Source: Caryophanales bacterium (lineage in GTDB: Bacteria > Bacillota_I > Bacilli_A > RF39 > UBA660). From it: a stretch of 56,458 nt of DNA. Made by a program: the position numbers and the translations under genes. Of this stretch, positions 1 to 56,458 are shown one piece after another (position 1 is the first letter of the stretch; each line of letters opens with the position of its first letter). Location of the stretch: positions 1 through 56,458 of the forward strand of contig JAEEKI010000006.1 in NCBI GenBank assembly GCA_016282375.1, read 5' to 3'. Under the pieces are notes generated by a model. It ran no database searches, was not told the origin of the DNA, and saw only the letters and a program-made list of their open reading frames with translations.

Positions 1-650
1 GGTACTGAACCAGCAATACATGTGACATTGGCTACTTTAAATCTTCCGGCATATGTTTTTCCTGATAATGTACTTTGATCAGCATTTACATTATAAAATT
101 TGCTTGTTAATGTCCATACTGCTGTACTTGTTGTACTACCTGTTCCATCGATTTGTGCTCCACTTACTACCGTTGCAGCATAGTTTGTATATGTTAAACT
201 TGAAAGGTCTGTTTCACTACTTATACTATTTGTTCCTTCACTTACATGCGCATTATTTGCAAGTGTTCCTTGAATAGTAAATTCATTTCCTGTTACGCCT
301 GAAGTATGCACTGTATATTTATCGGTACTTGTCCATTCATAAATAATGTCATATGTACATACCATATTATAATCTGTATTGGCCGTGAAATTAACTGTTA
401 AAGTCGTTGAATTATTGGCCGCTACCGTTCCATTATTGGCTTGAACCATATTCGCTGCCGTAATATTAAGTATCATTCCTCCACCTAAGGTATCAAATAC
501 CATGTTATTTCTTTCTGTTATAGTATTAGCATTTGCTACATTTGTTATATTCATATTACCCGTTGCAAAATATGCATAGGTGGCAATACCTATTACTGTA
601 ACCAATGTAACAACTACTATAATAATTAATATTGTATTCTTTTTATTCAT
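1..650 (-). CDS. SipW-type surface protein, paralogue 1 (3' end cut by window edge)
   Basis: This is an open frame of at least 216 codons starting at ATG 650 (Shine-Dalgarno GGTGAT) and running off the left edge with no stop. The N-terminus is MNKKNTILIII then a hydrophobic segment ending in ATYAYFATG, the signature of signal peptides cut by SipW-like peptidases (as in TasA). Then come the family motifs NNMVFDTLGG, VNFTANTDY, CTYDIIYEW, SGAQIDG and FKVANVTC. DNA and protein are close to the paralogue at 4858-6000 (about 85% DNA identity by eye over the last 150 bases), so these are recent duplicates. It is probably secreted and assembled on the cell surface. By analogy with 4858-6000 a second domain should follow outside the window. 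The function is unknown; a TasA-like fibre subunit is inference. Confidence 0.75.
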   Translation of the reverse strand, partial: MNKKNTILIIIVVVTLVTVIGIATYAYFATGNMNITNVANANTITERNNMVFDTLGGGMILNITAANMVQANNGTVAANNSTTLTVNFTANTDYNMVCTYDIIYEWTSTDKYTVHTSGVTGNEFTIQGTLANNAHVSEGTNSISSETDLSSLTYTNYAATVVSGAQIDGTGSTTSTAVWTLTSKFYNVNADQSTLSGKTYAGRFKVANVTCIAGSV

Positions 651-713
651 TTTTATCACCCTTATTATTTCCTATTATACTATATATATTCAAGCAACTA
701 TTTTTTAAAAAAG

Positions 714-743
714 TTATTTATTAAAAAAATTATTCTTTTTCAT
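714..743 (-). other. 9-codon mini-ORF upstream of paralogue 1
   Basis: ATG 743 is preceded by AAAGGAG at good spacing and by a TATAAT-like box near 775; the frame MKKNNFFNK stops at 714. The first residues resemble the start of family members (MKNNN, MKRNN, MKKNN). It could be a leader peptide of the gene starting at 650, the remnant of another copy, or chance in AT-rich DNA. Confidence 0.25.
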
Positions 744-793
744 CTTTAGGCTCCTTTATTATATAAGATTATTATAGCATTTATTTATTATAG

Positions 794-828
794 AAAAAAG
801 TAACTTTAGCTATCTAAGTTAACTTTTT
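794..828 (-). terminator. terminator after queH
   Basis: Imperfect stem (AAGTTAACTT with AGTAACTT) flanked by A-runs and T-runs, overlapping the queH stop codon. It could work on both strands. Confidence 0.55.
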
Positions 829-1435
829 GATTATTTAATATTTCTTGACTATAGTGACATCCACAGTAATTTTGACGATATAAATGATACTTTTTAGAGT
901 ACTCAATTGATTTTTTATAGCCTTCTTCTTTTTTAAAATCACTGTATAGATACTTAATATGATATTTATCCTCGATAAGTTTACCTAATTCATTAATTAC
1001 TTGAGAATTCTTATAGGGACTAACTGTAAGAGTTGTACAAAAATAATCATAGTTATTCTCTTTGGCTAACTTAGCTGTTTTTTCCAATCTTAGTTCATAA
1101 CATTTGTGACATCTTTTGCCACCCTCATGTTCACTTTCTAAACCCTGAGCCATCTTAATAAAGGAATCATTGTCATAATCACAATCCATAAAATCTAATT
1201 TATTGATAGACTTAAATTCTTTAATAAACCTTATTTGTTCTTGTTTTCTTTTTTCATACTCTTCTTGTGGTTCGATATTGGGATTATAATATAAAATTGT
1301 AATATCAAAATAAGGAGTAAGTTTAGAAATAACTTGTGTTGAACAAGGTCCACAGCAAGAATGTAATAATAATTTAGGTATATAATTTAAACCGTTAATA
1401 ATCTCATTCAGTACTTGGTTGTAATTCGTTTTCAT
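806..1435 (-). CDS. queH: epoxyqueuosine reductase QueH
   Basis: A 209-residue protein of the QueH (formerly DUF208) family, which performs the last step of queuosine synthesis in tRNA, reducing epoxyqueuosine, in organisms without QueG. Family cysteines are visible: LLLHSCCGPCS near the N-terminus, GGKRCHKCYELRL in the middle and YCGCHYS near the C-terminus; these bind the Fe-S cluster and a second metal. The length is typical. The start overlaps the end of ftsQ by 32 bp, which suggests translational coupling at the end of the murG-murB-ftsQ operon. Nothing in the operon links it to division; this looks like opportunistic gene order. Confidence 0.93.
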   Translation of the reverse strand: MKTNYNQVLNEIINGLNYIPKLLLHSCCGPCSTQVISKLTPYFDITILYYNPNIEPQEEYEKRKQEQIRFIKEFKSINKLDFMDCDYDNDSFIKMAQGLESEHEGGKRCHKCYELRLEKTAKLAKENNYDYFCTTLTVSPYKNSQVINELGKLIEDKYHIKYLYSDFKKEEGYKKSIEYSKKYHLYRQNYCGCHYSQEILNNQKVNLDS

Positions 1436-2162
1436 TTATCTCATCTTCCTCAGTAACTTCTTCATAAGTTCTAAAAATATAGTTTTTACTACTACTATCA
1501 AGGTATAAAATACCACCACTCTCTAATGAAGCATAGATAGTTTGATATTTATTTAATTTTTCAATATTAACAGTATTAATATATACTTTATTACCATCAT
1601 TCATTCTTAGAACAAATCGTTCACTATCAATAATAACATCATTATAACGATCAGGACTATACTCTATTTCACTAATCATCATAACAATATTACTATCAAT
1701 ACGACTAAATCCCTTAATGAAGGCCTTTATTATATCACTTGGAACATAATTTACAAGAGTCGGATAACCAAGATACTTATTCTCATCATCAATCATTTTT
1801 CCATTGGAAAGCATTAATTTATCATCCAGATAATCGTAATATAAAATCTTATTTTCTTCGATAGTAATAGTTACTTTACCAAAGATGTTTTTTCTTATCT
1901 TGCATTCATTTACTAAAGGTATTTCTTTTAAAACTTTCTTTTTTAAGCTTAAAGAATTTACTTTAAAGTATGGTGTATTTTCATCAATATTGATTACATC
2001 TAAAATTTCTTTATCAGTCAATAAATTAGTACCTTTAATAACAATATTTCTTATGGGTGTTGTAAAAAGATAATATATAATCATACCTATTAGATATAAT
2101 ACTAAAAAGAAAATGATAAATCCCTTAATGCGTGGTCTTTTTCTTGTTTTCTTATTTGTCAT
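1404..2162 (-). CDS. ftsQ: cell division protein FtsQ/DivIB
   Basis: A 252-residue bitopic protein: a basic cytoplasmic tail (TNKKTRKRPR), one membrane segment at about residues 13-33, then an extracytoplasmic POTRA-type domain starting IRNIVIKGTNLLTDKEIL, followed by a beta domain. FtsQ/DivIB belongs to the FtsQLB complex that regulates septal peptidoglycan synthesis. It overlaps murB by 4 bp (ATGA), so the two are translationally coupled. The acidic C-terminal tail (about 20 residues, many Glu) is common in Firmicute DivIB. The context murG-murB-ftsQ matches the division/cell-wall cluster of Bacilli. Confidence 0.92.
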   Translation of the reverse strand: MTNKKTRKRPRIKGFIIFFLVLYLIGMIIYYLFTTPIRNIVIKGTNLLTDKEILDVINIDENTPYFKVNSLSLKKKVLKEIPLVNECKIRKNIFGKVTITIEENKILYYDYLDDKLMLSNGKMIDDENKYLGYPTLVNYVPSDIIKAFIKGFSRIDSNIVMMISEIEYSPDRYNDVIIDSERFVLRMNDGNKVYINTVNIEKLNKYQTIYASLESGGILYLDSSSKNYIFRTYEEVTEEDEINENELQPSTE

Positions 2163-3037
2163 AGACTATCCCATTTAATAATCGTAGGTTCTACAACAAG
2201 ATCTATTTGGTAAGCATCTTTTACTTCCTGACGAACGCTTTCTATTAGAGATACAATATCTTCGAAAGAAGCATTATCTTCATTAACGATAAAATTAGCA
2301 TGTTTTTCACTAACTTTAGCTCCCCCAATAGTTCTTCCTTTAAGTTGTAAATCCTCGATTAATTTACCTGCCGAAGCATTTTCCGGATTTCGGAAGATAC
2401 TACCAACATTTTTCTTATCAAGAGGTTGCGAATTAATCCTTTTTTGGTTATTTTGTTTAATCTCCTCCCTTGCGGCAGCTACATCACCTTTTTTTAGAAT
2501 AAAAGTTACATTTAAAACAATATATTTATTTTTTAAAGATGTGTATCGGTAACCATAAGATATATCACTGCGATCTAGTTTAGTAATATTACCATCCTTA
2601 TCCATTACTTCGACTGTTTTAACAAGTTCCATAATTTCATGGCCATAACACCCCGCATTACCTACCACGCTACCGCCAACATTACCAGGTATCATTGAAG
2701 CAAAACCAAAAGAAATAAAACCACTATCAAGTGTTACTTTGGCTAAATAACCAAGAGCCACACCACTACCAACTGTTACTTCATTACCTTCAAAAACCAA
2801 ATCTTTAAAATTATCAAGTTTAATAACAATGCCGTCAAAATAACTATCATCAATAATGACATTCGTTCCATGGCCAAGAATAATATATTTTTCTTTATTT
2901 TCTTTGATGTATTCCATTAAGTTTTTAAGTTCAGTTATATTACGTGGTTTGACTAAATACTTAGCAATTCCGCCAATTTTCAAAGAAGTATAATCTTTTA
3001 AAGATACATCATTTAATATTTCACCAACATTATTCAT
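2159..3037 (-). CDS. murB: UDP-N-acetylenolpyruvoylglucosamine reductase MurB (type II)
   Basis: A 292-residue flavoprotein that reduces UDP-GlcNAc-enolpyruvate to UDP-MurNAc with NADPH, in the cytoplasm. The FAD-binding region has GHGTNVIIDD and PGNVGGSVVGNAGCYG; the C-terminal substrate domain has NVGSIFRNP with the catalytic Ser, GGAKVSEKHANFIVN and a terminal VVEPTI. There is no type I insertion, so this is a type II enzyme as in Gram-positives. The start overlaps murG by 4 bp and the end overlaps ftsQ by 4 bp. Confidence 0.96.
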   Translation of the reverse strand: MNNVGEILNDVSLKDYTSLKIGGIAKYLVKPRNITELKNLMEYIKENKEKYIILGHGTNVIIDDSYFDGIVIKLDNFKDLVFEGNEVTVGSGVALGYLAKVTLDSGFISFGFASMIPGNVGGSVVGNAGCYGHEIMELVKTVEVMDKDGNITKLDRSDISYGYRYTSLKNKYIVLNVTFILKKGDVAAAREEIKQNNQKRINSQPLDKKNVGSIFRNPENASAGKLIEDLQLKGRTIGGAKVSEKHANFIVNEDNASFEDIVSLIESVRQEVKDAYQIDLVVEPTIIKWDSL

Positions 3038-4119
3038 TTCAATAACTCCTTTATTTGTTCATAAATAATTGTGCTAGCATTTTTCATATCTAATTTATGA
3101 AGATTTTCTTTCATTGATTGATATTCGTCACTATTATTTAATAATTCTTTAATTTTATCATACATTTTTTTAGCATCTAGATCTTTCTCTTCGATTAAAA
3201 GGCTAACCCCTTTTTCTTTTAAATCCAGAGCATTATAGTATTGATGATTATTAGCTACATATGGCGAAGGTATTAAAATACTTGGAATTTCTAAAGCCAA
3301 TATTTCTGATAAAGTACCGGCCCCAGCTCGGGAAATAATTAAATCAACATCTGAGAACAAACCAGATAAATTATTTAAAAATGGTATTACTTTAACATTT
3401 TTAGCAAAGGTTTTACCTTCCACAAAAGATTCATAATAATCATTTCCTGTAATATAAAGAATCTCAAAATTATCAGTATCATCAATTGTACTTAAAAGTT
3501 TAAGAGCAAAATCATTAATAGTTCCACTTCCTAAGGAGCCAGATACAAATAAAACTAATTTCTTATCCTTATGAAATCCCAAACTTTCTTTAGGTATCTT
3601 TGTTGTTGTTAAAGCGTTTTCTCCGCACGGATTACCAGTATAAACAATTTTTTTAGCACTAGCAAAATACTTATCACTATTTTCATATGATGTACAAACT
3701 AAATCAACATTCTTAGCAAATAGCTTATTTGTTTTACCAGGAATACTATTTTGTTCATGGATTGCAACTGGTATTTTTAGTTTTCTTGCTGCGCTAATAA
3801 CAGGCATGGTAACATAGCCGCCAACCCCAATAACAATATCAGGCTTGAATTCTTTCATAATAGTTACACATTTTTTAATAGCCTTTTTAATCAAAAAAAC
3901 ATTCTTAATATCTCTTGTTATATTATTTTTACTAAAACCATATATTTCAATTGGTTCATATTTAATACCTAAACTTGGTATAATATCTTTTTCCATCCGG
4001 TTATGGGTACCAATATATAAAACATTTAGATTCTTTTCTTTTTCTTTAAATTTATTAATAATAGATACAGCCGGATAAATATGTCCACCTGTACCTCCAG
4101 CGCTGATTATAATATTCAT
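3034..4119 (-). CDS. murG: UDP-GlcNAc:lipid II precursor transferase MurG
   Basis: A 361-residue peripheral membrane GT28 glycosyltransferase that adds GlcNAc to lipid I to make lipid II. The N-terminal glycine-rich loop ISAGGTGGHIYPA, the middle VGVGGYVTMP and HEQN, and the C-terminal SRAGAGTLSEIL motif with E (UDP-GlcNAc binding) are all present. An in-frame GTG lies at 4128, but AGGTGA sits 5 bases before ATG 4119 and the family begins just before SAGGTGGH, so ATG 4119 is the better start. First gene of a tightly overlapping murG-murB-ftsQ-queH operon. Confidence 0.95.
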   Translation of the reverse strand: MNIIISAGGTGGHIYPAVSIINKFKEKEKNLNVLYIGTHNRMEKDIIPSLGIKYEPIEIYGFSKNNITRDIKNVFLIKKAIKKCVTIMKEFKPDIVIGVGGYVTMPVISAARKLKIPVAIHEQNSIPGKTNKLFAKNVDLVCTSYENSDKYFASAKKIVYTGNPCGENALTTTKIPKESLGFHKDKKLVLFVSGSLGSGTINDFALKLLSTIDDTDNFEILYITGNDYYESFVEGKTFAKNVKVIPFLNNLSGLFSDVDLIISRAGAGTLSEILALEIPSILIPSPYVANNHQYYNALDLKEKGVSLLIEEKDLDAKKMYDKIKELLNNSDEYQSMKENLHKLDMKNASTIIYEQIKELLK

Positions 4120-4175
4120 GATTATCACCTATAACTATATTATATCGAAGATACTATTATTTTACAATTATATGC

Positions 4176-4751
4176 CTATTTATTGACATTTTCATCCACG
4201 ATATAATATGGATATTTATCTTTGATATTTTTAATTTTAATACCGTATATAAATAAAAGATGATTATGTATTTTTGAATTACTTAATAGTTTACTACTTA
4301 CCATGGGATAATAAAGACATAAAAAATCATAATTATTATTAAAATTATTAATAACACCTAGTTTATAAAAATGATTATCAATATTTAATTTTTTAATTAA
4401 ATTAGAATAAAAAGACATTATATATAAATTTAAACGAGAATATTTATTAATTAATTTAAGTAATTTGGTTGTATCTAAAAAAGGATCTTTAAGATCAAGA
4501 ATAATTATTTTATCTGTTTTTAAATTAAGTACTTCTTTTAAAGAAGATAGATTTAATTCTTTATATTTTGTATTACTAATTATTTTTCCTTTATATAGTA
4601 AATCATGATTAATAACAAATACTTTATCTTTCGTTTGTCTTACATCACACTCAAAACCAAGAAAAGACTCCCTTATAGCACATTTAAAAGACTCGATGGT
4701 ATTTTCTTTATATTTTTGATGACTTCCGCGGTGAGCAATTAATTTATCCAT
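4176..4751 (-). CDS. short glycerophosphodiester phosphodiesterase-family protein
   Basis: A 191-residue protein of the GDPD family (TIM barrel that hydrolyses glycerophosphodiesters to glycerol-3-phosphate and an alcohol). Visible are IAHRGSHQKYKENTIESF (His-Arg and Glu-Asn-Thr), FECDVRQTKD (Glu-x-Asp metal ligands) and VFVINHD (catalytic His). The protein is shorter than usual (about 230-250), so the late barrel strands look reduced. No clear Shine-Dalgarno precedes ATG 4751, and a strong terminator lies 23 bp upstream, so it needs its own promoter, which I could not place. There is no signal peptide, so it is probably cytoplasmic. Confidence 0.8.
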   Translation of the reverse strand: MDKLIAHRGSHQKYKENTIESFKCAIRESFLGFECDVRQTKDKVFVINHDLLYKGKIISNTKYKELNLSSLKEVLNLKTDKIIILDLKDPFLDTTKLLKLINKYSRLNLYIMSFYSNLIKKLNIDNHFYKLGVINNFNNNYDFLCLYYPMVSSKLLSNSKIHNHLLFIYGIKIKNIKDKYPYYIVDENVNK

Positions 4752-4773
4752 AATAAAATATATGCATTAAAAA

Positions 4774-4805
4774 AATCTAATTTCACCTTTCGGCAAAATT
4801 AGATT
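4774..4805 (-). terminator. strong intrinsic terminator after the 4858-6000 gene
   Basis: Ten-base stem AATCTAATTT / AAATTAGATT with a 12-base loop, followed on the minus strand by seven T. It isolates the surface-protein gene from the GDPD gene. Confidence 0.85.
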
Positions 4806-4819
4806 CAAGATATTAAGAT
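4806..4819 (-). repeat. 3' flanking tag, copy 1 (ATCTTAATATCTTG)
   Basis: Fourteen bases, read on the minus strand, 38 bp after the stop codon of the surface-protein gene. An identical copy lies 35 bp after the stop of the related gene at 40628-41743, and similarity continues another 11 bases (23 of 25 in total). The tag is separated from the stop by GC-rich DNA containing the palindrome CTCCGGAG. Its role is unknown. Confidence 0.55.
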
Positions 4820-4820
4820 G

Positions 4821-5060
4821 CCTCCGGAGCGGCCAGCGAGCATGACGACTATCTCAACTAATCCCACGATCCACAATCGGCATGGCCAAGCGAATCGACT
4901 TCACAGCACACCCTCCCAGAGTGATCGCTACAGTTTACATAGCCGTAGGTGTCCACTACACAGCCGAGGTTGCCTACATTGCAGTTAGCGCTGTTGTCGT
5001 TAGCGTCGCAATCATTATTGATATCGACGGTTATTCCCGCATCGATAAACGCTTGGTAAA
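4821..5060. other. GC-rich anomalous segment spanning the 3' end of a surface-protein gene
   Basis: Hand counts give 24/40 GC at 4821-4860, 34/60 at 4861-4920, 30/60 at 4921-4980 and 29/60 at 4981-5040, against 18/60 at 5101-5160 in the same gene. The change is abrupt, near codons for AFIDAGI. In the coding direction the segment uses many NNC codons (GAC, AAC, AGC, TGC, GGC), unlike its neighbours. It encodes the Cys-rich tail and runs about 37 bases past the stop. Recombination with foreign DNA and adenine-targeted diversification are both compatible. Confidence 0.7.
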
Positions 5061-6000
5061 TTGCTTGCTTGGCACTGGCTTGTTGTTCTAATGTTAAAGT
5101 ACTATTTAATGTATGTCCACTTAAGCCATATTGGGTATATGGTTGACTTAAACATATTTCATGTCCCTGAATAGTTCCACATGCATAGTACTCACTACTA
5201 TCTTGCCCTATATATACATTATGTCCTGTTGCTGTTCCACTACTTTGTAATGTTCCTCCGTAATTTGGATGTGTATATAAAGGTTCCATTTGTCCGGTAT
5301 TATCATTCAATGTTGATAGTGCAAACCAGTAACTTGTTGGTCCTGATGGACTTGCTGTTCCTGCTATACATGAGACATTGGCTACCTTAAATTTACCGGC
5401 ATATGTTTTCCCTGATAATGTACTTTGATCTGCATTTACATTATAAAACTTACTTGTGAGTGTCCATACAGCCGTACTTGTTGCACTACCTATTCCATCA
5501 ATTTGTGCACCACTTACAACGGTCGCTGCATAATTCGTATATGTTAAAGTTGATAAATCTGTTTCATTTTTAATATTGTTGGTTCCTTCATTTACATGCG
5601 CATTACTTGCAAGTGTACCTTGAATTACAAACTCATTATCAGTTACTCCACTTGTGTGGGCTAAATATTTATCACTACTTGTCCATTCATAGATAATATC
5701 ATAGGTGCATACCATACTATAATCAGTATTAGGTGTAAAGTTAACCGTTAAAGTTGTATTATTCTCCGCGGCTACATTACCTTGTTTAGCTTCTACCATA
5801 TTTGAGGCCGTGACATTAAGAAGCATTGCTCCACCTAAGGTATCAAACACCATATTATTTTGCTCCGTTACTGTATTGGCATTTACCACATTTGTAATAT
5901 TTAAATTGCCAGTTGCAAAATAGGCGTATGTTGCACCAATTACTACAGCAAGTAATGTAATTATAGCAATTACTATTAAAATGATATTGTTATTTTTCAT
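4858..6000 (-). CDS. SipW-type surface protein, paralogue 2 (long form, GC-rich tail)
   Basis: A 380-residue predicted secreted protein. ATG 6000 follows AGGTGA at 5 bases; the upstream in-frame extension has no such site. Residues 1-35 form a SipW-type signal (MKNNNIILIV to GATYAYFATG). Residues about 36-220 are the family core, with CTYDIIYEW and a closing KVANVSC. Residues about 225-325 are a second domain shared with 25583 and 40628: SYWF, GGTLQSSG, GHNVYIGQ, GHEICLSQPYTQYGLSGHT, ASAKQAIYQAFIDAG. The last 55 residues are Cys-rich (about seven Cys) and diverged. The 3' end is GC-rich (see 4821-5060). It is monocistronic with a strong terminator. The function is not recognised; an adhesin or fibre subunit is inference. 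Confidence 0.75.
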   Translation of the reverse strand: MKNNNIILIVIAIITLLAVVIGATYAYFATGNLNITNVVNANTVTEQNNMVFDTLGGAMLLNVTASNMVEAKQGNVAAENNTTLTVNFTPNTDYSMVCTYDIIYEWTSSDKYLAHTSGVTDNEFVIQGTLASNAHVNEGTNNIKNETDLSTLTYTNYAATVVSGAQIDGIGSATSTAVWTLTSKFYNVNADQSTLSGKTYAGKFKVANVSCIAGTASPSGPTSYWFALSTLNDNTGQMEPLYTHPNYGGTLQSSGTATGHNVYIGQDSSEYYACGTIQGHEICLSQPYTQYGLSGHTLNSTLTLEQQASAKQAIYQAFIDAGITVDINNDCDANDNSANCNVGNLGCVVDTYGYVNCSDHSGRVCCEVDSLGHADCGSWD

Positions 6001-6052
6001 ATGTTCACCTACTTTATACAATTATTTTAGCATCAAATATAATAGATATAAA

Positions 6053-7087
6053 TCAAGTTGTTAAATCTGCGATTAACCAGTTACCGTTAATATTAATTAA
6101 ATACAATGTTAATTCCGTTTGATATTCTTTTAAATCATTATTAACATAAAAAGAATAACTATATTTAATATCTACGGAATATAAATCATCGGTATACATT
6201 TGCATGTTTTCAAAAGTAAAATCAGAAAAGACTGTTTGGGTATGGCTTGCTAACCAAATATTGGTACTAGCAACTTTTTTCAAAAAATCATAAGCATTAG
6301 AATTAATTACTACACTACTGGAAATGCTTCCAAACGTTGCTTCATTAACTACGTATTTAGTATAGTTCTTACACCAATTAATTAAGAAATCTTTGTGATT
6401 ATTAAGTAAGTCTTCTTTTTCAGGATAATTATACGTATAAGTACTATCTTCCTTGGTATAAGTACCTTTTGCAAATTCAATTTTAGAATCTTTATATATG
6501 TCATTTATTTCATATTTTATTAATGGAGTAATATTAACATATCCTAAAACATTTTCTAATTTATCTAAAACATAATTATCTTGGGTAATATACTTTGGAG
6601 ATACTTCTATACCATTAATAGTAATTACTTCATCAGGAAGAGCATATATGATTAAATCCTCTTTTTCAAAATGATAACTAAGTTTTTTTATCTCCCACTT
6701 ACTAGTATTCATTATTCCTTTTTGGGAAGATTTTTTAAGTTCTAAAGTAGCAACTTCTTTATTATCATTTAATATTGAATATATAGGTTTATCTTTTTTA
6801 AATAGTCCTCTTTTCTTTTCATATTTAAACTTGCCATCTTTTATATTTGCCTTTAAAATGTTTTGCAAGGATTTTTTAGTATTAAAGCCTTCCTCGATAG
6901 ATAAGTAATTGGCAATTTCTAGAGTTCTTTCATTGTTAAATAAATCAGTTATTCTTTGGGCCTCATATACAGGTAAACTTTTTTCATAAGCATCAAGATT
7001 AATCCAAAAAGCAGCTAAAAGAGCTATTATTAAAACGCAAGCTAATCTTAAAAAAATAAAATAATGTTTCCAAAATTTTTGATTCAT
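6053..7087 (-). CDS. membrane-anchored extracytoplasmic protein, unknown function
   Basis: A 344-residue protein: about 8 cytoplasmic residues, one membrane segment near residues 10-30 (FIFLRLACVLIIALLAAFWI), then a long soluble region outside the cell. The C-terminal 100 residues, ending LTLYLININGNWLIADL, look like an NTF2-like fold as found at the end of TcaA-type envelope proteins; that is inference from pattern only. It starts 10 bp after the 7097-8407 gene with a GAGGTAG-type site, so the two are probably co-transcribed, which hints at a shared envelope role. Confidence 0.6.
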   Translation of the reverse strand: MNQKFWKHYFIFLRLACVLIIALLAAFWINLDAYEKSLPVYEAQRITDLFNNERTLEIANYLSIEEGFNTKKSLQNILKANIKDGKFKYEKKRGLFKKDKPIYSILNDNKEVATLELKKSSQKGIMNTSKWEIKKLSYHFEKEDLIIYALPDEVITINGIEVSPKYITQDNYVLDKLENVLGYVNITPLIKYEINDIYKDSKIEFAKGTYTKEDSTYTYNYPEKEDLLNNHKDFLINWCKNYTKYVVNEATFGSISSSVVINSNAYDFLKKVASTNIWLASHTQTVFSDFTFENMQMYTDDLYSVDIKYSYSFYVNNDLKEYQTELTLYLININGNWLIADLTT

Positions 7088-7096
7088 TTTTACTTA

Positions 7097-8407
7097 CTAC
7101 CTCACTATAATACTCGTTGGCATCTCTCTTGCGCCTACCAAAGATGAACTATTATTGATGTACTTTCCATTGTAATATAAAAGACTTGATGAACCACCAT
7201 CTAAGTTAGCCGCATTAATAGCACCATAATCTAAAAGAACATTCATAACGTCTTCATAAGAGGCACCCAAACTATTAGCCTGTCTTCCATCAATAACCAG
7301 TAAAAGAACTGCTCCATCTTCGCGTTGACCAATAGCAGTTCGAGGATTTAAACCGCCCCCTGTACCATTAATTCTAGCAGGTTTGCCATTAACAATTAAA
7401 ATTGGGCCAAAAGAAAGAGCATCTCTTACCCCACGATTAATGGCCTCACCACCGGTCATATTACCTACGACTAATTTATTGTCATAATCAAAGCCAATTA
7501 ACTCATAACTCTTATTTAGGGAACCATAAGCAAGTTTACCATCAGATATAACAATTCCAATTGGCGTACCGCCATTTCCCATACCACCTGAATCTTCGAA
7601 TCCACCACCATTGGTAGCAACAACAGCATTATAACTTTTAGCCATATCCTCGACAGTTTTGCCACTATAAGCAGGACCATAAGGACCGCTTACACCAATC
7701 GTTACTCTAGATGGATCATGAACAATGACCATGATACCTTTATAAGTAGAGCCTTTGATATTAACAAATTCAATTTCATCAAGATTATCTTTAGTCATAT
7801 CAATTTCAATCAAATCAGCATTGGTAGTATCTTTGATGGCTTCGACAGAATTACTCTTTTGAATTTCTTCAATTTCTTCTTTAGATAAAAATAAAGTTGC
7901 TAAAAACTTTCCAGCACTGGACTCCATTGCGGAATTAACAAATAAGTTGCGAGCATTCTTCGAAGGTCCAAATTCTAAAAGCAAAACGGTTCCTGTTAAA
8001 AAAATGAGAATTAAAAAGATAACTGAAAAGAAATAAATAGCTATTTTCGAAACTAACTTTAAATTTTTTGTCGTTTTTTTCTTTCCTAATTTCTTAATTT
8101 CACGCTTAATTGATTCATGATTAATATCTGCTTTTTGAATAATTTCAAACTCTTTTGTAGGTTCATTATCTTCTGGTGCGTTAACAACATTAGAATTAAT
8201 TACTGTTTCTTTTTTTTCTAATGTATCAGTAACGATTGGTTTTATTGTTCCTTTTTTGCTTAGTTTAGAACTAGAAACTGACTTTTTCTTTGGCGTATTA
8301 TTGGAGTAATTCTTTTTTTTAGAGATATTTTGGTTATTAACCTTCTTTTTTTTAGATGTATTACCATTAGTCTTTTTATTATTTGAAATCGTACTATTTT
8401 TCTCCAT
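7097..8407 (-). CDS. membrane-anchored phosphodiester glycosidase-family (NAGPA-like) protein
   Basis: A 436-residue protein. Residues 1-115 are very rich in Lys, Asn and Ser and presumably cytoplasmic; a membrane segment lies near 121-146. The extracellular part, from about 225, matches the phosphodiester glycosidase family (exopolysaccharide-related, NAGPA-like): VATNGGGFEDSGG, GTPIGIVISDGKL, ALSFGPILIVNG, NPRTAIGQREDG, LLVIDGRQ, GAINAANLDGGSSS. In bacteria this family is linked to envelope polysaccharide or teichoic acid linkages; the substrate cannot be read from sequence. AGGAG lies upstream of ATG 8407. The Lys-rich tail is unusually long. Confidence 0.85.
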   Translation of the reverse strand: MEKNSTISNNKKTNGNTSKKKKVNNQNISKKKNYSNNTPKKKSVSSSKLSKKGTIKPIVTDTLEKKETVINSNVVNAPEDNEPTKEFEIIQKADINHESIKREIKKLGKKKTTKNLKLVSKIAIYFFSVIFLILIFLTGTVLLLEFGPSKNARNLFVNSAMESSAGKFLATLFLSKEEIEEIQKSNSVEAIKDTTNADLIEIDMTKDNLDEIEFVNIKGSTYKGIMVIVHDPSRVTIGVSGPYGPAYSGKTVEDMAKSYNAVVATNGGGFEDSGGMGNGGTPIGIVISDGKLAYGSLNKSYELIGFDYDNKLVVGNMTGGEAINRGVRDALSFGPILIVNGKPARINGTGGGLNPRTAIGQREDGAVLLLVIDGRQANSLGASYEDVMNVLLDYGAINAANLDGGSSSLLYYNGKYINNSSSLVGAREMPTSIIVR

Positions 8408-8503
8408 TGTCTACTCCTTTTTAGCATATTAATTATATCATTTTAAAGAATAAAATTAAATATTAAAATGCTTGTTGTCTATTAATTAAAAAAGTGATAT
8501 ATA

Positions 8504-9049
8504 TTGATTATGAATAAAGAAAATGAAAGATTATTATATAAAAAAATAAGAAGTACAATTAATCATGAATTAGATAATATAATTACTAATACTCTTTTAA
8601 ATACTAAAGAATATCGTGAAGCCAAATTAATTCTTATTTACTATCCTCTTCCAGAAGAAATCAATACTTTACCTATTATTGAGCATGCTTTTAGTAGTAA
8701 TAAAAATGTGGCTTTACCCAAGTGTATTAATAATACAATAAAGTTTTATTATATAGAAAGTATAAAACAAGTTTCTAAAGGATTATTTAATGTTATGGAG
8801 CCAGTAAGTAGTAATCTTGTAACAGATTTTAAGAACTCAATTTGTATTGTTCCAGGTCTTGCTTTTGATATAAGATTTAATCGCTTAGGTTATGGTAAGG
8901 GTTATTACGACCGCTTTTTAAAAGACTATACAGGTATTAACATTGGTCTTTGTTATAACCAATTATTAGTTAGTAAACTAGTCACTTATAGTCATGATAT
9001 TCCCGTTGATATGATTATTACCGAAAATAAAAAAATCAATCATTTCTGA
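8504..9049 (+). CDS. 5-formyltetrahydrofolate cyclo-ligase
   Basis: About 180 residues of the MTHFS family, converting 5-formyl-THF to 5,10-methenyl-THF with ATP. Typical features are the basic N-terminal helix (LLYKKIRST), ILIYYPLPEEINT, and the C-terminal signature FNRLGYGKGYYDRFL, followed by PVDMIITE. Start choice is uncertain: TTG 8504 lies 5 bases after AAGTGAT, while ATG 8510 lies 11 bases after it. This is one of few plus-strand genes in the first half. It converges with efp; the stop lies inside a shared hairpin. Confidence 0.88.
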   Translation: MIMNKENERLLYKKIRSTINHELDNIITNTLLNTKEYREAKLILIYYPLPEEINTLPIIEHAFSSNKNVALPKCINNTIKFYYIESIKQVSKGLFNVMEPVSSNLVTDFKNSICIVPGLAFDIRFNRLGYGKGYYDRFLKDYTGINIGLCYNQLLVSKLVTYSHDIPVDMIITENKKINHF

Positions 9050-9055
9050 TTGATT
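9034..9055. terminator. bidirectional terminator between folate gene and efp
   Basis: Perfect 9-base stem AATCAATCA / TGATTGATT with loop TTTC, containing both stop codons. The minus-strand side has the T-run expected for efp. Confidence 0.8.
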
Positions 9056-9614
9056 ATGCTCTTCCGGAATACTTTCCATCTTTGGTAGAAACAAGTATTT
9101 TTTCACCTTGATTAATAAATAAAGGAACTTTTACAATATATCCTGTTTCTATTTTAGCATCTTTGCTTGCATTTGTAGCAGTGTTACCCTTAACAGCAGG
9201 TTCTGTCTCAACTACTTCATATTCAACTTTTTCTGGTAATGTAATACCAATAATTTCACCTTCATAGAAATCAATTTGAATGTCTAAACCTTCTTTGATA
9301 AACTTTTTGTCATCGCCAAGTTTATCACCAGGTACTTCGATTTGTTCATATGTTTCATTATTCATGAAAGTATAAGTATCACCAGCAGAATATAAATATT
9401 GAACATTTATTTTTTCAATATGAGCTTTAGTAATCTTAATATTAGTATTATAAGTATCCTCAGTTGTAGAACCTGTTCTTAAATTTTTAAGTTTAATTCT
9501 TACAAAAGCAGGACCCTTACCAGGTTTAACATGTTGAAATTCTTGAATAACACACAAATTGCCATCCATGATGATAGTCATTCCGTTTTTAATATCATTA
9601 ATATTTATTTGCAT
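9054..9614 (-). CDS. efp: elongation factor P
   Basis: A 186-residue EF-P, which binds between the P and E sites and relieves stalling at proline runs. The three beta-barrel domains are complete; the tip loop has KPGKGPAF with the modifiable Lys at about residue 33. The end VSTKDGKYSGRA is typical. GGAGAT precedes ATG 9614. It lies directly after rpmG with an 11-bp gap, so the two are likely co-transcribed. Confidence 0.97.
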   Translation of the reverse strand: MQININDIKNGMTIIMDGNLCVIQEFQHVKPGKGPAFVRIKLKNLRTGSTTEDTYNTNIKITKAHIEKINVQYLYSAGDTYTFMNNETYEQIEVPGDKLGDDKKFIKEGLDIQIDFYEGEIIGITLPEKVEYEVVETEPAVKGNTATNASKDAKIETGYIVKVPLFINQGEKILVSTKDGKYSGRA

Positions 9615-9625
9615 GTTTTATCTCC

Positions 9626-9790
9626 TTATTTCTTTTCTTTTGCTATTACATGTTTGCGACATTTAGAACAATATCTTTTAAGTTCTAAACGTTCAGTTGT
9701 ATTCTTCTTATTTTTATTAATTGGTCGAAGTTCTTGTCCACATTCACTACATTTATTTACGACATAAACTCTATTTTCATTTTTAGCCAT
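9626..9790 (-). CDS. rpmG: 50S ribosomal protein L33
   Basis: A 54-residue L33 of the zinc-binding type: CSECG and CSKC pairs, with YVVNK and KNTTERLELKRYC. GGAGG lies 8 bases before ATG 9790. A longer in-frame reading from 9847 would overlap the PBP gene and add a non-conserved segment, so it is rejected. The Cys pairs suggest the zinc-dependent paralogue, which Bacilli often pair with a zinc-free copy elsewhere. Confidence 0.95.
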   Translation of the reverse strand: MAKNENRVYVVNKCSECGQELRPINKNKKNTTERLELKRYCSKCRKHVIAKEKK

Positions 9791-9824
9791 GATATTGCCT
9801 CCTTTTTTAATCTTCCTTATTATA

Positions 9825-11759
9825 TCAAGAAGTTTCCATATTTTCAAACATAAAATCAGTTATTTGCCGACTTATAAAATATGTCAACGGATAAACAAAA
9901 TCACTATTATCATTAATCGTAGATACGTTCGGAGAAATCACAATTAAACTGTAAGTAGGATCTTCATATGGAAAGAAACCCGCCATCGTTAAAGTAATGG
10001 TCGCTGTATCAACTATACCATCATTGTTTTCATCATAAAAAGATTCACTAGTACCTGTTTTTCCTGCCGGATGCAAATTTAGATTCATATAACCATATCC
10101 AGTTCCTTCACTATTATTCATCACATTATAGAATCCCTTAAAAAGGATATCATAATCCTCTTCGTTCAAAGATGTTTTATCAACTATCTCATGATTATTT
10201 TGCCAAATAATTTGATCATTATCTTTGATAGTTTCCACTAGAAATGGTTTTCTTCGTTTGCCTTTATCAGCTAAGGTATTTATATAAGTAATCAGTTCAA
10301 TGGGAGTATAGGTATCATACTGACCAATAGCAAGATTTAAGTATAAATCAGGAGAAATATTATTTCCTATTAAACCTATTTTTTCATTTGGTAAATCTAT
10401 ACCCGTTTTAATACCTAAACCATAGGATGATAACATCTCTCGATAAAGAAGAAAACTATTTTCATCCACAGGTAATTCCATATTATATGTATAATTTAAA
10501 CCAAGCATTTGGATAGCTAATAAAAACTGATAATAATTGGAACTTTGTTCTAAGGCTTTAATAGCATCTAAATAACCAAGGGGTTTCCAAGAACATTTAG
10601 TTGTTAAATTTCTTAATTTGACACATGAATCATATACCTTTTCTTGAGGATCAAAGATATGATTTGCTAATGCTACGCTCATCGTAGCTCCTTTGACTAC
10701 CGAACCCATAGTGAATGAAGAAGATATATTGTTAATGGTAATATCATTAAATTCATCATTAGAAAGTAGTCTTTTTCCAGCCATCGCCATAATTTCTCCA
10801 GTCTTAGGGTTAGATACAATTACAAAAGTATCACTTAGATTAACTGTATTAGGAAATGTCTTTGCTTTTTTTATATTATCTTCGATAATGCGTTCAACTT
10901 TTTGTTGTAAGTCAATATCAATGGTTAAATATAAATCACGACCTTTTTGGGATGACTTAATAGGAGTTAAAGAATTATCACTATTGACTAAGTACTTGGC
11001 TTTAGTACCTCTTAAGAAATCATCATAATATTTTTCTAAATAGCTAAGACCAACTATATCGTTTAAATTATAACCTTTTTTTAAATATTCATTTTTATCC
11101 TCTTTAGAAATATTACCAATTTTTCCAAAAATATTATTTAAAGTATTTCCATAAGGATAATGTCTTTCATAACTAGTTTCAATTTGAATACCAGGAATAT
11201 TTTTACTAATTAACAAATTAACTTCCTCATCAGATATATTATTTTTAATAACTTTTGGTGAATATGTATATCCATCATTTAAAAGAGCATAGGCTTTAAT
11301 AATATTTAACTCTTTATTAGAAATACTACCAATAATTAATTCTATTTTATGGGTTATAACATCATCATAGGATTGAGTTCTTTTTTTGATTTCATATTTT
11401 TCTTCTTTCGAAAGAAGATTAGTCATATTCTTAGTATCTTTAAACCACTCCACTATTTCCTTGATTGAGGGTTTAGAAAAAGTAAACAATTCCGATAATC
11501 TTATAGCTACCTCTTGTTTATTTATTCCCTTTAGATTATAAAAAATGACTTGATTTTGCATCTTGTTATCGACTAGCAAATTGCCATTACGGTCAAATAT
11601 TTTTCCTCGTGGAGCATCGAGGCCATCGACAATTATATTTTGTTTTTGGCGAATATTACTAAACATTTTTTTATGATTCTCGTAATAAAAAATGCTAACA
11701 TAAATTACTAAGAATAAAAAGCATCCCGTTATTGCCATTTTACTAAAGACTATTTTCAT
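9825..11759 (-). CDS. class B penicillin-binding protein (transpeptidase)
   Basis: A 644-residue monofunctional transpeptidase for peptidoglycan cross-linking. There is one N-terminal membrane segment (residues 8-27), then the dimerisation domain beginning APRGKIFDRNG. The transpeptidase domain has SVVK (Ser353), SSN (406-408) and KTG (567-569), all three intact. Length and order fit the PBP2/SpoVD/PBP2b group; the elongation, septal or spore role cannot be decided from sequence. AGGGTG precedes ATG 11759. The gene lies 34 bp before rpmG rather than in a dcw cluster. Confidence 0.92.
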   Translation of the reverse strand: MKIVFSKMAITGCFLFLVIYVSIFYYENHKKMFSNIRQKQNIIVDGLDAPRGKIFDRNGNLLVDNKMQNQVIFYNLKGINKQEVAIRLSELFTFSKPSIKEIVEWFKDTKNMTNLLSKEEKYEIKKRTQSYDDVITHKIELIIGSISNKELNIIKAYALLNDGYTYSPKVIKNNISDEEVNLLISKNIPGIQIETSYERHYPYGNTLNNIFGKIGNISKEDKNEYLKKGYNLNDIVGLSYLEKYYDDFLRGTKAKYLVNSDNSLTPIKSSQKGRDLYLTIDIDLQQKVERIIEDNIKKAKTFPNTVNLSDTFVIVSNPKTGEIMAMAGKRLLSNDEFNDITINNISSSFTMGSVVKGATMSVALANHIFDPQEKVYDSCVKLRNLTTKCSWKPLGYLDAIKALEQSSNYYQFLLAIQMLGLNYTYNMELPVDENSFLLYREMLSSYGLGIKTGIDLPNEKIGLIGNNISPDLYLNLAIGQYDTYTPIELITYINTLADKGKRRKPFLVETIKDNDQIIWQNNHEIVDKTSLNEEDYDILFKGFYNVMNNSEGTGYGYMNLNLHPAGKTGTSESFYDENNDGIVDTATITLTMAGFFPYEDPTYSLIVISPNVSTINDNSDFVYPLTYFISRQITDFMFENMETS

Positions 11760-11823
11760 AAAAAAACACCCTTAATAGTATTCATTATTTAAAAAATATC
11801 ATACAATATATACAGGTGATATA

Positions 11824-12084
11824 ATGTTTAATCTAATAGCTAAATATGTGGAAAAACTATCTAAAGAAGATGTAAATAACTTTGCTTTAAAAAAGGGAAT
11901 TACTTTAAATAACGATGAACTTGATTTTACATACACATTTATTAAAAAAAATTATCAAGAAATGTTAAAAAATCCTAACCTATTTGATATAGATCGTTAT
12001 CAGAATAAATATCAAGGTGATAATTTTATCAAAATAAAAAAAGTATTTATTGAATACTTTTCTAAATATCATAAATTCTTATAG
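11824..12084 (+). CDS. small DUF2624-like (YqfT-like) protein
   Basis: An 86-residue, probably helical cytoplasmic protein with AGGTGAT before ATG 11824. The N-terminal pattern (YVEKLSKEDVNNFALKKG, then ITLNNDELDF) resembles the DUF2624/YqfT family, whose gene sits next to the endonuclease IV gene in Bacillus; here the neighbour on the other strand is indeed nfo. The 3' ends overlap by 16 bp. The function is unknown even in Bacillus. Family assignment is moderate and rests partly on context. Confidence 0.6.
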   Translation: MFNLIAKYVEKLSKEDVNNFALKKGITLNNDELDFTYTFIKKNYQEMLKNPNLFDIDRYQNKYQGDNFIKIKKVFIEYFSKYHKFL

Positions 12085-12956
12085 TAGTTTTGAACATCTT
12101 CCTTTAGACGTGAATTAAACTCTTTTTTTAAGATTGATTCTATCTCAAACTTATAAGGAGGATATTCTTCGATATAAGGTGTTTCTAATATTTTAGGAAC
12201 ATCTTTTAATTTGTCATGATAAATAACTTTAAGAAGATTGTCAAACCCTATCGTACCATAGCCAATATTGGCATGACGATCTTTATGCGAACCTATAGGA
12301 TTTAAACTATCATTAATATGGACACAACATATTTTTGGAAGACCTATTTCTTTGTCAAATTCAGTTAAATAATTGTCAAATTCATTTATATCAACACCAG
12401 AATCATTCAAGTGGCAAGTATCTAAACAAACACCTATCTTCTTTTGATAAATAATGTGATCTATTATTTCTTTTAATTCGGATATTGTTTGGCCAATTTC
12501 TGTACCCTTACCTGCCATTGTTTCTAATAGAATCATTACATTAGTATTTTGATTAATAACTTCATTTAGAGCTTCTATAGTATTATTAATAGCCTCTTTC
12601 TTTGAATGAGATACCGCACTACCAGGATGTAAGACAATATACTTAATACCTAGTTCTTCACATCTTTTAAGTTCTTGTTTTAAAAAACTAATACTAAATT
12701 GCCATGCCTCAAGTTTAGCTTTATTAGCCAAATTAATTATATATGGTGCATGACAAATAACATTATTGATATCAATATTATTATTCACCATTAATTCATG
12801 AGCTTTTGTAGTAGTATTCTTATCAATATTTTTCCTTATTGTATTTTGGGGAGCACCAGTATAAAACATAAAAGTATTCTCTCCATAGGAAATTGCTTCC
12901 TTAGCACTACCCAATAAACCATCATTTTTAAAACTAACATGCGATCCAATAATCAT
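12069..12956 (-). CDS. nfo: endonuclease IV
   Basis: A 295-residue AP endonuclease (TIM barrel, three metal ions) for base excision repair. Motifs are IGSHVS, ICHAPYIINLA, LHPGS, ILLETMAGKGTEIG, GVCLDTCHLNDSG, HINDSLNPIGSHKDRHANIG and ILETPYI; the metal-binding His, Glu and Asp residues are present. ATG 12956 follows a GTGGTGG site; upstream GTG codons at 12968 and 12965 are less likely. Monocistronic. Confidence 0.95.
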   Translation of the reverse strand: MIIGSHVSFKNDGLLGSAKEAISYGENTFMFYTGAPQNTIRKNIDKNTTTKAHELMVNNNIDINNVICHAPYIINLANKAKLEAWQFSISFLKQELKRCEELGIKYIVLHPGSAVSHSKKEAINNTIEALNEVINQNTNVMILLETMAGKGTEIGQTISELKEIIDHIIYQKKIGVCLDTCHLNDSGVDINEFDNYLTEFDKEIGLPKICCVHINDSLNPIGSHKDRHANIGYGTIGFDNLLKVIYHDKLKDVPKILETPYIEEYPPYKFEIESILKKEFNSRLKEDVQNYYKNL

Positions 12957-12987
12957 TATTACCACCACTTAAATAATAGCACAAAAA

Positions 12988-13007
12988 AGTCGATATTTCT
13001 ATCGACT
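12988..13007 (-). terminator. terminator after pilin-like gene
   Basis: Perfect 8-base stem AGTCGATA / TATCGACT, loop of four, followed by six T on the minus strand. Only 18 bp after the pilin stop. Confidence 0.85.
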
Positions 13008-13024
13008 AAATACTTTCTGAATTA

Positions 13025-13507
13025 TTATGCGCAAGCTGTAGTAACAGTATTAACTTTTGTTGGAGCTGTCCAAGTATACTTATTACCAAGTGTGAAATTA
13101 CCAGAAGCATCTCTAATTGCTGTAAGAGCTTTAGCATTTGTATAAGCACCTGAACTATTTGTACCAACACTGTAATCACCATTTGTAGCTACAAGTGAAT
13201 AAGTATAAGAATTACCACTGACAGTGATTAAAACAGCACCTTTAAAAGAAACATCTTTAACACTAAAATATCCCTTAGAAACTAAACTATCTGATGTTAT
13301 AAAACAAGTAGTTGTAATACCAGCGCTTGAAGCATAAATATTTGCAGCATCAACCATTGAAGAACATGAACTAAAGAATGCTGACTTTTTTGAATTAGTA
13401 ATTGCTGGACCAACTGCAGTAGTAGCAACTAACATAAGTACTGCTAAGATAACAACAACAGCAAGTAACTCAACTAATGTAAAACCTTTCTTATTTAATT
13501 TTCTCAT
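13025..13507 (-). CDS. type IV prepilin-like protein
   Basis: A 160-residue protein with a class III (prepilin) signal: MRKLNKKGFTLVELLAVVVI, cut by a prepilin peptidase after Gly, with the +5 Glu and a 20-residue hydrophobic helix. The rest is a small Ser/Thr-rich domain with Cys in SSCSSMVD, TTTCFITS and the terminal TACA. It resembles major pseudopilins such as ComGC, but has its own promoter and terminator and no secretion ATPase or platform gene nearby. ATG 13507 is 9 bases after GGAGA; GTG 13516 overlaps that site and is rejected. Confidence 0.85.
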   Translation of the reverse strand: MRKLNKKGFTLVELLAVVVILAVLMLVATTAVGPAITNSKKSAFFSSCSSMVDAANIYASSAGITTTCFITSDSLVSKGYFSVKDVSFKGAVLITVSGNSYTYSLVATNGDYSVGTNSSGAYTNAKALTAIRDASGNFTLGNKYTWTAPTKVNTVTTACA

Positions 13508-13532
13508 TTTTTCCACTCTCCTTTATGATTAA

Positions 13533-13561
13533 ATATTAACACAAGGAATTGGAAAATTCAA
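13533..13561 (-). promoter_or_regulatory. sigma-A promoter of pilin-like gene
   Basis: -35 TTGAAT (13556-13561), spacer 17, extended -10 TGT-TAATAT (-10 at 13533-13538). The ATG is 25 bases further on. Confidence 0.6.
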
Positions 13562-13580
13562 TATATTTTCAACAAAAAAA

Positions 13581-13799
13581 TTATAATGTGTCAATTATTG
13601 ATGATATAATGTCAATGCTGTCTAATGCGCTGTTTATTTTATCTGATGACCTCTCTTTATATAAGGCTTTCATTTGTTTTTCAAAGTTAACAAACGATGA
13701 TGGATTACGATTTAATTCTTTAATCCAGTAAGATTGCTCTTTAAAATGATTGAGAAGTTTTTCATTTTCGAGCATTTTACTAAAAACTAATTTATTCAT
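13581..13799 (-). CDS. ylbE: YlbE-like protein
   Basis: A 72-residue protein resembling YlbE of Bacillus: the pattern FSKMLENEKLLNHFKEQSYW followed by IKELNRNPSSF and an amphipathic C-terminal helix. In Bacillus, ylbE follows ylbD, the same order as here; the start codon overlaps the ylbD stop by one base. The function is unknown. Family assignment is by pattern and gene order. Confidence 0.65.
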   Translation of the reverse strand: MNKLVFSKMLENEKLLNHFKEQSYWIKELNRNPSSFVNFEKQMKALYKERSSDKINSALDSIDIISSIIDTL

Positions 13800-14149
13800 T
13801 AATCCTCAAAAAATTTATTAATTGGCCTTGGCGTAGATATTGCTTTAGCTACTTTTCCTGCGGTGTCTTTACTAGTTAATTCTTGGACAAAATCCAAGGC
13901 TTTTTGGGCAGTAGAGATGTGCTCTTTAATGGAATTAATATCTACATTCTTAATAATATCATTTATTTTGTTAAAACTGCTCTCCTCAGTATTTTTTCTA
14001 TTTAAATACTTATCCCAAACTGAACTGTCTTCACCATATAAATCAAACATTTCATAAAATTTCTGCCATGTCATAGATCCGTTTTCTACATAATCTGCAA
14101 GACTTGGTTTGTTCGAAACAAACTTACGAAATTCTTCTTTACTAGCCAT
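13799..14149 (-). CDS. ylbD: YlbD-like putative spore coat protein
   Basis: A 116-residue protein matching the YlbD coat protein family: EFRKFVSNKPSLADYVENG, then MTWQKFYEMFDLYGEDSSVW. ATG 14149 follows AGGTGAT by 6 bases; GTG 14158 lies within that site and is less likely. The B. subtilis protein is a putative coat component, which fits the sporulation genes elsewhere in the window. The C-terminal half is helical and variable. Confidence 0.72.
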   Translation of the reverse strand: MASKEEFRKFVSNKPSLADYVENGSMTWQKFYEMFDLYGEDSSVWDKYLNRKNTEESSFNKINDIIKNVDINSIKEHISTAQKALDFVQELTSKDTAGKVAKAISTPRPINKFFED

Positions 14150-14196
14150 TAAAATCACCTAGTAATATATATGAAAAAAAGTAGATAAAATCTACT

Positions 14197-16686
14197 TTAA
14201 ATCTTAAAATCATTTACAAAATCCGCAAAAGATAATTGCTCTTCTTCATTTTTGGTTGATTCTTTTTCTTCAATAGAATTTTGCTCTATAGCCTTCGGCT
14301 TCATATCATCAATCTTATTCTTTGTTATTAAGCTTCCAGTACTATTAATATCTAAGATAGATATGTCAGCATTCTTAATTTCTCTTATTTCACTATCACA
14401 CTTTAACAAGTTAATAGTTCGAGTATCAGATGGATAAGCAGAAACTAAGAAGTATTCTTTAGTCTTAGGCTTTTTAAATAACATATTACCCTTTTTAGCT
14501 CTTGATAAAACATTTAGTTCTTCAATTTTTATTCTTTTAACCGTATTATTGTTTGTTAAAATGTTTAAATACTCATAATCACTATTTAATTGATATGAAC
14601 TGATTAAATAATCATCTTTTAAATTAATGGCTTTCACACCGGCAGCTTTAGGACCAATTGTTGGTATTTCGTTACTTAAATAACGTAAATAATAACCATT
14701 CTTGGTTACTAATAAAGTTTCATTTTCTAAAACTGAAGCTGATAACAATTCATCATTTTCTTTGAGTTTAATTGCACATATTGGTTTAGAATATCTTTGA
14801 ACTTCAAAGTCATCAAATAAAACAGTTTTAATCATACCATATTTAGTAGTTAAAACAATTGATTTTCCTTTTTCTAAAATAGCACTACCAATTACTCTTT
14901 CATCTTGACTCATCATAATGATATTATTGATATGTTTTCCTAATTCTTTCCATTTACTTTCTAAAAGTGTATGAATAGGAATATATAAATAATTACCCAA
15001 GTTAGTGAATAGTAATAATTTATTTTGGGTATTTGTATTGTAAATATTAGCAATAAAATCACCAGGTTTTAAAGCCATATCCCCGTCACTTGTGGTATAT
15101 GATTTTAAGGAAACTCTCTTTAGATAACCTTCGTTTGTAACAATAACAACTGTTTTTTCTTTAGGTATCATATCCATAGCATCAAGTTTAATCTCTGTTA
15201 CTTCATCACGTATTTCTGTAATTCTTGGTGTTGCAAATTCTTTTTTAATACTTAATAATTCGTTTTTCATTTGTTTTTTTAATACTTCTTCATCACTTAA
15301 AATTTGTTTTAAGAAACTAATCATTTTTAACAAATCATTTTTTTCACCAAGTAATTGCGTAATATCAGTATTTGACAAACGATATAGTTGCATTGTGACA
15401 ATAGCAGTTGCTTGTTCTTCGGTGAAATCAAATACTTTCATTAAGTTTTCTATAGAATCCGCTTTATTTTTTGATGCTCTAATTGTTTTAATAACTTCAT
15501 CTAAAACATCGATTGCTTTTAAAAGCCCTTCAACAATATGCATTCTGGCAAGAGCATGCTCTAAGTCAAAGTTAGTTCTTCGTATAACAACTTCTTTTTG
15601 ATGTGCTATAAAGGCATCGATAATAGCAAGAATACCAAGTTGTTTAGGTCGATGATTAACAATAGCTACCATGTTAAAACTATAACTAATTTGTAAATCG
15701 GTATTTTTTAATAAAAAATTTAAAACTAGTTCAGCATTCGCATCTTTTTTAAGTTCTATAATAAGTTTAGCCATATGTTCACGGTCTGATTCATCGCGAA
15801 CATCGGTAATACCATCGACTTTCTTATCGATACGAATATCCTCGATTTTCTTACGTAAGCCTTCCTTTAAAACATCATAAGGTATTTCATGAATTACAAT
15901 TTGTTTATTACCCTTTTCGTTAACAATTTCGGTTTTTGCTTTAACAATAACTTTTCCTCGGCCAGTCTCATAAGCTTGCATAAGACCTGTTTTGCCTTCG
16001 ACAATACCACCAGTTGGAAAATCAGGACCCTTAACAATTTCCATAATCGTCTCTAAACGACAATTAGGATTATTAATTCGATGAACTGTCGCATCAATTA
16101 TTTCCGCTAAATTATGAGGCGGAATATTTGTTGCATATCCCGCAGAAATACCCGTTGATCCATTAACTAAAAGATTTGGAAAATTAGCCGGTAATACTGT
16201 TGGTTCTAAATCTTCATCACTATAATTAAGGGCCATCTCAACGGCATTACGATTGATATCTTTTAACATGACTTGAGCAATTTTCGTAAGTCTAGTTTCG
16301 GTATAACGATATGCAGCTGGTCCATCACCATCAATAGAACCATTATTACCATGGATATCGATGAATACTTCGCGCATTTTCCATGGTTGTGACATATAAA
16401 TCATGGCCCCATATATAGAGGTATCACCATGAGGGTGATATTTACCCATAACATCTCCAACTGCTTTAGCACTCTTACGATATGGTTTATCAAAAGTATT
16501 GTGATCTTCCCACATACTATATAAGATTCTACGTTGAACAGGTTTTAGACCATCACGAACATCAGGTAATGCTCGATCTTGAATAATACTTTTGGCATAT
16601 CTTCCAAAACGTTCACCCATGATGTCTTCGAGAGTATAATCATATATTTTTTCAATAATTGTTTTTTCTTCTTTTGCTTTTGCCAT
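14197..16686 (-). CDS. parC: DNA topoisomerase IV subunit A
   Basis: An 829-residue type IIA topoisomerase breakage-reunion subunit that decatenates daughter chromosomes with ParE. It has the N-terminal winged helix with PDVRDGLKPVQRRIL, catalytic Tyr128 in YRYTETRL, FPTGG, and a degenerate C-terminal beta-propeller without a GyrA box. It is called ParC rather than GyrA by the partner gene and by DKPYRKSAKAVGDVMGKYHP. In the quinolone region (HPHGDTSIYGAM) the position of S. aureus GrlA Ser80 is Thr89 and that of Glu84 is Gly93. It lies 2 bp after parE. Confidence 0.95.
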   Translation of the reverse strand: MAKAKEEKTIIEKIYDYTLEDIMGERFGRYAKSIIQDRALPDVRDGLKPVQRRILYSMWEDHNTFDKPYRKSAKAVGDVMGKYHPHGDTSIYGAMIYMSQPWKMREVFIDIHGNNGSIDGDGPAAYRYTETRLTKIAQVMLKDINRNAVEMALNYSDEDLEPTVLPANFPNLLVNGSTGISAGYATNIPPHNLAEIIDATVHRINNPNCRLETIMEIVKGPDFPTGGIVEGKTGLMQAYETGRGKVIVKAKTEIVNEKGNKQIVIHEIPYDVLKEGLRKKIEDIRIDKKVDGITDVRDESDREHMAKLIIELKKDANAELVLNFLLKNTDLQISYSFNMVAIVNHRPKQLGILAIIDAFIAHQKEVVIRRTNFDLEHALARMHIVEGLLKAIDVLDEVIKTIRASKNKADSIENLMKVFDFTEEQATAIVTMQLYRLSNTDITQLLGEKNDLLKMISFLKQILSDEEVLKKQMKNELLSIKKEFATPRITEIRDEVTEIKLDAMDMIPKEKTVVIVTNEGYLKRVSLKSYTTSDGDMALKPGDFIANIYNTNTQNKLLLFTNLGNYLYIPIHTLLESKWKELGKHINNIIMMSQDERVIGSAILEKGKSIVLTTKYGMIKTVLFDDFEVQRYSKPICAIKLKENDELLSASVLENETLLVTKNGYYLRYLSNEIPTIGPKAAGVKAINLKDDYLISSYQLNSDYEYLNILTNNNTVKRIKIEELNVLSRAKKGNMLFKKPKTKEYFLVSAYPSDTRTINLLKCDSEIREIKNADISILDINSTGSLITKNKIDDMKPKAIEQNSIEEKESTKNEEEQLSFADFVNDFKI

Positions 16687-16688
16687 GA

Positions 16689-18593
16689 TTATTCCTTTCT
16701 AAAACTATCCTCTAAAGTGAAATCAACATTTTCATTAATCCACTCTTTCCGTGGTTCAACTTTATCCCCCATTAAAACTGATACTCTTTTTTCAGCTAAA
16801 GCAGCATCCGTAATGCTAACTTTAATTAAACTTCTTGTCTTTGGACACATTGTTGTTTCATATAACTCATCGGAATTCATTTCACCAAGACCTTTAAAAC
16901 GTTGAACTTTATAGGTTCCCTTCATCGTCTTTTTCTTTTCCTCAAGTTCTTCATCGGTAGCAATATATTCTTTGTATTTACCAAAATCAAGAGCATATAA
17001 TGGAGGATTAGCAATATAAAGCATTCCCTCTTCGATTAAAGGCCGCATAAAACGATAAAAGAATGTTAATAACAAAGTTTGAATATGAGCACCATCATCA
17101 TCAGCATCAGTCATAATAATAATCTTGCCATAATTACTTTCTTTAGGATCAAAATCATTACCAATACCAGCCCCAATTGCATAAATAAGCGTATTTAATT
17201 CTTCGTTTGCTTGAATATCACTATTTGAGGCCTTTTCGCAGTTTAAAACTTTACCTCTTAAAGGTAGAATAGCTTGTGTTTCTCTATTTCTTCCAGTTTT
17301 AGCGCTACCACCAGCTGAATCTCCCTCGACTAAGAAAAGTTCATTCTTTTCATAATTCTTACCAGTCGCCTTAGCAAGTTTACCACTTAAAACTTTTTCT
17401 TTCTTTTCTTTACCTTTGCCACTGCGAACCATCTCTCTAGCCTTACGAGCAGCATCTCTTGCTTCCATTGACTTAGTTGCTTTATTAATAATGTTTAAAG
17501 CAACTTCACGATTTTCTTCAAGGAAGAATTTCATTTGTTCATAAGTAATACTTTCTGTAATACTTCTTGCTTCAGGAGTACCAAGTTTAGCTTTTGTTTG
17601 ACCTTCGAATTGTAATAATGCCTCCGGTATTTTTAAACTAATAACGGCACTAAGTCCTTCCCGAACATCAGATCCATCAAAAAGATTATTTCCCTTAAGA
17701 AGATTATTATTTTTAACGTAGTCATTAAATGCCTTCGTTAATCCAGTTTTAAAACCTACTTCATGTGAACCGCCATCTGGTGTTTTAACATTATTAACAA
17801 ACGATAAAATATTTTCATTGTATGTATCTGTGTATTGAAGTGCAACACTTACTTCAATACTATTTTTGGTGTTATTAAAATTAATAATATTGCATAAAGG
17901 ATTCTTATCTTCGTTAATATATTCAATAAAACTATTTAAACCATTTTCATAAAAGAATTTTTCACAACGATTTTCTTCTTCATCAACAACCTCGATTGTT
18001 AAGCCTGAAATTAAAAAAGCACTTTCTTGCATTCTTTCACATATGGTTGTATATGAAAAACTTGCTCCCTTAAAAATATCATAGTTAGGCATAAAAGTTA
18101 CAGTAGTACCCGTTTTTTTACTTTCCCCGACAGTTTTCAAAGGGATAGCTACTTTACCACCATCTTCAAAACGGATGTTACTTATTTTACCATCGCGGTA
18201 AATTACAACATCCATATATTTACTTAGGGCATTAACAACCGAAGCACCTACACCGTGTAACCCCCCAGAAACTTTATAGCCAGATTCAGAAAACTTTCCA
18301 CCAGCATGAAGAATAGTGTAAATTACTTCTGGAGTGGATTTACCACTTTCATGCATCCCAATTGGTACACCACGACCATTATCACTAATGGTTATACTGC
18401 CATTTTTATTTAAGATCACCTTAATGTAATCACCATAACCATTTATTACTTCGTCAATAGCATTATCTACTATTTCCCACACTAAATGATGAAGACCTCT
18501 CTTATCAGTTGAACCTATATACATACCTGGTCTTTTGCGAACGGCTTCGAGACCTTCAAGAATTTTTATCGATGTTTCATCGTAAACTGCCAT
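16689..18593 (-). CDS. parE: DNA topoisomerase IV subunit B
   Basis: A 634-residue GHKL ATPase subunit. ATP-site motifs are EIVDNAIDE, DNGRGVP and GGLHGVGASVVNALS; the Toprim domain has LVEGDSAGGSA and MTDADDDGAHI, and the end has VQRFKGLGEMN. The frame is open back to 18650, but that part contains a terminator and the -10 box; ATG 18611 overlaps TATAAT itself. ATG 18593 lies after the likely transcription start, with GGTGAT just upstream, and gives the usual family N-terminus before LEGLEAVRKRPGMYIG. Confidence 0.94.
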   Translation of the reverse strand: MAVYDETSIKILEGLEAVRKRPGMYIGSTDKRGLHHLVWEIVDNAIDEVINGYGDYIKVILNKNGSITISDNGRGVPIGMHESGKSTPEVIYTILHAGGKFSESGYKVSGGLHGVGASVVNALSKYMDVVIYRDGKISNIRFEDGGKVAIPLKTVGESKKTGTTVTFMPNYDIFKGASFSYTTICERMQESAFLISGLTIEVVDEEENRCEKFFYENGLNSFIEYINEDKNPLCNIINFNNTKNSIEVSVALQYTDTYNENILSFVNNVKTPDGGSHEVGFKTGLTKAFNDYVKNNNLLKGNNLFDGSDVREGLSAVISLKIPEALLQFEGQTKAKLGTPEARSITESITYEQMKFFLEENREVALNIINKATKSMEARDAARKAREMVRSGKGKEKKEKVLSGKLAKATGKNYEKNELFLVEGDSAGGSAKTGRNRETQAILPLRGKVLNCEKASNSDIQANEELNTLIYAIGAGIGNDFDPKESNYGKIIIMTDADDDGAHIQTLLLTFFYRFMRPLIEEGMLYIANPPLYALDFGKYKEYIATDEELEEKKKTMKGTYKVQRFKGLGEMNSDELYETTMCPKTRSLIKVSITDAALAEKRVSVLMGDKVEPRKEWINENVDFTLEDSFRKE

Positions 18594-18609
18594 ACCATCA
18601 CCATAATTC

Positions 18610-18638
18610 ATTATAATTAAAAAAGAAGATTTTTGCAA
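18610..18638 (-). promoter_or_regulatory. parE-parC promoter
   Basis: -35 TTGCAA (18633-18638), spacer 17, -10 TATAAT (18610-18615). The -35 lies in the loop and arm of the upstream terminator, so the two signals overlap. The predicted transcript start leaves only about a 10-base leader before ATG 18593. Confidence 0.6.
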
Positions 18639-18645
18639 TCTTCTT
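18623..18645 (-). terminator. terminator upstream of parE
   Basis: Perfect 9-base stem AAGAAGATT / AATCTTCTT, loop of five, followed by a T-rich run on the minus strand. It ends the transcript of the 18661-19326 gene. Confidence 0.8.
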
Positions 18646-18660
18646 GACATTAGATATTAT

Positions 18661-19326
18661 TTATTTTAATTTTGGTAACTCAATCTCTGCAGTATCATCA
18701 AATAAAACGGGATCTTTCTTTGGAGCATATACTGAACTAAAGACATCATTAACCATGTTAGAATTTTTATTCTCGTTATTCACCTCATCAGGTGTTTTTT
18801 CTTCCTCGACTGAAGGAATAGAAATTGGTGGCTCCACTTCTTCATTTAAAAGTGGTTTAGTTTGATAATCTTCCATTTCTTTTAAATCGTTATCTATTTT
18901 ATTAGATATGTCATTATAATCATTTTTCATCTCTTCCGTATTATATGCTTCATCATGTTGATTATTCGTTGGAAGTTCATTATCAATTGGCACTGAAATT
19001 TGACTACCAAGTTCTTCTTTAGCAGTTAAAGATATAACTTCTTCTGGGGGATTAATTGGCATTTCCTCTGACTTACTCTCCATGATAGGAGCCTCATCTA
19101 CCTGAGGTTCAGGTTGACTAACAACCTCTAAACTGATTGGTTCAGTAGTCTCACTAAAGGTATTATTATCTATAGTATCAAGTTTCTTAGTCTCATCAAG
19201 TTTAGCACTTTCTTTCTTTCCTAAAAAGAAAAGAGCAAAAAAGGCGATTAGTAATACAACGATTACTATTCCTAAATATAAAGGAAAATTGGGATCTGCA
19301 TATAAATTATGAAGAAAATCCATCAT
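18661..19326 (-). CDS. single-pass membrane protein with long acidic disordered tail
   Basis: A 221-residue protein of unknown function. A short N-terminus is followed by one strong membrane segment near residues 16-37 (LYLGIVIVVLLIAFFALFFL) and GKKESAK, then about 180 residues rich in Glu, Pro, Asn and Ser with no fold that I recognise. Basic residues after the membrane segment suggest the tail is cytoplasmic. The architecture is like scaffold or division proteins, but no homology is visible. ATG 19326 lies 9 bases after AGAGGTG. Its own terminator separates it from parE. Confidence 0.6.
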   Translation of the reverse strand: MMDFLHNLYADPNFPLYLGIVIVVLLIAFFALFFLGKKESAKLDETKKLDTIDNNTFSETTEPISLEVVSQPEPQVDEAPIMESKSEEMPINPPEEVISLTAKEELGSQISVPIDNELPTNNQHDEAYNTEEMKNDYNDISNKIDNDLKEMEDYQTKPLLNEEVEPPISIPSVEEEKTPDEVNNENKNSNMVNDVFSSVYAPKKDPVLFDDTAEIELPKLK

Positions 19327-19385
19327 CTCTAGAAACACCTCTTTATTCTATAAATAATTTTAACATGTTGATTTCAAAAATGCAA

Positions 19386-20228
19386 TTACATAAGCATTAT
19401 TTTTGGGCGATATAAATCATTATCTAGAACATAAATAGCTATCTCCTGATTATCTTTGGTTAAAATAACACTTTCACTCTGACTATTTATGCTTATTTTA
19501 TTACCATTTTTTACTTTATTATATTCTTCATCATTAAGATTATATACTGGATAATCAAATAAATCTTTCACTGATAAGATTTGGTAATTTCCATTTTGAA
19601 TATCTGTTATTGTGTAACTATCATTAATTGTAAATCTACCCTGCTTTGTTCTTACTAAACTACTCATCGTTCCAACAGTACCTAGTTTTCGACAAATACT
19701 TTCTATTAAACTCCGAATATAGGTTCCTTTGCTAACAGTAGTTTTAAAGCGAATGATATCATCGTTGAAACTGATTAAATTAATATCATAAATTTTTATC
19801 TCATTTTCTGGTAATGCAACCGATTTGTGTTCACGAGCATACTCATAAAGTTTCTTACCATTAATCTTTTTAGCAGAATAAAGTGGAACAGTTTGTTTTT
19901 GATGACCTTTAAAACTATTTAATACTTCTTCGATAGCCTTTTCTGTTAGTTTTGGTACTTCTTGTGTTTCAAGAATCTGACCAGTTATGTCTAAAGTATC
20001 CGTTTTGATGCCTAGTTTAATCTCAGCAATATATTCTTTTTTCATTGCTGATAAAAGATCAACCAACTTAGTATATTTTCCTAAACATACAACTAGAACA
20101 CCAGTAGCAATTGGATCAAGAGTTCCGGTATGACCAATTTTCTTCATACCAAAAATATGGTTAAGTTCATTAACCATATCTCGACTTGTTTTTCCTTTTG
20201 TTTTATTTACGAGTAGTACTCCCTTCAT
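19386..20228 (-). CDS. truB: tRNA pseudouridine(55) synthase
   Basis: A 280-residue TruB, which makes pseudouridine 55 in the T-loop of tRNAs. Motifs are LLVNKTKGKTSRDMV, KIGHTGTLDPIATGVL (catalytic Asp), YIAEIKLGIKTDTLDITG and SKGTYIRSL. The C-terminal PUA-like part is short, as in Bacilli. It overlaps the preceding gene by 26 bp at the end of the nusA-infB operon. Confidence 0.95.
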   Translation of the reverse strand: MKGVLLVNKTKGKTSRDMVNELNHIFGMKKIGHTGTLDPIATGVLVVCLGKYTKLVDLLSAMKKEYIAEIKLGIKTDTLDITGQILETQEVPKLTEKAIEEVLNSFKGHQKQTVPLYSAKKINGKKLYEYAREHKSVALPENEIKIYDINLISFNDDIIRFKTTVSKGTYIRSLIESICRKLGTVGTMSSLVRTKQGRFTINDSYTITDIQNGNYQILSVKDLFDYPVYNLNDEEYNKVKNGNKISINSQSESVILTKDNQEIAIYVLDNDLYRPKIMLM

Positions 20229-20823
20229 CTGGGAATTTCCTTTCTCTTACTGGCTTAGTAAATCTTAGTAAACCATGATTTAAATCATCTGAATTTTGAA
20301 CAGTAAATCCTCTGTCATTCAAAGCATGCCATAAATCGCCATCTTTAGCTTGCGTAATCATCATATATTTTTCCGTTTCTGGAAAATATTCATCTACAAT
20401 GCCCTCATAATACGCAAGCATTTTACGATAAATGCCAAGTTTAAAATTAATGTTTGCTTTTTCATCAACTATTAATTCATCACCGTTTTTTATGATAATA
20501 TCTGTAATATATGGTATTAAATCCTCACAATGAGCATCATCAATAAAACCTAAAATACTATGAGCAATTAAATAAGCATTATCATTATATAAACCTATCA
20601 TTTCTGAAAATGGATTATAAGCAAGTGTTAATCTCTCAATTGCATTGCAATAATTTTGATCTAATCTCATCAATAATTCAGATGGTTCAGAGTTATCCGT
20701 TAATCTTGTTATAGATAATCTCTTGAAGTGACTTTTACCACAAGCCTTTTCACTTTCATTGTAGTAATCTACCCCTAGTCTTCCTCGATATTTATCATTT
20801 GTTTTTGCACATTTTATATACAT
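20203..20823 (-). CDS. unknown cytoplasmic protein in the infB-truB operon
   Basis: A 206-residue soluble protein that I do not recognise. ATG 20823 lies 5 bases after GAGGTA; the frame is open further upstream but enters rbfA. The first 50 residues are basic (MYIKCAKTNDKYRGRLGVDY); the middle is helical; the end has DGDLWHALNDRGF and LLRFTKPVRERKF. There is no signal peptide or membrane segment. The phrase ALNDRGF is reminiscent of acetyltransferase C-termini, but no acetyl-CoA loop is visible. Its place between rbfA and truB suggests a link with RNA maturation or translation (context only). Confidence 0.6.
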   Translation of the reverse strand: MYIKCAKTNDKYRGRLGVDYYNESEKACGKSHFKRLSITRLTDNSEPSELLMRLDQNYCNAIERLTLAYNPFSEMIGLYNDNAYLIAHSILGFIDDAHCEDLIPYITDIIIKNGDELIVDEKANINFKLGIYRKMLAYYEGIVDEYFPETEKYMMITQAKDGDLWHALNDRGFTVQNSDDLNHGLLRFTKPVRERKFPDEGSTTRK

Positions 20824-20833
20824 TTTTACCTCT

Positions 20834-21172
20834 TTATTGATGTATTTTTTTAATAACATCTTCGATACGATTAGCATATTCAATAGATGTATCATACTTA
20901 AATACTAACATAGGTGTATTACGAATCTCAACTAGTTGAGATAATTTGCCACGAATAAACGATGCAGCTTCATTCACTTCTTTTTCAATATCTTTTTGAG
21001 ATAATTCACTAAAGGAAGTAAAGTAAACTTTGCAAACACTTAAATCTTTAGCAAGTTCGCAATCCGTTATTGTGATTGTTTTTAATAATTCATCAGTTGC
21101 TTCTCTTTGAATAATCGTAGGTAGATATTTTTCAATATCTCTTTCAATTCTTTTTATATTATAATTAGCCAC
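20834..21172 (-). CDS. rbfA: ribosome-binding factor A
   Basis: A 112-residue KH-like protein that binds the 30S subunit during late 16S rRNA maturation. Typical features are RIERDIEKYLPTIIQ, VYFTSF, a central EAASFIRGKLSQ, IRNTPMLVFKYD and a terminal RIEDVIKKI. The start is GTG 21172, after GAGGTAAAAC, and overlaps infB by 8 bp, so translation is coupled to IF-2. Confidence 0.92.
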   Translation of the reverse strand: MANYNIKRIERDIEKYLPTIIQREATDELLKTITITDCELAKDLSVCKVYFTSFSELSQKDIEKEVNEAASFIRGKLSQLVEIRNTPMLVFKYDTSIEYANRIEDVIKKIHQ

Positions 21173-23273
21173 GTTTTACCTCTTGTAATTCATAAACTTC
21201 AATAATATCATTTTCTTTAAAGTCATCATATTTTTCTAATGTAAGACCACATTCAAAGCCTTTTTTAACTTCTTTAACAGCATCTTTTCCTCTTTGTAAA
21301 GCCGCAATGTCTGTATCACAAAGAACCGTACCATCACGAATTACTCTAGCTTTAGCATTAGATTTAATAATACCATCTTTTACATAACATCCAGCGATAT
21401 TACCAATCTTAGAGAATCTAAATAATTGTCTTACTTCAAGTTCACCAAGAACTTTTTCTTCGAATTCTGGATCTAACATACCTTTTAAAGCAAGTTCCAT
21501 TTCTTCGACTAATTTATAAATAATCGTATATAATCTGATTTCAATATCATATTCTTTAGCCATTTCTTTAGCCCCAGGTGAAGCAATAACGTTAAAGCCA
21601 AGAACGATTGCTTTCGAGGCACTAGCTAACACAACATCACTTTCGCTAATTGGCCCAATGCCACTACGTATGACTTTGACACGAACATCCTCAACTTTAA
21701 TTCTTTCAAGAGCATTCTTAACAGCTTCTTCAGAACCACGTACATCAGTTTTTAAAACAACATCGATTTCTTTTTGGCCACTGTTAACACGTGCAAATAA
21801 ATCATCAAGTGATAATTTTTCTTTTTGATAACTATTTTTAAGAGCTTGTTCTTTTCTTTTTTCAGCTACTTCTTTTACTTCCTCTAAAGTTTCAAAAGCC
21901 ATAAATTTATCGCCAGCTTTAGGATTATCGTTAAGACCTGTAATTTCTACTGGTGTCGAAGGTCCGGCTTCAACAATTGATTCTCCTAAATCATTTTTCA
22001 TCGTTCTAATCTTACCATAAGTTGTTCCAACCGCAACAGGATCACCAATCCGAAGCGTACCATTTTGAATTAAGAATGATGCTACTCCACCGACATTTTT
22101 ATCAAGTCTTTCCTCGATAACAGCTCCTAAAGCATAACGATTAGGGTTAGCCTTTAAATTACTTACTTCACTAATTGCTAGTAAAGTTTCTAACAAGTTA
22201 TCAACACCCTCACCAGTTTTGGCAGAAATATTAATAAATGGTACATCACCTCCCCAACTTTCAGGAGTGATATTAAGCTCAGCCATTTCTGTATAAATAC
22301 GATCAATATTGGCATCTGGTTTATCAATTTTATTAACCGCTACCACAATTGGTACTTTAGCAGATAGCGCATGTTCCACCGCTTCTTTAGTTTGTGGCAT
22401 AACACCATCATCAGCCGCAACAATAATAATAACAATATCCGTTACACTGGCACCTCTAGCACGCATTTGCGTAAAAGCAGCATGTCCTGGAGTATCAATA
22501 AAAGTCAATTTTTGACCATTATACTCAATTTGATAGGCACCAATAGCTTGGGTTATGCCACCAAACTCTGTATCAACGATTTTAGATTTACGAATGTAAT
22601 CCAAAAGTGTTGTTTTACCATGGTCAACATGACCCATAATCGTAATAATTGGTGGACGAGGAATTAAATCTTCTTCTTTATCAATAACTTCATAGTTTTC
22701 AAAATTTGAAACATCTTGGCTCTCTTCTCTTTTTAATACTTTTCCATAATCAAGAACTAATATTTCCGCATTTTCAAAATCAATTGGTTGATTAACATTA
22801 AGCATTAAACCTAAACCCATTAATTTTTTAATAACATCGTTAGTTTGTGCTTCTAGAGCCGTTGCTAATTCAGAGACAGTCATATTATCATGATAAAGAA
22901 CAATATTCTCATCTGTACTATTACCCATCAATTTAGACTTGTGCTTATACATTTCTTTTTTAAGATTTTTAAAATCCTTAGTTTCTTTAACACTATCCTT
23001 CTTTTTTAATTTTTGGGTGCTAGTTGAATTAGATGTTCTTTTATCAATATTCTCACTTTCTAACACGGCTTCGACTACTTCATCAATTGCGTCCTCTTCT
23101 TCATAAGTAGTTTCCTTATCAGTACTAATTAAATTTAAAGTATTATCAAGAATAATAATGTCATCATCAGTTAGAATTGTTTCACTGTCAGCTTTAATAC
23201 CCATTTCTTGGCATTGCTTTAAAACAGCTGCAACTGATAATCCAACATCTTTTGCATAATCCTTTACATTCAT
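21165..23273 (-). CDS. infB: translation initiation factor IF-2
   Basis: A 702-residue GTPase that brings fMet-tRNA to the 30S subunit. A short N-terminal region ([16 protein letters not shown]) is followed by a linker and the G domain: [17 protein letters not shown] and NKIDKPDAN, then domains II-IV with a final VYELQEV. ATG 23273 is 8 bases after AGGTGG; ATG 23285 is only one base from that site and is rejected. The N-terminal extension is short compared with enterobacterial IF-2. Confidence 0.96.
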
Positions 23274-23304
23274 TTTTCCATCCACCTTTCTTATTTTATT
23301 TAAA

Positions 23305-23835
23305 TTATTTTTTACTATTTTTTCTTACTAATTGATATTCTTCATTATTATTCATACTAGTAAATAAAACTTCTTCAACATCTCTACCTTCATAATTACG
23401 TATTTCAATACCTGAAGATTCAGATATTTCCTTTGATATTTCAGAATTATAATCACCATAATAGATAACTGTTTTTATTCCCGCATTAATTAATGAATTC
23501 ATACAATCTTTGCAAGGAAATGCTGTTACATAAACTGTAGCCCCTTCGGTTGATATTCCGTGTAAGGCGGCAAAAGCAATAGCATTTTGCTCAGCATGTG
23601 ATGCAGGACAAATCTCTAAATATTTTCCTGATGCATAATCTGCTTTAGCTCTTCTGATACATCCACCTTTTTCCTCACAATGAGGAACGCCCCTTGCTGG
23701 ACCATTATAACCAAATGATATTGGATTATCATTTTTGACAATAACAGCACCAACATGTCTTGAAAGGCAAGTAGATCGACTAGATGCTAAAGTAGCCATT
23801 GCCATATAATATTCCTCACGATTTGGTCTACTCAT
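23305..23835 (-). CDS. comEB: dCMP deaminase-family protein (ComEB-like)
   Basis: A 176-residue zinc deaminase with HAEQNAIAFA (His and catalytic Glu) and PCKDCMNSL (Cys pair), plus VGAVIVKND and the Cys-rich insertion HCEEKGGCIRR. This matches deoxycytidylate deaminase, which produces dUMP for thymidylate synthesis; Bacillus calls it ComEB. Here it sits between rnpM and infB, where other Firmicutes carry the L7Ae-like ylxQ gene. It overlaps rnpM by 8 bp and so belongs to this operon. Confidence 0.9.
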   Translation of the reverse strand: MSRPNREEYYMAMATLASSRSTCLSRHVGAVIVKNDNPISFGYNGPARGVPHCEEKGGCIRRAKADYASGKYLEICPASHAEQNAIAFAALHGISTEGATVYVTAFPCKDCMNSLINAGIKTVIYYGDYNSEISKEISESSGIEIRNYEGRDVEEVLFTSMNNNEEYQLVRKNSKK

Positions 23836-24088
23836 AACTTACCTCTTTTAATAATTCTTGATAAACTTCATCAGGAACTTCAACTTCTAATACTTTATCT
23901 AATATTTTTGACTTTTGAGCTTTTAAAATAACGGTTTCATCTTTTTTAACATATGCACCTTTGCCGTTAGATTTTCCACTTTTATCAAAAATAACTTTTC
24001 CTTCAGGTGTTCTTACAACTCTAAGCAATGCTTTTTTTTCACATTTTTCTTTCGTTATAACGCATGTTCTTAAAGGAACTTTCTTCAT
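23828..24088 (-). CDS. rnpM: YlxR/RnpM family RNA-binding protein
   Basis: An 86-residue YlxR family protein, recently described as a modulator of RNase P in Bacillus. The signature PLRTCVITKE, LLRVVRTPEGKV, DKSGKSNGKGAYVKK is complete. The start overlaps the nusA stop by one base, the usual Firmicute arrangement. Confidence 0.92.
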   Translation of the reverse strand: MKKVPLRTCVITKEKCEKKALLRVVRTPEGKVIFDKSGKSNGKGAYVKKDETVILKAQKSKILDKVLEVEVPDEVYQELLKEVSYE

Positions 24089-25200
24089 TATTTATTACCT
24101 TCCTCATTGATTTGAGACAATGATTTAATTTCAATATGATAATGAGTTAATCTTGATGCAAGTTTAATATTACTTCCCTTCTTACCAATTGCAAGTGATA
24201 AATTATCATCAGTTACAATAGCAAGCGCTTGTTTATTTTCTGGATCCGTAATATTAACGATGACATCTTTGGCTGGAGCTAAAGCATTTTTAATAAATTC
24301 TTCATCATTTTCAGAATATAGAACTAAATCGACTCTTTCATTACCAAGTTCTTTTAAAATACCAGCAATTCTTGAACCTTTTTCGCCAATACAAGCACCG
24401 ATTGGATCAACTTTATCATTATTAGAATAAACAGCAACCTTACATCTGATACCTGGTTCACGGACAACTTGATATATTTCAATAGTTCCATTGATTATTT
24501 CGGGAATTTCTTGTTCAAATAACCTTTTTACAAAGCCATAATTCTTTCTTGATAACATAATAAGCGGTCCTTTAGTACTACTTTCTACCTTTGTAATATA
24601 AACTTTAATACTAGAACCCATTTGAATTTCTTCATCAGGAATTATTTCACTTTTTGGTAAGATACCTCTTGTTCTTCCTAAATCAATATAGAAATTACGA
24701 GCATCTTCCATGGCTACCATACCAACCATGTTTTCAAATTCTTTACCATTAAATTCAGCAATGATACTATTCTTTTCAGCTTCTCTAATCTTTTGCGTTA
24801 ATACTTGTTTTGCTGTACCAGCTGCTACTCTTCCAAAATCTTTTGGCGTTACTTCAACTTGAATGGTATCACCAATTTTAGCATCAGCTTTAATCTTTTG
24901 AGCATCCTTAAGTAGTATTTGCGCGTCAATGTTAATTTCTGGTGGAATCTTAACAATGTTTCCTTCTTCGTCAGTCGTTTCAGATCCTTCATCAATTTCT
25001 TTAACAACTACTAAATAAGAATAAACTTTAATATCCCCAGTTTCCCGATTAATATCTACCAAAACATTAGTCTTAGAATCAAAATTCTTTTTATATGCTG
25101 TTGCTAATGCTAAAGATAATCCTTCATATATGATATCTTCACTAATATTTTTTTCATCAACGATTGTTTTAACTGCATTTATAAGTGCTTTACTATCCAT
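24088..25200 (-). CDS. nusA: transcription termination/antitermination factor NusA
   Basis: A 370-residue RNA polymerase-associated factor affecting pausing, termination and rRNA antitermination. N-terminal polymerase-binding domain (LINAVKTIVDEKNIS), S1 domain, and two KH domains (VGACIGEKGSRI-type and LAIGKKGSNIKLA). There are no C-terminal acidic repeats, as in Bacilli. GGAAAGAGG precedes ATG 25200 and overlaps the end of rimP. Confidence 0.95.
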   Translation of the reverse strand: MDSKALINAVKTIVDEKNISEDIIYEGLSLALATAYKKNFDSKTNVLVDINRETGDIKVYSYLVVVKEIDEGSETTDEEGNIVKIPPEINIDAQILLKDAQKIKADAKIGDTIQVEVTPKDFGRVAAGTAKQVLTQKIREAEKNSIIAEFNGKEFENMVGMVAMEDARNFYIDLGRTRGILPKSEIIPDEEIQMGSSIKVYITKVESSTKGPLIMLSRKNYGFVKRLFEQEIPEIINGTIEIYQVVREPGIRCKVAVYSNNDKVDPIGACIGEKGSRIAGILKELGNERVDLVLYSENDEEFIKNALAPAKDVIVNITDPENKQALAIVTDDNLSLAIGKKGSNIKLASRLTHYHIEIKSLSQINEEGNK

Positions 25201-25203
25201 GTT

Positions 25204-25449
25204 TTAACCTCTTTCCTTACTTGATATATCTAAAATATAACTGTCATCTGTTATTTTTTCTGCATCGACAATAGGATTAACGATATGTGTTGCTTCGACA
25301 ATCCCATCTAAGTCAATACCACCAACTTTATCTAAGGTAATATTTAAAAAATTATATTTGCCTTTTTTTACATATTCAATATTGTCGACAAATATATCTA
25401 AATCTTTTAATTTGTCATTAATCTTTTCTCGAAGATTATCAAAATTCAT
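25204..25449 (-). CDS. rimP: ribosome maturation factor RimP, N-terminal domain only
   Basis: About 81 residues matching the N-terminal domain of RimP (30S maturation): FDNLREKINDKLKDLD, then VEYVKKGKYNFLNITLDK, IDLDGIVEATHIV and the conserved end YILDISS. Normal RimP is about 150 residues with a C-terminal SH3-like domain; here the frame stops right after SSKERG, inside the nusA Shine-Dalgarno, and no displaced C-terminal coding is seen in other frames. AGGAGTGAT precedes ATG 25452 and ATG 25449. The longer upstream frame crosses a terminator and is not used. Confidence 0.78.
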   Translation of the reverse strand: MNFDNLREKINDKLKDLDIFVDNIEYVKKGKYNFLNITLDKVGGIDLDGIVEATHIVNPIVDAEKITDDSYILDISSKERG

Positions 25450-25472
25450 CATATCACTCCTTTTATAAATAA

Positions 25473-25492
25473 AAGTGGGATCTCTCCCACTT
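25473..25492 (-). terminator. terminator between the 25583 gene and rimP operon
   Basis: Perfect 8-base stem AAGTGGGA / TCCCACTT with loop of four and a T-rich tail on the minus strand. It separates the surface-protein gene from the rimP-nusA-infB operon. Confidence 0.8.
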
Positions 25493-25582
25493 AAAATGTC
25501 AAGCATATTATAGCATAATGCCTTATTAGAGTAAAGCAAAACTATACTTATGAAATAAAAAACTGTAATTATATTAGTTATA

Positions 25583-26701
25583 TTAGTTTCCACAATCAGA
25601 TTGACCATTTGATAAGATTTCGCAAAAACTAGATGGTCCATAACAACTAATAGTACCATTAGTTGCAAAGATTCTACAATTATGATTATTATCAATCATA
25701 CAATAAACAGAATCGGCTCTAGCACTACAATCTTCATCGATGTCAATTGGTATTCCAGCATCAATAAAAGTTTGATATACTGCTTGTTTGGCACTGGCTT
25801 GTTGTGCTGATGTTAATAAACAACTACCGTCATTACATGTTGTATGTCCACTTAATCCGTATTGGGTATATGGTTGACTGAAACATACTTCATGTCCATA
25901 GTAATTCATACATATAAAATACTTATTATCATTTTGTCCCATATATACATCTTGGCCAGTTGCGCTTCCATTACTTTGTAATATTCCTCCATATTCTGGA
26001 AATTCATACACTCCACCTATAATAAACCAATAACTTGTTGGACCTGATGGACTTGCTGTTCCTGCTACACATGAAACATTTGCTACTCTAAAATTACCGG
26101 TATATGTTTTATTTGATAAAGCGCTTTGATCTTCTTCAACATTATAAAAACTACTTGTGAGTGTCCATACGGCTGTACTTGTTGCACTACCTATTCCATC
26201 AATTTGCGCTCCACTTACGACCGTCGCAGCATAATTGGTATATGTTAGAGTAGAAAGGTCCTTTTCAATATAAATAATATTTGCTCCTTCATTTACATGT
26301 GAATTACTAGTTAGTGTACCTTGAATGGTAAATTCATTTGAGGTTACCCCACTTGTATGAGTAGTATATTTATCACTACTGGTCCATTCATACACAATAT
26401 CATATGTACATACCATACTATACTCCGTATTTGGAGTAAAATTAACAGTTAAAGTTGTATTATTTTGAGCGGCTCTAGTGCCACTTAGAGTTTCTGACAT
26501 ATTTGCAGCTGTTATGTTAAGGCTCATTGCCCCGCCTAAGGTATCAAATACCATGTTATTTGCTTCCGTTACCGTATTGGCATTTACTACATTTGTGATA
26601 TTTAAATTACCGGTGGCAAAATACGCATATGTCGCTCCAATGATAAAAGTTAATAATGTAACTATAGCTATGGCTATTAATATAATGTTATTTCTTTTCA
26701 C
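25583..26701 (-). CDS. SipW-type surface protein, paralogue 3 (long form)
   Basis: A 372-residue predicted secreted protein. The start is GTG 26701, 5 bases after AGGAG. The signal runs from MKRNNIILIA to GATYAYFATG. The family core (NNMVFDTLGGAM, CTYDIVYEW, SGAQIDGIGSATS, RVANVSC) is followed by the second domain (SYWFIIGG, GHEVCFSQPYTQYGLSGHT, ASAKQAVYQTFIDAG). The Cys-rich tail (DCSARADSVYC and onward to SDCGN) aligns with the tail of 4858-6000 by Cys spacing and by NGTISC against YGYVNC, but is normal AT-rich DNA. It does not carry the 3' flanking tag. Monocistronic and placed just upstream of the rimP operon. Function unknown. Confidence 0.75.
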   Translation of the reverse strand: MKRNNIILIAIAIVTLLTFIIGATYAYFATGNLNITNVVNANTVTEANNMVFDTLGGAMSLNITAANMSETLSGTRAAQNNTTLTVNFTPNTEYSMVCTYDIVYEWTSSDKYTTHTSGVTSNEFTIQGTLTSNSHVNEGANIIYIEKDLSTLTYTNYAATVVSGAQIDGIGSATSTAVWTLTSSFYNVEEDQSALSNKTYTGNFRVANVSCVAGTASPSGPTSYWFIIGGVYEFPEYGGILQSNGSATGQDVYMGQNDNKYFICMNYYGHEVCFSQPYTQYGLSGHTTCNDGSCLLTSAQQASAKQAVYQTFIDAGIPIDIDEDCSARADSVYCMIDNNHNCRIFATNGTISCYGPSSFCEILSNGQSDCGN

Positions 26702-26757
26702 ACTTACTCCTTATTATATAGTTTGATTATATCACAGAAGACAAACTAGTTATATAT

Positions 26758-27267
26758 TTATTTAATATAACCATTTTGAACTACTTTTGTTTCATTAATC
26801 ATTAAAAAGGCGTTTGGTTCATATTTTTTAATTAAATTAACTAATCCTTTAAGATTCTTTTTATTAAGTTCAATCATTAACATTTCTTTTTTAACCTCAT
26901 CATAGTCATTATTCAAAGCTACTACCGATAAACCATATCCAGCTCCCCTAATTTGTTCTATTAATTCCTTATTTCCTATTTTAGTAATAACTTGAACACA
27001 CATTAAACCATTAATAAAATGATGAGATATAAAAGTACCTATTAATGTACCTGTAGCAAATCCTAAAGAATAAGAAAGTGGAATCCATATAGAATCAATA
27101 TCTGTATTAAGAGCCTCTCTGGCAACCATAAACCAAATAAAAACTTCAAAAAAAGCAATAATGGCTGCTAAAAGTGTTTTTCCTTTAACCGACATAATAG
27201 TTCGTGTTGTACCTAAAGAAACATCTGCTACCCTAGCTAAAAATATTCCTAAACATAATTTAAACAT
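26758..27267 (-). CDS. UPF0316-family membrane protein
   Basis: A 169-residue protein of the UPF0316 (DUF5698/DUF2179) family: three membrane segments in the first 95 residues with SLGTTRTIMSVKGKTLLA and FFEVFIWFMVAREA, then a cytoplasmic DUF2179-like domain (VQVITKIGNKELIEQIRGAG). ATG 27267 follows GGTGAT; the upstream in-frame ATG 27288 has no good site. Its role is unknown; DUF2179 domains occur in membrane regulators and transporters. Confidence 0.8.
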   Translation of the reverse strand: MFKLCLGIFLARVADVSLGTTRTIMSVKGKTLLAAIIAFFEVFIWFMVAREALNTDIDSIWIPLSYSLGFATGTLIGTFISHHFINGLMCVQVITKIGNKELIEQIRGAGYGLSVVALNNDYDEVKKEMLMIELNKKNLKGLVNLIKKYEPNAFLMINETKVVQNGYIK

Positions 27268-27300
27268 CTTATCACCATCTTTTAACAAGTTTAATTATAC

Positions 27301-28080
27301 TCATTTAATAAGTTTGCGCAACTTGGAAAGAGCATTTTTCTCAATCCTTGACACTTGGGCTTGAGAGATATTTAATTTACTAGCAATTTCCGATTGGGTC
27401 TTGCCAATTACAAAACGGTCTATCAAGAGATTTTGTTCGCGATTATTTATTTTATGAAAGGCTTTATGTAAAGAAATAAGCATATCTTTATCCGTATTTA
27501 AATCCTTTTTATCGGCAATTTGATCTTCCAAATAAATCGTATCTCCCCCATCATTAAAGATTGGCTCTGAAATACTCGTAGGTATTTTTAAGGAATCAAG
27601 AGCAAAGCCAACCATGTATTCACTAATACCAAGGGCTTGAGATATTTCAGTACTACTAGGTTCTTTACCATGCATATTAATGTAATCTTCTTTAAAACGT
27701 AAGATTTGATAGGCATTATCTTTGGTACTGCGGGAAACTCGCAAAGGTGTATTATTATCTCGTAAGTATTTTTTAATCTCTCCTACGATAAGAGGAACGC
27801 CATATGTAGATAATTTTAGATTATATGATAAATCAAAATTATCAATTGCTTTGATTAAACCTACCACCCCTACTTGAAATAAATCATCTAGATTAACGTT
27901 CTTTTTATTAAAACGTTTAAGAATAGATAAAACTAATTTTAAATTGCCATTTATTAATTCATCTTTGGCATGCTTATCACCATTTTGCATTTTTTGAAAC
28001 AATTCCATATTTTGGCGATGACTAAGTGCTTTAAGATTACTTGTATTAATACCAGTTATATCTACTTTAAAATTACTCAT
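27301..28080 (-). CDS. sigG: forespore sigma factor SigG
   Basis: A 259-residue sigma-70 family factor of the SigF/SigG group. The N-terminal FKVDITGINTSNLKALSH is typical of SigG; region 2 has LDDLFQVGVVGLIKAIDNFD, region 3 RVSRSTKDNAYQI, region 4 SQAQVSRIEKNALSKLRK. It directs late forespore genes. ATG 28080 follows AAAGGAC, which lies in the 3' arm of a 15-bp hairpin (28083-28124). It follows sigE, as in B. subtilis, so readthrough from spoIIGA-sigE is expected. Confidence 0.93.
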   Translation of the reverse strand: MSNFKVDITGINTSNLKALSHRQNMELFQKMQNGDKHAKDELINGNLKLVLSILKRFNKKNVNLDDLFQVGVVGLIKAIDNFDLSYNLKLSTYGVPLIVGEIKKYLRDNNTPLRVSRSTKDNAYQILRFKEDYINMHGKEPSSTEISQALGISEYMVGFALDSLKIPTSISEPIFNDGGDTIYLEDQIADKKDLNTDKDMLISLHKAFHKINNREQNLLIDRFVIGKTQSEIASKLNISQAQVSRIEKNALSKLRKLIK

Positions 28081-28082
28081 TA

Positions 28083-28124
28083 AAAAAGTCCTTTCGCTTT
28101 TATATTGGAGCAAAAAGACTTTTT
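28083..28124 (-). promoter_or_regulatory. hairpin that hides the sigG ribosome-binding site (possible terminator)
   Basis: Arms AAAAAGTCTTTTTGC (28110-28124) and GCGAAAGGACTTTTT (28083-28097) form 15 uninterrupted pairs including two G-U, with a 12-base loop. The 3' arm contains the sigG Shine-Dalgarno and is followed by U and the ATG. Transcripts reading through from sigE would carry the whole hairpin. It could block translation, terminate transcription, or both. Confidence 0.65.
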
Positions 28125-28132
28125 CTATTCAT

Positions 28133-28813
28133 TTAACTGATTAAGGATTGGATATTATCAATGACTTTCTTTTCAATACGCGATATATATGACTGACTTA
28201 TGCCTAATATTTGTGCTACTTCTTTTTGAGTATATTCCTTTGAGTTATTAAGTCCATATCTTAAAGTCATTATTTGTTTATCTCTTTGATTTAATTTAGC
28301 TATTTCCTTGTTGATAAAATCTTGATTCATTTGATGCTCAAAAGTTTTAGGAACAATATCATCTTCGGTACCAAGCACATCTTCGAGATGTAGTTCGTTG
28401 CCTTCGGCATCAAAGTTTAAAGATTCCTCTAAACTGACTTCGGTCTTTTGTTTCTTATTCTTACGAATAAACATCAATATTTCATTAGAGATACAACGAC
28501 TAGCATAAGTAGCTAATTTAATATTTTTAGATATCTTATAAGTATTAATACCTTTGATTAAACCTATGGATCCGATGGATACGAGATCTTCGATGTCATA
28601 ACCTGATGTTTCATACTTTTTAGCAAGAAATACTGCCAAACGTAAGTTATGTTCAATTAATTTGTTATGAGCATTTTTATCACCATTTTGGGCTTGAATA
28701 AGTAATGAAAGTTCCTCTTCTTTACTAAGAGGAGGTGGTAATTTATCTGTAGCTCCGACAAAAAAGACTTCCTTGTACTTCTTAAATAGTTTTTGTAGTA
28801 GTTTTTTAAACAT
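28133..28813 (-). CDS. sigE: mother-cell sigma factor SigE precursor
   Basis: A 226-residue sigma-70 family factor. Residues 1-15 (MFKKLLQKLFKKYKE) are an amphipathic basic pro-sequence, followed by VFFVGATDKLPPPLSKEEE, which matches the region where SpoIIGA cuts pro-SigE in Bacillus. Region 2 has DIEDLVSIGSIGLIKGI and LATYASRCISNEILMF; region 4 ends SQSYISRIEKKVID. It runs early mother-cell transcription. It overlaps spoIIGA by 8 bp. Confidence 0.95.
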   Translation of the reverse strand: MFKKLLQKLFKKYKEVFFVGATDKLPPPLSKEEELSLLIQAQNGDKNAHNKLIEHNLRLAVFLAKKYETSGYDIEDLVSIGSIGLIKGINTYKISKNIKLATYASRCISNEILMFIRKNKKQKTEVSLEESLNFDAEGNELHLEDVLGTEDDIVPKTFEHQMNQDFINKEIAKLNQRDKQIMTLRYGLNNSKEYTQKEVAQILGISQSYISRIEKKVIDNIQSLIS

Positions 28814-29597
28814 AGTTATCCTCCTTTAATTTATAATTCAAAAGACAATCAATGCCATCAGAAAAGGAATACTCACTTTCCCCTATTAAATAGTTGTATA
28901 TTTTATGATTATTAATGATTATATAACTTGGTTTATAACATTTCATCAGATTGTGGCCATTAATAGTTTGATATGGAACGTATACAGGAGCGCGAATATT
29001 AACAATACCTGTTAGTTTTTTCTTATTAACAATAATAATTCCCTTATGGGTAATGGGATCTAAAAGATTATTGCCACTATCAAGGAAGGCTAAGCAATTA
29101 AGACATACATTATCAAAACAAATATTAACATTGTAGTATAAACTATATGTATCCTTTAATTTCTTAGAACTACGATAATATAAGAAAAGAATAATTGGTG
29201 ATAGAAGTATTAATAATAAACAATTAGGATTAATGCCATTAAAAAAAAATATTATCCCCTCATGGTCATAAGATGTTTCTATATCTACAAGATATAAAAA
29301 ACCAGCTAAGATAAAACTACACATATAAAGATATAAAATATTATTCAATGAATAGCGAATACTAATAAAACCAAAGGATATTAAACACATGATAATACTT
29401 ATAATTATCTTTATTGTGAATAATACAAAAGAATTAATATTTAAGAATAGTAAAAAAATAGATAAAGCTCCAAATAAAGCTGATATTAGATGATATCTAA
29501 GTTTTCTTTTTCTTTTTAAAACAACACTTACAGTCATAAGTAGTAGTAAATCATAAAAAAAGTTCATAAAAAAAATTAGGTCCAAATATACTATCAT
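28806..29597 (-). CDS. spoIIGA: SpoIIGA, pro-SigE processing peptidase
   Basis: A 263-residue septal membrane aspartic peptidase. About five membrane segments fill residues 1-140; the soluble domain carries the catalytic Asp173 in FLDSGNNLLDP, as in the family. It cuts the SigE pro-sequence after SpoIIR signalling from the forespore. AGGTGAT precedes ATG 29597. A weak 0A-like box (TTGTCGTT, 29639-29646) lies upstream. Placed between ftsZ and sigE as in Bacillus. Confidence 0.93.
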   Translation of the reverse strand: MIVYLDLIFFMNFFYDLLLLMTVSVVLKRKRKLRYHLISALFGALSIFLLFLNINSFVLFTIKIIISIIMCLISFGFISIRYSLNNILYLYMCSFILAGFLYLVDIETSYDHEGIIFFFNGINPNCLLLILLSPIILFLYYRSSKKLKDTYSLYYNVNICFDNVCLNCLAFLDSGNNLLDPITHKGIIIVNKKKLTGIVNIRAPVYVPYQTINGHNLMKCYKPSYIIINNHKIYNYLIGESEYSFSDGIDCLLNYKLKEDNYV

Positions 29598-29638
29598 ATT
29601 ATCACCTAATTTAATTTACTATATTAACTTGAAAAAAA

Positions 29639-29646
29639 TTGTCGTT
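29639..29646 (+). promoter_or_regulatory. possible Spo0A box upstream of spoIIGA
   Basis: TTGTCGTT matches 6 of 8 bases of the 0A box TTGTCGAA and lies about 42 bp before the spoIIGA start, beyond a TATAGT-like -10. Short and only suggestive. Confidence 0.25.
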
Positions 29647-29648
29647 TT

Positions 29649-30701
29649 TTAATCGTTGTTTCTTAAAAATGGTGGAATCTCATAATCAGTGTCTAAAATC
29701 TCTGGTGTTTTTCTCTTAGGGATTTCATTACCAAATAAAGCATCAGAACCAACTTCATCATCAAAGCCAGTCGCAATTACTGTAACAATAACTTCATCTT
29801 GAAGATTTTCATTTTTAATAGCACCGAAGATTATATTTACGTCGCTATTAGCAGCTTCCCGAACTGTTTCAACAGCATCTTCGATTTCAAATAAGGTTAA
29901 GTTGTTTCCACCAGTTACGTTAACAATAGCGTTCTTTGCACCTTCGATAGTTTCCTCCAGTAAGGAATTGGATACCGCTTGACGTGCAGCTTCGATAGAA
30001 CGATTTTCTCCAGCAGCACAACCAATACCAATAATGGCCGTTCCACTTTTTTCCATAACCGTTTTAACATCCGCAAAGTCTAGGTTGATTACTCCTGTTA
30101 CGGCAATCAAATCGGAAATTGATTGAACACCTCTATGAAGAACATTATCTACTTCTTTAAATGCTTCATCAAATGAAGTTGTTTTATCAATAATATCTCT
30201 TAAACGATCATTTGGAATAACAATCAATGTATCAACATGTTTACGAAGTTCCTCTAGACCAACAAGAGCATTTTCCATTCTTCTTTTACCTTCGAATTTG
30301 AAAGGCTTTGTAACAATACCAACCGTTAAAGCACCAAGTTCTTGAGCAATTTCTGCAATAATTGGTGCAGCACCTGTTCCAGTGCCTCCACCAAGACCAC
30401 AAGCAACAAAAACCATATCAGCACCTGTTAAGGCTTCTTCAAGTTCAGCTTTACTCTCTAACGCTGCCGCTCTACCAACTTCAGGATTAGCACCAGCACC
30501 ACGACCACCTGTAATGTTTTTACCAATTTGTATTTTATTTGGAGATAGTGAAGCATTTAAAACTTGTAAATCAGTATTAACAACAAAGAATTCAACACTT
30601 TGAACACCTTCAGTTATCATCCTATTTACAGCATTACATCCGCCACCGCCAACACCCACAACTTTTATCTTAGCGATTTGATCCATCAATAAATCTGACA
30701 T
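29649..30701 (-). CDS. ftsZ: cell division GTPase FtsZ
   Basis: A 350-residue tubulin-like GTPase that forms the Z-ring. Motifs are [12 protein letters not shown], the tubulin signature [15 protein letters not shown] and [11 protein letters not shown]. The linker is short and the C-terminal peptide EIPPFLRN, which binds FtsA and other tethers, is present. AGGAGG precedes ATG 30701. Co-transcribed with ftsA (9-bp gap). Confidence 0.97.
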
Positions 30702-30710
30702 ACATCCTCC

Positions 30711-31955
30711 TTAATTATCAAAAAAGTAACCATAAATTTTACCAAGTAATGAATTTTCGGAAATATTGACTCTTTTGTGATTACCGCCAAACTCTTCTTG
30801 CTCATCTAAAGAAAATATTGAAAATTCCGCATTTCTCAGTTTCAAACGACTATTGTAGTATTTCATCATACCTAAAGCCACGGAGTATTTATTATCGCGA
30901 GCACCGATTTCTTCGACCGTTCCAATCTTTCCCATAGCTCCAAAATGACTGTCGACTATACGATCAAAATAAGTGAGTTCGCTTATTCCTCCTGAGAATA
31001 TTATATAACTAATTTCTTTCTTTGTTAAGAGGTTAATTTGTTTTTTAATTAACCCTAATAATTCATTTAATCTTGATATAACAACAGCACTAACATCATA
31101 TTGATTAATTTTCACTTCTTCCCCATTGATATCTTTGACTATAAGACTTTCAGCTGGTTGTGCAGCATGAATATCAGCTACAGAAAGCCTTTCTTTTAGA
31201 AAGTTAGCATCTTTAACGGGTATTTTAAAAACATAAGCAATGTCATTATCAACAATGCCTGACCCCATATCAATAACCTCACAAGCCGTTAAAATTCCTT
31301 TATTGAAGATAGAAACAGTGGTATTACTTTGGCCAATATTGACAACTGCTCCAACTTTTTCCTTATAAGGTGTTTTCTTAAACTCATAATAATCCGCTAA
31401 AGGACTAACACATATATCAACAACTTTAATTTTCATTTTTTCTAAAGTTTTGATAATCATTTCACTATTTTTCTTAGGAACTACAACCGCTACACAATTA
31501 ATACTTAAGTTATTAGCTACTAAACCAACAGGATTTTTAACTTGTTCATCTTCATTAATCGTGTATTTTGTTGGCAAAATAGTAACAAGTTCACGATTAT
31601 CCTCGATTTTCTTGTAAATACTTGCTTGCATCGCCCGTACAACATCGGCATGATCAATTATTTTCTCTGGACTTTTAATAGTTACCGAACCACTAGATAT
31701 AAAACAATCTAAGTTATAAGCTGGAATATTAACGAGAACTTTTGTAACTGGTAAACCTAACATTTCTTCAGTTCGATCAAAAGCTGTTTTGATAGCAATT
31801 TCCGCACTTTCAGGATTAACAATTAATCCCTTACGAATGCCCTCCGAAGGAACATCAATGCATGATAAAACATTTAGTTTCGTTTTTTGTATTTCTCCAA
31901 CTAATAGTTTAATCGAATTAGTACCGATATCCAAACTAGCGAAAATCTTGCGCAT
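30711..31955 (-). CDS. ftsA: cell division protein FtsA
   Basis: A 414-residue actin-like ATPase that tethers FtsZ to the membrane. The beginning IFASLDIGTNSIKLLVGE is the phosphate 1 motif; the 1C domain follows, then VGAVVNIGQSNTTVSIF and IIFSGGISEL. The terminal amphipathic helix (LLGKIYGYFFDN) is the membrane-targeting sequence. GGAGAT precedes ATG 31955, and a good promoter lies upstream. Confidence 0.95.
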   Translation of the reverse strand: MRKIFASLDIGTNSIKLLVGEIQKTKLNVLSCIDVPSEGIRKGLIVNPESAEIAIKTAFDRTEEMLGLPVTKVLVNIPAYNLDCFISSGSVTIKSPEKIIDHADVVRAMQASIYKKIEDNRELVTILPTKYTINEDEQVKNPVGLVANNLSINCVAVVVPKKNSEMIIKTLEKMKIKVVDICVSPLADYYEFKKTPYKEKVGAVVNIGQSNTTVSIFNKGILTACEVIDMGSGIVDNDIAYVFKIPVKDANFLKERLSVADIHAAQPAESLIVKDINGEEVKINQYDVSAVVISRLNELLGLIKKQINLLTKKEISYIIFSGGISELTYFDRIVDSHFGAMGKIGTVEEIGARDNKYSVALGMMKYYNSRLKLRNAEFSIFSLDEQEEFGGNHKRVNISENSLLGKIYGYFFDN

Positions 31956-31980
31956 ATTTATCTCCTATTTTATATAAAAT

Positions 31981-32009
31981 ATTATATCTAAATATTTTTC
32001 TTTTCGCAA
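31981..32009 (-). promoter_or_regulatory. ftsA-ftsZ promoter
   Basis: -35 TTGCGA (32004-32009), spacer 17, -10 TATAAT (31981-31986), 25 bp before ATG 31955. Confidence 0.65.
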
Positions 32010-32023
32010 GTTTTGGACATATA

Positions 32024-32047
32024 AAAATAGAGATTTCTCTCTATTTT
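32024..32047 (-). terminator. terminator after rplT
   Basis: Perfect 10-base stem AAAATAGAGA / TCTCTATTTT with loop TTTC and a T tail; it contains the rplT stop codon. Confidence 0.85.
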
Positions 32048-32574
32048 AATGCTTCTAGTAATTCATCTTTTTTCATTGATGAATATCCTTTAATGTTTTT
32101 ATCCTTAGCAATAGTTTTTAATTCTGCTAATGTCTTAGAAGATAAGTCTTCCTTTTTAGTTGTTTTCTTTGTTTCCGTTTTGCTTTCAGTCTTAGTTTCT
32201 TTAGGTGCAGTAGTCTTACCATTTAAAGCATCTTTAGCAGTGCTTACTAATGCAGCAAAAGCCTTTGGATCATCAATAGCAAGTTCAGAAAGCATCTTAC
32301 GATTCATTTCAATATTAGCTTTAGCTAAACCATTCATAAATTTAGAATAACTAATATCGTTCATACGACATGCAGCATTAATTCTTGTAATCCATAACTT
32401 GCGGAAATTTCTTTTGTTTTGTTTACGATCACGAAAAGCATATGCTCCACTATGGAATAATTGTTCTTGTGCTGTCTTATATAATCTATGCTTACTTCCA
32501 AAATATCCTTTTGCAGCCTTTAATACTTTTCTTCTTCTATTCTTGGAAACAATTCCACCTTTAACTCTTGTCAT
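32041..32574 (-). CDS. rplT: 50S ribosomal protein L20 with C-terminal Rho_N/SAP-like extension
   Basis: A 177-residue L20; the normal length is about 118. Residues 1-115 are canonical ([45 protein letters not shown]). A Lys/Thr/Glu-rich linker (about 118-140) leads to a final 36-residue module, [20 protein letters not shown] then [10 protein letters not shown], which matches the Rho N-terminal/SAP-type helix-extended-helix motif for nucleic acid binding. L20 is essential for early 50S assembly and represses its own operon through the leader. What the extension does is unknown. Confidence 0.93.
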
Positions 32575-32586
32575 TATTTACCACCC

Positions 32587-32781
32587 TTAAATTACGCTTG
32601 ATAGGTTCTTAGACATACCTTTGGCAAGAACGCCTTTATTTCTTCTTTGTCTAACGGCCTTAGCTGTATCCTTTCCTGTTTTGTGATTGCCATTACCCTT
32701 TTTAAAAGTAATAGTACCATTTTTCTTTTTGCTCAAAACTTTACTACTTGCTTTGTGCGTTTTTTGTTTACATTTTCCCAT
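32587..32781 (-). CDS. rpmI: 50S ribosomal protein L35
   Basis: A 64-residue basic protein with the L35 pattern KQKTHKASSKV, FKKGNGNHKTGKDTAKAVRQ and a terminal MSKNLSSVI. It lies between infC and rplT in the standard infC-rpmI-rplT operon. GGAAG precedes ATG 32781. Confidence 0.95.
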   Translation of the reverse strand: MGKCKQKTHKASSKVLSKKKNGTITFKKGNGNHKTGKDTAKAVRQRRNKGVLAKGMSKNLSSVI

Positions 32782-32798
32782 ATTTAATAACTTCCTTT

Positions 32799-33320
32799 CT
32801 ACTTTTTAGGCGCTAACATCATATATACTTGACGACCTTCGATTTGAGGTTTTGTTTCAATATCAGCAACATCTGATAATGCATCAGCAAAACGCATAAG
32901 AACTTCACTACCAAGTTCAGGATGTGCGATTTGTCTACCTTTAAAACGAATAAATGCTTTAATCTTATGACCTTTCTTTAGGTATTCAGCGGCATTTTTA
33001 CGACGGGTTTCAAAGTCACCAACATCAATTGTTACTGATAAACGATACTCTTTAACTTCTTTGCTATTTTCTCTTTGCTTCTTTTGAGCTTCCTTAAGTT
33101 TCTTTTGTTTTTCATAACGGTATTTATTATAATCCATTACTTTAGCTACAGCAGGAACTGCATTACCGCTCATTAAAACTAAATCAAGTCCAGCATAGTT
33201 CGCTAATGTTAAGGCATCGCTTAACTTCTTAATGCCCAATTTCTCGCCATTAGGGCCTATTACCATTAATTCCTCACATTTAATTTGATTATTAATAGGT
33301 AAATCCTCAATCTTTGCTAT
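32799..33320 (-). CDS. infC: translation initiation factor IF-3, probable AUA start
   Basis: An IF-3 of about 173 residues, which selects start codons and keeps subunits apart. The first in-frame ATG (33266) would remove the conserved INNQIKCEELMV start. Reading upstream restores AKIEDLPINNQIK and meets GGAGG with 9 bases to ATA 33320, giving the usual IF-3 length; ATT 33311 is an alternative. Non-AUG infC starts are known and allow IF-3 to repress itself. The C-terminal domain (KGHKIKAFIRFKGRQIAHP) is complete. Confidence 0.85.
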   Translation of the reverse strand: MAKIEDLPINNQIKCEELMVIGPNGEKLGIKKLSDALTLANYAGLDLVLMSGNAVPAVAKVMDYNKYRYEKQKKLKEAQKKQRENSKEVKEYRLSVTIDVGDFETRRKNAAEYLKKGHKIKAFIRFKGRQIAHPELGSEVLMRFADALSDVADIETKPQIEGRQVYMMLAPKK

Positions 33321-33324
33321 ATGT

Positions 33325-33460
33325 CTTCGCCTCCATAAAAATTTAAAAGATGGATATTTCTATCCACCTTAAAAGTCTATAAAATAATATTTTATGGCCT
33401 TTTACCTACCGACGTCTTTGTCGATCAGGTGGATAATACATCGCTTTCCTTTAAATGACA
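33325..33460 (-). promoter_or_regulatory. ribosomal protein L20-type leader of infC operon
   Basis: The leader holds a terminator stem (33347-33370: AAGGTGGATA / TATCCATCTT, followed by a T-rich stretch) whose 5' arm AGGTGGATA is exactly complementary to TATCCACCT at 33427-33435 upstream, giving two exclusive foldings. Between them lies CCTGATCGAC / GTCGGTAGG, a small hairpin. This is the layout of the L20 leader controlling infC-rpmI-rplT in Bacilli: L20 binding would favour termination. Confidence 0.75.
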
Positions 33461-33465
33461 TCAAT

Positions 33466-33494
33466 ATATTATAATAAATATATATGTTTGTCAA
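33466..33494 (-). promoter_or_regulatory. infC operon promoter
   Basis: -35 TTGACA (33489-33494, perfect). The -10 is either TAATAT (33466-33471, spacer 17) or TATAAT (33468-33473, spacer 15). It lies just beyond the leader and within a few bases of the recA stop. Confidence 0.7.
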
Positions 33495-33497
33495 TAA

Positions 33498-34559
33498 CTA
33501 TTTACTAGCCTTTTTACTATCAGTATCTACTTCTTTTGCAGTATCATATGTTAATTCTTTAAAACCATAATGACTACGGATTTGGTTTTCAATTTCTAAA
33601 GCCAATTTTTTATCTTGTTTTAGAAGCATGCGCACATTGTCGCGACCTTGGCCAATTTTTTCCCCTTTATAAGAATACCAAGCTCCACTTTTCTCAATAA
33701 TGCTAATATCAGACGCTAAATCTACTATTTCTCCCTCGCGTGACACACCTTCACCATATAGAATATCCACTGAAGCCGTTTTAAATGGTGGTGCTACCTT
33801 ATTCTTAACAACTTTAATGTTTGTTTTATTACCATATACTTGGTCACCACTTTTTAACTGTTCACCTTTCCGAACATCCAACCTAACACTAGCATAAAAC
33901 TTTAGGGCTCTACCACCTGGGGTTGTTTCCGGGTTACCAAACATAACTCCCACTTTTTCCCGTAATTGATTAATAAAGATAGCGGTTGTTTTCGTTTTAT
34001 TCATGCTACCGGATAGTTTTCTTAGGGCTTGGCTCATTAGTCTTGCTTGAAGACCAACGTGAGAATCACCCATTTCCCCATCTATTTCTGCTTGTGGTAC
34101 AAGGGCGGCTACCGAATCGATAACGACAATATCTACAGCTTCACTTTTGACGAGGGCATCGCATATTTCTAACGCTTGTTCACCGGTATCTGGTTGAGAT
34201 AGTAATAACTCATTAATATTAACACCTAAATTTTTAGCATATACGGGATCTAAAGCATGCTCAGCATCAATGAAAGCAGCTCGTCCACCATTTTTTTGGA
34301 CTTCAGCAATGGCTTGTAAAGCAATGGTCGTTTTACCACTACTCTCCGGACCAAATATTTCAATAATTCTTCCTTTAGGATAACCGCCAACACCAAGGGC
34401 AATATCTAACGCTAGAGAACCACTACTAGTAGTTTCGACTTCCAAATGTTCATCATCACCCAACTTCATAATGGCACCTTCACCAAATTGTTTTTCAATG
34501 TCGGCTAATACTTGTGCAAGGGCTTTATCTTTATCTTTTGTTTCTTTTGTAATTTTCAT
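33498..34559 (-). CDS. recA: recombinase RecA
   Basis: A 353-residue strand-exchange ATPase. Walker [30 protein letters not shown], loop 1 [14 protein letters not shown], and [21 protein letters not shown] (loop 2) are all present. ATG 34559 follows GGAGAAC; the reading from 34607 adds non-conserved residues and passes through the leader. An SOS-type promoter region lies upstream. The C-terminal tail is Lys/Asp-rich and variable. Confidence 0.97.
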
Positions 34560-34592
34560 TATGTTCTCCTTTAATGTAACTCTGACATTTTT

Positions 34593-34621
34593 ATTGTATC
34601 TTATCAAATATCAAAAGTCAA
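34593..34621 (-). promoter_or_regulatory. recA promoter
   Basis: -35 TTGACT (34616-34621), spacer 17, -10 TACAAT (34593-34598), 33 bp before the ATG. Confidence 0.65.
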
Positions 34622-34631
34622 CAAGAAAAAG

Positions 34632-34645
34632 CAAATATTTGTTCG
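34632..34645 (-). promoter_or_regulatory. probable LexA (SOS) box upstream of recA
   Basis: CGAACAAATATTTG matches 12 of 14 positions of the Gram-positive consensus CGAACRNRYGTTYC and lies 10 bp upstream of the recA -35. LexA itself is not in the window. Confidence 0.55.
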
Positions 34646-34662
34646 TTTACAATTTTAACAAA

Positions 34663-34690
34663 AAACTGAGGTTAATAATGACCTCAGTTT
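34663..34690 (-). terminator. terminator after dnaI
   Basis: Perfect 10-base stem AAACTGAGGT / ACCTCAGTTT, 8-base loop, followed by T-rich sequence; it contains the dnaI stop. Confidence 0.85.
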
Positions 34691-35577
34691 CGGTGATTAA
34701 CGGTTATTAATTCAAAGTCTTCCGTTAATTGTTTAATTCTTTCGATAATTCTTCTAGCTTTAACAGTATCCAAACTATCTTTGGAATTACTTAAATGCTT
34801 TTCTAATTCCTCAATAGTCAGATTACTAGTGAAAAAAGTTGCCATATGATTATTCATTCTTTTTTGCAAAATAGTGCCTAATATTTCATCACGACCCCAT
34901 TCACTCACTTTTTCGGCACCTATATCATCTATCAAGAGAATTTCAACATTAGATAAATACTCTACTTTGGCATCCACTAAATTAAAATCATCTTTGAGAT
35001 TTCTTAATAATTCGGGGAAATAAACAATTTCAAATTCAGCATTTTTTTTATCTTTTAGTTCATTTAATAATGCAGCTAGTAAAAAGGTTTTACCGCCACC
35101 AAAACTGCCATGTAAATAAAGACCTTTACTACTCTTAGTAATATCATATTTATCAAAATAAGATTTTAACCATTTAATTAATTTAACCCGATTTTTATCT
35201 GTAACATCAATACCTTTCATTCTAGCATTAGATAAAGCTGTCGAACTTTCTTTTTTTTTGATATCTACTTCATATTTTTTTAATTTCTTACAAGGGATAT
35301 AATTGAAGACCACTCTTGATTCATTCTTACTTGGATAATAAACATATCCTTTCATCATATTGGGACAATTACTAAGTCCTGGACAATTTTTACAATTATC
35401 TAACTCACTAATGGTATCCTCTAAAGAAGTAAGACAGTTTTTGGCTTCATCATCACTCAGTTTTAAACTTTTAACCAGTTTATTTATCTGAGGATCAAGT
35501 TTTTTGTTACTATATTTCTTTTTTACACTGTCTTTTAAATCGTTTTTTAATAAACTTGCTACTTTGACTTCCATCAT
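34684..35577 (-). CDS. dnaI: primosomal helicase loader DnaI
   Basis: A 297-residue AAA+ protein that loads the replicative helicase. The N-terminal helicase-binding domain has the zinc Cys pattern CKNCPGLSNCPN; the ATPase has Walker A HGSFGGGKTF, Walker B ILLIDDIGAEK and a sensor region TFFTSNLT, with an Arg-rich KARRIIERI. It overlaps dnaB by 4 bp. Absent from Gram-negatives in this form, so it supports a Bacilli placement. Confidence 0.92.
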   Translation of the reverse strand: MMEVKVASLLKNDLKDSVKKKYSNKKLDPQINKLVKSLKLSDDEAKNCLTSLEDTISELDNCKNCPGLSNCPNMMKGYVYYPSKNESRVVFNYIPCKKLKKYEVDIKKKESSTALSNARMKGIDVTDKNRVKLIKWLKSYFDKYDITKSSKGLYLHGSFGGGKTFLLAALLNELKDKKNAEFEIVYFPELLRNLKDDFNLVDAKVEYLSNVEILLIDDIGAEKVSEWGRDEILGTILQKRMNNHMATFFTSNLTIEELEKHLSNSKDSLDTVKARRIIERIKQLTEDFELITVNHRN

Positions 35578-36842
35578 TTAAACTCCTTTAATAGTTCCTC
35601 TAGTTCTTCCGTCTCTGCTTGACTAGCCTCGCTCTTCTCTATTTTTTCATTAAACCAACTTGGTTCAATTACTTCTTTTTTAACTTTTGATGAAGTTTTT
35701 TTCAATGATTTCTTGTGTTCTTTTTCGGCAAATAACATAGCATCCTCAGCCGTTTTTAAATCTTCTCTTTTCCATTGAGAAGCAATTGTTTCTACATAAT
35801 TATTTGTCAATTTATTGTTATTCTTTTTAAGACAGTAATCGAGTAAAACATTAACCACTGCTGGTGTTAATTCTAGGTCATTTAACAAAGATTCCACTAG
35901 TTTTAAGTCCTTTGCTGTCGGAGCGGCACCCTTATTCTTTCTTTTTAAATAATCATATGGAGAAATATTTTCAAACATAGAAATGATTTGTGCTCTTTTA
36001 GAGTTATCACTAGTACCCTTTTTCAAATATTCAGGTTGCGTACGATAAACGATGGTTGGAAGACCTGTATTAGTTAGTTCATAATTCTTTTGCGCAGTCG
36101 TTCGTAATGTATTAATGTCAATTAGACCAAATTCATTTAAACTAATACGGATATACTCAATCATCTTTAAGGTATCAATATTATAGATAAAAGATAAATT
36201 ATCAATCAAATCTTTCGTTTTTTGATCTAAGGCCTTACTAGATAAAAGGTCTTTAGGAATACTTTCAACGATTAAATCATAATCGATTTTGCTTGTTAAT
36301 TTAATAGTTTCTGTGGCTCGATTTTGAACATTTTCAGCATGCATAGAGCTTTCAACTTTATATATGTCATCCATATGACAAGTTATTTCAATAAAACCAT
36401 TCATATCAATATCTTTTTTTTGATATTTTTTAATAATTTTATCATATTCTTCATGACCAACATTACTACATAGAACAGTACAAAGAAGTGGATTATTTAA
36501 AAACTCATCAGGATATAATGGTGCATATAATTCATAGATATAGACTAAGACATTTTCTTCTTTCACGAAGGATTTCAATAATCCTACGGCCTCGAGAGAC
36601 TCTCTAGCCTCTTTTAAGCTCTTCGAAGAACATTTTAAAATACTTAACAAATGATGATGTAACAAAAAGGAATTGTCATCCGCAAAAGCAGATAAATCTT
36701 GCCATAAAGTAAGATATAATGAAATAGCTATAGGTCCAATAATCGGACTATATAGAGCTAGTAAATCATGATCTACATCACTTAAAATCGTTTTATTAAT
36801 TACTTTATAGCGATCAGCAGGCAAAATTGAATAACTACTCAT
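35574..36842 (-). CDS. dnaB: replication initiation and membrane attachment protein DnaB (DnaD family)
   Basis: A 422-residue co-loader of the Bacilli primosome (not the DnaB helicase). The N-terminal winged-helix region LLALYSPIIGPIAISLYLTL and the C-terminal DnaD-like domain (YDYLKRKNKGAAPTAKDL, VVNVLLDYCLKKNNNKL, YVETIASQWKRE) are clear. It works with DnaD and DnaI at oriC and at restart sites. Operon with dnaI; AAGGAA precedes ATG 36842. Confidence 0.9.
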   Translation of the reverse strand: MSSYSILPADRYKVINKTILSDVDHDLLALYSPIIGPIAISLYLTLWQDLSAFADDNSFLLHHHLLSILKCSSKSLKEARESLEAVGLLKSFVKEENVLVYIYELYAPLYPDEFLNNPLLCTVLCSNVGHEEYDKIIKKYQKKDIDMNGFIEITCHMDDIYKVESSMHAENVQNRATETIKLTSKIDYDLIVESIPKDLLSSKALDQKTKDLIDNLSFIYNIDTLKMIEYIRISLNEFGLIDINTLRTTAQKNYELTNTGLPTIVYRTQPEYLKKGTSDNSKRAQIISMFENISPYDYLKRKNKGAAPTAKDLKLVESLLNDLELTPAVVNVLLDYCLKKNNNKLTNNYVETIASQWKREDLKTAEDAMLFAEKEHKKSLKKTSSKVKKEVIEPSWFNEKIEKSEASQAETEELEELLKEFK

Positions 36843-36904
36843 AATACGATTCCTTTCTTAGTAAATATATTATAAAATTATCTTCTGATAAAAGTAAATA
36901 AATT

Positions 36905-38899
36905 TTAGACACCAAATGATAATAAATAATAGAAATAATAAAATACTTTTTTATACGTATTGTAACCAAATACAATAAATCCATCGGTAAAGAAAGCTAA
37001 AGTATTGTAAACGATACCTACAACTACTAAACAAACTAAAATTTTAAAAACAAGTTTAGTATTACCCTTATAATTGGTTAAAATACTCATCCATAATAAG
37101 ACAGCACTTATAGATAATAAGAAACCAAAATCACACATATATCTTGGTAAAACACCAGCCATTTCAACATCAGCAATAATAATTACGATAGATATAATTA
37201 TTGATAATAAACAAATATAAAAAATTTCTTTATTCTTGATATATTTTTTAACTTTAAAAAGAAATAAATTAATGAAAGATATTAAGTTAATGACTATTAT
37301 CCCACCAATCATTGATTCATATATTGTCATACCAATATAATTACTTTCAATATTATATGGATGAATAAAAGGAAAGACAACATTTAGTCTTGGTAGTTCA
37401 AATAGGAAGGCAAACGTTCCCGAAATAATCCGATCAAAATAGAAGCCTCTTTTTGTCATATCATTGCTCGTCAAATTATAATTAGCCCCAAAGTCAAATA
37501 CAGATCCAAAACGTGCATAGTTATAATACATTAGTAAAGCAGCAATAATAATCATTGGTAATACTAAAGCTAGAATATTTTTAATATGATATGTTTCTTT
37601 CTTTTTAAGATACTTCCAAAAAATAGGTATTCCTAAAAAGACCGAAGCAAATATCTGTGGACGACAACCAGCTACCAAAGCCATAAGAATACTCCCTATA
37701 GCCAAGTACTTAGTATTTATTTTTTCATCATCACGTGATGCTTTTAACCAAAAAGCAAGGCTTAGCATAGCTAATGCTGCACCAAAAGCAATGGGAATAC
37801 CATAAAAGAATCCTTTGCGAATAATTAATGATATTCCTGACAAAAGAGAAACAGATAAAGAACTAAGAAAATACTCTTTAAATTTAGCCTTAGGAAAGTA
37901 ACGTTCAAATAAGTGAAACACCAAATAAAAGGCTGAAATCAAATAGAAAATACAAGTATATGTTAAGGCTAATGAATTATTTAAATCATGATGACTTATC
38001 AAATAAAATGGCAAATGCATAAATAAACAAGGAACTATACCAAAATAAGAGTAGTATTTTCCATTATAATAAGCATAATCTAAATAATAATCTGTATTGG
38101 TAATAAGTAGCCTATCACGAATAGATATATCATAAGGATTTTTTAGTTTTTTTAATTTATCTGATACTTTTAAATCAATGGTAAATTTGCCCTTAGCAAG
38201 TGATCTAGCTAATAACTGATATTGATAATGTTGATTAGGATAGTCCATATCATAACTAGCTTTTCCATAGTTAGAAAAATGAACAAAGAAATACATGCCT
38301 ATTGTTATTAAGCCAATACTAAAAATAACCACAGGAAAATACATGTTGTACTTTTTATTAAATAAGGAAAACTCTTTGAATGTAAAAAAGACGAGACATA
38401 ATACCAATAGTAAGATTATACGAATAATGTTAAAATTATATGGTGTCCTAACATTAAAATAGATATTTTTAATATATATATCATCGGTGGTAGTAGCCCG
38501 TAATAAAATGCTTTGTAATTTACCCATCGGATGAATATTAATGTACTTAGACTGAATGATATTATCCATGTACTCAATAGAGCCTGCGTCATAATACTCT
38601 TCATTACCATCATCTTTAAAGCGTATTTTAATCGATGCTGGTTCTTTAGAGGTACCTTCAATATACATATTATAAACTTTTTTATTGATATCTGTTAACT
38701 CGACTGAATTATCTTGCATTAAATTAACTGTAACATTGTTGCTTTCAACAACATTTTTATTGACACCCTGATTAATACTATATTTAACTGTTTTAGGGTA
38801 AAATAAAGAACGATAAAATTTAATGTTAAATAAGGTTACTTCAAGCCCCAAAGCAATGATTAACGATAAAAGTAAGATTTTAAATATTTTCTTTTTCAT
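36905..38899 (-). CDS. polytopic membrane protein, GT-C glycosyltransferase-like
   Basis: A 664-residue protein. One membrane segment at the N-terminus, an extracytoplasmic beta-rich region (about 30-160), then roughly 11 further membrane segments. After the third segment there is YDMDYPNQHYQYQLLARSLA and later YYNGKYYSYFGIVPCLFM, a pattern common in bacterial GT-C-like proteins that use lipid-linked sugars. No substrate can be read. It overlaps the SDR gene by 20 bp, so the pair may serve surface glycan assembly. The assignment rests on topology and short motifs. Confidence 0.65.
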   Translation of the reverse strand: MKKKIFKILLLSLIIALGLEVTLFNIKFYRSLFYPKTVKYSINQGVNKNVVESNNVTVNLMQDNSVELTDINKKVYNMYIEGTSKEPASIKIRFKDDGNEEYYDAGSIEYMDNIIQSKYINIHPMGKLQSILLRATTTDDIYIKNIYFNVRTPYNFNIIRIILLLVLCLVFFTFKEFSLFNKKYNMYFPVVIFSIGLITIGMYFFVHFSNYGKASYDMDYPNQHYQYQLLARSLAKGKFTIDLKVSDKLKKLKNPYDISIRDRLLITNTDYYLDYAYYNGKYYSYFGIVPCLFMHLPFYLISHHDLNNSLALTYTCIFYLISAFYLVFHLFERYFPKAKFKEYFLSSLSVSLLSGISLIIRKGFFYGIPIAFGAALAMLSLAFWLKASRDDEKINTKYLAIGSILMALVAGCRPQIFASVFLGIPIFWKYLKKKETYHIKNILALVLPMIIIAALLMYYNYARFGSVFDFGANYNLTSNDMTKRGFYFDRIISGTFAFLFELPRLNVVFPFIHPYNIESNYIGMTIYESMIGGIIVINLISFINLFLFKVKKYIKNKEIFYICLLSIIISIVIIIADVEMAGVLPRYMCDFGFLLSISAVLLWMSILTNYKGNTKLVFKILVCLVVVGIVYNTLAFFTDGFIVFGYNTYKKVFYYFYYLLSFGV

Positions 38900-39836
38900 T
38901 TGTTTTCTTAATCCTTCTGTTGATAATTATAATTAATGGTTCTGCTAGTAAGATAGCAATTTTTCTTCTTGAACTACGTCTTTTTTGACGCATATAATAA
39001 CTTGAAAGTGAATCATTACGATATTTAAGTACCTTATTCGTGGTATCACTGTCTAAAAGAATAGGACTAGTATAGTTTTTTTCACAAAACATTCTAGATA
39101 AAAGATATTTCAAACTAATACCATGATATTTTAAGATATTTAAAAGTAGTTCATTATATGTACAACGACAACTTTGTCCACCACCGATATTAATGACTTT
39201 ATTGTTATATTTATTCATATGGTCTAAACAACTACAAAAAGCATAACCGGCATCTTCCTTAGTGATAACTTCGATTTTTTCAGAACTTTTAACATTATAA
39301 ATAAATGGTTCTTTGCGAAGATCTCCTAATACCAATGGAACTCTAATAATGGTATAATTCTTGACTTTTTTAGCAATTAGATTTTCGCTAGCCATCTTGG
39401 CTTTGTCAAAATACCTCTCATCACTAATATGTAGTTTTTCAGAAATATCAGTTATATCTTTACTATAAACACTAGTCGAAGAAGCATATATTAGATAACA
39501 ATGTGGATTATAGTAATTAATAGCTCGAACAATATTTTCGGTACTATTGTAATCAATGAGGTTAACTAAGTCTTTTTTATATTCCGCTAAAGGTGGTAAA
39601 CATGTAGCTAGATGAATAACGATGTTAGCCTCTTTAATAAGGGGTTCTAATAAATTACGATCTAAAACATCGCCATAGACAATATTAATCCGATGACGAT
39701 ACCTTTTAAGTCTCTTATAAACATTTTTATTTTTCAAATCTAATGCCGTTATCTCATATTTTCCTTCAGATAATAAATACTTAATTAAACATACTCCTAT
39801 TGTTCCGGCAGCACCAATTACTAAAACTTTTTTCAT
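38880..39836 (-). CDS. NAD-dependent epimerase/dehydratase-like SDR with altered catalytic Tyr
   Basis: A 318-residue extended short-chain dehydrogenase. The Rossmann motif is VLVIGAAGTIG; YGDVLD, HLATCLPP, YASSTSVY and IRVPLVLG follow the sugar epimerase pattern. The usual YxxxK appears as FDKAK (Phe143, Lys147), with Tyr142 just before, so either the catalytic Tyr is lost or the motif is shifted by one. A basic C-terminal helix (RQKRRSSRRK) follows. ATG 39836 has GAGGTA at 5 bases; the upstream extension is rejected. Probably partner of the GT-C-like gene. Confidence 0.75.
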   Translation of the reverse strand: MKKVLVIGAAGTIGVCLIKYLLSEGKYEITALDLKNKNVYKRLKRYRHRINIVYGDVLDRNLLEPLIKEANIVIHLATCLPPLAEYKKDLVNLIDYNSTENIVRAINYYNPHCYLIYASSTSVYSKDITDISEKLHISDERYFDKAKMASENLIAKKVKNYTIIRVPLVLGDLRKEPFIYNVKSSEKIEVITKEDAGYAFCSCLDHMNKYNNKVINIGGGQSCRCTYNELLLNILKYHGISLKYLLSRMFCEKNYTSPILLDSDTTNKVLKYRNDSLSSYYMRQKRRSSRRKIAILLAEPLIIIINRRIKKTNEKENI

Positions 39837-39883
39837 AAATACCTCATATATTTCAATACAATCAAATTTTACCACAAAAAAAA

Positions 39884-39903
39884 CTAACATTCTACAATGT
39901 TAG
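39884..39903 (-). terminator. terminator after the five-gene surface-protein cluster
   Basis: Perfect 8-base stem CTAACATT / AATGTTAG, loop CTAC, followed by eight T on the minus strand. Confidence 0.85.
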
Positions 39904-40504
39904 CTTTAAAAACTGCTTCATAAGTTTTATAATCGTTTATATATTGATAATCATCCTTTAACCACTTAAAGGTTATCTTAGCTTGCCAATAATCAATTTT
40001 TTGATGGTTCTTAGTAGTATTAATAACATGTAAATATTCAGTTGAATTAAAACTAACCGGTATTTCAATATCGCCTGTCAAAGTAGTTATATCCATTTCG
40101 CTAATCACAGGTTCATAATCAACACCATTATCAGATTTAGATACATCCAAAACTAGTTCAGGAATTCCTTCGACAGTATATGAAAAAACTTGTTCTTCAG
40201 GAAGTTTCATCTTTAAAAGATAACAATATTTAGTTTGGGGACTAGTTGTATCCAAGATAACATTCAGACTACCAGTACCTGATACGTCATGACCAACACC
40301 AATCGCAAAATTAGAGGCATCAGCTACAAATTTGGCATTTGTTTGCGCAAATCGTAAAGTATCAACGCCTTTGGAAGTCACGTCAACTTTAAAGGAACCA
40401 TCATACATTTCTTGTACAGAAAAATAAGCGTAGGTTGATAACACTACTGTTAATAATATAGTAATTATAGCAATTACAATTAATATAACATTATTATTTT
40501 TCAT
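39884..40504 (-). CDS. SipW-type surface protein, paralogue 4 (short form)
   Basis: A 206-residue predicted secreted protein. ATG 40504 follows GAGG by 6 bases. The signal MKNNNVILIVIAIITILL to LSTYAYFSV is nearly identical at the start to that of 4858-6000, but the rest is strongly diverged: KGVDTLRFAQ, KYCYLLKMKL, a beta-rich body and an end at KANIVEC. The last residue is Cys, in the position where long forms continue into a second domain. Last gene of the 39884-44386 cluster. Function unknown. Confidence 0.7.
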   Translation of the reverse strand: MKNNNVILIVIAIITILLTVVLSTYAYFSVQEMYDGSFKVDVTSKGVDTLRFAQTNAKFVADASNFAIGVGHDVSGTGSLNVILDTTSPQTKYCYLLKMKLPEEQVFSYTVEGIPELVLDVSKSDNGVDYEPVISEMDITTLTGDIEIPVSFNSTEYLHVINTTKNHQKIDYWQAKITFKWLKDDYQYINDYKTYEAVFKANIVEC

Positions 40505-40578
40505 TTCATTCCTCAACTTTTCTTATTCTTTCTCCCATAAGATTTCCATTATTTTTAAGCTATTCATAAAATTAAATG

Positions 40579-40592
40579 CAAGATATTAAGAT
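40579..40592 (-). repeat. 3' flanking tag, copy 2 (ATCTTAATATCTTG)
   Basis: Identical to the tag at 4806-4819, here 35 bp after the stop of the 40628-41743 gene. It is preceded by a partial direct repeat (ATCTTAAAT) and followed by ATTTAATTTT, also similar to copy 1. No hairpin terminator follows here. Confidence 0.55.
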
Positions 40593-40627
40593 ATTTAAGA
40601 TAATACACACACAACGGGCCACTAGTA

Positions 40628-41743
40628 TTAGCCGTGTACATCACCACATGCTGCCTCATTATTAATTCCAGTAAAACAGTATTCATGTAATGTGTAATCA
40701 ACACTTTCTAAATCACCATCATAATTAATCTGCAAACGTATATAACCTACATTTTCTATATTAATCTCACAAAAGACATTAGTACCATTTTGGGTACAAT
40801 TGTCGTTTAAATTCAATGAAATTCCTGCTTCTGTAAAGACTTGATATAATGCTTGTTTGGCACTTGCTTGTTGAGCACTTGTAAAGTTAGTATTTAAAGT
40901 ATGCCCTTCAAGGCCGTATTGGGTATATGGTTGGCTTAAACATGCTTCATGTCCCTGAATAGTTGCACATGTAAAATATTTACGACTATTTTGGCCTATA
41001 TACACATTATGTCCCGTTGCCGCACCGCTTGTTTGCAAAGTTCCCCCTGTTTCTGGATGTACATAATCGGTACCTTTTTGCGTTGGAAACCAATAACCGG
41101 TTGGATGATATCTCTCAACACCGCAATTAACATTGCCAACACTGACAACACCGCTATACTGCTTGTTCTTTTGACTATTTTGTGACAAATCAAGATTATA
41201 AAAAGCCAGAGTAATTGTATATGTTTGTGTAGTTAAAGTTCCATTTGATGTGATGGTTAAATCACCAGCAATACTACTGCCATTAGTAATGGTATCTATA
41301 TTTGCTTCATTCATAATAGTTGTATTAGAACTATTAACCATTTTTAAAGTTAATTCTTTGGCACTACCTCTTCCACTAGAAGGTGTATATGCTGTAGAGC
41401 TAGTTTCATTCCAAATAAAATTAAATGTACAACTGGCCTGTCTTTCTGCAGATCCGCCTATCATAGTTACGTCAAAAGTTTGAGTAGAGCTTACGGTTGC
41501 TGTCGTGTTATTAGCATCTCCTTGAATCATATCAAAACCAGATACCACTACTCCCAAGTTACCATTAGGGACAGCAGTAAATATAGGTGTGGCTGCATCA
41601 CTAACACCCACAGAGACATTCATTATGGTATTACTTGTTACATTGACAGTAAAAAAAGCATACGTAAAAGAAAATACTGTTGTTAACAATATAAAAATAG
41701 ATAAAAATATAAAAATTATGTTTTCCTTATTCATACTTGTCAT
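40628..41743 (-). CDS. SipW-type surface protein, paralogue 5 (long form)
   Basis: A 371-residue predicted secreted protein; AGGA precedes ATG 41743. The signal (NKENIIFIFLSIF to SFTYAFFTV) varies from the other members, and the core is diverged (ASCTFNFIWNE, closing VGNVNC). The second domain is well conserved: GYWF, GGTLQTSGAATGHNVYIGQN, GHEACLSQPYTQYGLEGHT, ASAKQALYQVFTEAG. The tail has fewer Cys (NCTQNGTNVFC, HEYC, AACG). Together with the core divergence, this makes the second domain the more constant part of the family. Function unknown. Confidence 0.75.
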   Translation of the reverse strand: MTSMNKENIIFIFLSIFILLTTVFSFTYAFFTVNVTSNTIMNVSVGVSDAATPIFTAVPNGNLGVVVSGFDMIQGDANNTTATVSSTQTFDVTMIGGSAERQASCTFNFIWNETSSTAYTPSSGRGSAKELTLKMVNSSNTTIMNEANIDTITNGSSIAGDLTITSNGTLTTQTYTITLAFYNLDLSQNSQKNKQYSGVVSVGNVNCGVERYHPTGYWFPTQKGTDYVHPETGGTLQTSGAATGHNVYIGQNSRKYFTCATIQGHEACLSQPYTQYGLEGHTLNTNFTSAQQASAKQALYQVFTEAGISLNLNDNCTQNGTNVFCEINIENVGYIRLQINYDGDLESVDYTLHEYCFTGINNEAACGDVHG

Positions 41744-41821
41744 CTATATTCCTACTCTTTATTATAATATCACATCTTACTTAATAGTTTCAATCAATAT
41801 TGAAAATTTTTAATAAAAAAA

Positions 41822-41836
41822 CGACCATATTGGTCG
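41822..41836 (-). terminator. terminator after paralogue 6
   Basis: Six-base GC-containing stem CGACCA / TGGTCG with three-base loop, extended by A/T pairs and followed by seven T on the minus strand. Confidence 0.75.
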
Positions 41837-41857
41837 ATTTTATTAATATAAAGATAA

Positions 41858-42514
41858 CTAACAAACTACAGAATCAACATAGAATTTAATCTTCCAAGTT
41901 TTTCCTGCATTACCGCTTTGACTACGATTGAAGTTATAGAATCTTGTAACAATTGTAAAATCTTGAACTGTTGCAGTACTTTCACTATTATTAGTAATAG
42001 TAACACTACCTAAGTCTTGACGTGCAGCAGGATTTGTTGAATCAAAATCAATGAATTGAGTTTCAGAAGCAAGTGTTGTTGAATTTGCATCATTTGTAGT
42101 ATAAGTAACTTCATATGAGAACTCTTTATCAGTTGTTTGAAGTCCTTCAGTTTTTGCATAATCATCACTATTAGTATAATACTCATAGTATACATGATAT
42201 GTACAAGATAAAGACTCAGTCGTACCAGCAGTAAAGTTTACTTTAAAATTTTCAGTTGTTGTTTCAGATGTTGCTGCAAGATTCCCTTGTGCAGTTCCAC
42301 GTGCTTCAACCATGTTTGCTGCTGTTACATTCATAACAATTTCAGCACCAGTAGCAATAAATGAACTACTAGATGAAGCAGTTGTAGCAGTTAAATTAGC
42401 TACGTTTTCTATATTAGTATTACTTGCGAAATATGCAAATGTTGCTCCAATAACAGCAACAAGTAAAGTTGCTACAGCAATTACTGTTAGTAATAACGTA
42501 TTCCTCTTTTCCAC
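41858..42514 (-). CDS. SipW-type surface protein, paralogue 6 (short form, TasA-like)
   Basis: A 218-residue predicted secreted protein with GTG start 42514 after AAAGGAG. The signal EKRNTLLLTVIAVATLLVAV to GATFAYFAS is the most TasA-like in the window. The core has NVTAANMVEARG, SLSCTYHVYYEYY and ends in KIKFYVDSVVC, with Cys as the last residue. It has its own terminator directly after the stop and is Thr/Ser/Asn-rich, like major fibre subunits. I infer that this may be the abundant subunit of the cluster. Confidence 0.72.
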   Translation of the reverse strand: MEKRNTLLLTVIAVATLLVAVIGATFAYFASNTNIENVANLTATTASSSSSFIATGAEIVMNVTAANMVEARGTAQGNLAATSETTTENFKVNFTAGTTESLSCTYHVYYEYYTNSDDYAKTEGLQTTDKEFSYEVTYTTNDANSTTLASETQFIDFDSTNPAARQDLGSVTITNNSESTATVQDFTIVTRFYNFNRSQSGNAGKTWKIKFYVDSVVC

Positions 42515-42595
42515 TATTTGTTATCTCCTTTCTATTATTAATAATAACATATTTAATAATCATTAATCAAGTATTTTCACTAGATTTTTGCTTTT

Positions 42596-43270
42596 TTAAC
42601 AGTTGATATTGGCTGCAGATAAATGGGCCAGTAAACTTTTACCTAACAGACTATTTTGATTTCCCGGTGTGGTATAAAAATTGACAATAAAATTCCATGT
42701 TACTGTTGTTCCTGCAACGGTATTAGAATAAATATTTGCTTCGCTAACAACGGTGGCTTTACGCCCTATTGTACCCTGTGTACCAGTCCAAGATAATGTT
42801 GATAAATCACGTTCTGTAACATTTTTAGATGTATAATCATAACTACTGTACGTATCTCCACTAGCGCTAGCCGTGGCAGCAATAGACAATTCATAAGGAT
42901 AGTTAGCTGTTAGTGACATTGATGGCGATATATACTGGTCTGTACTATCCCATATAAATTGGATATCATATGTACATTCAAGGGCTTGACCCGCAATTGG
43001 TGACTTAAAATTAACAATCAAATTACCTGTACTATTTGCAACAGGTGTACTTGAAGCAACAACCATATTTACCAAACCAACGGATAAATTTATTTGATCA
43101 TTCGAATAAGCTGTAAATGTGGCCCGTGATTCTGGTATACCAGTGTTTAAATTAGCAACGTTAGTTACATTCAAATTACCAACAGTAAAGAAAGCATAGG
43201 TTGCCGAAGTGATTAAAACAAAGACCACTATAATGGTTATAACGTTTAGAATCATACTTTTCTTCTTCAT
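42596..43270 (-). CDS. SipW-type surface protein, paralogue 7 (short form)
   Basis: A 224-residue predicted secreted protein. ATG 43270 is 5 bases after AGGTGA. The signal KKKSMILNVITIIVVFVLI to SATYAFFTVGNLNVTNV resembles the family start; the core has LECTYDIQFIWDSTDQY and ERDLSTLSWTG, and ends HLSAANINC with terminal Cys. It follows the 43280 gene by 9 bp, so the two are co-transcribed. Function unknown. Confidence 0.72.
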   Translation of the reverse strand: MKKKSMILNVITIIVVFVLITSATYAFFTVGNLNVTNVANLNTGIPESRATFTAYSNDQINLSVGLVNMVVASSTPVANSTGNLIVNFKSPIAGQALECTYDIQFIWDSTDQYISPSMSLTANYPYELSIAATASASGDTYSSYDYTSKNVTERDLSTLSWTGTQGTIGRKATVVSEANIYSNTVAGTTVTWNFIVNFYTTPGNQNSLLGKSLLAHLSAANINC

Positions 43271-43279
43271 GAGTCTCAC

Positions 43280-44386
43280 CTACGTTGCCTTAGAAATAAC
43301 CACTTGATTATTGGCTGCTAATTTTAGTTTTATATTTGGTATCGTTGTTAATTCAAAACGGTCAGCAGCATAAACTACATATCCGGCTGGCGTTGTGTAA
43401 GTGCCTGAAGCGGTATGATTTGAATCGTTTGTAAGTGAATTACTTGGGTATTTTAATATTTGATAAACAGTAGTAAATCTAGCATACGCTCGTGTTTGAA
43501 GCCACGATCCAGAAGTATTACTTGTCGTTGATGCAGTATATGGCTGAACAGACCCAGTTGGATAGGTAGCTGTTTGAATTGCTGTACTTAGCGACGTAGA
43601 ATATGTGGTATCACCATTTATAACATTCAAAACCCATCTACCCATTGGCACGTTTGAAAGCGTATATGCTCCATTACTATCAGTGGTGGCCGTTATCATG
43701 CCGTGATTAAGAGAAATTGTAGCTCCGGCAATCGGATTATCCGCAGTATCATACAAAATACCACTTATATTATTAAAGACGGTGTTCTTGATTGGATATT
43801 GATATACTATTACAGCAAAATCAGTAGGATTTCCCTCAAAGACATCAGCGGCTTCAAGATCACCCCATAATTTAATAGCTAATTTTGTACTAGTAGTGGT
43901 AGAATTTAAAATTCCTAAATAAGCTATATAATATGACGTACCATAGTTTTTACTACTGGCAGAAATATGTAAATCAGCTATAGGAGCTGGACCTGCTAGT
44001 GGTGTAGATGATATGTTATTGCTTCCATCAAAACTATATATTGCATATCTTACATATTCCATCGGCAAATTAGTAACACTGACAGAATTTCCAGAATAGC
44101 AAAAATATAAATAATAATAAGTGTCGTAACCTGTTGGCTTATTAATTGTAATGGTGCTATATGTATTTTGGTTCATTCCATCCTCATCACTTAAAAAATA
44201 CATTCCTTGATTTACTAAATTAGTATAAGTAACTGTATAATTCATATTAGTAGTCGTAAGTTGTGCAGTATTACCACTTATTTTACTTCTGGTCATGAAA
44301 GAATAAGACACACTAAAAGAAAGGCTCATAAAAGATACGAGCGCTAAAACGATGACAACAGTAAGCATATGTCTTGTACTCTTCAT
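43280..44386 (-). CDS. secreted protein with carboxypeptidase-regulatory-like domain, first gene of cluster
   Basis: A 368-residue predicted secreted protein. The N-terminal hydrophobic segment ends SFSVSYSFMTRSK, a loose SipW-type site. Residues about 40-205 are beta-rich and unrelated to the other paralogues. From about 207, NISGILYDTADNPIAGATIS and TTDSNGAYTLSNVPMGRWVL match the carboxypeptidase regulatory-like (CnaB-type) beta-sandwich, common in adhesins and fibre accessory proteins. The remaining C-terminus is Thr/Ser-rich with no sortase LPxTG. As first gene of the cluster it may encode the tip or anchor (inference). Confidence 0.7.
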   Translation of the reverse strand: MKSTRHMLTVVIVLALVSFMSLSFSVSYSFMTRSKISGNTAQLTTTNMNYTVTYTNLVNQGMYFLSDEDGMNQNTYSTITINKPTGYDTYYYLYFCYSGNSVSVTNLPMEYVRYAIYSFDGSNNISSTPLAGPAPIADLHISASSKNYGTSYYIAYLGILNSTTTSTKLAIKLWGDLEAADVFEGNPTDFAVIVYQYPIKNTVFNNISGILYDTADNPIAGATISLNHGMITATTDSNGAYTLSNVPMGRWVLNVINGDTTYSTSLSTAIQTATYPTGSVQPYTASTTSNTSGSWLQTRAYARFTTVYQILKYPSNSLTNDSNHTASGTYTTPAGYVVYAADRFELTTIPNIKLKLAANNQVVISKAT

Positions 44387-44441
44387 ACCCTCACCATATC
44401 ATAATAATATCACAATTATATTTATTACTCAACAAATATCT

Positions 44442-44879
44442 TTAAACAATTTGTGCAATTTTTTTTAATAGTTCAATATTCTTGCTTAAAATCTTAATAA
44501 AATCTTTTAGTAAACTTTGAATATCACCGGCTGATTGATCATATTCTAAATTTTTACTTGTTAAAATACCTATACTTTTGTAACTACCCTCAATCATCAT
44601 TTTGATGATAAGTTTATCATTATCTTCTTTCATAAGTTTCATTTCACTATATAATCCCGAACTAATCTTTGCAAACATATTAATAGGTTTACTTTTTCCG
44701 TGTTCTTTTTTTAGTCTTTTTACAACCTGTTTTAATATTTTTTGATATTGTTTCTTCTCATGTTGTAGTTCTTTTAATAATTTAGGATGTTTTATTTTAT
44801 AAATAACATCATCAATACCAACAATACCCATTTCAGCATTTTGATATAATACATTTAATAAATCAATATTTTTTTTCAT
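44442..44879 (-). CDS. small all-helical protein, unknown (ferritin-like bundle possible)
   Basis: A 145-residue soluble protein, predicted almost entirely helical: four amphipathic helices rich in Lys, Leu, Ile and Glu (IDLLNVLYQNAEMGIVGIDD, ELQHEKKQYQKILKQVVKRL and so on). The length and helix pattern recall the DUF2383-type ferritin-like fold, but no clear metal-ligand set (ExxH) is seen, so this is only a fold guess. GGGTGAT precedes ATG 44879. It follows the RNase J gene by 40 bp and precedes the surface-protein cluster. Confidence 0.55.
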   Translation of the reverse strand: MKKNIDLLNVLYQNAEMGIVGIDDVIYKIKHPKLLKELQHEKKQYQKILKQVVKRLKKEHGKSKPINMFAKISSGLYSEMKLMKEDNDKLIIKMMIEGSYKSIGILTSKNLEYDQSAGDIQSLLKDFIKILSKNIELLKKIAQIV

Positions 44880-44919
44880 AAAAAATCACCCACTAATAAC
44901 ATGGATGATTTTTTTAAAT

Positions 44920-46554
44920 TTATACTTCTTGAACGACAGCAATAATCATTGGTTTACATTCTGTTTCATTAAATAAGTAATTACCTAATTCTTCCCTAAT
45001 TTGTGTCTTAATTAAATTATAATCAACATAATTAGGTGTAATATTACGATTAATTACTTCTTCACATATTTTCTTAATCTCTTCTATCATTTCTCGAGAA
45101 TCTTTAACATAAATGAAGCCTCTTGTAGTAACCTCAGGACCTACTAATAAAACCTTATCTTTTTTGGAAATCGTGGCACTGATTAAAACAATACCATTTT
45201 CGCTTAATATTTCTCGGTCTTTAATAACTAAATCCCCAATATCATCACTACTATTACCATCAATAAAAATATCATCAACTTTGATATGATTAAAGTTTTC
45301 TTCTAAAACCTTATCCTTAATGGAAACTATATCACCGTTTTGTTTTAAAATGATATTTTCACTAGGTATATTAACATCCGATGCCACATTAGCATTGCCA
45401 ACCATATAACGATAATCCCCTTTAACTGGCATGTAATACTTCGGATTTAATAATTTAATCATTAACATTAAATCTTCTTTCGAAGCATGTTGTAAAATGG
45501 TGTATTTATCAGGAATATCTATCACACTGCAACCATATTTAGAGAGTTCATTTTCTAATTTAACAAAAATTTTTTCACTACTATCATATTTGGGTTCTGC
45601 AAAAACGACAGTATCTGTTGGTAATAAGTCAATAAACTTATCATAGTGATTTAATATTTTATTTAAATTGGCATATGGGTATGCTTTATCATCACTAACT
45701 AACAAAACAGCATTATCCTCTTTCAAATTAGATAGGTCTCCTAAAATGCCCTCTTCGATTGTGAGATAATTATTTGCGGTACTATAATTAATTACATTTT
45801 GAAGTTTTTTACCCATTACTATAACTTTCCGATGTGTTGAAGCTACAGCATTAAAGATTTCTTGAATAGTATATAAATGGTTAGGTAAAACACTAAAAAT
45901 AATTCTTTTTTCATGATGTTTAACAAGTTCTTTAAAGAAATCTTGTAATTTATGTTTAGGAGAAGTATGACCGTATTTTTCAGCAAAAATAGATTCACAT
46001 AATAAACACAATACTCCTTGTTTTCCAACATAAGCAATTTTGCCTAAGTCGCTATCATAGTTTCCCATCATTGATGGATCAATCAAAAAATCACCAGTAT
46101 AACAGATAGCTCCATCTGGAGTATTTAATACATACATAACCGCATCTGGACAACTGTGAGAAACAGTTAAAGAAAAAATGGAACACTTACCAAAACTAAT
46201 CTTTTTATTGGCTTTAATTTCCTCGATGTTTTTTTCATCTACTCCATCTTCCATTAAACAGAACTTAGTATATTTAGTAGCATATATCTTGATGTCTGGT
46301 ATTTGATCAATTAAATCAACGACACTACCCATATTTTCTTGATGTCCATGAGAAATAAAAATACCTTTGATTCTTTCCTTGTTATTAATTAAATAGGAAA
46401 AATCTGGAATAATATAATCAATTCCCAAAAGATTACCAGTAGCATATTTTAAGCCACAGTCAAAGACAAAAAGATCATCATCAACATCAACAACATAGCA
46501 GTTTTTACCATTTTCATTTAAACCGCCCAAACCAAAAATTTTTATATTGCACAT
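44920..46554 (-). CDS. RNase J-like protein with degenerate active site (RNase J2 type)
   Basis: A 544-residue metallo-beta-lactamase/beta-CASP protein with the RNase J layout, including GPEVTTRGFIYVKDS near the end. The zinc motif HxHxDH reads HGHQEN (His69, His71; Asp to Glu73, His to Asn74), and the usual PVHGEYR reads PVKGDYR, so two or more ligands are lost. SHSCPDAV and YTGDF are kept. B. subtilis RNase J2 is also weakened and works in complex with J1, so a J2 role (mRNA and rRNA turnover with J1, RNase Y) is likely. A strong promoter lies upstream. Confidence 0.85.
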   Translation of the reverse strand: MCNIKIFGLGGLNENGKNCYVVDVDDDLFVFDCGLKYATGNLLGIDYIIPDFSYLINNKERIKGIFISHGHQENMGSVVDLIDQIPDIKIYATKYTKFCLMEDGVDEKNIEEIKANKKISFGKCSIFSLTVSHSCPDAVMYVLNTPDGAICYTGDFLIDPSMMGNYDSDLGKIAYVGKQGVLCLLCESIFAEKYGHTSPKHKLQDFFKELVKHHEKRIIFSVLPNHLYTIQEIFNAVASTHRKVIVMGKKLQNVINYSTANNYLTIEEGILGDLSNLKEDNAVLLVSDDKAYPYANLNKILNHYDKFIDLLPTDTVVFAEPKYDSSEKIFVKLENELSKYGCSVIDIPDKYTILQHASKEDLMLMIKLLNPKYYMPVKGDYRYMVGNANVASDVNIPSENIILKQNGDIVSIKDKVLEENFNHIKVDDIFIDGNSSDDIGDLVIKDREILSENGIVLISATISKKDKVLLVGPEVTTRGFIYVKDSREMIEEIKKICEEVINRNITPNYVDYNLIKTQIREELGNYLFNETECKPMIIAVVQEV

Positions 46555-46594
46555 AATATCACCTTCTAAAAATAAAGTCTTTCTTGGTAAGAAG

Positions 46595-46623
46595 ATTATA
46601 ACAAATTATGGTGTATAAATCAA
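46595..46623 (-). promoter_or_regulatory. promoter of the RNase J2-like gene
   Basis: -35 TTGATT (46618-46623), spacer 17, extended -10 TGT-TATAAT (46595-46600). A short AAG-rich dyad follows before the GAAGGTGAT ribosome site. Confidence 0.65.
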
Positions 46624-46627
46624 TATG

Positions 46628-47386
46628 CTATGATTTTTCAGAAATAAAATCACTTAAATAATACAGTTTTAAATCCTGAGAATTAATCTTGTTCAACAAG
46701 AGTTTAAAGTCACTTAAATTAAGTGTATCTTCTAAATAAATAATGTTACCCGATATGATTTTTTTATACAAACCAAGACTATTAGAAACATGATAAGTAC
46801 TTTTAACTAAGTATTTAAAATCCATAACACATGTTTCTTTATCAATAAAATCTTCAAAACAAATATTTTTATTAAGTTTGTACTTATTTAATAATTGATC
46901 TGTATTCTTATCAATGCTGATTTGCTCATATAAAGTTTTTTTATTAAAGGTTGAACTATCAACTAATCTGGTTATAACTAACTTATTATTTTGCAAAAAA
47001 CTAAGTATACTTTCGTTATTATAGAAAACAAGAGCAATACCTCTTTTTTGGTAGCGAACTTTGTCAATAACCAAATTCTTATTATTATCAATACTTAAAC
47101 TGGGAGTTACTTGTTGAAAAACCAGTTTATTTTCATCAAAATAATTGTTAATTTTCATTTGATAATAACTATTTAAGAAATCAACTTTAATACCATTTTG
47201 CCCTGGAATAATCATCCCATTTTCAATAATAGCATCAGTACTTTCTTTTTCATAACTACTGGCTTTTTGTTTTATTTCTTTCATTAAACTACTCTTGTTA
47301 ATCATTAAATGAGATGCAACGTTAGTATAATAGAAACTAAATAATAATAAACTAAATAAAAAAAAATATTTAACTAAGTATTTCAT
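46628..47386 (-). CDS. secreted protein, possible degenerate polysaccharide deacetylase-like domain
   Basis: A 252-residue protein with an N-terminal signal/anchor (YFFLFSLLLFSFYYTNVA). The order GMIIPGQNGIKVDFLNSYYQ, VTPSLSIDN and RGIALVFYNNESI, with a final ISGNIIYLEDTLNLSDFKLL and KLYYLSDFI, resembles secreted polysaccharide deacetylase-like proteins of Bacilli. However, I see no HxxxH zinc motif and no catalytic Asp pair, so it is either inactive or something else. GAGGTATT precedes ATG 47386. Confidence in the fold is low. Confidence 0.45.
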   Translation of the reverse strand: MKYLVKYFFLFSLLLFSFYYTNVASHLMINKSSLMKEIKQKASSYEKESTDAIIENGMIIPGQNGIKVDFLNSYYQMKINNYFDENKLVFQQVTPSLSIDNNKNLVIDKVRYQKRGIALVFYNNESILSFLQNNKLVITRLVDSSTFNKKTLYEQISIDKNTDQLLNKYKLNKNICFEDFIDKETCVMDFKYLVKSTYHVSNSLGLYKKIISGNIIYLEDTLNLSDFKLLLNKINSQDLKLYYLSDFISEKS

Positions 47387-47420
47387 AATACCTCATTAAA
47401 TATATATGTTAAGTAATTAT

Positions 47421-47774
47421 TTATAGTCTTTGTTTAATAATCTCTACGCCTCTTTTATAATCTAAAAAGAGCATTTCATAATAGAATTTATCTTTTTTAA
47501 GTTCATTTATAAAGGCTAGTTCATCATGAGTCAAAGCCGCAAAAGTTGGTGTTGGACTGTCTTTAACTTCTACAATAACATCGAATCCTAATAAATAATC
47601 AGCTGAGACGCCAAGTAAATAAGTCATTTCAATTAAAGTTTCTAAATTAGGATTACGTTTTTCAGATTCATACAAACTTATGGCAGATTTACTTACCCCT
47701 AGTCTCTCTGCTAAATCATTTTGCGTATAATTTAATTTCTTTCGAGCTTCCCTTAAACGTTCACCTTTTAACAC
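47421..47774 (-). CDS. XRE-family transcriptional regulator
   Basis: A 117-residue protein with a Cro/CI helix-turn-helix at about residues 3-57: LREARKKLNYTQNDLAERLG, VSKSAISLYESEKRNPN, LGVSADYLLGF. The C-terminal 50 residues are helical and unrecognised. GTG 47774 lies just after GGAAGTGG; the longer TTG start has no ribosome site. A dyad between it and the next gene may be its operator. Its neighbour upstream encodes a HELEH protein, a pairing reminiscent of ImmR/ImmA. Confidence 0.85.
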   Translation of the reverse strand: MLKGERLREARKKLNYTQNDLAERLGVSKSAISLYESEKRNPNLETLIEMTYLLGVSADYLLGFDVIVEVKDSPTPTFAALTHDELAFINELKKDKFYYEMLFLDYKRGVEIIKQRL

Positions 47775-47808
47775 AATACCACTTCCCAATGGTAAGTATA
47801 ATTTTCTA

Positions 47809-47831
47809 AAAGTTTATTGTGTGTAAACTTT
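47809..47831. promoter_or_regulatory. dyad, candidate operator of the XRE regulator
   Basis: AAAGTTTA-N7-TAAACTTT, a perfect 8-bp inverted repeat, about 35 bp before the regulator's start, with a further half-site AGTAAACT at 47838-47845. A TATACT-like -10 lies between it and the gene. Confidence 0.45.
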
Positions 47832-47861
47832 ACCAACAGTAAACTATTATTGATTCATAAA

Positions 47862-47883
47862 AAAGCGGATATTCATCCGCTTT
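47862..47883 (-). terminator. terminator after the HELEH-protein gene
   Basis: Perfect 9-base stem AAAGCGGAT / ATCCGCTTT, loop ATTC, followed by T-rich sequence. Confidence 0.85.
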
Positions 47884-47891
47884 AAGGTTAA

Positions 47892-48713
47892 TTACTTTTT
47901 AATGTTAGCATTTAGTGATTTTAACTCTTCATCTAATTCACCATATTGCATCACAACTTGCTTGTACTCATCCCATGTAATCTCCAATCCATAAAAAATG
48001 CGATCTTCGAGTGAAAGATTAGTATTACTTAATGCTCTTTCTAAATCGGGCAAATATTTATCACCAAATAACTTACAAAAAGTTTTAGTAGCTCCTTCCA
48101 TAGAATGGCTATTATAGTAACTAATAAATTCTTCAAATATAGCCCGTCTTTTTATAAAACAAGCTAGCATTTTAATATCCATTTTCATTTCTAAGCACTC
48201 CACAATGTTTTTTAATAACCTGTATGCCACTAAGTCAGCCATTCTTTCAGTAGGATAAACATCATGAAAACTATTATATAATACGGAGTCATTTGCTTCA
48301 TCACACATACGATAGATAATCGTTTCTATTTCTTGATTATGCAAATCCTCATTTAATATTTTTTTCTGCTTAACGTGTTCAAGTTCATGAATAATGGTTT
48401 TTGTATATATTAAGTATTTAAATAGTTTTATTTCCCATTCTGATAAGTTAGGAACTTTTGTCAACTCATCACTTAAAGTCGCTTCGATGCCTTGCCTAAA
48501 AATTTGTAAACAACCATGTTGATCAAGCATTCCTCTTGTAGAACGACTATCTAAATAAACATCGGCTAATTGAACATCTAAAACAAATTTGTTTAACTGA
48601 TGCATATCAACCATCATTTTAGTAATTTGTTGGACAAATACCGAATCATCAACATTATTATTCAAACAGTCAATTATATAATTAGCAATTGCTTCGATTT
48701 GACTTTGATTCAT
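47892..48713 (-). CDS. putative zinc metalloprotease-like protein (HELEH)
   Basis: A 273-residue soluble protein, mostly helical. Residues 106-118 (KTIIHELEHVKQK) contain HExxH (His109, Glu110, His113), the zincin motif, and about 40 residues later PTERMADLVAYRLL offers Glu156 or Asp160 as a third ligand. There is no signal peptide, so it is cytoplasmic. The rest is unrecognised. GAGGTG precedes ATG 48713. It sits next to an XRE regulator, like ImmA/IrrE proteases that cut repressors, but the sequence is not an obvious ImmA. Function is inference. Confidence 0.6.
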   Translation of the reverse strand: MNQSQIEAIANYIIDCLNNNVDDSVFVQQITKMMVDMHQLNKFVLDVQLADVYLDSRSTRGMLDQHGCLQIFRQGIEATLSDELTKVPNLSEWEIKLFKYLIYTKTIIHELEHVKQKKILNEDLHNQEIETIIYRMCDEANDSVLYNSFHDVYPTERMADLVAYRLLKNIVECLEMKMDIKMLACFIKRRAIFEEFISYYNSHSMEGATKTFCKLFGDKYLPDLERALSNTNLSLEDRIFYGLEITWDEYKQVVMQYGELDEELKSLNANIKK

Positions 48714-48813
48714 GTAAGAACACCTCTATTGTATATATATCATATTAACAACTATTTTGTATATATTAATAAGTTAATTTTGACATAAAATCTTTGGTCT
48801 TTAAAAGTTATGA

Positions 48814-48828
48814 TATAATAGTAGCATG
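48814..48828 (+). promoter_or_regulatory. extended -10 promoter giving a leaderless transcript
   Basis: TGA-TATAAT (TATAAT at 48814-48819) is followed by six bases and the ATG at 48826. Transcription would start at or next to the ATG. No clear -35 at the right distance and no Shine-Dalgarno. Confidence 0.5.
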
Positions 48829-49449
48829 AAAAAAATAAGTAGCAAAAAAAATCTAATACTCTCTGATAGTACTAACAATTATCGGTTGTTAAAAAAATAT
48901 ATGCATCATAAGGATAAGTATCATCTTATTGTTGAAACACAAGATGAAGACGTTAATAATTGTATTAAAGCTATTAATATAGATAATCTTACTGAACGAA
49001 ACAAATTTATCTATGAAACAATATGTGATGTCTTAGATAAGAAATGGAATCATAATTTGCCATGCGAGTTTTGTCATAATAGATGTATTGCCTCAAGAAA
49101 TAAATATATGGATAAAGAATTTGATGGATGTTGTTATTCTTTTAAACGTAAAAGATTTGGTAAAGTTAAAAAGCAAAAATGTATTCACTTAAAAGATGAT
49201 AAAACTTGTGATACAAAAAATATTTCTTGTAAATTATTTACATGTAATTATTTAAAGAAAAACCATTTATTTAGTACCAGTTATGATAATTATTTATTAC
49301 TTAAACTCTTTTTTAATAAAAAAGAAAAACTAATTTTAAAATATAACTTCTTTAAAACAGAAGAAGAAGTATTAGCTAAATTAAATAAAAAAAGTATAAA
49401 ACCATACGTTTTATACTTATTATGTTTTGATTTCTTAATTGAAAAATAA
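48826..49449 (+). CDS. Cys-rich protein of unknown function
   Basis: A 207-residue cytoplasmic protein with about eleven Cys in the middle third: PCEFCHNRCIAS, DGCCYSFKR, KCIHLKDDKTCDTK, SCKLFTCNYL. The spacing suggests a zinc- or Fe-S-binding fold reminiscent of the YkgJ type, but I cannot assign it. The N- and C-terminal parts are Lys-rich. It has no Shine-Dalgarno; the promoter -10 lies six bases before ATG, so the mRNA is probably leaderless. Divergent from the HELEH gene across 112 bp. Confidence 0.65.
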   Translation: MKKISSKKNLILSDSTNNYRLLKKYMHHKDKYHLIVETQDEDVNNCIKAINIDNLTERNKFIYETICDVLDKKWNHNLPCEFCHNRCIASRNKYMDKEFDGCCYSFKRKRFGKVKKQKCIHLKDDKTCDTKNISCKLFTCNYLKKNHLFSTSYDNYLLLKLFFNKKEKLILKYNFFKTEEEVLAKLNKKSIKPYVLYLLCFDFLIEK

Positions 49450-49568
49450 TTTTATAATTTCATATCATTCTGGTCTTCGATAACTTAACAAATAATAATA
49501 ACTTTAAATTCTTAATTTGAAGGAACATTTTTATCACCAAGAATCATGAATTTTTATTGTAAAAATAC

Positions 49569-49949
49569 TTATTCATCCGTTTTTTTCTTCTTACTACTTT
49601 TTTCATTTTTTACTTCTTCTGTTTCTTTGGGTTTAGCTGAAGACAAAAAAGTTACTCTTTCAGCAACTACTTCCGTATAATAAACTTTTTGCTTATCAGA
49701 ATTTTCATAACTTCCTGTTTGAAGTCTTCCCTTTATCCCAATGACATCACCTATATGACAATATTCACAAGTATTACTAGCAACTCCATTCCAAAGAATG
49801 CATCTGATAAAATCAGTTTCGTAAATACCTTCTTGGTTCTTATAATTACGAGTTACGGCCACGTTCACAGTAGTTAATTGCTTACCATTTTCCGTTTCAT
49901 TAACTTTAGGTTCCTCAGCGAGTCTGCCAACTAAAACAACGTTGTTCAT
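49569..49949 (-). CDS. ssb: single-stranded DNA-binding protein without acidic tip
   Basis: A 126-residue OB-fold protein: MNNVVLVGRLAEEP, FIRCILWNGVAS, GDVIGIKGRLQTGSYEN. The tail is short and basic (SSKKKKTDE) and lacks the DDDIPF-type tip that recruits partner proteins, so it may be a secondary SSB like Bacillus SsbB. ATG 49949 follows AGGAGG. Not linked to rpsF/rpsR here. Confidence 0.88.
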   Translation of the reverse strand: MNNVVLVGRLAEEPKVNETENGKQLTTVNVAVTRNYKNQEGIYETDFIRCILWNGVASNTCEYCHIGDVIGIKGRLQTGSYENSDKQKVYYTEVVAERVTFLSSAKPKETEEVKNEKSSKKKKTDE

Positions 49950-50040
49950 AAATCCTCCTTTCAATTGCCAAATATAGCATAAAAAAAGAAGGAAGCCTAA
50001 TTAATAATTTTTCTATTTTACTAGTCAAATCAACAAATTA

Positions 50041-51330
50041 CTATTCCTTCAAAAGACGATTTAATTCTACTGCATATTCCATTGGTAGACTCTTTTTAAA
50101 ATCTGATATAAAACCTAAAACAAATAAATCCTTAGCTGCTTTTTCACTTAATCCTAGACTCATTAAATAAAACAGTTTTTCTTCATTTATTTTGGATATT
50201 GTAGCTTCATGTTCTAAAACACTATTGTTATTTAAAACAATATTTTTAGGATACGTATCGGATTTAGACATATTATCAAGAATTATCGTATCACATTTAA
50301 CTTTAGCATAACTACCTGTAGCATTCTTACTAATATTGACAGTTCCACGATAATTACTTGTTCCACCATTTTCACTAATTGATTTACTTAATATGTTACT
50401 TTTAGTATTTTTACCAAGATGAATCATTTTTGCACCCGCATCTAAATATTGTCCCTCTTTGGCATAAGCAATACTGATAGAATTACCAACAGCATTATCC
50501 CCTTTTAAGACGCAGGAAGGATACTTCATCGTAACTCCACTTCCAATGTTACCATCAACCCATTCCATGTAACCATTTTCTTCGACAATAGCTCTTTTAG
50601 TTACTAAATTATAGACATCTTTACTCCAATTTTGAATGGTTGAATACTTACATTTACTATTCTTACCAACATAGATTTCTACAACGCCAGCATGAAGAGA
50701 AGTTGTTGAATAATTCTTAGCAGTACATCCTTCGATATAATGAAGTTCCGAATCATGATCAACAATAATAATAGTTCGTTCAAATTGGCCTAAATTTTCT
50801 GTATCAATTCGAAAATAACTTTGCAAAGGACGATCTACTTTGGTATACGGTGGTACATAAATAAAACTACCACCACTCCATAAAGCACTATTTAAGGCTG
50901 TATATTTATTCTCATCATATTTAACTAAATTATTAAAATATTTTTTAAATAAAGCTGGGTATTTTTTTAGAGCTTCATCAGTAGAAAGGAAAATAACATT
51001 ATCATTTCTATTTTGATGATACACAACTTCACTTTCATATTGATTAGATACTCCATCTAAATAACGATTTTCGGCATCAATAACTCCCAAAGAAGAAAAA
51101 GTATTTTTTACATTATTATCAACGTCATTCCAATTACAACTAGGTTTTTGAAAATTACCTTTATAATAATTTATCTTATTAAAGTCAATATCTAAAGTTG
51201 GTCCAAACGATGGATTAGGAATTTCTAAAAAACGATGATAAGCTTGCAAACGAAAATTGCGCATCCAAACTGATTCGCCTTTTTTCTTCGAAAGATTAAT
51301 GATAAAACCTTCATTCAAATCGTTATTCAT
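50041..51330 (-). CDS. sufB: Fe-S cluster scaffold protein SufB
   Basis: A 429-residue protein of the SUF scaffold complex SufBC2D. Conserved parts are TDEALKKYPALFKKYF, ALNSALWSGGSFIYVPP, the DHDSELHYIEGCTA turn, STIQNWSKDVYNLVTKR and VKCDTIILDNMSKSDTYPK with the cluster-related Cys. It is slightly shorter than usual (about 465) at the N-terminus. GAGGTTTTT precedes ATG 51330. No sufC, sufD, sufS or sufU lies next to it, which is unusual. Confidence 0.92.
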   Translation of the reverse strand: MNNDLNEGFIINLSKKKGESVWMRNFRLQAYHRFLEIPNPSFGPTLDIDFNKINYYKGNFQKPSCNWNDVDNNVKNTFSSLGVIDAENRYLDGVSNQYESEVVYHQNRNDNVIFLSTDEALKKYPALFKKYFNNLVKYDENKYTALNSALWSGGSFIYVPPYTKVDRPLQSYFRIDTENLGQFERTIIIVDHDSELHYIEGCTAKNYSTTSLHAGVVEIYVGKNSKCKYSTIQNWSKDVYNLVTKRAIVEENGYMEWVDGNIGSGVTMKYPSCVLKGDNAVGNSISIAYAKEGQYLDAGAKMIHLGKNTKSNILSKSISENGGTSNYRGTVNISKNATGSYAKVKCDTIILDNMSKSDTYPKNIVLNNNSVLEHEATISKINEEKLFYLMSLGLSEKAAKDLFVLGFISDFKKSLPMEYAVELNRLLKE

Positions 51331-51374
51331 AAAAACCTCAAATATATAATACACTAATTGAATGTCAAAAACAA

Positions 51375-51403
51375 TTGTAATAAAAATCCTTTTTTGATAA
51401 AAT
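51375..51403 (+). promoter_or_regulatory. promoter of the 51427 gene
   Basis: -35 TTGTAA (51375-51380), spacer 17, -10 TAAAAT (51398-51403). Confidence 0.45.
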
Positions 51404-51426
51404 GTTTATAGTAGGAGTAATGTAAA

Positions 51427-51903
51427 ATGAAAGAAAATCAAAAAGATGTTTCAATCGAAGAAAACATTAACAGTATTTATAATTTATTATACCTTTCTAG
51501 TTTAGATGATACGATGAATGAATTGTTATCATTCTATGTTAAAGCCTATAATGAAACACTTGAACAATACAATACTAATAAAACTGAAGAAACACAAAAA
51601 AGACTCAAATTATTATCAGGACCACTTAATTTTATTAATGTAAATTTTCCTGAATATGAAGAAGAACAATCACCTCATCCTGCTGTAGATTATATTAGAA
51701 AGAATATTAAGGGATTAGATAATGGCGTTAGTAATAAAAAAGGTATGACCAGAGTTTTAAAACCGCAAACATCAAGTACCTATTCTGAATCTGAAGAAGA
51801 AGTTACTCGTCCTATGAATGGCTTTGGTAATGCTATTGTGGTAGTTATTTTAACAACCATGTTGGGTATTCTATTAGGAATTTTACTAAATTATCTAAAA
51901 TAA
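51427..51903 (+). CDS. tail-anchored membrane protein, unknown function
   Basis: A 158-residue protein: a helical cytoplasmic part (residues 1-80), a Ser/Glu-rich linker, and one C-terminal membrane segment (AIVVVILTTMLGILLGILLN). There is no N-terminal signal, so it is tail-anchored with its body in the cytoplasm. No family recognised. Its own promoter, GGAGT site and terminator make it a single-gene unit. Confidence 0.6.
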   Translation: MKENQKDVSIEENINSIYNLLYLSSLDDTMNELLSFYVKAYNETLEQYNTNKTEETQKRLKLLSGPLNFINVNFPEYEEEQSPHPAVDYIRKNIKGLDNGVSNKKGMTRVLKPQTSSTYSESEEEVTRPMNGFGNAIVVVILTTMLGILLGILLNYLK

Positions 51904-51906
51904 AAG

Positions 51907-51926
51907 GCACTAGTTTAAATTAGTGC
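51907..51926 (+). terminator. terminator after the tail-anchored protein gene
   Basis: GCACTA / TAGTGC stem with an AT-rich loop that can also pair, followed by seven T on the plus strand. Confidence 0.8.
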
Positions 51927-51931
51927 TTTTT

Positions 51932-52369
51932 TTATCGGCTCATATCCATATTGTCAAGCTCTTCAGCATAACAATTAGGATTGGAAATAAACTCATAATC
52001 TGGACTAGAAAGATCTACATAACCTAAAACAAATTCAGGAGAAATATAATAGTCGGCTGCAGCATCATTGTTCCATGATGAACCACCTTTATTATTATTC
52101 CAAATCATCCGCTTTTCACGTCCCTTATCAATAGCAATGATTACCATTTCTTGTTGACCATGACGATTATCACTAAATTCCTCACTAATAAACTGAGTAC
52201 CTTCCTTTAATAAGTCTGGGGTTATTTCAATCATCGTAGAATAAATATGGGAATCAGTCATCATTAATCCTTCTTCACAAATAATTTCACCTACACCACT
52301 CTCGGTAATGTGATAATAATATTTTCGATTTTTAAAATCAAAATACTGAAATAAATCTTCTGCCGTCAT
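51932..52369 (-). CDS. small protein with ADP-ribosyltransferase-like N-terminal pattern
   Basis: A 145-residue soluble protein. The start of the fold, YYYHITESGVGEIICEEGLM, resembles the His-x-Thr and IIxEGL pattern found in DarT/PARP-like ADP-ribosyltransferases and RNA 2'-phosphotransferases; the end, YYISPEFVLGYVDL, also fits. A catalytic Glu cannot be placed with certainty. GGAGGTATT precedes ATG 52369. No antitoxin macrodomain is seen nearby, so this is a fold hint, not a function. Confidence 0.4.
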   Translation of the reverse strand: MTAEDLFQYFDFKNRKYYYHITESGVGEIICEEGLMMTDSHIYSTMIEITPDLLKEGTQFISEEFSDNRHGQQEMVIIAIDKGREKRMIWNNNKGGSSWNNDAAADYYISPEFVLGYVDLSSPDYEFISNPNCYAEELDNMDMSR

Positions 52370-52404
52370 TTTTTAATACCTCCATTTAAATTATAGCAAA
52401 AGAA

Positions 52405-52425
52405 AAAGTCTTTTAACAAGACTTT
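52405..52425 (-). terminator. terminator after spoVS
   Basis: Perfect 8-base stem AAAGTCTT / AAGACTTT, loop of five, with a T-rich tail; the stem overlaps the spoVS stop. Confidence 0.75.
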
Positions 52426-52673
52426 ATAATTAATTTAATGGCTGTCTTTGCCTCACCAGCAATTTCAATATCATTAAACGCTGGAATTAAGGCCAAATTA
52501 ATTCCCATCGGCGCCACAAACCCTCGAGCAATAGCTACCGCCTTGATTGCCTGATTAAGACTACCAGCCCCAACGGTTTGTATTTCACATTCTCCGTTTT
52601 CACGATAAATATTGGCAATTGCTCCCGCAACTTTACTAGGATTAGACTTTGTACTAACTTTTAATATTTCCAT
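52413..52673 (-). CDS. spoVS: stage V sporulation protein S
   Basis: An 86-residue Alba-like protein, nearly invariant among spore formers: MEILKVSTKSNPSKVAGAIA, VGAGSLNQAIKAVAIARGFV, FNDIEIAGEAKTAIKL. In Bacillus it affects septation and late coat stages. AGGAA precedes ATG 52673. Monocistronic with a strong terminator. Confidence 0.95.
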   Translation of the reverse strand: MEILKVSTKSNPSKVAGAIANIYRENGECEIQTVGAGSLNQAIKAVAIARGFVAPMGINLALIPAFNDIEIAGEAKTAIKLIIKSC

Positions 52674-52727
52674 ATACTTTCCTTTCTGACAATAAAAGTA
52701 TATGTTTTAAAAGTAATTTTATGAAAA

Positions 52728-53267
52728 CTAATGCTTAATATGTGAAGTCCGTACTAAATAGTTTGTAATAGGATCAACTAATTCTAAAATACCATGAATA
52801 AAATAGAAATATCCTAAAATTAAGACTTGAATTTCAGCATCATAATACAAATTGATAACTGTCAAAAGACCAATTAAAATAAATAACAAAAGTGTTATAA
52901 TTCTTAAAATGTAAATTCTTTTTTGACGGTCATGGTAATAATCACATTTTTTTAACTTAATGAGACTCATAAAGATAATCCACATTAACATGACTAGTGC
53001 CAAATTCTTAGGATTATTATCGACACTAATAAAGCCTAAAACAAGTAGACAAACGATACTAGCTATCATTGTTAATAGTCCTTCATAATCTTTATCTTCA
53101 CTAGTGGCTAAAAATTGTGTTAAATTAGTAACTCCATAAAAAGTAAGAACACCCATAAAAATATATTTGACATTGGTTACTTGCAAAAGTGGTAGTGTTA
53201 AGAGCATACTACCAAGTACAACTAATACAACAGCTACAACTAAATCAACTATTTCCTTTTTTTTCAT
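52728..53267 (-). CDS. polytopic membrane protein, DUF308/HdeD-like, downstream of uppS
   Basis: A 179-residue protein with five to six membrane segments and short basic loops (KLKKCDYYHDRQKR). The paired-segment pattern VLVVLGSMLLTLPLL, GVLTFYGVTNL is like HdeD/DUF308 proteins, of unknown function. It overlaps uppS by 23 bp and takes the place where cdsA usually follows, so it may be linked to lipid or envelope metabolism by context only. Confidence 0.6.
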   Translation of the reverse strand: MKKKEIVDLVVAVVLVVLGSMLLTLPLLQVTNVKYIFMGVLTFYGVTNLTQFLATSEDKDYEGLLTMIASIVCLLVLGFISVDNNPKNLALVMLMWIIFMSLIKLKKCDYYHDRQKRIYILRIITLLLFILIGLLTVINLYYDAEIQVLILGYFYFIHGILELVDPITNYLVRTSHIKH

Positions 53268-53967
53268 TTATTCCTCCAAAACGGCGATCTACGCCATAAT
53301 AATCATTAACTATATCATCTAAGATATCAGCATTAAAATCTGGGAAGTAAGTATCTATAAAGTAAAGTTCAGCATACATCATCTGATACAGCATAAAATT
53401 TGATAATCTTTTTTCTCCCCCAGTACGAATCATTAAATCAATCGGTGGCAAATTGTTATCCATATATTCATAAAATTTATCCCGATTCATATCTTCTTTT
53501 GTTATCTTGCCAGCATTTAAATCTTCATGATATCTTTCACTAGCACGGATAATTTCTTCTTGCCCGCCATAGTTTAAACAAATATTTAATGTACCATTTT
53601 GATGATTTTTGGTTTTTTCCGTAATAGCCTTCATTGACTCAATTACATCATCAGGAAGGTGTTCAGTTACACCACTAAATACAACCTTAATACCGTGTTT
53701 ATCAAATTTATTATATTTACTATGAAAATTATCAACAAAAAGTTTCATTAAGTAATCAACTTCTTCTTTGCTTCTTTTAAAATTATCTGTAGAAAAAGCA
53801 TAGACACTTAAGTACTTAATCCCCATATCTACTGCATGTAAAGCTATCTTTTCTAACGCATCAGCGCCAGCTTTATGTCCATAACTTCTCTTCTTACCTT
53901 TTGCTTGAGCCCAACGACCATTGCCATCCATAATAATTGCCAAATGTTTTAACTCGTTTTTCTCCAT
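53245..53967 (-). CDS. uppS: undecaprenyl diphosphate synthase
   Basis: A 240-residue cis-prenyltransferase making the C55 carrier for cell wall polymers. Motifs are AIIMDGNGRWAQAKG (Asp for Mg), GHKAGADAL, SVYAFSTDNFKRS, NYGGQEEIIRA and DLMIRTGGEKRLSNF. The usual family end (DYYGVDRRFGGI) is present. AGGAG precedes ATG 53967. Confidence 0.96.
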   Translation of the reverse strand: MEKNELKHLAIIMDGNGRWAQAKGKKRSYGHKAGADALEKIALHAVDMGIKYLSVYAFSTDNFKRSKEEVDYLMKLFVDNFHSKYNKFDKHGIKVVFSGVTEHLPDDVIESMKAITEKTKNHQNGTLNICLNYGGQEEIIRASERYHEDLNAGKITKEDMNRDKFYEYMDNNLPPIDLMIRTGGEKRLSNFMLYQMMYAELYFIDTYFPDFNADILDDIVNDYYGVDRRFGGINEKKGNS

Positions 53968-54074
53968 TATTTACTCCTTTGTATAAATTTATTATATTAA
54001 ATTTTTTTTACTTTTACTATTCTTTTTTAAATTTTGATGTGTTATTATTTTTATAATGGGAGATGGTAAGACGA

Positions 54075-55550
54075 ATGAAATTAGGATTTGATAATGAAAA
54101 GTATGTAAAAATCCAAAGTGAAAAGATAAGAGAACGTTTTAAATTATTTGACAAATTATACTTAGAAATTGGAGGTAAACTCTTCGAAGATAATCATGCA
54201 GCTCGTGTTCTGCCTGGATTTAAACCCGATGCTAAAATAAACATGTTTTTAGAATTAAAAGATGATTTAGAAATTATCTTTTGTATTAATGCGAATGATA
54301 TTGATCGTCATAAAACAAGAGCGGATTATGGCATAACCTATGATATTGAAATAATGAGATTAATTGAAAAGTCGAAAGAAAAAGGTTTCTCCGTTAATAG
54401 CGTTGTCATTACCCTTTATAATAATCAACCAAGTGTTGATAGTTTTATTAGTAAATTACAAAGACAAGGTATTAAAACCTATACTCATCATAAAATTGAA
54501 GGATATCCTGAAAATATTGATCGCATCGTATCTGATGATGGCTATGGATCAAATGAATATATAAAAACAACCAAACATCTTGTTTTGGTTAATGCACCTG
54601 GTCCCGGAAGTGGAAAATTAGCTACCTGTTTATCACAACTATATCACGAACATAAATTAGGTATTAATTCCGGATATGCTAAATTTGAGACTTTTCCTGT
54701 TTGGAATCTTCCTTTAAAACATCCTGTAAATCTAGCCTATGAAGCAGCAACCGCCGACATTAAAGATGTTAACATGATTGATCCATTTCATTTAGAAAAA
54801 TATGGTATTAGTTCGGTAAATTATAATCGTGATATTGAAGCCTTTCCAATTTTAAAAACAACCCTTTCTAAAATTATGGGTAAAGACGTTTACTTCTCTC
54901 CTACTGATATGGGCGTGAATATGATTGCTAGTGCCATCATTGATGAAGATGTGGTTATTGAAAGTGCTAAAAAAGAAATCATGCGCCGTTATTATCAAGA
55001 AAGATGCAATCAAAAACTTGAATTAAGTGATGAAGAAACAGTATCTAAAGTAAGTATGTTAATTAGCGAACTAGGAATTGATAAAAGCATCTTACCAGCA
55101 ATACCAGCTGCCATTGAAAAAGCAAATGCATGTGATCGTAATGCGGTAGCTATTGAATTAACAGATGGACGTATCATCGTAGGCAGAGAAACCGATTTAC
55201 TTAGTCCTGCTAGTAGCGCCATTATCAATGCTATGAAAGAAATTACTAAAATTCCTGATGAAATAGATTTATTATCCGATAATGTTTTAAAACCTATTTT
55301 AAGCATTAAAAAAGAAGCTCTTGTTAACAATTATAAGACTTTACAGTTACAAGAAGTATTAATTGCTTTAAGTATTTGTGCTGTAACAAATCCCGTCATC
55401 AAAAAAGTGTTAAATAATCTAAGCAAATTAAATGGAGCTAATGCCCATGCAACATACTTAATTACTAGTGATGATGCTAAAGTATTAAAAAATTTAAAAA
55501 TTAATTTAACTTGTGAACCATGTTTTTATAATGATAACATGTCGAGATAA
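54075..55550 (+). CDS. DUF1846 family protein
   Basis: A 491-residue cytoplasmic protein of the DUF1846 (UPF0371) family, whose biochemical role is not settled. Family features are KLGFDNEKYVKIQSEKIRER, LYLEIGGKLFEDNHAARVLP, NAPGPGSGKLATCLSQLYHE, FSPTDMGVNMI and GRETDLLSPASSA. ATG 54063 overlaps the start of the likely transcript (TATAAT at 54052-54057) and the family begins at KLGFD, so ATG 54075 is preferred. Divergent from uppS. Confidence 0.88.
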   Translation: MKLGFDNEKYVKIQSEKIRERFKLFDKLYLEIGGKLFEDNHAARVLPGFKPDAKINMFLELKDDLEIIFCINANDIDRHKTRADYGITYDIEIMRLIEKSKEKGFSVNSVVITLYNNQPSVDSFISKLQRQGIKTYTHHKIEGYPENIDRIVSDDGYGSNEYIKTTKHLVLVNAPGPGSGKLATCLSQLYHEHKLGINSGYAKFETFPVWNLPLKHPVNLAYEAATADIKDVNMIDPFHLEKYGISSVNYNRDIEAFPILKTTLSKIMGKDVYFSPTDMGVNMIASAIIDEDVVIESAKKEIMRRYYQERCNQKLELSDEETVSKVSMLISELGIDKSILPAIPAAIEKANACDRNAVAIELTDGRIIVGRETDLLSPASSAIINAMKEITKIPDEIDLLSDNVLKPILSIKKEALVNNYKTLQLQEVLIALSICAVTNPVIKKVLNNLSKLNGANAHATYLITSDDAKVLKNLKINLTCEPCFYNDNMSR

Positions 55551-55552
55551 TG

Positions 55553-55582
55553 TTGATTTTTCCTACTAGTTTATTCTATAAT
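55553..55582 (+). promoter_or_regulatory. promoter of the TadE-like gene
   Basis: -35 TTGATT (55553-55558), spacer 18, -10 TATAAT (55577-55582). Confidence 0.5.
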
Positions 55583-55607
55583 AATATTATACTAAGAGGT
55601 GATTTGA

Positions 55608-56120
55608 ATGCGTGATGCAGTTGGTGGAACTTGGGTATTTGGAATTGTTATGATTTTTACTTTGCTCTTTGCAGCCTTTCTTGCTCTTGCTTTAACATAT
55701 GCAAAAGCCTATCGAGTTAAAAATGAGATGACAGCGATTATTGAAAAATATCAAGGTATTACAGCAGGTGATGCTTTAAGTAATATGGGCTCACTAGCTA
55801 TTATTAATAATTATTTAAATAATAACGGTTATAAAGCAAAAGGTGCATGTCAAAGCGATGAATATGGTGTTAGTGATTTAGGTAGTACTTCTTTAGTTAG
55901 TGCATCAGCAGGTGGTCGTTATTATTATTGTATTAGTTATGAAAAAAACGATGAATATGAATGTACACACATCTTTAAAATAAGAGTATTCTATGACTTT
56001 AACTTACCATTACTAGGACAAATAAGAAAGTTTTCAATAAGTGGTCAGACAAATGAATTACATCAAGCTTATTTTTACCAATCAGGCTCTGTTATCAATT
56101 TAAGTGACAGTTGTAATTAA
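55608..56120 (+). CDS. TadE-like pilin-fold protein
   Basis: A 170-residue protein. A short N-terminus (MRDAVGGTWVFG) leads into one membrane helix (residues 10-33), then TYAKAYRVKNEMTAIIEKYQG, the layout of TadE-type minor pilins. The outer domain has four Cys (GACQ, YYYCISY, EYECTH, SDSCN), probably two disulfides, and Tyr/Ser-rich beta segments. AGAGGTGAT precedes ATG 55608. It stands alone with its own promoter and terminator; no Tad machinery is nearby. Family assignment is by topology. Confidence 0.6.
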   Translation: MRDAVGGTWVFGIVMIFTLLFAAFLALALTYAKAYRVKNEMTAIIEKYQGITAGDALSNMGSLAIINNYLNNNGYKAKGACQSDEYGVSDLGSTSLVSASAGGRYYYCISYEKNDEYECTHIFKIRVFYDFNLPLLGQIRKFSISGQTNELHQAYFYQSGSVINLSDSCN

Positions 56121-56127
56121 TAAATAA

Positions 56128-56155
56128 AAGGAACAGTATATAAAGACTGTTCTTT
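56128..56155 (+). terminator. terminator after the TadE-like gene
   Basis: GAACAGT / ACTGTTC stem with 8-base loop and six T on the plus strand. Confidence 0.85.
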
Positions 56156-56216
56156 TTTAGATGTTCAATAAAAGGTTCTAGAGATATACTCTACTTTCGA
56201 AGATTATTGAAAACAA

Positions 56217-56240
56217 AAAACGACTTATTAAAGTCGTTTT
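56217..56240 (-). terminator. terminator of the tRNA operon
   Basis: Perfect 10-base stem AAAACGACTT / AAGTCGTTTT, loop of four, with a T-run on the minus strand, 37 bp after the last tRNA. Confidence 0.85.
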
Positions 56241-56276
56241 AAATTTGTACCCGAATCTTCGAGCTAAAAATCATAA

Positions 56277-56352
<76 letters not shown>

Positions 56353-56355
56353 AAA

Positions 56356-56432
56356 TGGCGGTTCCGAAGGGATTTGAACCCTCGATCTTCTGCGTGACAG
56401 GCAGACGTGATAGGCCGCTACACTACGGAACC
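56356..56432 (-). tRNA. tRNA-Asp (GTC)
   Basis: A 77-base tRNA with CCA encoded. Acceptor GGTTCCG / CGGAACC, anticodon loop CTGTCAC with GTC, T-arm GGTTCAAATCC. Confidence 0.95.
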
Positions 56433-56436
56433 AAAT

Positions 56437-56458
56437 TGGTTGCGGGAGAAGGATTTGA
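56437..56458 (-). tRNA. 3' end of a tRNA, probably initiator tRNA-fMet (cut by window edge)
   Basis: Read on the minus strand: TCAAATCC of the T-arm, then CTCCCGCA and ACCA. The CCCGCAACCA end is typical of tRNA-fMet. Anticodon is outside the window. Confidence 0.6.

Follow-up and report, generated by a model that had tools for sequence, protein, structure and literature searches.

A cysteine-rich gene tail with the features of a diversity-generating retroelement variable region, repeated across a small draft genome of Caryophanales bacterium

We consider it very likely that a GC-rich gene end of Caryophanales bacterium is the variable region (VR) of a diversity-generating retroelement (DGR) which acts in trans on many targets (about nineteen paralogous surface-protein genes) and which diversifies an unusual scaffold. 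The DGR is strongly inferred but unproven, because searches of the 85%-complete assembly revealed neither a reverse transcriptase nor Avd nor a template. The observations comprise the copies of the segment, their codon pattern, the signals located 3' of them, controls inside the same genome, and DGR machinery in congeners. The segment is part of a 56,458 nt stretch of DNA (contig JAEEKI010000006.1 of assembly GCA_016282375.1), which is referred to as "the window" throughout. A previous sequence-only reading had offered two explanations for an abrupt GC jump at 4821-5060: a DGR variable region or a segment gained by recombination from a higher-GC source. The first is strongly supported by the NNC codon pattern, an A-poor block, GRNA-loop hairpins, and the DGR machinery of congeners.

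The draft genome has 1,083,921 bases in 24 contigs, is 84.97% complete, and has a stated contamination of 1.08%. The GC jump is real: block 4801-5040 has the highest GC (0.508) among all 240-base blocks of the window, the runner-up (30241-30480) having 0.425 and the two flanking blocks 0.254 and 0.354. The GC-rich stretch had also been described as running past the stop codon, and it indeed covers the 3' end of CDS 4858-6000 and continues to about 4821.

The target gene (4858..6000, minus strand) codes for an exported protein of 380 aa with an N-terminal signal, a stalk, and a Cys-rich variable tail, as delineated from the ORF, its translation, and an alignment with 15 paralogues. The start of the protein resembles that of exported proteins. 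It matched no Pfam, NCBIfam, or PHROG family, and a sequence search against the PDB returned no relative (best E 0.21). The VR (4850..5007, minus strand), as delimited by column statistics over 18 distinct copies, comprises the NNC codons of the Cys-rich tail and extends through the stop codon. The ancestral stop codon TAG (4864..4866, minus strand) is TGG in the window copy, so that the reading frame is closed by the following stop (4858-4860). Three features follow on the same strand: an A-poor GC-rich block (4821..4849) with a GC of 0.73 in the window copy according to per-copy base counts, located where DGR targets have the initiation-of-mutagenic-homing (IMH) sequence; a near-invariant element CATCTTAATATCTTGAATCTAATTTT (4795..4820), found at 19 places, with a mean entropy of 0.09 over 26 columns; and a hairpin (4774..4805) identified by DNA folding, which has a 14-pair stem including two G-T pairs and a GAAA loop of the GRNA type at 4788-4791.

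A search of the genome with 4780-5110 gave 43 matches to E 10, among them 26 at E 1e-8 or better. Inspection of the stretches around the matches revealed that the tail is followed by the 3' element CATCTTAATATCTTGAATC at 19 places of the 1.08 Mb draft genome, a repetition which had escaped the sequence-only reading; in all 19 copies the VR is found at the 3' end of a gene and stops at or shortly past the stop codon. A profile of the C-terminal module (A2) returned 55 genome matches, 41 of them over 100 bits. Among 42 distinct tails, 16 are full-length and carry the 3' element (GC 0.43-0.54), 22 have a GC of 0.29-0.41 and are devoid of an intact 3' element (one, at window position 40628, has a degenerate form), and the remaining four are contig-end pieces. 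The low-GC paralogue tails served as controls inside the same genome. Because GC is 0.43-0.54 in the genes with a 3' element and 0.29-0.41 in the low-GC group, the GC-rich tail goes beyond chance.

Two such controls are located in the window, both on the minus strand. Paralogue 25583..26701 has no cassette; its Cys tail is AT-rich (GC 0.33) with a similar Cys layout, as had been stated in the sequence-only reading, and has no 3' element. Paralogue 40628..41743 has an AT-rich tail with a degenerate 3' element past the stop and is perhaps a decayed former target; a GC-richer bit accompanies the degenerate copy at 40570-40630, 3' of the stop codon. Five adjacent minus-strand ORFs at 39884-44386 start with similar signal segments and form a cluster of genes for exported proteins.

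The DNA alignment of the tails has 23 rows, 18 of which were used in the codon, column, mismatch, and stop counts. Omitted were three contig-end fragments, the 25583 paralogue, and L011, the VR of which is the same as that of L021_7600. The comparison of codon positions excluded members with less than 150 aa as well as the C16 contig-end fragment. The NNC codons that had been noticed in the window tail are present across the 18 distinct copies and proved to be the decisive feature: variation falls on the first two codon positions, and the third is preferentially C, which is the opposite of what is seen upstream in the same genes. Framework codons for Cys, Gly, Val, and Asp are almost fixed in the 18-copy alignment. 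In the 12 least drifted copies, codon 5001-4999 is GAC, CGC, AGC, AAC, TAC, TTC, or TCC, and codon 4935-4933 is TAC, GAC, AAC, TTC, ATC, or CGC.

This pattern is evident in several statistics. In the tails, pairs of genes differ at codon positions 1/2/3 with frequencies of 0.374/0.389/0.323; for the upstream parts of these 16 genes, the values are 0.197/0.197/0.342. When a codon pair differs in its amino acid, the third base is kept in 63.9% of cases in the tails, compared to 45.5% upstream and 38.7% in the 22 paralogue tails; the corresponding frequencies of C at the third position are 0.41, 0.10, and 0.15. Column entropy at position 1 or 2 exceeds that at position 3 in 31 of 49 tail codons, with the reverse in 13 (one-sided Wilcoxon p 0.03); upstream, the counts are 7 and 25 of 40 codons, which is significant in the opposite sense (p 9e-5).

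We also examined the 32 A-type columns (variable columns with an A content of 28% or higher); summed over these columns, the letter counts are A 276, G 147, T 91, and C 50. Against a leave-one-out consensus, the 18 copies mismatch at 306 of 593 A-type positions and at 124 of 1085 positions in conserved non-A columns; for the 12 copies with less than 12% non-A mismatches, the values are 200/394 and 45/718. These ratios are descriptive, the two column classes being defined by variability itself; the codon-phase contrast provides the independent test. Variation also reaches the ancestral stop codon: TAG is kept in 9 of the 17 copies with letters at this place and is a sense codon in the other 8, four of which (among them the window gene) have TGG; such genes end at a later in-frame stop.

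The data might be read as a plain paralogue family in which diversifying selection and gene conversion were at work and no retroelement was involved, the GC of the tails having been raised by GC-biased conversion. The family is indeed large (the 41 module matches mentioned above) and has mosaic 3' types. However, neither selection on the protein nor biased conversion fixes a third-base C while the first two bases span all four letters, and selection at the protein level offers no reason for a fixed C at a position where this genome rarely has one. That A is the commonest letter at the variable columns is also contrary to GC-biased conversion. We thus regard this explanation as very improbable.

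The DGR reading is further supported by the signals beyond the tail, which have the same order in each copy: A-poor GC-rich block, near-invariant element, hairpin. A block of 23-30 nt with 0-6 adenines and a GC of 0.47-0.73 is found past the VR in 18 of 18 rows; by analogy, this putative homing block occupies the IMH position of DGR targets. Guo et al. (2011) describe a homing block and a hairpin with a 7-10 bp stem and a GRNA loop, located 4-34 bp past the VR (PMC3240598). A perfect stem of at least 9 pairs with a 4-nt loop occurs in 9 of the 19 copies, and 8 of these 9 have GRNA loops (GACA, GATA); the other 10 copies deviate from this strict rule (perfect stem, 4-nt loop). Among the 21 controls scored, a stem of at least 8 pairs was seen only once, likewise with a GRNA loop. 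Two members were left out of the hairpin scoring for lack of downstream DNA. The hairpin of the window has a folding energy of -8.8 kcal/mol (z -4.25, 0/200 shuffles). It may double as a terminator, because a T run comes next in some copies. The palindrome CTCCGGAG, pointed out in the sequence-only reading, was located at 4822-4829 but is distinct from the conserved hairpin at 4774-4805. We rejected it as a functional hairpin; it is unconserved, most other copies being different at that place.

Beyond the hairpin, nine of the VR copies share a further block, about 50 nt long, which ends with GTAGGCACA or GTAGGAACA; an AGGCC-GGCC inverted repeat is present in five of these nine. The places concerned are L012 (2121-2087, minus strand), L013 (2715-2741), L014 (3030-3064), L015 (5204-5168, minus strand), L018 (9236-9202, minus strand), L020, L022, L024, and L017.

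The abrupt GC step might be attributed to horizontal transfer of the tail end from a higher-GC source, the second explanation raised in the sequence-only reading. It found no support. A distant blastn search with 621 bases against phage and plasmid records gave no match, and viral contigs contained neither a relative nor an exact copy of the 3' element. Furthermore, 19 divergent copies are built on one framework, and the GC would be accounted for by C-ended template codons and A-to-N change. A contig scan for outside relatives retrieved only two, L083 and L084, both from rumen MAGs of AT-rich Bacilli. We therefore consider transfer from such a source to be extremely unlikely. One of the two relatives, MAG Tb.RUG.7 (L083), carries a single variable-type tail in frame, followed by the same 3' element. 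The genome of Tb.RUG.7 has a DGR, which is aimed at another target; a template for the Cys tail was not found in this MAG.

An assembly artefact, in which the assembler misjoined repeated tails, is hardly conceivable either. The genome is a draft, and contigs break inside VRs (at the ends of C13, C16, C17, C20, and C21), but most tails are in frame within long contigs, the stated contamination is low (see above), and the same tail and 3' element occur in frame in a second MAG, Tb.RUG.7.

At the ends of contigs C13, C16, and C17 (L011, L015, L019, L021), two 5' and two 3' gene parts have an identical VR core, variable positions included, which would reflect a recent duplication or recombination between targets. 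This core was considered as a candidate template and rejected: it continues open gene frames, and 11 of its 32 A-type columns differ from A.

The sequence-only reading had suggested a search of the genome for a template repeat next to a reverse transcriptase. Neither was found in the assembly, which is only 85% complete: there was no match to PF00078 (RVT_1) and none to a profile of the congener enzymes at E up to 10, a profile search did not reveal Avd, an accessory protein which not all DGRs have, and no template repeat was detected. When a consensus template was compared to 386 genomes of the wider family, with up to two candidates per genome being scored, a match was obtained in this genome only. 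It is plausible that the template locus is missing from the assembly only, because 15% of the genome is absent and contigs break in VRs.

These negative results could also mean that the DGR is a fossil, i.e. that diversification was recent but reverse transcriptase and template have since been lost, the variety now being frozen or reshuffled by recombination among copies. Such a loss has a parallel in Treponema denticola isolates reported to have targets without a core DGR (PMC4891356), and the VR core which two gene pairs at contig ends have in common is what recombination or duplication would yield. In six of the 18 copies, mismatches amount to 13-37% at conserved non-A columns, and some of these look decayed; framework drift of up to 37% fits a fossil element. 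On the other hand, the mismatch rate in five copies is 0-5% at conserved non-A columns versus 34-56% at A-type columns, which argues for recent diversification, and the incompleteness of the assembly and its breaks inside VRs also weigh against a loss. We consider a fossil DGR unlikely and prefer a DGR whose core is located outside the assembled sequence.

DGR machinery was encountered in congeners. DGR-like reverse transcriptases score over the cut-off in four of nine congeners, and Avd matches were obtained in G004, G005, G006, and G009, three of which supplied the profile. The reverse transcriptase loci of G004 and G006 encode an Avd-like protein which matches PF22296 and NF033474 below the cut-offs, and a relative of this protein is encoded at the locus of G009. 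In G006, the Avd-like protein is preceded by a small protein with a weak MutS_I match. In G005, the reverse transcriptase itself has a MutS_I match near its C-terminus, and Avd matches are weak. Self-comparison of the G004 locus revealed a template/variable pair with all 17 of 17 differences at adenine. The corresponding values are 11/11 and 15/16 for two pairs from G006 (read on the other strand), 12/12 for G010, and 22/35 for G009, where the alignment exceeds the VR. For G005 (L076), no template/variable pair was among the matches listed. L029, L030, L031, and L034 are congener DGR loci; L029 has small MutS-domain-I-like proteins ahead of avd and the reverse transcriptase, and in L034 the reverse transcriptase has a C-terminal MutS_I match. 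In G010, the region downstream of the DGR reverse transcriptase gene contains a strong inverted repeat around TTTTGTCGGCGCCGACAAAA (L086, 2500-2558).

The targets of G004 share the stalk with the window family, and their VR is covered by a DUF6273 match below the threshold. The DUF6273-like domain in L073, L079, and L084 has a GC of 0.48-0.53 and a third-base C frequency of 0.46-0.49, and the Cys tail which follows this domain in L084 is AT-rich. L084 belongs to G011, and the reverse transcriptase coordinates of G011 and G004 are identical. In the genome analyzed here, five genes have the same domain before the Cys module, with a GC of 0.28-0.35 and a third-base C frequency of 0.00-0.10; one of the five, L022, bears a hypervariable Cys tail. 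Thus, one architecture is hypervariable on different domains in different congeners, the DUF6273-like domain there and the Cys tail here. We see an even chance that the DGR left a C-lectin-type domain for the adjoining C-terminal disulfide-rich strand tail and that this multiplied to about nineteen targets in 1.1 Mb. If so, massive targeted variation would have a second natural scaffold in this tail, and the genomes would directly document how a DGR switched from one target domain to another.

For the module (residues 258-380 of the window protein), a structure model based on five input sequences has a mean pLDDT of 83.6 and a pTM of 0.78. It predicts strands, a helix, and five short strands which bear the VR and its cysteines; disulfides in the Cys tail are predicted from the conserved cysteines. 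Foldseek returned nothing at E 0.001 or better for the module model. The best VIA-align Z was 4.7 with no C-lectin among the matches listed, a result which excludes neither a C-lectin nor a known fold. The model of the whole protein is poor (mean pLDDT 52.6), and its N-terminal matches reach Z values up to 7.0, a range which is common for the tool. According to the large survey of Roux et al. (2021), annotated DGR VRs systematically have C-lectin folds, and some uncharacterised VR domains are expected to be C-lectin variants (PMC8144416).

Taken as a DGR, the system would operate as follows. An AAC-rich template repeat, outside of the present assembly, would be copied by an adenine-misreading reverse transcriptase of this species, and the A-poor GC-rich block and the hairpin would direct the mutated cDNA to replace the 3' end of a target gene, presumably in trans and up to the present. 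With C as the last base of the template codons, only the first two codon bases would change, stop codons would be impossible there, and GC would rise; AAC altered at its first two bases can never become a stop. One template does not plainly fit all copies, because the GC-rich 3' block comes in several sequence types. The diversified piece would be a Cys-rich tail of ~55 residues. It is carried by an exported stalk protein, and therefore the cell would present a changing repertoire of tails with a presumed role in binding.

A Cys-rich tail with the marks of retrohoming would show that the DGR mechanism is not bound to the C-lectin fold, and a congener with the reciprocal arrangement makes the switch of target domain directly testable. 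About forty genes share one module in a very small genome, and about half of them are hypervariable, which prompts one to ask what the organism has to recognise or evade time and again. Our literature search, which covered few subscription papers, retrieved neither a Cys-rich DGR target nor such a domain switch in print. It is the Cys-rich scaffold and the domain switch which are unusual here; the number of targets is high for a genome of 1.1 Mb but is no record.

Several known systems are similar in part. The DGR of Bordetella phage BPP-1 likewise has its VR at the gene 3' end, a GC-rich homing block, and a short GRNA-loop hairpin, but its one target is a phage tail protein (PMC3240598); here, we find about nineteen cellular targets, hairpins that are partly imperfect, and neither template nor reverse transcriptase. 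Several remote targets in one genome are also reported for the DGR of Treponema denticola, where VRs differ mostly at template adenines; however, its two to seven target genes code for C-lectin-type lipoproteins (PMC4891356), compared to a Cys-rich tail on far more targets in a smaller genome. Remote DGR targets are also described for cyanobacteria (PMC7517822), and a survey lists one genome with 91 atypical template/variable pairs (PMC6642488). Thiohalocapsa PB-PSB1, with 21 VRs in 15 targets, has a similar number of VRs and action in trans on template-less targets, but it has nine DGR loci and conflict-system proteins (PMC10907252), whereas exported stalk proteins from a 1.1 Mb genome are concerned here. 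Also comparable are the tentaclins, DUF6273-like C-lectin DGR targets (PMC10743442), and the G004 targets, which have the exported stalk of the window family. The DUF6273-like domain in the present genome, however, is without the VR signature, which is instead found in the adjoining Cys tail.

Follow-up and report, generated by a model that had tools for sequence, protein, structure and literature searches.

SipW-dependent matrix filaments are built from major and minor subunits (PMC9674648, PMC13082335). The protein family described here resembles the TasA/TapA system of B. subtilis and the TasA/CalY/CapP system of B. cereus in its SipW-type signal with a TYA↓YF-like site, in a peptidase of the SipW/ER type and in a predicted β-sandwich with a disordered mature N-terminus; an abundant subunit accompanied by minor ones is a further likeness, which we infer here. 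In contrast to both systems, the family has neither a PF12389 match nor similarity in mature sequence, carries a conserved Cys pair and comprises 55–60 copies with exchangeable C-terminal modules, and the peptidase lies outside the operon in this genus.

The C-terminal parts invite comparison with other systems. Target genes of diversity-generating retroelements (DGRs), such as Mtd of BPP-1, surface lipoproteins of Legionella and Treponema and the 15 targets of Thiohalocapsa PB-PSB1, likewise have a 3'-terminal variable region in which first and second codon positions vary (NNC-type) and A is scarce at conserved columns, and a conserved downstream element with a GRNA-loop hairpin, the latter being the rule downstream of DGR variable regions (PMC3240598). 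They differ from the present case, in which at least 14 separate target genes were found but no reverse transcriptase or template, and in which the variable part lies in a Cys-rich module that is not recognised, from a low-confidence model, as a C-type lectin. The families of variable surface proteins in mycoplasmas (Vpma, MBA and DUF285 proteins) share a small-genome host, a constant N-terminus, variable C-termini and mosaic paralogues, and DUF285 is itself one of the modules found here; however, their signals are of the lipoprotein type and those here of the SipW type. BspA-type surface proteins have the LRR_5 module in common with the family, in which it is one passenger among several that can be exchanged on a shared N-domain.

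The window analysed is the whole of contig C10 (JAEEKI010000006.1, 56,458 nt) of assembly GCA_016282375.1, a Caryophanales bacterium with a genome of 1.08 Mb that is 85% complete. With a probability of about 0.6, we propose that the locus at 39884–44386 forms the conserved centre of a modular system for surface display, which is processed by SipW and has hypermutated module-A ends. Considering the shared display domain, the swappable ends and the pattern of targeted hypermutation at the tip of at least 14 copies, the bacterium may continually vary its surface. If this is true, a gut bacterium with a reduced genome would combine module shuffling and targeted hypermutation in one surface system. 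Its dispersed target genes would be about as numerous as those of Thiohalocapsa PB-PSB1, for which 15 are reported, on fewer genome bases. The family further suggests that a SipW-type display domain exists beyond the sequence family of TasA.

Core cluster and genome-wide family

All eight open reading frames of the original prediction were found at the positions given there, all on the minus strand, as are the features given below. Seven of them encode family proteins, and each of the seven starts with a Lys/Asn-rich stretch and a hydrophobic helix, followed by the signal-end motif (A/S/F)T(Y/F)A(Y/F)F, and has the closing V/I-x-C motif. A 'CTY' motif had been ascribed to all seven; it is exact or near-exact in five, whereas P0005 reads CTFNFIWN and P0004 retains the Cys alone (YCYLL). 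Three members are dispersed: P0001 (3–659), with signal and N-domain, which runs off the contig at its 3' end; P0002 (4858–6021, with the likely ATG start at 6000); and P0003 (25583–26701). The latter two have a signal, an N-domain and a Cys-rich C-terminal module, termed A.

The remaining four members and P0008 form the five-gene cluster, an operon-like locus that is conserved across the genus. P0004 (39884–40504), P0006 (41858–42514) and P0007 (42596–43270) consist of the N-domain only, and P0005 (40628–41743) has an N-domain with module A. P0004 has orthologues in the genus. The carboxypeptidase-regulatory-like protein P0008 (43280–44386) indeed contains a CarboxypepD_reg domain after its N-part, and it is nearly always single-copy in the conserved gene order of the genus. 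Its place in the SipW-type row holds as far as a similar signal (SVSYSFM) is concerned, but homology of its N-part to the N-domain is undetectable. A DUF2383-like protein (44442–44879, match below cut-off) is the syntenic neighbour upstream of P0008. As originally noted, no LPxTG sorting signal of sortase-assembled pili occurs in the eight window translations.

The multi-gene family is real, well in excess of chance likeness, and larger than was noted. A profile of the seven proteins matches 60 places in the genome (E down to 8e-101), with ~66.8 kb of family coding sequence; the ~55–60 related surface proteins account for about 6% of the known genome. The motif columns are conserved across 105 family members. 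It should be mentioned that the original prediction did not contain this genome-wide expansion, nor the module shuffling and the DGR-like hypervariable ends described below.

P0006 has a strong Shine-Dalgarno sequence and a codon adaptation of 0.729, the highest value of the scored family members (ribosomal genes, 0.60–0.83; mean of other window genes, 0.637). It is followed by its own terminator-like stem-loop with a T-run (41822–41836), and genes of its type form tandem arrays with near-identical signals in relatives. Since its codon usage is the most ribosome-like in the family, the earlier proposal of P0006 as the abundant, probable major subunit is supported. We are moderately inclined to see the system as a polymer with P0006 as its main subunit, in which P0008 may be the tip, the base or an assembly factor.

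Signal peptides, SipW-type peptidases and the N-domain

The original prediction placed the processing enzyme outside the window. Six genome matches to the SipW/ER-type signal peptidase model TIGR02228 lie above the cut-off, none of them in the window, and such peptidases are present in 10 of 10 genus genomes. No SipW gene adjoins the cluster within this genus; in the sister genera G418 (locus L205) and G339 (L203), the peptidase is encoded beside its putative substrates, and one sister genus has a SipW gene next to two adjoining genes, one P0004-like and the other an orthologue of P0008. With TIGR04088, the model of the cognate SipW signal (cut-off 19), a DNA search found two genome places that exceed this threshold, with scores of 19.8 and 19.3; one of them is the P0006 signal. 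The P0006 protein itself scores 18.8, a sister-genus protein of the SipW-linked locus 19.3, and the rest fall below the cut-off. On the basis of these profiles and of gene linkage, the family proteins very probably undergo SipW processing.

The likeness to TasA stands for the signal peptide and not for the mature domain. Aligned by hhalign to seven TasA-like proteins, the family profile gives a probability of 94 (E 1e-7) with the signal peptide, all of it in the signal, and 0.1 for the mature N-domain without it. PF12389 (TasA/camelysin, Peptidase_M73) has no match in the genome, and the N-part of P0008 gives no profile signal with TasA. The structure model of P0006 (pLDDT 70.7), with ten strands and an unstructured stretch at residues 29–47, comes from an alignment that is shallow (8 rows) because it was built from window proteins and L115 only, as were the others. 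Its fold search gave a best Z of 6.5, with the cannula protein CanA at 6.4 and TasA not among the matches listed, and these Z values are not above the level of a common arrangement. We claim no fold kinship, because the best values of all fold searches (6.5 and 6.9) fall among a mixture of unrelated folds. A sequence search against solved structures found nothing significant. Relatedness to TasA is thus not detected by sequence beyond the signal peptide.

Exchangeable modules and variable ends

In most other copies, the shared N-domain is joined to a C-terminal module, which is the Cys-rich module A, LRR_5 (four or more copies), DUF285 or module C. The prediction of exchangeable decorations agrees with the P0005 position, where orthologues bear module A, module C (in G002) or no module at all (in G004 and G005). 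Mantel tests found correlation within the N-domain (N1–N2, r = 0.50, p = 0.001) and between the front and back of module A (r = 0.80, p = 0.001), but none between N-domain and module A (r = -0.01, p = 0.50). The histories of N-domain and module A are statistically independent, and in all likelihood the two have been shuffled by recombination. Simple pooled dN/dS is on average below 1 everywhere, and positive selection by this measure was rejected.

Module A is common to the genes at 4858, 25583 and 40628, which had been overlooked. The three proteins have no Pfam match for it, its model is mostly below pLDDT 70, and it was not found in phage and plasmid collections. Viral contigs contained no relatives of A2 or of P0006 and no IMH-like element; a search with two 18-base patterns of the variable region brought up five matches there that are attributable to chance, the strongest of which (E 0.007) lies in an unrelated frame.

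The final ~50 codons of at least 14 module-A copies, P0002 among them, have the pattern of a DGR target. The N-domain of these genes has entropies of 0.37/0.35/0.93 at the three codon positions, versus 0.94/1.00/0.78 in the variable region. Third-position identity exceeds the N-domain level in 37 of 45 pairs, and first- and second-position identity falls below it in 43 of 45. Among the 54 conserved columns of the variable region, A is the consensus base in 2, compared to 28 of 81 upstream (Fisher p 1.2e-5). This is variability of the adenine type, with NNY codons and conserved non-A columns, as expected of a DGR target, and it is accompanied on the 3' side by the equally expected IMH-like element and GRNA-loop hairpin.

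The variable region of P0002 (4820–5010), with hypervariable NNC/NNT codons, extends beyond the stop codon (4858–4860) to the conserved IMH-like element ATCTTAATATCTTGAATCTAATTTTG (4794–4819; exact match, 0 expected in shuffles). The hairpin AATTTTGCC-GAAA-GGTGAAATT (4779–4800), with its GRNA tetraloop, is like those 3' of DGR variable regions. The element recurs downstream of many other copies, with hairpin loops of GACA, GATA or GAAA, and the GC content of the variable region is 0.53 with the element versus 0.38 without it (p 6e-7). The DGR signature is absent from P0003 and P0005: the former has an AT-rich variable end without the element, and the latter is followed by a degenerate copy (40567–40592) with 3 mismatches and no stable hairpin. 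It is noted that the downstream hairpin could double as, or be only, a terminator.

The 85%-complete assembly has no match to the reverse transcriptase model RVT_1 (PF00078), and no template repeat was found by nhmmer in 920 kb or by AAC density, with 85% of the assembly scanned. DGR membership is unproven for these two reasons. Judged from the substitution pattern, a DGR-type origin of the variable ends is likely; that a DGR is still active in this lineage is open to considerable doubt.

Proposed mechanism and alternatives

One of the SipW/ER-type peptidases of the genome would cleave each member at TYA↓YF or ATFA↓YF and release a β-sandwich N-domain with a flexible mature N-terminus. The highly expressed P0006 would make up the bulk of a surface polymer or coat, and P0004, P0007 and P0008 would be its minor partners in the core. 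Low-expressed paralogues would join the same N-domain to exchangeable modules, which would therefore be displayed, and recombination would have reshuffled the two parts. Adenine-directed mutagenesis from a shared template probably diversified the final ~50 codons of at least 14 module-A copies, with the conserved downstream element and GRNA hairpin as the target site. The system may function in ligand binding or in immune or phage evasion. The full combination in this small, uncultured gut-type Bacilli lineage, a SipW polymer with one abundant subunit and dozens of minor ones, with modules shuffled by recombination and tips hypermutated by a DGR in trans across at least 14 genes on a Cys-rich domain other than a C-type lectin, is put forward tentatively.

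It is a real if doubtful possibility that the proteins occur singly, as membrane-anchored or secreted adhesins with a common export or anchor domain, and never polymerise. Their N-terminal helix may stay uncut and could serve as an anchor, and the lack of TasA homology in the mature part and TIGR04088 scores at or below the cut-off for most members would agree with this. However, the signal profile matches TasA-like signals, six SipW peptidases are accompanied by linkage in relatives, and one very codon-adapted subunit with low partners and tandem arrays of subunits with near-identical signals fit a polymer better. An ordinary TasA/camelysin biofilm fibre locus would account for the type of signal and for the notion of major and minor subunits (PMC9674648, PMC13082335), but is improbable given the absence of PF12389 from the genome, the lack of mature-domain profile similarity, and modules, copy number and a conserved Cys pair that are unlike TasA.

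Ordinary diversifying selection with gene conversion among paralogues, as in antigenic-variation cassettes, would produce variable ends without a retroelement. The many paralogues, the evident recombination, the identical variable segment common to two contig ends, and the failure to find a reverse transcriptase or template in the assembly parts searched are all consistent with such an origin. We regard it as unlikely, considering that selection would not fix third bases while first and second bases vary, would not strip A from conserved columns, and would leave the shared downstream element with its GRNA hairpin unexplained. The family copy number itself might be an artefact of assembly or of a strain mixture, since 15 of 48 contig ends fall inside family genes and end overlaps of ~127 nt indicate graph breaks; contig C10 begins inside P0001 and has 128 nt in common with the start of contig C14. 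This is highly improbable, however: the full-length N+A copies compared differ by ~33% on average in N-domain DNA, the contamination estimate is 1%, and family copies sit at many separate places on large contigs.

The surface-protein family in the window and the genome

All eight open reading frames of the original prediction are present as described. The SipW-type signal and the closing V/I-x-C motif said to unite seven of them (P0001–P0007) were borne out, and past the signal these proteins have a domain of ~190 residues, the N-domain. The eighth protein, P0008 at 43280, had been described as carboxypeptidase-regulatory-like and indeed has a Pfam CarboxypepD_reg domain (E 4.5e-9). Its signal resembles that of the family proteins, and no N-domain homology is detectable in it. 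A tandem pair of tRNA genes occupies 56280–56432, at the window's right end.

A profile of the seven proteins, proposed with the original prediction as a search of the whole genome, gave 60 matches in the 85%-complete assembly (1.08 Mb, 24 contigs), of which the window is contig C10. Reading of every locus in the genome left ~55–60 family genes; the exact number is uncertain because contig ends interrupt family genes (15 of 48 ends fall within them) and overlap by ~127 nt. The family coding sequence totals 66.8 kb, or 6.2% of the assembly. In the genome, the N-domain is followed by the Cys-rich module A in 27 complete and 7 partial copies, by module C in 4, by C and A together in 2 and, based on Pfam, by LRR_5 in 4 and DUF285 in 1. 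The patterns used recognised no module in 8 complete and 5 partial copies, one of which has LRR_5 according to Pfam. Two additional proteins, at L099:8863-11121 (signal end SHAYY) and L128, have C and A joined to a different, unrelated N-terminal domain; modules are therefore moved between display families, too.

The N-domain family is present in all ten genus genomes. A broader profile matched it throughout the taxonomic family, outside which nearly all matches were limited to the signal end of the profile. Module A was also found in the genus member G002, and no match to it turned up in the 394 other genomes searched in the class sample. A sheep-rumen Bacilli MAG was found as a relative. At L200 of a relative (G102, C50), N-domain genes alternate with small opposite-strand genes resembling toxin-antitoxin pairs.

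A DGR-type pattern at the end of module A

The mean identity of the last ~50 codons of module A is 31% versus 61% in the remainder, with the boundary of the variable region drawn from the alignment. A conserved element lies downstream of many module-A genes, exact at 4794–4819 of the window and degenerate at 40567–40592, and the GC of the variable stretch is 0.53 with the element versus 0.38 without. For 16 copies of this or a similar kind, codon-position entropies are 0.94, 1.00 and 0.78 in the variable stretch, the reverse of the N-domains of the same genes (0.37, 0.35, 0.93), and positions 1 and 2 vary with a quiet third base in 21 of 29 variable codons. Adenine is the consensus at 2/54 conserved columns versus 28/81 just upstream (Fisher p 1.2e-5). 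These results stand with 14 copies, and in copies lacking the element the pattern is intermediate and eroded. Compared with the N-domain, the variable stretch is more alike at third positions in 37 of 45 pairs and less alike at first and second positions in 43 of 45, implying that the copies have a common template and that silent sites in the N-domains are nearly saturated.

In known diversity-generating retroelements (DGRs), variation falls almost wholly in codon positions 1 and 2 (PMC10907252), and BPP-1-type targets carry an IMH and, after it, a stem of 7–10 bp whose loop is 5'-GRNA (PMC3240598). Here, a 9-bp hairpin with the loop GACA, GATA or GAAA overlaps the end of the element; the stems of BPP-1-type targets are rich in GC, and those found here are less so. 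No reverse transcriptase (PF00078) was found in the assembly and no template repeat in the 920 kb searched (85% of the assembly); accordingly, we describe a DGR-type pattern and not a DGR. Considering that the assembly is ~85% complete, the machinery may have escaped assembly, sit on an unbinned element, or have been lost; diversified targets beside incomplete DGR machinery are on record (PMC10907252). A DGR survey systematically tied annotated variable regions to C-type lectin folds (PMC8144416). The module A proteins of the window, P0002 (4858), P0003 (25583) and P0005 (40628), gave zero Pfam matches, and the structure model of module A is weak. It is noted that at L098, L099 and L213 (C16, C17 and C13) two contig-end family genes enter one identical 127-nt variable segment, continued in the third contig; two loci may have the same variable sequence.

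Module exchange, the core locus and SipW-type peptidases

Mantel tests on DNA distances among 23 complete N-domain/module A paralogues show that the two N-domain halves correlate (0.50, p 0.001), as do the front and back of module A (0.80, p 0.001). No correlation was found between N-domain and module A (-0.01, p 0.50) or between signal and N-domain (0.06, p 0.33), so that signal, domain and module each have an independent history. These and the entropy tests were picked post hoc, and their p values, uncorrected for multiple looks, are indicative because the copies are related.

In the genus genomes that keep the locus intact (G000, G002, G003, G004, G005, G007 and G008), it opens with RNase J and a small protein, which in the window is DUF2383-like. 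P0008 comes next, then three to five N-domain genes, a ZIP-like transporter in most genomes, and an NAD-dependent epimerase. P0008 is single in nine genus genomes and double in one. At the P0005 position the window has module A, G002 has C, and G004 and G005 have no module, so the C-terminal module is swapped among orthologues. In the sister genus G418, one strand encodes SipW (TIGR02228, 2.7e-23), a 406 aa protein, P0008, a P0004-like protein passing TIGR04088, ZIP and epimerase; in G339, a repeat protein and SipW come after an N-domain gene. SipW and the family are therefore linked genetically, and not by signal resemblance alone.

Processing had been attributed to an enzyme encoded outside the window, and six SipW/ER-type peptidases scored over the cut-off in the genome. 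Among their partners are operons that encode other short secreted proteins. Judged from size and score, the C23 type and the lone C14 type appear to be two lineages that recur genus-wide. In the SipW-type peptidases L003 (C15:36775) and L004 (C18:58926), a long multi-pass part is fused at the N-terminus (~380 aa in all). Both lie in operons with small secreted proteins and are a different SipW system within the same genome. The LepB-like signal peptidase L007 (C19:8822) has LIG before its RVVGLPG motif and its paralogue L008 has LIIK, so L007 may lack the usual catalytic Lys.

P0006: fold and probable abundance

The model of P0006 (41858; pLDDT 70.7, pTM 0.63) is a ten-strand beta-sandwich behind the signal helix. 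Residues 29–47, just past the expected cut, are unstructured; the corresponding segment of TasA is the donor strand (PMC9674648). Fold searches returned a mixture of jelly-rolls, including the cannula protein CanA (Z 6.4) and the pilin CsuA/B (Z 5.8); the highest Z, 6.5, does not exceed the level of common arrangements. In profile comparison, the family aligns with TasA-like proteins in the signal only. The system may work like TasA, but we do not class it as TasA.

P0006 had been proposed as the major fibre subunit; its role as an abundant subunit is supported by several features, and we infer its polymerisation. Its codon adaptation to ribosomal genes, a proxy for expression, is 0.729, the top value among the family members scored, within the range of ribosomal genes (0.60–0.83) and higher than in any window gene sampled (mean 0.637, maximum 0.708); copies that bear modules score 0.50–0.64. 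The gene also has a strong Shine-Dalgarno, and both a promoter-like site and a terminator-like stem-loop accompany it. Other species have a nearly identical P0006 signal, and six P0006-type genes lie in tandem in G006.
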